A stretch of DNA of 20,221 nt from a virus: IMG/VR virus record IMGVR_UViG_3300025141_001011, positions 1-20,221 of that record. The stretch is one strand, 5' to 3'. Each line of letters starts with the position of its first letter. Within the stretch, counting starts at the first letter, position 1. Positions 1 to 20,221 of this stretch are shown piece after piece. Below the pieces are notes generated by a model. That model made no database searches. It had not been told where the DNA came from and worked only from the letters and a program-made list of their open reading frames with translations. The translations under genes were made by a program, and so were the position numbers.

Positions 1-785
1 GCTTTCTCCCTATCCACAGTGCCTGAGAAGACGTTTTCCACATTCCATGCATGAATGTCCCCATTTGGTTGCGGATGGCCACACAGAGCCAACAGGGCCC
101 TAATCTCAGCCCCATTATAGTCAAGCGCCACAAAGAAATCATTCATTGGGAGAATTGCCTCTTTATTCTCCGCTTTAATATTCATAATGGGAAAAGACTT
201 GGAAGTTGTCGTCAAGCGACCTGTCTTGGATCCAAACAAATCATAAACAACCCGGAGCGGTTTCCCAAAGAATCTAATGTAGAGGCTGCGAGCCTTGGCG
301 TCATGGAGGGATAAATTTTCCATTTTCTCCCAATTGACTTTGATTGGCTGCAGTGCGATTTCTTGGATAGTCTCATATGTTTCTCGGAGGAACGAATAGT
401 TCTTTGGCCGAGGAATCGTGTCGAAAACGTGATCACAAATGCGATTTTTGATGTCTAAAAAGTGATGAAGGTGTTTTTCTGGTATAAGATCAAACACGCA
501 CACATCTTCTATATTAATTTTCGCGTTGAGAAAAGAATTTACAAACGCATTTATTTTTTGTTCTCGATATTCGAATCTGCTTCTGAGTTCGACTGGGCAA
601 ACGTCTTTAATATCTCTTCCGCTACAGTACAAAGAAGCATAATCAATAGGGTGATCCCGCAAGTGACGAGACCAATTCCATGTCCGATCGAACCCGTTAG
701 GAATTCTGCCATCATAAAAAAATTGTTCATTACCATAAAGTCCAAAGCATTCATTTTTATCGTCAATAACCTGAAAGGTTGTCAT
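1..785 (-). CDS. polA: Family A DNA polymerase (Pol I type), N-terminal part, truncated by window edge
   Basis: Translating the minus strand from the ATG at 785 gives 261 codons without a stop, running off the left edge. The start follows a good ribosome binding site (GGAGGA) and lies 14 bases after the preceding stop. Residues about 182-260 carry family A landmarks: a TGR motif (T188-G189-R190) in a GSKTGRLTTTS context, then motif A as FVALDYNGAEIRALLAL with the metal-binding Asp at D222, then DIHAWNVENVF with D243-I244-H245. This enzyme class copies the phage genome from template and dNTPs. Motifs B and C would lie beyond the window. Only about 190 residues precede TGR, and I see no DxE-type motif of a 3'-5' exonuclease, so proofreading may be lost or carried by another gene. 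It directly follows virion genes on the same strand with no terminator visible between. Family assignment is confident; the missing exonuclease is an inference from motif inspection. Confidence 0.9.
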   Translation of the reverse strand, partial: MTTFQVIDDKNECFGLYGNEQFFYDGRIPNGFDRTWNWSRHLRDHPIDYASLYCSGRDIKDVCPVELRSRFEYREQKINAFVNSFLNAKINIEDVCVFDLIPEKHLHHFLDIKNRICDHVFDTIPRPKNYSFLRETYETIQEIALQPIKVNWEKMENLSLHDAKARSLYIRFFGKPLRVVYDLFGSKTGRLTTTSKSFPIMNIKAENKEAILPMNDFFVALDYNGAEIRALLALCGHPQPNGDIHAWNVENVFSGTVDREK

Positions 786-799
786 GCGTCCTCCAACGC

Positions 800-2083
800 T
801 TAATATCCACCACCGCCTCCCGACGGACCAGAACTTCTTATAGAAGTACCAGTTGTCAGTGTGGCCCCAGAAGAAGTTCTAGATTCGTTTGCAAAAGGAA
901 CTGAACTTATGGGTTTTCTGACGTTTCTTGCAAAGTCATCATAACCATAGGGTTTGTTCCAAGTTTGATTTCCGAACCTACTATTAATATAGCCCATTAC
1001 CTTATTCTTGTCAAGTATTTTTGCTCTTCTTTTTATACTTTTTATTTTGTTTTCTGTAAAGGGATGGCCTTCCTCGTAATTTCTGAATGAAATATATAAA
1101 TCATACCAATAATCATCTGCAATTGAAGCTTGAGAAATTTGATTTCTTTGTGTATATTTTTGTTTTGTTTTTCCACTACAGACAATTAAATCTTTAATTT
1201 CTGAATTGACAATTGCAAAGAAATTATAATACTTTACTATAATTCTTTTAATTGTATTTAAATTAATATTATATGTTATATTATACCTATTAAATATATC
1301 TTCAAATTTACTAATTCTATATTTGCCAAGATATGGTGCCATGGCTGGGGATTGTAAATCCGCGATCAGAATCCAAGGAGCATGCTCCATCAGAGAGAAG
1401 CCTCTGTTCAGCATAACTTTCTTGTAGTAATTAAAATTCTTGTCATCAATGAAATTATCTATTTTTGCTTGATCTTTATCTATGTCCAGCCCCCCAATGT
1501 CTATTGCAAGGCCCGAATGGAAAACACTAGCAGAGGTTGATCTACACCACTTTTCCATTGTTATTGGGGTGCGTGTTTGATCTCTAGATATTATTTTTAA
1601 AAATAACTTGACATATGAGTAAAAATCGGTTATCTTATTAAGGTCGGTGTGGTTTGCTAAAATTTCTGTATTGTATCTCAGGAATATTCCTGAGAGGGTG
1701 GTTTCATAGTCTTTATAGGGAGAACGGTATGCTCTTTTTGCCTCCATAGAATACATTAGCGGATTGCTTTTTTCAAGCAATCCGGCGTTGCATGCGTATT
1801 GAAAACTTTTTCTAACATCATCAAACGCATCAACAACAAAATCCATTGCAATCATTCCTGTGCCGGGGCTGTTTGTCGCGGTTAATGGTTTCAAATATTT
1901 GGTTTTGGGCATTATGGAATTATCCTTGTGGTCAATGGTGCCATAATATGCTTGCTCGAAGAAAGACAAATCCTTTGTTTCTTTGAGCGAACCTTGGTAG
2001 GCATTGACATAAAAATTTGCTCTATGCCACCAAATATCTTTGGCTGATGTTATATCATTTGTGCCTCTAAATTCTCTTGCCAT
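800..2083 (-). CDS. Unknown protein with glycine-rich C-terminus, probable virion or baseplate-associated protein
   Basis: This 427-residue protein is not one I recognise. I chose the ATG at 2083 (MAREFRGTND) because it shares its A with the upstream TAA stop (TAATG) and has GGAG about 10 bases before it; an earlier in-frame ATG at 2104 lacks a binding site. The protein is rich in Tyr, Asn, Ile and Lys, has no signal peptide or membrane segment, and ends in a Ser/Thr/Gly-rich tail closing with GPSGGGGGY, as in some phage structural proteins and fibres. The coding DNA at about 1140-1320 is much richer in A+T than the neighbours. Its place after the baseplate genes and stop-start coupling to the signal-peptide gene suggest a role in the tail tip or in host interaction, but this is inference from position only. 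Confidence 0.75.
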   Translation of the reverse strand: MAREFRGTNDITSAKDIWWHRANFYVNAYQGSLKETKDLSFFEQAYYGTIDHKDNSIMPKTKYLKPLTATNSPGTGMIAMDFVVDAFDDVRKSFQYACNAGLLEKSNPLMYSMEAKRAYRSPYKDYETTLSGIFLRYNTEILANHTDLNKITDFYSYVKLFLKIISRDQTRTPITMEKWCRSTSASVFHSGLAIDIGGLDIDKDQAKIDNFIDDKNFNYYKKVMLNRGFSLMEHAPWILIADLQSPAMAPYLGKYRISKFEDIFNRYNITYNINLNTIKRIIVKYYNFFAIVNSEIKDLIVCSGKTKQKYTQRNQISQASIADDYWYDLYISFRNYEEGHPFTENKIKSIKRRAKILDKNKVMGYINSRFGNQTWNKPYGYDDFARNVRKPISSVPFANESRTSSGATLTTGTSIRSSGPSGGGGGY

Positions 2084-2742
2084 TATAAGTTTACTCCGGT
2101 CCATAATGAAATGGACGCTTGCTCGATGTCTCTATTAAATACCTTTGGGTGGAAAATAATTTTGATTGGATCTAAATCTTCAACGATTTTTTTTCTAGGC
2201 GCGTTGTTGGGCATTTTGCAAGAATTGCCGGAACAATTACCACCATTCACATAAACTGAATTGTTATTTCTTCCTCCGGTGGTCGTAACCTTTTGTCTTA
2301 CTAAATATCTTGTTATTCCTCTTTTGGTTTTAATTGAATGATTAACAATTTGCATGTATTCATCGTAAAGAGCCATTTGAATAATCATTTGATCTCCGTT
2401 GACATGGATAAATGTCCTAAGAAGAAGATGTCCGTTGTCATATGCACATTTAAGAGCATCCTTGTCATAGTTACAATCTTCATAGATAGAAGAGATGGTT
2501 TCGGAGTTATATACCAAGATAATATCATTTGCTGGTCCGTGCTGATCTTTTGCATATCGTTTATAAACAGAAGTATAACCGAACACAAGGTTTTTGTCAA
2601 CTAAAATTCCATAATCAGAATTGTTTATTATTATTGGATCTTCAACATACACCTCATACATTCGACTACTTTGAACTGTCATGACTTCTTGCGGAACATC
2701 TTGTGCAAAACACAAAGATAGTAAAGATAATAATTTTAACAT
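2083..2742 (-). CDS. Exported protein of unknown function with Sec signal peptide
   Basis: This 219-residue protein opens with a short, clear signal peptide: MLKLLSLLSLCFAQDV, with Lys at 3, a Leu-rich core and a probable cleavage after CFA. The Cys sits after Leu-Ser-Leu, which is a poor lipobox, so type I cleavage is more likely than lipidation. The mature part is rich in beta-prone residues and holds two spaced Cys pairs (CNYDKDALKC and CSGNSC), consistent with disulfides in an oxidising compartment. AGGAG lies 11 bases before the ATG. The stop overlaps the next start (TAATG). A protein sent to the periplasm is unusual between a baseplate hub and another structural gene. It could modify the host envelope, exclude other phages or help release, but none of these is shown. 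Confidence 0.75.
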   Translation of the reverse strand: MLKLLSLLSLCFAQDVPQEVMTVQSSRMYEVYVEDPIIINNSDYGILVDKNLVFGYTSVYKRYAKDQHGPANDIILVYNSETISSIYEDCNYDKDALKCAYDNGHLLLRTFIHVNGDQMIIQMALYDEYMQIVNHSIKTKRGITRYLVRQKVTTTGGRNNNSVYVNGGNCSGNSCKMPNNAPRKKIVEDLDPIKIIFHPKVFNRDIEQASISLWTGVNL

Positions 2743-2756
2743 TTCATATAGTTCTC

Positions 2757-5700
2757 CTATGGTTGTGCTTCTAAAGCCGCTCTTACTTCTCCTGCTTCTG
2801 CCACTCTCTTGGTCTCCGCTGCTAGGCTGGCGCAGTTGGCGGATTTGGTGGCGGCGGCTGCAATCTCTTCCGCCGTCGGATCCGAGCCCTTCCTCCTAAA
2901 TGCGCTAATATCTGTTGTTCTTGTCCATATGGCGTCAACTTTGCTTGTGAAGCTTTGATCTGATTTAATCGACCCTTCAACTTTGGTTATTAGGTGATAT
3001 CCTCCGATGCCCAACACATTGGAAAGAGAACCCTTATCCGTTGGCCAACCCATATTGTCTCCATCATCTGGCTCCAAGGCAACAAAACACAGCATTCCGG
3101 GCTTAAACAAGGTGTTTGGCTCCAATTCCATTGAAACGCTGTAGTGGTTTGATAGAAGGCTCATTCCGCCGGCCCCGCCGTTGAAATAACGAGACTCTCT
3201 TAGTCCGGGGGCATTTGTTCTTTTAAAAGATGCCGTTTTCACACATCCGGTTTTAATAGATCTATTAATTTTGAAAAATGACATGCCAACATCTTCAAAA
3301 TCTTTTCTACTGCCGTCGTGTTTTTCGCTATAAACGTTGTGTGATGACGTGTAAATTATGGCGTAATTAGTATAATTTGTAACCGGGGAGGTATCATCAA
3401 CTTTAAAGAAGGGAAGACCCTCTCCCTTGTCCAATGTACTTGGGCTTAGATCGAGGACTTGGCCTGCGTTTTCATTTATGTGTCTGGAAACACTAGTCGT
3501 TCCCCACCTATTGTTTCCAGCGTACATCCCTTCTGTTATTGGCACCCACCCATATTCATCTTGCCATTTTGTATTATATCCAACCCACGCATCCAACAAG
3601 GGGTCTCCAACCGCTTCGAAATGCCCGACTCTAAATGTAATCTTTTCTTCGTTCACATAATTAAAACATTGTTCATTCATAACATTTGTGATAAGCCTCT
3701 CAACAAGATCTCTTACAAATGTTATGACCGGATAATACTTTCTCTCTTTTTTAACGACCACTTCTTCATACCAATTCTTAAAAAATTGTAAAGATACTGG
3801 AATGTCTAAGATGTTTATGGATATCCCGACTGCATTTTCTAACGCCGGATTTTTCCAAAGAAATGACCCCGCCCCGAATCTAAGCTTCAAATGACTGACA
3901 TTATCTACGAGTTCATCATAAGAATCGCGTTTGTCTTGTTCTCCGATTTCGCCATATAGAACATCAGAAACAACGTCCATTAGGTCGCCCAAGGAAAAGA
4001 AATGAACGCTTGGTTGGGATGGATCGATTATCGCCTCTTTTCTTTTTGGCTGAATTGTTGTAGATGCTTCACCACCCGCAGCAGGAGCCGCCGCCACTGC
4101 CGCCGCACCTATCAGGGAACTATCCAGAAAAATCTCGTTGTTGTAATCTTTATTAGAAAAATTGTGTTTTGTGGCCGCCATGAGAGCATGCTCGCTCAAA
4201 CTGACTTCTTTTATAAATTTTCGTTTATAAAGTTCGGGAATTATTTTTCTTCGTCTTGATTCTGTTGTAATAGAATTGGACTGTCGTGCTAAATCCTTCT
4301 TGATGCTTCTTAAGTCTTCTATTGGGCAGCCGGCGGCCTCCATAATAACTTTTCTTTGAGCATCTTCCGTATCTTTTCTTTCTATAATTAATTTTTTATC
4401 AGCCAAAGCATCCATCGCTGGAGATTTTAGCGCTGTTTCCATATATCCGCGATAAGAAATCGTCAATTCATATTGTAAATTGGATTTATGATTAATAGAA
4501 ATTTCATGATCTTCCAAGGCTAAATTTAAAACCAAAGTTGAAGTCATCAAAGAACTATTGACCACTTCAACTTTACCAGTCACCTCATCATCATCTTTTG
4601 AAATATTCTCTGAGTCTATTTGACAATTCAAAATAACTCGAATTCTATTGTAGTCCGGGGAATATTGATTGATTATTGTGGAGCCCAAGCCATTAGAGTT
4701 TCCGATTGTGTCTGGGTAAACTATCAAATCTTTTAGGCTATAAGTGTGTGCCACCGAGACTTCACCTTCCTTTGTTATGACTTGCAATTGTGCTCCTAAC
4801 ATTGAGGCCGATGCCAATTTGAATTTGAGTTTAGCTTTAACATCCCTTCTGGCTGTCGCGGGATTGCTGCCGTCCATGGTGTATGAAAAAGAATCAAAAA
4901 CGATTCTCCCGCCCAAATTATCTAATTTTGCATCCCCCTCACCAGCCGTGACTGCTTGAATGTTTTGTTGGATTAATTGTTCTTCAAGTGTTATTGCTTT
5001 TTCGATCACTACTGTTGCCACCTCGTCGGCCGTTGCTGGTACCCTAGCAGATGATGCCTGCACCCCTTTGTCTCCCCCGGCAACAACCGTCATTTTGCCC
5101 TCCTTTACCTTGGCTTGGGATAACAAAAATGGAATTTCTTGAAGCTCGGAGAGTTTCCCATTCTTACTGAATTTTGGCCGAACCAAATAGATCTTAAGTT
5201 TGTGGCCGATGTGAGAATATAAATCTTTTGGAGCATGTGTAACAAACTCATCAGAGTCGTGCCAACCTCTTAAAACATTAACAACCTCTTGTTCGCTATC
5301 CCCCATGGAAAAAGGAATGCATCGTCCTCCCCAATAATATGGTTTTCCTTTTCTTTGGTTTTTAAAATAATTGGAAAAGTTTTCTAAATTTGCAAGAAAC
5401 GCGCATTGCTCGGAATATTTCTCCCAAAATACATTGGACGCTTCTTCTTCCTTTTCTTTATCCTTTTCCGGTTCGGGGGCCTTGTTGAGGCCGGCGGCTA
5501 GCCGATCTTTTATTAATTGTGCCCCAATAGCGCTTTCGGCGGCTGCTTCCGAGGCCGATAAGCTTTCCAAGCCCTCATCCAACCCGGATGTCGCAGCGCC
5601 AAATTCTCGGAGAATTTCATCGCCTTTCCCATCAGCATACCAAGCCTTAGCGGCAGCAGAATAAAACATGCCGGTGCCTATCTGATAATAACTAACAATT

Positions 5701-6167
5701 GCTATGTGATCATCAGGAAAATTTAAAGTTGATTGGGAGCTTTTCTCAAATGCCTCAATTGCTTGCGCTTCGTCTGTGACAACATTTGCTTCAATCGCCC
5801 ATGCGACAAACCCTTCTTTTGCTGACTCCTCGTTGGCAATCAAAAAGAGAAAGTCTTTGCCCCATTGTTCATAATTTGCAATTTCTGCTGCCGCAGCATC
5901 GAATGCTGCTCTTTCCTCTGAGGTGCTCCACCCTGCCTTTTCAGTAGCATCAAACCAACCTATTGACTCCAGCGCGTCTTTTGTCCAAGTGATGCCTCCA
6001 ACACCAGTGAAGAGCCCCGGAACAAAAATTCTAGTAGTAGAATTTGTAGCCCCGTAGCCGGTTTCCCAAACTCCCACGTCTATTTTGGCGGTTGAGCCCC
6101 CTTCTGTTCCCCCGAGTAATTTCTCTTTTTCACCTTTAAAAGTCTTAACAAAATCTTCAATGCCCAC
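2757..6167 (-). CDS. Large baseplate hub-like tail protein (gpD/gp27-type C-terminus)
   Basis: This is a protein of about 1136 residues. I prefer the GTG at 6167 (VGIEDFVKTF) because GGAGGGG lies just upstream and only one base separates it from the preceding stop; a TTG at 6185 would add six residues. The C-terminal region reads LGIGGYHLITKVEGSI followed by FTSKVDAIW, after a segment with FKPGMLCFVAL. This resembles the beta-barrel end of contractile-tail hub proteins, which lock the tube to the spike. Position after the gp53/LysM-like gene fits the gpX-gpD order seen in other contractile tails. It is far longer than gp27 or gpD. Residues about 75-245 form an Ala/Glu-rich, probably helical segment ending in a charged linker (PEPEKDKEKEEEA); a second Ala-rich linker and an Ala-rich C-terminal helix also occur. 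I saw no lysozyme motif. Hub assignment is moderately supported. Confidence 0.6.
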   Translation of the reverse strand: MGIEDFVKTFKGEKEKLLGGTEGGSTAKIDVGVWETGYGATNSTTRIFVPGLFTGVGGITWTKDALESIGWFDATEKAGWSTSEERAAFDAAAAEIANYEQWGKDFLFLIANEESAKEGFVAWAIEANVVTDEAQAIEAFEKSSQSTLNFPDDHIAIVSYYQIGTGMFYSAAAKAWYADGKGDEILREFGAATSGLDEGLESLSASEAAAESAIGAQLIKDRLAAGLNKAPEPEKDKEKEEEASNVFWEKYSEQCAFLANLENFSNYFKNQRKGKPYYWGGRCIPFSMGDSEQEVVNVLRGWHDSDEFVTHAPKDLYSHIGHKLKIYLVRPKFSKNGKLSELQEIPFLLSQAKVKEGKMTVVAGGDKGVQASSARVPATADEVATVVIEKAITLEEQLIQQNIQAVTAGEGDAKLDNLGGRIVFDSFSYTMDGSNPATARRDVKAKLKFKLASASMLGAQLQVITKEGEVSVAHTYSLKDLIVYPDTIGNSNGLGSTIINQYSPDYNRIRVILNCQIDSENISKDDDEVTGKVEVVNSSLMTSTLVLNLALEDHEISINHKSNLQYELTISYRGYMETALKSPAMDALADKKLIIERKDTEDAQRKVIMEAAGCPIEDLRSIKKDLARQSNSITTESRRRKIIPELYKRKFIKEVSLSEHALMAATKHNFSNKDYNNEIFLDSSLIGAAAVAAAPAAGGEASTTIQPKRKEAIIDPSQPSVHFFSLGDLMDVVSDVLYGEIGEQDKRDSYDELVDNVSHLKLRFGAGSFLWKNPALENAVGISINILDIPVSLQFFKNWYEEVVVKKERKYYPVITFVRDLVERLITNVMNEQCFNYVNEEKITFRVGHFEAVGDPLLDAWVGYNTKWQDEYGWVPITEGMYAGNNRWGTTSVSRHINENAGQVLDLSPSTLDKGEGLPFFKVDDTSPVTNYTNYAIIYTSSHNVYSEKHDGSRKDFEDVGMSFFKINRSIKTGCVKTASFKRTNAPGLRESRYFNGGAGGMSLLSNHYSVSMELEPNTLFKPGMLCFVALEPDDGDNMGWPTDKGSLSNVLGIGGYHLITKVEGSIKSDQSFTSKVDAIWTRTTDISAFRRKGSDPTAEEIAAAATKSANCASLAAETKRVAEAGEVRAALEAQP

Positions 6168-6168
6168 C

Positions 6169-6492
6169 CTACACCCCTCCTGCAATGGCCCCGGGGCTAT
6201 CTGGAATTTCTATAGTGGTTCCATATTCCAAATGGGCTTCTGTTGGGGTGTTATTATACATAGCAATCACCCACCAATAATCATAAGTACCGTAGTAGTG
6301 ATAGGACAATTTGAAAAACCTATCCCCCATTGACCAAATGTGTTTTCTCGAGGACACTCCCTTTAGCACATCGGTAGAAAAAGTTCTGGTTCTATAGTGA
6401 GTTATGCCCTTTGGAACCCCTCTATCCTCGAAAGTGTTTTTATAGAGATCATCATTGTTTTTAATTTTTCTCATATTTCTATATCTTGGCAT
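6169..6492 (-). CDS. Baseplate wedge gp53-like / LysM-like tail protein
   Basis: This 107-residue protein has a basic N-terminus and then a LysM-like core at about residues 52-80: IWSMGDRFFKLSYHYYG followed by YWWVIAMYNN. The pattern of GDR, then YYG, then YWWVIAxxN is shared by T4 gp53-type wedge proteins and by the small gpX-type LysM proteins of contractile tails, which join baseplate parts together. AAAGGAAA precedes the ATG. It lies 14 bases after the duplicated tube-initiator-like gene and one base before the hub-like gene, the order expected for a gpX/gp53-type protein. The fold family is well supported; whether it is functionally a wedge or a hub-proximal connector cannot be settled here. 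Confidence 0.75.
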   Translation of the reverse strand: MPRYRNMRKIKNNDDLYKNTFEDRGVPKGITHYRTRTFSTDVLKGVSSRKHIWSMGDRFFKLSYHYYGTYDYWWVIAMYNNTPTEAHLEYGTTIEIPDSPGAIAGGV

Positions 6493-6506
6493 TATTTTGT
6501 TTTCCT

Positions 6507-8201
6507 TTATTTACACGCATCAATGTACTTTTGAATATTTCCATCAACATCACCCTCGGAGGCCTCCCCACCATCTAATTTTTGAAGTGGTAGGGCCTTG
6601 TTCTTTCTTAAACTCAATCCAAAATTATAATTTGGATAAATTCTTTTTAAATATTTTGCCCTTGATAAACCTTTGTTTTTCTCATCGCACAATGTGGGCG
6701 GTGGAGTTCCTTCTTCATTTCCTGTATTGCCCCCGCCACCACTATCTCCTCCGGAACTCCCTTCATTTCCAATAGTTTCGGCATAATCTATTCCAAAAGG
6801 CCATCTGCTATCGTCATCATATGATAATTTGTTTTTACTAAGCGGAGTATTTCCCAATTTGCTCAAAGCGGCTTCATTCAATTCAAATTCAAAAGAAATT
6901 TTTAAAACTTTGGGAATTATGAAGTTACTAGCGTATTCAAAAAACCCTGCGTCCATATCCACCGTTATGTCCATTTTCGAAAGTACACAAAACAGACCAT
7001 TAGACTTAATTTTATTGTAGCTTAGAGAACCAACCGTTGGGCTGTGTGGTTTGGATAGAAGGTTTTGAAAATAAGCATAAACATTGACCCCTATATCCCG
7101 GGAAGTTAAAGATAAACCATATTTACTTTTGTTCTTGGAACTGGCCAAGGATTTTATAGGAAATCTAGCCAATGCTTGAATCTGCGCCAAATTGGCCCGG
7201 GCTTCTTTTAAAGAATCTGAAGGGATATTGACATCGACATTAAATTTTCTACTCTTTATCCCCCCTCCAAACAAAACCATCGTGACGTCATCCGTCGGGT
7301 TTTCCAATTTTGAAAAAGAATTTTCCTGTTTAAAAGAAAATTTATCAACGAACGCTTTAAATGCAGCGAATTTGTCTCCAACGTTATTAGCTATTCCAAT
7401 CCAAGCTCCTTTATAGCTAGCATATTTACCAGTGTCGCCCATTTTGTTAACAGAGTGTGCGTCGCTCAATGGCATTGTTATTCCAAATGGCCAATTTTGT
7501 GTATCAGTTGTTTTATATTCTCCTGTCTTGTCTAACCCTTCAATACTGCGAAACGATCCTCTTGTTACCTTGCCTTTATAATATGGAGTAAAGTCCGGAA
7601 AAATGTTTAGAGCAAATGAAATTGAATAAACTTTAGGTATTATTTTGCCATCTTTTTCAAACACCCCCATTTCCATTTCTGGATCAAAGCCTAAAGATGT
7701 CATATAACACCTAACACCATATCTTCGAACTTGATACCAATTTTGAACTCCTACTGATGGATCTGTTTTTAATCCATTTTGAATTAAATTGGCAAATAGG
7801 ACATACATGAAAGACTGAGAATTTACGGCGTCCGACTCTTTTGAGTGACTGCTCTTGCCCCCGGTGTTGCGAATGTATCTCAATAGTTCTTGAAACTTGG
7901 CCAAGTTCATTTCAGCCTCAGCAACAGAAGTAGCAGGAACATTAAGTTTAAACGAATAGTTAAATTTTGAAGTAACCTGTTTAACAACTCCGGTATTTTT
8001 AAAGAATTCTGTGTCTATTTTCACGCCGTAATCTAATCCAATTTTAAAACCATCAACAAATCCTTTAAAACTTATAACTCGTGAAACATCTTCGTGGGCG
8101 ATATACAGAATAGCATTTTTATTAGTAGAATAACTCCCAGCACTATCATTAGGTGCTGATAATTTTCCAAATTTATTAATTTTAGCATCGAAAAAAGTCA
8201 T
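6507..8201 (-). CDS. Tail tube initiator / baseplate tube-cap-like protein with tandem duplicated domain
   Basis: This 564-residue protein contains two copies of one domain, at about residues 30-240 and 263-474. Matching blocks in order are FKGFVDGFKI / FKAFVDKFSF, YSFKLNVPATSVAEAEMNLA / FNVDVNIPSDSLKEARANLA, GVFEKDGKIIPKVYSISF / GFFEYASNFIIPKVLKISF, and NWPFGI / RWPFGI. The copies are followed by a Gly/Ser/Glu linker (about 475-500) and a basic C-terminal tail. The gene overlaps the tape measure stop by four bases (ATGA), so translation is probably coupled. In T4 two tube-fold proteins, gp48 and gp54, cap the baseplate and start tube growth. One protein with two such domains placed just after the tape measure could do both jobs. 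The duplication is seen directly; the gp48/gp54-like role is inferred from position and architecture. Confidence 0.7.
   Translation of the reverse strand: MTFFDAKINKFGKLSAPNDSAGSYSTNKNAILYIAHEDVSRVISFKGFVDGFKIGLDYGVKIDTEFFKNTGVVKQVTSKFNYSFKLNVPATSVAEAEMNLAKFQELLRYIRNTGGKSSHSKESDAVNSQSFMYVLFANLIQNGLKTDPSVGVQNWYQVRRYGVRCYMTSLGFDPEMEMGVFEKDGKIIPKVYSISFALNIFPDFTPYYKGKVTRGSFRSIEGLDKTGEYKTTDTQNWPFGITMPLSDAHSVNKMGDTGKYASYKGAWIGIANNVGDKFAAFKAFVDKFSFKQENSFSKLENPTDDVTMVLFGGGIKSRKFNVDVNIPSDSLKEARANLAQIQALARFPIKSLASSKNKSKYGLSLTSRDIGVNVYAYFQNLLSKPHSPTVGSLSYNKIKSNGLFCVLSKMDITVDMDAGFFEYASNFIIPKVLKISFEFELNEAALSKLGNTPLSKNKLSYDDDSRWPFGIDYAETIGNEGSSGGDSGGGGNTGNEEGTPPPTLCDEKNKGLSRAKYLKRIYPNYNFGLSLRKNKALPLQKLDGGEASEGDVDGNIQKYIDACK
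6780..7415 (-). repeat. Protein-level tandem repeat, copy 2, in the tube-initiator-like gene
   Basis: This segment encodes residues about 263-474 of the 564-residue protein. It is the second copy of the domain at 7482-8114, with the matching blocks VNIPSDSLKEARANLA, IIPKVLKISF and RWPFGI. Confidence 0.7.
7482..8114 (-). repeat. Protein-level tandem repeat, copy 1, in the tube-initiator-like gene
   Basis: This segment encodes residues about 30-240 of the 564-residue protein and aligns by eye with the segment at 6780-7415. It includes the LNVPATSVAEAEMNLA block and ends at NWPFGI. The similarity is clear at protein level, not as identical DNA, so the duplication is old. Confidence 0.7.
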
Positions 8202-10786
8202 ATTTTTGCCAACATATCCATTACAACATTTTCAACATCTAATTGTTCGCCGTTAATGTATACATTAACTATGGGTTGTGGTATTTTTATTTCTGGAATA
8301 TTAACATCGACGGTTAATTTTTCGGAAGTTAAATTCGTCAATATCCCAGCATCTCCTGACATCACCACGGAGGTCTTGCCTCCTTCAACAGAAGCAGCCA
8401 GAAAACCATCACCAACAATACTGCTAACGCCCGCCGCCAATGACATGATAGATGCCACCCCAGCGGCATACGCATTCATACCAGAGCCAAGCTTGGTCAT
8501 GTCATCCGCCAGTGATCCCAAGCTTGTCATTGCTTCCGTTATTCCAGCTAAAACAAACACGCCTACTATGCTTGTCATTGCTAGCATTATTGCAGCGACT
8601 GCTGTTAACGCCATCATAGATGCTATCCCTAGGGCACCTATCGATCCGGCAATCATCCAGACCCCTGCTGCAACTTGGGGCAGAATTGTCACATTGTTTA
8701 TAAACAATTCAAATAACCCTGAGACAGACTCAATAACAGCCGAGAGTCCAAAAAACACCAATGAAATGGCAGCAGACAATACTGAAAGAACTAGAGCGGC
8801 AACCAAAGCTGGTCCTTGAACTGTATCAAGCGCCTTTCCCAATAAAAACACATAACCTGCCACAACTAGAGGCATTAAATAAAAAGCCGGAGATCTAGTT
8901 GCATGCCAAACCGCCGCTAATATACCCAAAATTGCTGCCAACATCAGGATCTTTTTCCCTGCACTTTGCTGTGCTGCTTGGTTGGCTATCCATGCCTTAG
9001 TATTAAGAGAAATTCCCGCAGCCTCGGCAGCTTTTGCAGCCGCCAGAGCAGCGGTTTTATTGATCATAAAAGTGGAATAAACTAACCAAGCTGATCCCAG
9101 CGCCGCCATAGTTATCATTATACCATTCATGTTTTCTGCTAGACCGGTTATTACCCACGCCATCCCATCTAGCATCGAAACAACAGCCTCGTTTGCGGCA
9201 AGTTTCGCAAACGCCAATTGAAGCTTTTCCATTACTGGTACCATTTTCTCTGTTGCTTCGGCTAATTGTTTTTGAGTCTCGGCGCTTGCTGCCATATCGT
9301 TTTCATAACTCAAATAATCTTCTCGGCTCATGTTAAGAACTTTTTGAGCCTTGGCCATATCACCGCCAAATCCGGCCTGCGCGACGGCCAGTTGGGTATA
9401 CCTATCCATGGCACCAAATCCACCTCCAACCATTTCAATTTCGCTTCTTAACTTTTCAACTCTCTCTCCATAGTTCATATTGACCATTTCAAGTGCGCTG
9501 AACTGGGTGCCCAATATTGCGTTCAATTGTCCAGAGACTTCCGCCGCACCTTTGAATGTGTCAAATTTGGCACCAATGGAAACCAATTCCCCCATAGCAA
9601 CCCCGGTGGCTTTAGATTGAGCGGCCAAATCCTTAAAGACACCTATTGTTTGGTTTCCAAAAGAAGCAATCTTACTATAATTTGAAGACCAATCTGCTGC
9701 CATTTTCTTTGATGAAATTCCAATTGCGGACCCGGCCCTAATGACTTGCCTCGTCATATCGGCAGACTTCTCCGCTCCCATCCCCATAGCTTTGTTCATA
9801 GTATCCATCATTTTAGCTGATTCACCAGCACCAACCCCAACTTTAGATAGCAATGCTACGGTTTCTGTCATGTTTTCATTTACAGCCTTGGCATTGGGAT
9901 TAAACCCAGAAAAGTTTTCCGCAAGACTTCCTAGAGCAGCGCCGGCCTCTTGCATGGATACACCAGATTTTACGGTTGAAGAATAAACACTATTGATTTG
10001 CCCCCTAAAGTCTCCTGCAAACCCGGTTGCCCTTTGAAACGCCACCGAGGCCTTATCTAAAGCAATTGCGTTTTCTGCCATTTTACCCAACAAATTGGCT
10101 GCTATATTCATAGGATTGACCAACCCAAATGCCGCGTCCCTCAGAGCACCCATTTTCTCTGTTTTCATACCTTGAAAGGCATCAATCATGAATTTTATAC
10201 CGCCACCAATTTTAGTATCCAATACGTTGGCAGTTACCCCCATGGATTTGGCCAAGGAACCAGCGGCACTATTGGCTTTTCTAACAAATTTCTCAGCATC
10301 TTCTGTATGAGCACCGGCCAATTGAATTTCGTGATTTACTTGTCTCCAAACGTCTTTTTGGGACTGAAGAAGTTTTAATTTTTCTTCTTCAGTCCCAGCA
10401 CTTTTAAGCGCGTTTTTTGCCGATGCTATTTCCAACAAGAGCTTTTCTTTTAATTTTGGATTTATTCGTCCAAGCTCCCTAAAAGATTTTTCTAATTTTT
10501 CAATAGCGGCTTCATCTATTTTCAATCCTTTTGCTAATTCTGCTGTTTGCTGTTGAAGTTGAACTAAAATTTTATCTTGTTGGTTTAATTGTTCTTTTAA
10601 CTCTTTGTTGGTTCGACTAGCCCATGTAACCTTCTGCTCTTCGAGTCGCGATAGTTCTTTTCCACGCTCCAACATATGGCCCATTTGCTCTGCAATTTCA
10701 GCACTAGTGGCAGCTTGCATTCCCAAGGCCTCTAAATCTACAGGATTATTACCGCCCCCAGTGCCTGTGTCGTCTCTACCACCCAT
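8198..10786 (-). CDS. Tail tape measure protein
   Basis: This 862-residue protein has typical tape measure architecture. Residues about 30-170 are a charged, Gln/Glu/Lys-rich coiled coil. Residues about 170-540 are Ala/Gly/Met-rich helical sequence with many short repeats of AG and SA type. Residues about 543-755 hold several hydrophobic segments (for example ILMLAAILGILAAVW and AALVLSVLSAAISLVFFGL), and the end is a short beta-prone tail (VDVNIPEIKIPQPIVNVYI). Tape measures set tail length and are released into the host envelope with the DNA, which explains the membrane-active segments. At about 0.15 nm per residue the tail would be near 130 nm. AGGGTGG precedes the ATG. An intrinsic terminator lies just upstream, and the stop overlaps the next start as ATGA. 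The call rests on architecture, size and the chaperone gene before it. Confidence 0.9.
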   Translation of the reverse strand: MGGRDDTGTGGGNNPVDLEALGMQAATSAEIAEQMGHMLERGKELSRLEEQKVTWASRTNKELKEQLNQQDKILVQLQQQTAELAKGLKIDEAAIEKLEKSFRELGRINPKLKEKLLLEIASAKNALKSAGTEEEKLKLLQSQKDVWRQVNHEIQLAGAHTEDAEKFVRKANSAAGSLAKSMGVTANVLDTKIGGGIKFMIDAFQGMKTEKMGALRDAAFGLVNPMNIAANLLGKMAENAIALDKASVAFQRATGFAGDFRGQINSVYSSTVKSGVSMQEAGAALGSLAENFSGFNPNAKAVNENMTETVALLSKVGVGAGESAKMMDTMNKAMGMGAEKSADMTRQVIRAGSAIGISSKKMAADWSSNYSKIASFGNQTIGVFKDLAAQSKATGVAMGELVSIGAKFDTFKGAAEVSGQLNAILGTQFSALEMVNMNYGERVEKLRSEIEMVGGGFGAMDRYTQLAVAQAGFGGDMAKAQKVLNMSREDYLSYENDMAASAETQKQLAEATEKMVPVMEKLQLAFAKLAANEAVVSMLDGMAWVITGLAENMNGIMITMAALGSAWLVYSTFMINKTAALAAAKAAEAAGISLNTKAWIANQAAQQSAGKKILMLAAILGILAAVWHATRSPAFYLMPLVVAGYVFLLGKALDTVQGPALVAALVLSVLSAAISLVFFGLSAVIESVSGLFELFINNVTILPQVAAGVWMIAGSIGALGIASMMALTAVAAIMLAMTSIVGVFVLAGITEAMTSLGSLADDMTKLGSGMNAYAAGVASIMSLAAGVSSIVGDGFLAASVEGGKTSVVMSGDAGILTNLTSEKLTVDVNIPEIKIPQPIVNVYINGEQLDVENVVMDMLAKI

Positions 10787-10820
10787 TTATCCACCCTCAT
10801 TCTTTATCATAAATAGTTTT

Positions 10821-10851
10821 AAAATAAAAATGCCAAGCGAAAGCTTGGCAT
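10821..10851 (-). terminator. Intrinsic terminator between the chaperone and tape measure genes
   Basis: On the minus strand a perfect 9-bp stem (ATGCCAAGC pairing with GCTTGGCAT) closes on a four-base loop (TTTC) and is followed by TTTTATTTT. It starts six bases after the stop of the short chaperone ORF and ends about 35 bases before the tape measure ATG. It would lower transcription of tape measure and baseplate genes relative to sheath and tube. Read on the plus strand, the loop is GAAA, a stable GNRA tetraloop, but there is no T-run on that side. Confidence 0.8.
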
Positions 10852-10856
10852 CATAA

Positions 10857-11081
10857 CTATTTTCGTCTTGCTTTTTCTGCTTCTTCCTTTTCTTTCTCAA
10901 ATTCTTTGATCATTCTCTCTAAGAACCATTTGCGAAGACCGACCGGAAGATTATAAAGCTCGAACATCGACCATCCTCCATGATGTTTCAAGAGGAAGAA
11001 TTGCTCATAGACATTTTCCATATACTCATCGGTCAGGCCAAAAAAAGTCCGCGTTGAACGGTACCTCCATTTCTTGCTCAT
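10857..11081 (-). CDS. Short overlapping ORF, probable frameshift extension of the gp26-like tail assembly chaperone
   Basis: The frame encodes FFGLTDEYMENVYEQFFLL, then a HHGGWSMFELYNLPVGLRKWF-type block (in part), and ends in a Lys/Glu-rich helix (EFEKEKEEAEKARRK). Short proteins with this pattern of gly-trp, tyr-asn-leu-pro and arg-lys-trp-phe follow gp26-like genes in other T4-related phages. The ORF overlaps the end of the gp26-like gene in the +1 frame. Possible starts are ATG at 11081 or TTG at 11102, and neither has a ribosome binding site, so independent initiation looks weak. The seven-T run at 11040-11046 gives a better explanation: ribosomes shifting there would join residues 1-277 of the gp26-like protein to 60 residues of this frame. 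The frame is real by its protein-like character; how it is translated is inference. Confidence 0.65.
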   Translation of the reverse strand: MSKKWRYRSTRTFFGLTDEYMENVYEQFFLLKHHGGWSMFELYNLPVGLRKWFLERMIKEFEKEKEEAEKARRK

Positions 11082-11871
11082 GGGAGCAAGATTTGCATTC
11101 AAAATCTCTATACACCCTCAAATCTGGGGATAGTTCCTTGTACGCTCCTCTGAGGATTCTTGTTTCTTTGGCCGTTACATTGTCAATAACATAGTCAATG
11201 GTTTTTCTATCCGTATATCCATTGACAGATACAATAAAGAATCTCATTTGGCCAGTTAAGGTTTCTTCAATTTCGTTTTCTCTTTTACTTTTCTTTTGGG
11301 CCGCCTTGATCATACCAACTTCATCTCGACCAGTTAACATCTTAACTTCCATGAGAAGCTTAGACAATGGAAGGGTTACGACGTAATTGCCGTTGTCTTT
11401 TTGTTGAATATCAAATTCTTCACCCCATTCCCCGCCATGGCGTATTGTTGGTTTTAAGAGATTGAAGTTTAGTTTCGTTCCCTCTCCACAAGCAGGACAA
11501 TTTATCCTCGTTTGGTAGATGTGGCCATATGCTGATGCTCTGGCTGCAATTAGAATGGCGTTTCTATCTCCAATTAGAAGATCTTCTGCTCGGATATTTC
11601 TGTCGACAATAAGATTGTCGATAAGCCTTTCAATTGCCAATCCTTTTTTAAGCAAAGAGCGAGATGTTAATATGTCTTCATCCTTTGCTGTCATGTATCT
11701 AATTTCAATCGTCTCTTGATTGTGAAGGGGATGTCCTTGTGGATACATTTTACCCTTTGAGGGCAATTCTACAAATTCTTTTGGTGTGACAAAATCCATT
11801 GGATTTGCCATTTGTGGCGCCGGGGTTTCTGCACTTGGCCTTGCCCCGAAGCGTTCTTCGTTGTTTCTCAT
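11026..11871 (-). CDS. T4 gp26-like baseplate/tail assembly protein with zinc-ribbon Cys pairs (probable tail assembly chaperone)
   Basis: This 281-residue protein has the features of the T4 gp26-like family: ELPSKGKMYP near residue 36, a YMTAKDEDIL block near 59, a helical stretch with DRNAILIAARASAYGHIY (about 102-119), and two Cys pairs, CPAC (125-128) and CKSC (259-262), that could bind one zinc ion. The ATG at 11871 has AGAGGT just upstream. It lies between the tube genes and the tape measure gene, the place where contractile and non-contractile phages keep the tape measure chaperone. Its last codons overlap a +1-frame ORF at a run of seven T. Known gp26 is linked to hub assembly in T4; a chaperone role is my reading of the context. 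Confidence 0.75.
   Translation of the reverse strand: MRNNEERFGARPSAETPAPQMANPMDFVTPKEFVELPSKGKMYPQGHPLHNQETIEIRYMTAKDEDILTSRSLLKKGLAIERLIDNLIVDRNIRAEDLLIGDRNAILIAARASAYGHIYQTRINCPACGEGTKLNFNLLKPTIRHGGEWGEEFDIQQKDNGNYVVTLPLSKLLMEVKMLTGRDEVGMIKAAQKKSKRENEIEETLTGQMRFFIVSVNGYTDRKTIDYVIDNVTAKETRILRGAYKELSPDLRVYRDFECKSCSHEQEMEVPFNADFFWPDR
11040..11046 (-). other. Candidate ribosomal frameshift site (run of seven T)
   Basis: The coding strand reads GAC TTT TTT TGG in the gp26-like frame, four codons before its stop, and ACT TTT TTT GGC in the downstream frame. A +1 shift (or a -2 shift) on the Phe codons would re-pair fully and carry ribosomes into the short ORF. The stop TGA of the first frame lies 12 bases past the run. 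Frameshifting at this point of the tail operon is well known in other phages, but the +1/-2 direction here is less common than -1. Confidence 0.5.
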
Positions 11872-11888
11872 TTATACCTCTTTAAAAA

Positions 11889-12605
11889 TTATGAAAAATT
11901 GTTCCATGTTGTCGAAGTCAGTACTCCAGTATCCATTTCATGTATAGCATAATCATATGCTATATCGAGCGTGTATTCAACCAAATTATCATCTTCGTAG
12001 GATAGATCTCCAAATTTAATTGATTTTATGATGGGGCCATGCAACGTCCATTGTTCAGTAACATTGACTTTCATCGGGAAATTACCATCATCATCGGCTG
12101 TCCCTGAAATCGCACCAGACCCCAATTGTTGAATGACTACGGACTCCGGCGCCCGATTCATCTTCCCGCCGGGAGTGTACCCTTTATCACCAGTTATTGT
12201 ATTATCCCATAGGCCCTGCCCAAAGGCATTAATTCCGGATGATAGTTTTTCCGGCGATGACATTTGGGCTTTGTCTCCATTAGAATTAATAGCATGCTTG
12301 TCTTCCGTTGGAATAGCGTAGCCGCTATTTCTAAGAATTTTCCATAACATATCAGCAGTATCTAGACCATCACCATCACTGTCGGCATCACCCGGGCCCA
12401 TACAGACAAATGTAATTGTGATAGGATTCCATTTTGCAATGCCGGGATAGTTGAAATGATGATTTAACAATTTGTACTCTTTGGTTGAAATCTCAACACT
12501 TGGTTTTGAAATACTTTTAACATTTGGGAGAAGGAAGGTCCCAAAGTTTACAATAAACCGGGACTTCATTTTTGGTTGAACATTGTGATTTGTCCAGAAA
12601 GCCAT
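11889..12605 (-). CDS. Tail tube protein, gp19-like, paralog 2 (with acidic Ca-loop-like insertion)
   Basis: This 238-residue protein is a gp19-type tube subunit, the ring-forming protein of the inner tail tube. Hallmarks are the ISKPSVEISTKEYKLLNHHF block, NYPGIAKWNPITITF, EQWTLHGP and the C-terminal IKFGDLSYEDDNLVEYTLDI. It aligns through its length with the preceding 191-residue tube protein but carries extra loops. One, at residues 73-85 (DADSDGDGLDTAD), matches the acidic DxDxDG type of calcium-binding loop; another long loop spans about 95-150. The start follows the upstream stop by six bases and lacks a clear ribosome binding site, so translation is probably coupled to paralog 1. One paralog may build most of the tube and the other a special ring, or both may alternate. 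The tube call is firm; the division of labour is unknown. Confidence 0.88.
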   Translation of the reverse strand: MAFWTNHNVQPKMKSRFIVNFGTFLLPNVKSISKPSVEISTKEYKLLNHHFNYPGIAKWNPITITFVCMGPGDADSDGDGLDTADMLWKILRNSGYAIPTEDKHAINSNGDKAQMSSPEKLSSGINAFGQGLWDNTITGDKGYTPGGKMNRAPESVVIQQLGSGAISGTADDDGNFPMKVNVTEQWTLHGPIIKSIKFGDLSYEDDNLVEYTLDIAYDYAIHEMDTGVLTSTTWNNFS

Positions 12606-12611
12606 AATGTT

Positions 12612-13187
12612 TTAATCTGCGCTGGTTTCTGTGCTATAATAAGGTGACCCCTCTTCACCGGCTATCACGCATGTCGCCCAGTCGTATCGTATACCCAATT
12701 CAATTTCAATAAGATTATCATCTTCATATGATAATTCGCCAAATTTACAAGTTTTCAACCATGCTTGTTTGAGTGTCCATTGTTCAATTTCCACTCCTTT
12801 TGCGTTAAGTTGAGAAATTACAACTTCGCCTAATGCGCTTTTTGCTTTACCTTTGGACATGCTTGACATATCCGCCGCAGTAGTTCCGCTTGGAATAGCA
12901 TAGCCCATGGCTGCGATGATTTTATTTGTATTGGCAACTGCATTGGGAGTTACGGGGTCAACAAGGGTGAGACTAATTTCTTGCCACTCAACCCTTCCCG
13001 GCCAATAATAATTATGATTCAAAAAAGAATGCTTCGATTCAGTAATTGAAAAATTCGGCTTAGTTACTTTTTTTGCGAACCAAATAATTGGATCGGTACC
13101 CCCTAGATTATCAAATGAAATTTGCCACCTGAAACCTCTTTTGGGATCTGCACTTGTAGCGCTTACTGTTGTCCAAAATTCTGCCAT
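12612..13187 (-). CDS. Tail tube protein, gp19-like, paralog 1
   Basis: This 191-residue protein is a gp19-type tube subunit. It has VTKPNFSITESKHSFLNHNY, then YWPGRVEWQEISLTLVDP, EQWTLKQAW and the conserved ending CKFGELSYEDDNLIEIELGI. Subunits of this kind stack as hexameric rings inside the sheath and form the DNA channel. Its length is near that of T4 gp19 (about 160-ish residues plus loops). AAAGGAG lies just before the ATG, a strong site suited to a high-copy protein. It lies about 30 bases after the sheath stop, the usual sheath-tube order. The second tube gene follows after six bases. The shorter, loop-poor form and strong binding site make this the better candidate for the major tube protein, which is inference. 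Confidence 0.9.
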   Translation of the reverse strand: MAEFWTTVSATSADPKRGFRWQISFDNLGGTDPIIWFAKKVTKPNFSITESKHSFLNHNYYWPGRVEWQEISLTLVDPVTPNAVANTNKIIAAMGYAIPSGTTAADMSSMSKGKAKSALGEVVISQLNAKGVEIEQWTLKQAWLKTCKFGELSYEDDNLIEIELGIRYDWATCVIAGEEGSPYYSTETSAD

Positions 13188-13218
13188 TGATTAATTCTCC
13201 TTTATATTATTTAGTGCC

Positions 13219-16080
13219 TTACGCAAAATCTGCACCGGATCGAGTAATAACAAAATCAACAACAATGTACTCAATGGCCCGAGCCGGTTTGATATAAATT
13301 TTAGCATACATAATGTTTCTATCGATCAAATCCGCAGTCGTTGTTGTTTCATCAAGAATGAGTTTATATTCTACAATTCCAAAGCGAGATTTAACATCTG
13401 ATAGCACTGGCTCAACTTGTCCTTTAAACCTTGCCCAAGTTGAAGAAATGTTTTGATCAAAAAGAAGGTTCTTAGAAATAGTGCTGACTTTGCTTTTGAG
13501 ATAGAGAAGCAATCGCCGAACATTGATTCTATCCAATGCTGACGGAGTGCTCTGAAGTGTCTTTTGACCAAAGATAACAACACCTTCGTTTGGAAATGTT
13601 GCGATCGGGTTAATGTTTTGAGCGTAAAGTTTGTCTCTTTCGCTTACATCCAATCTTTGTCGAGCTTGCACAACCCTTGGCCCTTGGCCTCCGCCAAGAT
13701 TCCCAAGACCACCACGATTAAACCCTGCTGGGGCAAACCAAAGTTCGCTTTGTGCTTCAGATTTTGCAAAAGCACCCAAAGCGGCAATAGACGACGGTAC
13801 CCAAACTCTCTGAGCACTTCCAAGGGTATCTTGAATTTGAACCCATGGGTAGAAAGCACATGCATAACTTGAGTCAATGTTTCTATTTTTCAAAGCTGTG
13901 ACTGCGCTGTCGACAGATCCTCGCCTAGTAGATGCTGCCGCGTTTGATTCGGCGCTTGGCAAATAATCATTTTCTAAATCTATAATTCCTAAACAATCTT
14001 TTCTTTCTTCACAGATATTGATTATTTTATTTGTAACAACTGGTTGATAAATTCCGGGAACCATCATTAAATTGCAAGGAACATTTTCAACATCATTAAC
14101 TGAATCCAAAGCTTTGGCTAATGAATAATAAACATAGCTATTTTGATTTGTCGACTCATCACTAAGGAGACTATTCCTAAAAGGTTCTTTCTCTTTAACG
14201 TCTAAACCGTCAAATCCTCCAAAAAACGGAGCAGCAAATTTTTTAACTCGTTTATTTAGCAAAGCAGTAGAACTGGACATGGCTGTGTAGGAAGTCCCAC
14301 TCCTTCGAGATCCAGAAGTATAGGTAACAGTATTTAGTGCATCGTCTATTATAATGTCATCCAAAGAAAAGACAAATGAGTGTTCAAAATAAGTATCTGG
14401 TGACCTTTGTTGGTGATAATCATCACCCATTCTTCTAACGTAGTCTCCATATCCCGGATCCAATTGGTTTGTGGTACTAGTAATTGTGGGCCTTATTCCC
14501 CATGTGCAAGAGTATGGGCTTGAAGGGGATCCTTGTGTCCCATTTCCCCTCAAAGGAAGAGACGGAAAGTGGTAAGATGCGCTAGCATCTAATGGTAGAA
14601 GAAACTCTGTGAATTGATGTGGAGCGAATTCATATCCGTCAGAATCCAGCCCAGCCATATAAACAGACCCTGATCCCAAAGCCATGGCTCCGGGAAGATT
14701 TTGATCATCTAAGGAAAATGGTCCAAGTTGTCCGTAACCAATTTTAAAAGTTTGTGGCCTGATAGGTCCAAAGAAACCAAAGGGTAAAACATTGGTTACT
14801 TCTGGTCCTGTATCTTTTATATCGTCATGAACAACTACTCGAACAAAATCAGAATTGTTCGGCCAATCTCCGGAGGCTCGATATCTTCTATCCGATTCTG
14901 ACCACTCTAAACTCTGGTCCCCGATTCTTCTTCCAATATAATTTCTGTCTGCTGGGTTTAAGTTTAGACTTCTATATTCTTCTAAAACTTCTCCACTAAG
15001 GTCTTGAATAAGCAAAGTAAATGTTGAGAAACCACTTACATTTGGATTTGATGGCAAGGCAAGATCACTAATAACAACAATGGTATTCTTTTGAAAATCT
15101 TCTCCGTCATGAAGAGACTCTAAATAAAATAATTTTTGAGAATTCAAAATTTCATGACTGGTAGCTTCTCCATAATCTTGCCCAAAGAACCAACCTGTCG
15201 TTGCTTTTTTCATTCCTTCTCTGTGCATATGGGGGCCTTGGCCTACCGAGCTAGTAGCCAAACCAATTAATATCCCCTGAACTCCGTTCGCCCCAGCAGT
15301 CGTGTCAACAAAATCAGCCAAATGTCTATCAAAAGTTTCACCTAGCCAATAAGTTTTTGGACTACTAACCAAGGTGCTGTTACATAATTGGGGATTAGTG
15401 TTAAAAACATTTCTAATGTAATCTGCGCTGTTTCGATCAAAATTAAATTGTTTTGTATCTAAAATAGTGCCGCTATCATTTCTTATTTCCATTTTGAAAC
15501 CACAGTTAGCGGCATTCGAATAAATATTCACTGCTGCTCCAGACAGGGCAATTTCTGTGCCTCCTGCTCCAAAGTTTCCTTTCAACAACACTGCTCCGCT
15601 ATCGACATAAAAAATAGCAGCCAACGAACCAGTTGGGGCAGATCCGGAGTTTGAAAGAAACAAGCCGTATGCCCCTCCATTTGAACCAATCGCTTGCGCC
15701 AAATTGTTTGTTGTCTGCCACCCAGCAACACCAGCGCCAGCGGCAGACACAGCGTCTTGATCTCCTAGAGCCCTAACAATTGTCACCGGAGAATTTTGAG
15801 ATGCAAGCCAAGCCTGAGCGGCATATGCTGCGTAAGTTGGACCTGCTCTGTTTCCATCTCTCCAAACATCATTTTTCAATGATGCTCCACCGGGTATCGG
15901 GGCGCCAAATACTGATACAAAATCTTGTAAAGAGCGAACTTTTGTCGGCACCATTGCTGGGCCTCGGAGTGTTCTACCAATAATTACCGGTCCTTCTGGG
16001 TCTGGATCTACAGAAAGTGTCGACTCATCGACCTCATTCATTTGCACACCGGGTGATAGAAAATCAAATTTTTTAGCCAT
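13219..16080 (-). CDS. Tail sheath protein, gp18-like, unusually large
   Basis: This 953-residue protein is a contractile sheath subunit. The N-terminus has SPGVQMNEVDESTL and then VIIGRTLRGPAMVPTKVRS and FVSVFGAP, the linker region that connects neighbours. The C-terminal 130 residues carry INVRRLLLYLKSKVS, then FDQNISSTWARFKGQVEP, GIVEYKLILDETTTT and IYIKPARAIEYIVVDFVIT, the conserved sheath handshake domain. T4 gp18 is about 660 residues, so about 300 extra residues sit in the middle, in Ser/Gly/Asn-rich sequence likely to form outer decorations. AAGGAG precedes the ATG. It follows the neck genes and leads the tube genes. The assignment is firm from both ends of the protein; the roles of the inserted domains are not known. 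Confidence 0.93.
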   Translation of the reverse strand: MAKKFDFLSPGVQMNEVDESTLSVDPDPEGPVIIGRTLRGPAMVPTKVRSLQDFVSVFGAPIPGGASLKNDVWRDGNRAGPTYAAYAAQAWLASQNSPVTIVRALGDQDAVSAAGAGVAGWQTTNNLAQAIGSNGGAYGLFLSNSGSAPTGSLAAIFYVDSGAVLLKGNFGAGGTEIALSGAAVNIYSNAANCGFKMEIRNDSGTILDTKQFNFDRNSADYIRNVFNTNPQLCNSTLVSSPKTYWLGETFDRHLADFVDTTAGANGVQGILIGLATSSVGQGPHMHREGMKKATTGWFFGQDYGEATSHEILNSQKLFYLESLHDGEDFQKNTIVVISDLALPSNPNVSGFSTFTLLIQDLSGEVLEEYRSLNLNPADRNYIGRRIGDQSLEWSESDRRYRASGDWPNNSDFVRVVVHDDIKDTGPEVTNVLPFGFFGPIRPQTFKIGYGQLGPFSLDDQNLPGAMALGSGSVYMAGLDSDGYEFAPHQFTEFLLPLDASASYHFPSLPLRGNGTQGSPSSPYSCTWGIRPTITSTTNQLDPGYGDYVRRMGDDYHQQRSPDTYFEHSFVFSLDDIIIDDALNTVTYTSGSRRSGTSYTAMSSSTALLNKRVKKFAAPFFGGFDGLDVKEKEPFRNSLLSDESTNQNSYVYYSLAKALDSVNDVENVPCNLMMVPGIYQPVVTNKIINICEERKDCLGIIDLENDYLPSAESNAAASTRRGSVDSAVTALKNRNIDSSYACAFYPWVQIQDTLGSAQRVWVPSSIAALGAFAKSEAQSELWFAPAGFNRGGLGNLGGGQGPRVVQARQRLDVSERDKLYAQNINPIATFPNEGVVIFGQKTLQSTPSALDRINVRRLLLYLKSKVSTISKNLLFDQNISSTWARFKGQVEPVLSDVKSRFGIVEYKLILDETTTTADLIDRNIMYAKIYIKPARAIEYIVVDFVITRSGADFA

Positions 16081-16140
16081 TAAACTTTTCTCCTTAAATA
16101 TCTCGTAATAAATAGTTCAATAAAACAAGAACTTCCTGAT

Positions 16141-17031
16141 TTACTCTCTATAAAACTCATTATCACTTTTCCATGGCTTTTTATCGCCGATAATTGATCT
16201 TTCTCTTATTAATTTAACCTCAACTATAGTTTCTTTTCGTATTATCTGTGGTTTTGAGTCATTTTCCCCATCTCCCATCAAATAGCCTAAAACTTTAATA
16301 TCAATTTTTGTTGAAAACATCCTCTCTTCTTCGGATAAATTTGAAGCGTTGTTGTTTTGAGAAAAATCTTGTTGAATGAATGCTTCATATCTATGATTGT
16401 TTTTTGTAAATACAAAAGAATTGATTTGCCCTGTTGCCGTAATGAATGGGGTTAGCATTGTGTTCATTTGTTGTTGATATTCCGACCTAAGTGTTATAGA
16501 ATATGTCATTGCAACATATGTTGGTATTGGGGCGTAAAATTCTTCATAAACTATTTTTTTATTACCTTTTATGTCGGGATTAGCACCGGCAGTTTTTAAA
16601 TCGCGATCATAATCTGCATTGGCGTAATTTCTTGTTTTTTCTTGCATTATCCTTCGGCCGATACAAACAGTCCCGCCTCTATATCCTCTGGGTCCTTCTT
16701 TGGAAGGAAACAAATTGGCCTGAAAGGATCCCTTAAAAGAAGGATCTTTTGTCATAGCCGTTCTTTCTATAGTTACAAGGGGCAATTTTAATCTTCCAAC
16801 CGAATCTCTTAAGGCCTTGTCACTTTTAATTTGAAACGCTCGCTCCGTTGACATCCACAAGACGGGTACTTTTTTAAATCCTGTGTTCGTCACAACATGC
16901 AGGTTCATTACTTCATCAACATGCTCATAAAACCCACTATCAATGGTTTCTATGGTTGATGGTAGGATACTTGGTTCTTGAAGTTCAGGAGGCATTGAAT
17001 AGACCATCTCTCGCTTTAATACATTCGGCAT
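16141..17031 (-). CDS. Probable tail terminator / sheath stabiliser (gp15-like neck protein)
   Basis: This 296-residue protein contains KVPVLWMSTERAFQIKSD, LKLPLVTIERTAMTKD and, further on, YVAMTYSITLRSEYQQQMN and a QINSFVFTKNNHRYEAFIQ segment. The build is that of an alpha/beta tail-completion protein. It lies just after the gp13- and gp14-like genes and just before the sheath, where T4-like phages place gp15, which caps the finished tail and joins it to the neck. The longest start at 17031 overlaps the previous gene by 47 bases; later in-frame ATGs at 17007 and 16995 are possible, the last giving an 11-base overlap. None has a strong ribosome binding site. The gp15 call rests mainly on position and general pattern. 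Confidence 0.6.
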   Translation of the reverse strand: MPNVLKREMVYSMPPELQEPSILPSTIETIDSGFYEHVDEVMNLHVVTNTGFKKVPVLWMSTERAFQIKSDKALRDSVGRLKLPLVTIERTAMTKDPSFKGSFQANLFPSKEGPRGYRGGTVCIGRRIMQEKTRNYANADYDRDLKTAGANPDIKGNKKIVYEEFYAPIPTYVAMTYSITLRSEYQQQMNTMLTPFITATGQINSFVFTKNNHRYEAFIQQDFSQNNNASNLSEEERMFSTKIDIKVLGYLMGDGENDSKPQIIRKETIVEVKLIRERSIIGDKKPWKSDNEFYRE

Positions 17032-17473
17032 CTATTTCAAATTTATGATCAATTTGCCCGAACAGTTGTTTGGTTTCTAATAATTTCACTATCTCGTAGT
17101 AAATATCACCATAAAGAACAAAATCCCCTTCTCTAACATATAAATCTTGATCTTCGACAAGCCTTCTCTTATGAAATCTGACTGTTATCTTTGTATTTTT
17201 ATCCATTCCTATGTTCTCGAGATAATTTGATTCAATACCTTGAAATTCAACCATGGCGTAAACCCTAATTGGAGGAAGAAACGTTTTTTCAATAGCCTCG
17301 CCATATAGGGGGTGAAAATTTGTGTGGCTAATATCAATGGGATAATATAGAACTTGCTGCCCAACAACTCTTTCGATGATTTCATCGTTGACCTGCTTAA
17401 CAAGATTTCTTTCCTTCTCTCCCAAAAACATTGGAGGGGGCGGAGTTGCTGGTTGTGACCATTTATCTGACAT
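16985..17473 (-). CDS. Neck / head-closure protein, gp14-like
   Basis: This 162-residue protein has a Pro-rich N-terminus, then QQVLYYPIDISHTNFHPLYGEA (in part), PPIRVYAMVEFQGI, ITVRFHKRRL, and REGDFVLYGDIYYEIVKL followed by FGQIDHKFEIDAECIKA. The order of 'YYP...', 'V.V.F..RR' and 'GD.... YEI' followed by a final beta stretch matches gp14-like neck proteins of T4-related phages, which close the portal after packaging. GGGGTG precedes the ATG by a short spacer, two bases after the gp13-like stop. It is shorter than T4 gp14 (256 residues), so it is a compact version or a related head-closure protein. Confidence 0.65.
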   Translation of the reverse strand: MSDKWSQPATPPPPMFLGEKERNLVKQVNDEIIERVVGQQVLYYPIDISHTNFHPLYGEAIEKTFLPPIRVYAMVEFQGIESNYLENIGMDKNTKITVRFHKRRLVEDQDLYVREGDFVLYGDIYYEIVKLLETKQLFGQIDHKFEIDAECIKARDGLFNAS

Positions 17474-17476
17474 TTA

Positions 17477-18748
17477 TCACCCCACATATACCGGCAATGG
17501 TATTTTCTCTTGAATCTTGTTAATATTCTCTATTGTGGCCCCTTCCTTCTCGACCAACTTATCATAGGTCATCTCGTCCAAAATCTCCTTTAGTTCGTCT
17601 CGTAAGGCCGTCTGTTCTTCCTTGGCCTGTCCAAGCAGGTCACTGGCATTAAGTGTAATAGAATCGCCGGGAATGGGCACAACGCCCCCAAATTTACCCC
17701 TCACTTGCCCCAAGGTTTCTTTTGACAGAGCCAAGGCAAATCTTCGAATCCATTGTTTTCCAATTGAGTTAATGTTAACAAATGGAATGTTTTTAAACGG
17801 AAGGGTGTTCATGTTGTTAACACCTTCAAGCCCTTCGTTATCATTTCCATCGTCTTCGAAAGCATCTGATTTGACCGAAAATTTAATCCAGAATTTTTCT
17901 GGGGAGACTTGGGTTGGAATTGGGTAAAGCTTCAGATTATTATCAATAATTTCATATGAATAATGAGAAGTTCTTGTATATAAATGATCCTCATATGATA
18001 CTGCTTGAAGTTTATTTTGCCATGCCGGTATTACTTGAAAGGTACTGTCATCAGCATATTGGCCATAATTGTGAAAGTCTCCAACAACGTTGAGGCCTCC
18101 ATAATATCCATAGAACCTCCACATTTGTCTTGGGGATACATAATAAACTTGTCTTACTTTAATTCTTTTATTTTCAATTTTGTTATAGAAATTAAGCCCA
18201 CTGTCGTTAACAGCCGAAGCTGAAATTAAATTCTGTAAATCATACACTTGCTGGTTTGTTACTCTATCAATTGAAGCAGAGTAGATTGGTTCTGTACCCC
18301 CGACGTTTGCTTTGTTAGAAAACCAATCAGAAGTCCTCTCAACCATTTCAAATTTCATTTTTGGAAATTTAAGATTGGCGTTCTCATTAGCAGCCGAACC
18401 CGAAGCTGAACCGGAGAACTCTCCAGTGTGAGCAAACGAGCCCGTAGTGCCGCCTAGGGCGCTCCCTAATGCATTTTTGGACTGGTGGATGTTAAGTAGG
18501 TAGGAGTACTCTAAGCATGCCTCCTCGTAGTTAGCATAAACGCTTATGGCCTTTAGTTCGATATCAAGAATATCTCCACCAAGTTTCTTATATGTGTATG
18601 CAACTTGAGCAGCCGCCCCAGCAAGAAAATCGGCATCTGTAGAATAAACCCCAATTGGCAATGAGGCTGCGACATCAGTTGTTGAGCCGGTTGATGGCAA
18701 AATGATGACACTTGTTTGTGAAGATGGTGTTAAGGTTGGAACAGACAT
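17477..18748 (-). CDS. Neck protein, gp13-like
   Basis: This 423-residue protein has an N-terminal helical part (FLAGAAAQVAYTYKKLGGD, then YANYEEACLEYSYLLNIHQS, residues about 41-90), a middle beta-rich part with VYYVSPRQMWRFYGYYGG, and a C-terminal block QWIRRFALALSKETLGQVR (332-350), KFGGVVPIPG and LNASDLLGQAKEEQTALRDE. The C-terminal block parallels the W-x-x-R-Y-x-x-A-L-I-K...G...LPGG...L-N-G-x-x-I...A..E pattern of T4-type gp13, which forms the neck between portal and tail. A Ser/Gly/Ala-rich loop (about 97-125) is an insertion. The start lies 10 bases after the previous stop without a strong binding site, so coupling is likely. Confidence 0.78.
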   Translation of the reverse strand: MSVPTLTPSSQTSVIILPSTGSTTDVAASLPIGVYSTDADFLAGAAAQVAYTYKKLGGDILDIELKAISVYANYEEACLEYSYLLNIHQSKNALGSALGGTTGSFAHTGEFSGSASGSAANENANLKFPKMKFEMVERTSDWFSNKANVGGTEPIYSASIDRVTNQQVYDLQNLISASAVNDSGLNFYNKIENKRIKVRQVYYVSPRQMWRFYGYYGGLNVVGDFHNYGQYADDSTFQVIPAWQNKLQAVSYEDHLYTRTSHYSYEIIDNNLKLYPIPTQVSPEKFWIKFSVKSDAFEDDGNDNEGLEGVNNMNTLPFKNIPFVNINSIGKQWIRRFALALSKETLGQVRGKFGGVVPIPGDSITLNASDLLGQAKEEQTALRDELKEILDEMTYDKLVEKEGATIENINKIQEKIPLPVYVG

Positions 18749-18758
18749 ATTACCATAA

Positions 18759-19010
18759 TTAGTCTATTATTTTGCTTTCCTCAGCCTTCTTTTGTTCAAG
18801 CTGAACTTGTTGAAGTTTTTGAATTGCTTCATCCCAAGATTCAAGACCCTTAACGGGCTTCTCTTTTGTCTCGACTTTAACTTCGCATTTTTTCTTGTCT
18901 TCTTCCTGTTTGCAAATCGTCTTTTCTTCTTCAACAAGAAGCGAAGCAACTGCTTTTCCAAAATCAGGTGAGTCGGCTCCCATAAGGGCAAGAATAAAAA
19001 TTAATTGCAT
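18759..19010 (-). CDS. Small exported-looking protein with a Cys pair
   Basis: This 83-residue protein starts at the ATG at 19010, which has GGAG eight bases upstream; a GTG at 19019 would add three residues. It overlaps the end of the previous gene by 10 bases. Its N-terminus (MQLIFILALMGADSP) is a short hydrophobic stretch like a signal peptide, followed by one Cys pair (CKQEEDKKKC) and a strongly charged, helical remainder (EEAIQ- and QLEQKK-type sequence). There is no lipobox Cys. Together with the membrane-anchored coiled-coil gene before it, it resembles a two-component envelope pair, but it is not a canonical Rz1. I do not know its function. Confidence 0.6.
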   Translation of the reverse strand: MQLIFILALMGADSPDFGKAVASLLVEEEKTICKQEEDKKKCEVKVETKEKPVKGLESWDEAIQKLQQVQLEQKKAEESKIID

Positions 19011-19252
19011 CCTAAACACTCCATTTCATGTACGCTGCAAATTAAACATTTAAGCTGCTGTCCTTTCTTGTCAAGTTCTTCTCGAAGCGAGGCAATATCT
19101 TCGCTTTGTTGCTCGATCATAACAGTTTGCTCTTGCTGTTCTTCTTCTGCTTTCTCAAGCCGAAACCGAACATCATTCCAAGTCGTAATCATTCCAATTA
19201 TGGTACCTCCGACTCCCAAGGCGATAGCTACAGTTTTTAAATCAATCTGCAT
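19001..19252 (-). CDS. Small membrane-anchored coiled-coil protein ending in two CxxC motifs
   Basis: This 83-residue protein has a membrane segment near its N-terminus (residues about 7-26, VAIALGVGGTIIGMITTW), then a long coiled coil (EKAEEEQQEQTVMIEQQSED and on to about residue 66), and ends in CLICSVHEMECLGCN with two CxxC motifs separated by seven residues. The four Cys could bind a metal or form disulfides. GAGG lies 10 bases before the ATG. An N-terminal anchor followed by a coiled coil is the layout of inner-membrane spanins and of some small lysis or assembly factors. Position before the neck genes, not in a visible lysis cassette, makes that only a suggestion. Confidence 0.65.
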   Translation of the reverse strand: MQIDLKTVAIALGVGGTIIGMITTWNDVRFRLEKAEEEQQEQTVMIEQQSEDIASLREELDKKGQQLKCLICSVHEMECLGCN

Positions 19253-19295
19253 TTTTTCAAATCCTCGTTGCGAATATAACTAGTCTCTGTCTATG

Positions 19296-19685
19296 CTAAA
19301 AGCATGCTAGTCTTTTCTCTTCGATGGCCTCGATGATTTGCTTTTTTGTGGTTCTTGAAGTGATACCTTCAATTTCAAGTTGCTCTGCAAGGGATAATAG
19401 CTCTGCCTTCTTCATTTTTTTCAATTCATCGGATGAAGGTTTTTCTTCAATAAAATCTTCGACCAATTCTGTTAGTTTTTCTTCCACCTTTCCAAGCATT
19501 TCCATGGAGGCAATTTCCATCACTTCTTCAACAATGGTATCAAACAACTCTTCTCTTTTGGTCTCTTGGAGCCTCTCGATCATTTCGGAATTGTCTTCAA
19601 TAAGTTCTTTTTTATAGATACGCTCCCGTTGTCCGGGCTTAGTCTCCTTCTCACTAATCAAGACACGTTTAAATTTTTTAGCCAT
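19296..19685 (-). CDS. Small acidic protein with C-terminal SAP/Rho-N-like motif
   Basis: This 129-residue protein starts with a basic patch (MAKKFKRVLI), continues with a Glu-rich helical middle (MIERLQETKREELFDTIVEE and on), and ends with LKKMKKAELLSLAEQLEIEG, then TTKKQIIEAIEEK. The ending has the helix-extension-helix pattern of SAP, HeH and Rho-N domains, which bind nucleic acid or join to other proteins. AAAGGAG precedes the ATG. It is the first gene after a terminator, and a promoter for the neck-tail operon may lie in the AT-rich gap before it. Similar small proteins sit near head-tail genes of many phages; a role in head or connector assembly is a guess. Confidence 0.65.
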   Translation of the reverse strand: MAKKFKRVLISEKETKPGQRERIYKKELIEDNSEMIERLQETKREELFDTIVEEVMEIASMEMLGKVEEKLTELVEDFIEEKPSSDELKKMKKAELLSLAEQLEIEGITSRTTKKQIIEAIEEKRLACF

Positions 19686-19718
19686 AGGACTCTCCTTTGT
19701 TTATTAATTAGTTATTAA

Positions 19719-19752
19719 ATAAAAAACCCCCAACCAGCAGGAAGGGGGTTTA
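19719..19752 (-). terminator. Strong intrinsic terminator after the LamG-like structural gene
   Basis: On the minus strand an 8-bp stem (AAACCCCC pairing with GGGGGTTT) encloses a 12-base loop and is followed by six T. It lies about 23 bases after the stop of the partial structural gene and ends about 34 bases before the next ATG. It separates the capsid-side gene from the neck-tail operon. Confidence 0.85.
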
Positions 19753-19774
19753 ATTGTTAGAGAACGAAGGTAAA

Positions 19775-20221
19775 TTATCGTTCCATGCAAATTCTTACAT
19801 AATCAATTCGCAACGTATCAGCAGCCGCATCAACTCTCTGAGCGAAGTGAATTGCTGGAAAAATAATTGTCCCGTCATTTGGAACATTTGAAGAAGTAGA
19901 AACTTTAAGCGCACCATTAACATATGCATGAACCATGTTTCCATCCCAGTAATATGCCAAATTCATCCAAGTATCATCAGCAACATCTACACCAGTATCG
20001 GTAAGGGTTTCGGTGTCTCCTTTTGCGGTTATAAGATTTATGTCTGTCGCTGCATCTCCGGCGATAACATAAAAGCCAATGGCGTCTTCTGTTGCCCCAC
20101 CGCCATCTGTCAAGATAGATGTCTCCTCAGCGCCGTCATCAGAAGCCAACCCAACAAACCAACCAGTCAAATCAGCATCTGAATTTTGAATTCTACATTC
20201 AAACCACAGTTTGCGAGAAGA
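19775..20221 (-). CDS. Concanavalin/LamG-like virion protein, C-terminal part, truncated by window edge
   Basis: The frame is open from the right window edge (first residues SSRKLWFECRIQNSD) to the stop at 19775, giving 148 residues and no believable start inside. The sequence reads WFVGLASDDG, AIGFYVIAGD, then LTDTGVDVADDTWMNLAYYW, VHAYVNGALKVST and TLRIDYVRICMER. Alternating beta strands, the DDTWMNLAYYWDG turn and the 'VNG' loop fit a concanavalin/LamG-type jelly roll, common in phage capsid surface and fibre proteins. It is rich in Asp and Ala and poor in Lys. A terminator follows it. Its position before the neck genes suggests a head or head-associated protein; a carbohydrate-binding role is possible but not shown. 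Confidence 0.7.
   Translation of the reverse strand, partial: SSRKLWFECRIQNSDADLTGWFVGLASDDGAEETSILTDGGGATEDAIGFYVIAGDAATDINLITAKGDTETLTDTGVDVADDTWMNLAYYWDGNMVHAYVNGALKVSTSSNVPNDGTIIFPAIHFAQRVDAAADTLRIDYVRICMER

Follow-up and report, generated by a model that had tools for sequence, protein, structure and literature searches.

A conserved T7 run and a +1-frame extension in a T4 gp26-like phage gene point to a programmed frameshift with counterparts among T4-type phages

The question at the locus described here is whether a T4 gp26-like gene and a short ORF overlapping its 3' end are two genes or one gene giving two proteins. The window, which is the whole 20,221-nt stretch of DNA analyzed (IMG/VR record IMGVR_UViG_3300025141_001011), carries the gp26-like gene (ORF1, 281 aa, two CxxC pairs) at 11026..11871 on the minus strand; its translation would be the unshifted, 'G-like' product. 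An earlier note on this DNA had proposed a programmed '+1 (or -2)' frameshift from this gene into a downstream ORF overlapping it in the +1 frame. The overlap was confirmed, with the second ORF open over 10857-11102 (-) in the +1 (= -2) frame relative to ORF1, and its protein-like stretch indeed begins at the T run (FFGLTDEYMENVY). ORF1 ends in GCG GAC TTT TTT TGG CCT GAC CGA TGA, where the frame-0 stop TGA (11026..11028, -) lies four codons past the two TTT codons, just as the note had described. The run of seven T's (11046-11040, -) is read GAC TTT TTT T|GG in frame 0, so that the P-site UUU can re-pair one base 3', and nowhere in ORF1 other than at this slip site is an in-frame TTT followed by T. 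At this run the -1 frame meets an immediate stop, and the +1 reading from it is FFGLTDEYMENVYEQFFLLKHHGGWSMFELYNLPVGLRKWFLERMIKEFEKEKEEAEKARRK, with a stop at 10857. The extension (ORF2, the 'T-like' domain; 10857..11045, -) comprises 62 codons from FFGL plus the stop, and the predicted +1-shifted product has 337 residues, which matches the length anticipated in the note.

The family of ORF1 was established by profile searches, in which it matched Pfam PF12322 (T4_baseplate) with an E-value of 3.3e-17 and a score of 63.3 bits against a curated cut-off of 24.5, over profile positions 7-219 of 219 and thus at full length, as well as the PHROG baseplate hub family phrog_150 (E 1.5e-20). ORF1 and the extension were modeled separately with AF2. 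ORF1 gave a confident single model (mean pLDDT 92.2), and the extension was predicted to form three helices (pLDDT 92.8). In a Foldseek search with ORF1, the HK97 tail assembly chaperone 2ob9_B came first by probability (0.21) among the matches listed, with a TMt of 0.46. At an E-value of 2.5 this fold match is weak, and homology of ORF1 to the classical tail chaperones is therefore not claimed. A fold search with ORF2 and a PDB sequence search returned no match. Two other candidate relationships were set aside: a link to DUF6760, for which the Pfam matches were weak and below the cut-off (E 0.16 and E 0.049), and a match just over the cut-off between PF11176 (Tma16) and the ORF2 of one relative (L098), considered a chance match of helical sequence.

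The order tube - chaperone - frameshift ORF - tape measure, which the earlier note had recognized, was borne out by the neighboring genes, with the tape measure assigned as probable. Upstream of ORF1 lies a tail tube-like gene at 11889..12605 (-) (phrog_4542, E 8.6e-19) and then a second one at 12612..13187 (-) (phrog_4542, E 9.3e-23). Downstream, the gene at 8198..10786 (-) encodes a probable tape measure protein of 862 aa, judged by its position, length and central hydrophobic stretches. This protein had no family match of its own, and its position equals that of the annotated tape measure of Flavobacterium phage immuto and LIS04. The order tube - ORF1 - tape measure was found in the relatives L083, L084 and L087.

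Several other features of the window were observed. The two adjacent tube-like genes (11889-12605 and 12612-13187, -) probably arose by duplication, and one of the two proteins may serve to initiate or terminate the tube. The gene at 13219-16080 (-) encodes a very large tail sheath protein of 953 aa in which the match to sheath families is limited to the C-terminal third and the first ~640 residues have no match at all. A large protein of 1142 aa (2757-6185, -), whose upstream neighbor is a baseplate wedge-like gene (6169-6492), had no PHROG match. Additionally, two overlapping small ORFs (18759-19019 and 19001-19252, -) may form a lysis cassette, the second weakly matching holin and Rz-like spanin families.

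Relatives were collected by ORF1 alone, with ORF2 playing no part in their selection, and included the 80 closest IMG/VR loci, 80 loci from a distant profile search and isolates from a phage collection, for a total of 168 loci. These were reduced to 110 representatives below 80% identity, 96 of them with ORF2 in the +1 frame. All 80 of the closest loci (47-100% identity) had T7 followed by GG and ORF2 in +1. Across the whole collection, an all-frame search with the ORF2 profile found a homolog in a non-zero frame at, or overlapping, the end of ORF1 in 168/168 loci. Of these homologs, 156 were in +1 and 12 in -1, frame 0 held none, and every locus had one; a few of the profile matches were weak (L159, on a truncated contig, E 0.04; L088, E 0.006). 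A conserved overlap in which the first ORF ends over a slippery site, the arrangement of the lambda G/GT type, was present in all 168 loci and in 80/80 cyanophage-type loci. T7 occupied the site in 90 of the 110 representatives, and runs of seven or more T's occurred nowhere else in the 79,833 nt of their ORF1 coding strands; the placement of T7 at this one position is thus far beyond chance. Related phages had been named in the earlier note as the place to look for the T run and the overlap, and both were found to be kept.

The extension also behaves as coding sequence. Mismatches in ORF2 at +1-frame codon positions 1, 2 and 3 amounted to 13.1, 6.7 and 25.1, respectively, a coding pattern. 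A stop codon closes the +1 frame in 11 loci until 20 nt ahead of the frame-0 stop, 2-3 nt before the run, which confines the shift in these loci to the run itself. In the annotated isolate records that were read, the two ORFs were kept apart or the extension was absent or shortened, and none joined them; the gene annotation in these records is split or cut short. No relatives were found in a search of plasmids. One locus came from a MAG contig assigned to Erysipelotrichaceae (L196, 1251-2070), where a PF12322-type gene near the contig end carries TTT TTT CGT and an extension in +1; this locus is probably a phage or provirus.

The direction of the shift could be approached through the variants of the site. 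TTTTTTTGG was present at 137/156 +1 loci, and the +1 sites were nearly all TTT-T/C or CTT-T, so that at nearly all of them (TTT-T, TTT-C, CTT-T) the P-site tRNA could re-pair one base 3'. The exception was LIS04, where a slip of the first TTT would be needed. The A-site codon at the +1 sites was UGG in most cases and UAC, CGU or CAC in others. Five loci with interrupted runs, TTC TTT TGG (L101, L128), TTT CTT TGG (L084), TTC TTT CGT (L086) and AAC TTT CTA (L082), allow P-site re-pairing in +1 (UUU-U, CUU-U or UUU-C) and make it impossible in -2. Thus, of the two directions offered in the earlier note, +1 is preferred and -2 loses ground. All 12 -1 loci showed a canonical heptamer (T TTT TTC, T TTT TTT or A AAT TTC) by our reading of the codons. 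The site in the window is a +1 site and has no such heptamer; -1 heptamers were present only in the cyanophage and jumbo phage branches. Three changes in shift direction were counted on a tree built from 66 proteins, at least two of these changes being forced by well-supported branches. One member of the +1 clade, L118 (IMGVR_UViG_3300020442_002272), stands alone in having its extension in -1, with A AAT TTC replacing T7, apparently an independent switch of direction.

An additional candidate element lies upstream of the run. An SD-like GGAGG occurs at 11064..11068 (-), 17 nt upstream of T7, and in most near relatives the same motif is located 17, 23 or 26 nt ahead of the run. An SD-like 6-mer at -36..-12 was found in 36/36 near representatives and in 58/96 of all +1 representatives, compared to 2% of control windows. 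At the SD-like codons GAG outnumbered GAA by 26:1 and 36:3, whereas the rest of the gene had a ratio of 293:785 (Fisher P 9e-14 and 7e-17), a preference suggesting that selection acts here on the RNA and not on the protein. The GGAGG may aid frameshifting and is put forward as a candidate stimulatory element. Conserved downstream RNA structure gave no strong signal (mean z -0.56 to -0.76; z -1.1 for the window).

With the T run, the overlap and the coding extension all kept across relatives, the proposal that this gp26-like gene is subject to programmed frameshifting is supported, and it is very probable that a single start gives two proteins by a +1 frameshift at T7, an architecture that would be family-wide and that in T4 would be split into genes 26 and 51. 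Most ribosomes would halt at the TGA and release the 281-residue gp26-like protein. In a fraction of ribosomes, the P-site tRNA-Phe, paired with the second UUU of UUU UUU U GG, would slip by +1 and re-pair on the overlapping UUU, and 60 further codons would be read. The resulting protein of 337 residues would carry the three helices of the extension at its C-terminus. From the gene position and the analogy to lambda G/GT, both forms would be assembly chaperones, of which the short one probably coats the tape measure, while the long one probably recruits tail tube or hub subunits. The conserved site, its frame, the coding extension, the lack of start codons in many relatives and the T4 paralogy described below are all read directly from sequence; that ribosomes shift here, the efficiency with which they do so, the part played by the SD-like element and the action of the products as chaperones are what we infer. 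Several points speak against this explanation. The A site holds UGG or another sense codon, which is neither a stop nor obviously a hungry codon, and the spacing to the upstream SD-like element is larger than in prfB. The weak downstream structure signal, the weak fold match of ORF1 to tail chaperones and the ATG that some near relatives have in the +1 frame just past the run count on the same side.

The +1 slip was weighed against other ways of joining, or not joining, the two ORFs. On a perfect T7, the P-site UUU could re-pair equally well after a backward slip of two bases, which leads into the same frame and adds one Phe to the product, and -2 shifts of the Mu type do occur in tail genes; a -2 shift is nevertheless very unlikely here, since L082, L084, L086, L101 and L128 keep ORF2 in the +1 frame where -2 re-pairing cannot take place. 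RNA polymerase slippage, by which a fraction of the mRNAs would carry six U's, would yield a protein identical to the +1 product, and homopolymeric T runs can provoke it. Seven T's are a short run for slippage by bacterial RNA polymerase, the arrangement is kept where the longest T run is 3-4 (TTTCTTTGG, TTCTTTTGG, TTCTTTCGT), and the -1 branch uses ribosomal heptamers, all of which make a transcriptional origin of the frame change highly improbable.

Alternatively, ORF2 could be a separate small protein made by internal initiation or termination-reinitiation, as the annotated 'gp51' of S-PM2 would suggest. Some members have an ATG soon after the site (S-PM2 gp51 among them), an ATG in the +1 frame just past the run makes independent initiation possible in some near relatives, and the SD-like GGAGG lies upstream. 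However, among the 96 +1 representatives, 37 lack any ATG, GTG or TTG in the +1 frame ahead of the run, and for 23 of the 37 the following 12 codons offer no start either. In this respect, the absence of a ribosome binding site ahead of the second ORF, which the earlier note had reported, understates the case, as many relatives lack any usable start codon. The -1 ORF2 of Aeh1 likewise has no ATG near the site, slippery sites are found at the junction throughout, and T4 gp51 holds both parts in one chain, so that separate translation of ORF2 has only a slim chance of being the explanation. Finally, homopolymer runs are prone to sequencing errors, and an error or a pseudogene could mimic an overlap of this kind, but the same run and overlap recur in isolates (e.g., Microcystis phage Mel-JY01) and in metagenome contigs numbering well above one hundred, and this conservation rules the explanation out, leaving it a negligible probability.

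The earlier note had regarded a shift of this type in a gp26-like protein as an uncommon form of the mechanism, which is right for +1 and misses the larger point that cyanophages and jumbo phages have -1 heptamers and T4 has paralogous genes. The end of gp26 reads T TTT TTC in S-PM2, P-SSM2, KVP40, Aeh1, ACP17, PA5oct, RaK2 and Serratia BF, and T TTT TTT in pf16, in each case with an extension in -1. Additionally, 80/80 cyanophage-type IMG/VR loci had T TTT TTY ahead of the gp26 stop together with a -1 extension. The S-PM2 annotation names the extension 'gp51' and gives it 57 residues, with its start just past the gp26 stop; as read from these genomes, the -1 frame at the end of gp26 is, or contains, 'gp51'. 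Cyanophage gp51 has been described as ~20% of the T4 length, with the first ~200 residues missing and a similar C-terminus, and gp51 was reported absent only from Aeh1 (Sullivan et al. 2010, PMC3037559). In Aeh1 we found ORF2 in the -1 frame. The short cyanophage 'gp51' is the same domain as ORF2, taken as a reduced gene in that study and here as a -1 frameshift extension of gp26, which, if true, would explain both its length and its reported absence from Aeh1.

T4 itself has PF12322 in two genes, 26 and 51, whose products are paralogs (BLASTP E 3e-6) and are known as hub assembly chaperones, gp51 being needed yet absent from the particle (PMC3004832). When the -1 extensions from six T4-like phages were combined into a profile and searched against the whole T4 genome, the single match (E 3.5e-4) was to the C-terminus of gene 51, just past the PF12322 domain, where the extension is in frame. 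The end of T4 gp26 has neither a slippery site nor an extension. PF12322 is common to ORF1, gp26 and the N-terminal 200 residues of gp51. ORF2-type extensions have their match at the C-terminus of gp51, and ORF2 is, as far as these matches indicate, the counterpart of the C-terminal part of T4 gp51. Unlike in the window, genes 26 and 51 of T4 are separate, lie on opposite strands and lack a slippery site; the two products would have moved into paralogous genes. In the 66-protein tree, both T4 proteins group with the T4-like -1 clade, although their branches are long and their exact place is unsure. T4 gp51 had near-full-length matches in 1,334 phage records, from T4-type phages by organism.

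Altogether, we consider it likely, if with less assurance than the +1 frameshift itself, that T4-type phages and many jumbo contractile phages have the gp26 family as their tail assembly chaperone, which forms a G/GT-like pair by a frameshift that has changed direction, between +1 and -1, on at least two or three occasions, and that T4 was never a functional exception and lost the frameshift by duplication into 26 (short) and 51 (extended). If true, this would supply the missing G/GT counterpart in T4-type phages, answer the T4 exception to the lambda rule, give T4 gp26 and gp51 a directly testable role, and offer many natural examples from which +1 frameshifting and the evolution of frameshift direction can be studied. 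No report of frameshifting in gp26/PF12322 was found in the open-licence literature searched, and subscription journals may hold one.

The lambda G/GT frameshift has been described as widely conserved in long-tailed phages 'except T4', with a haloarchaeal myovirus as a likely +1 case (review PMC5009743). As in lambda G/GT and P2 E/E' (Xu, Hendrix and Duda 2004; PMC5009743), the site described here lies between the tail tube and tape measure genes, a short ORF in another frame overlaps the 3' end of the first, and a short and an extended product come from one start. The window differs from these systems in its family, PF12322, which is zinc-ribbon-like, and in a +1 shift at UUU-U instead of a -1 shift. 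The HF1-group haloarchaeal myoviruses have a proposed +1 frameshift at TTT-CGC (PMC7230728), and influenza A virus shifts by +1 at UCC_UUU_CGU (reference in PMC7230728). The likeness to both is a +1 shift at UUU followed by C, and the exact TTT CGT is found in GXN1, L140 and the Erysipelotrichaceae locus. The HF1 group differs in using another chaperone family, and no PF12322 protein was found in HF2. In comparison with prfB (RF2), the A site here holds no stop and the SD-like element lies 17-26 nt upstream instead of about 3 nt, while P-site re-pairing on CUU-U or UUU-U and the presence of an SD-like element upstream are features common to both.
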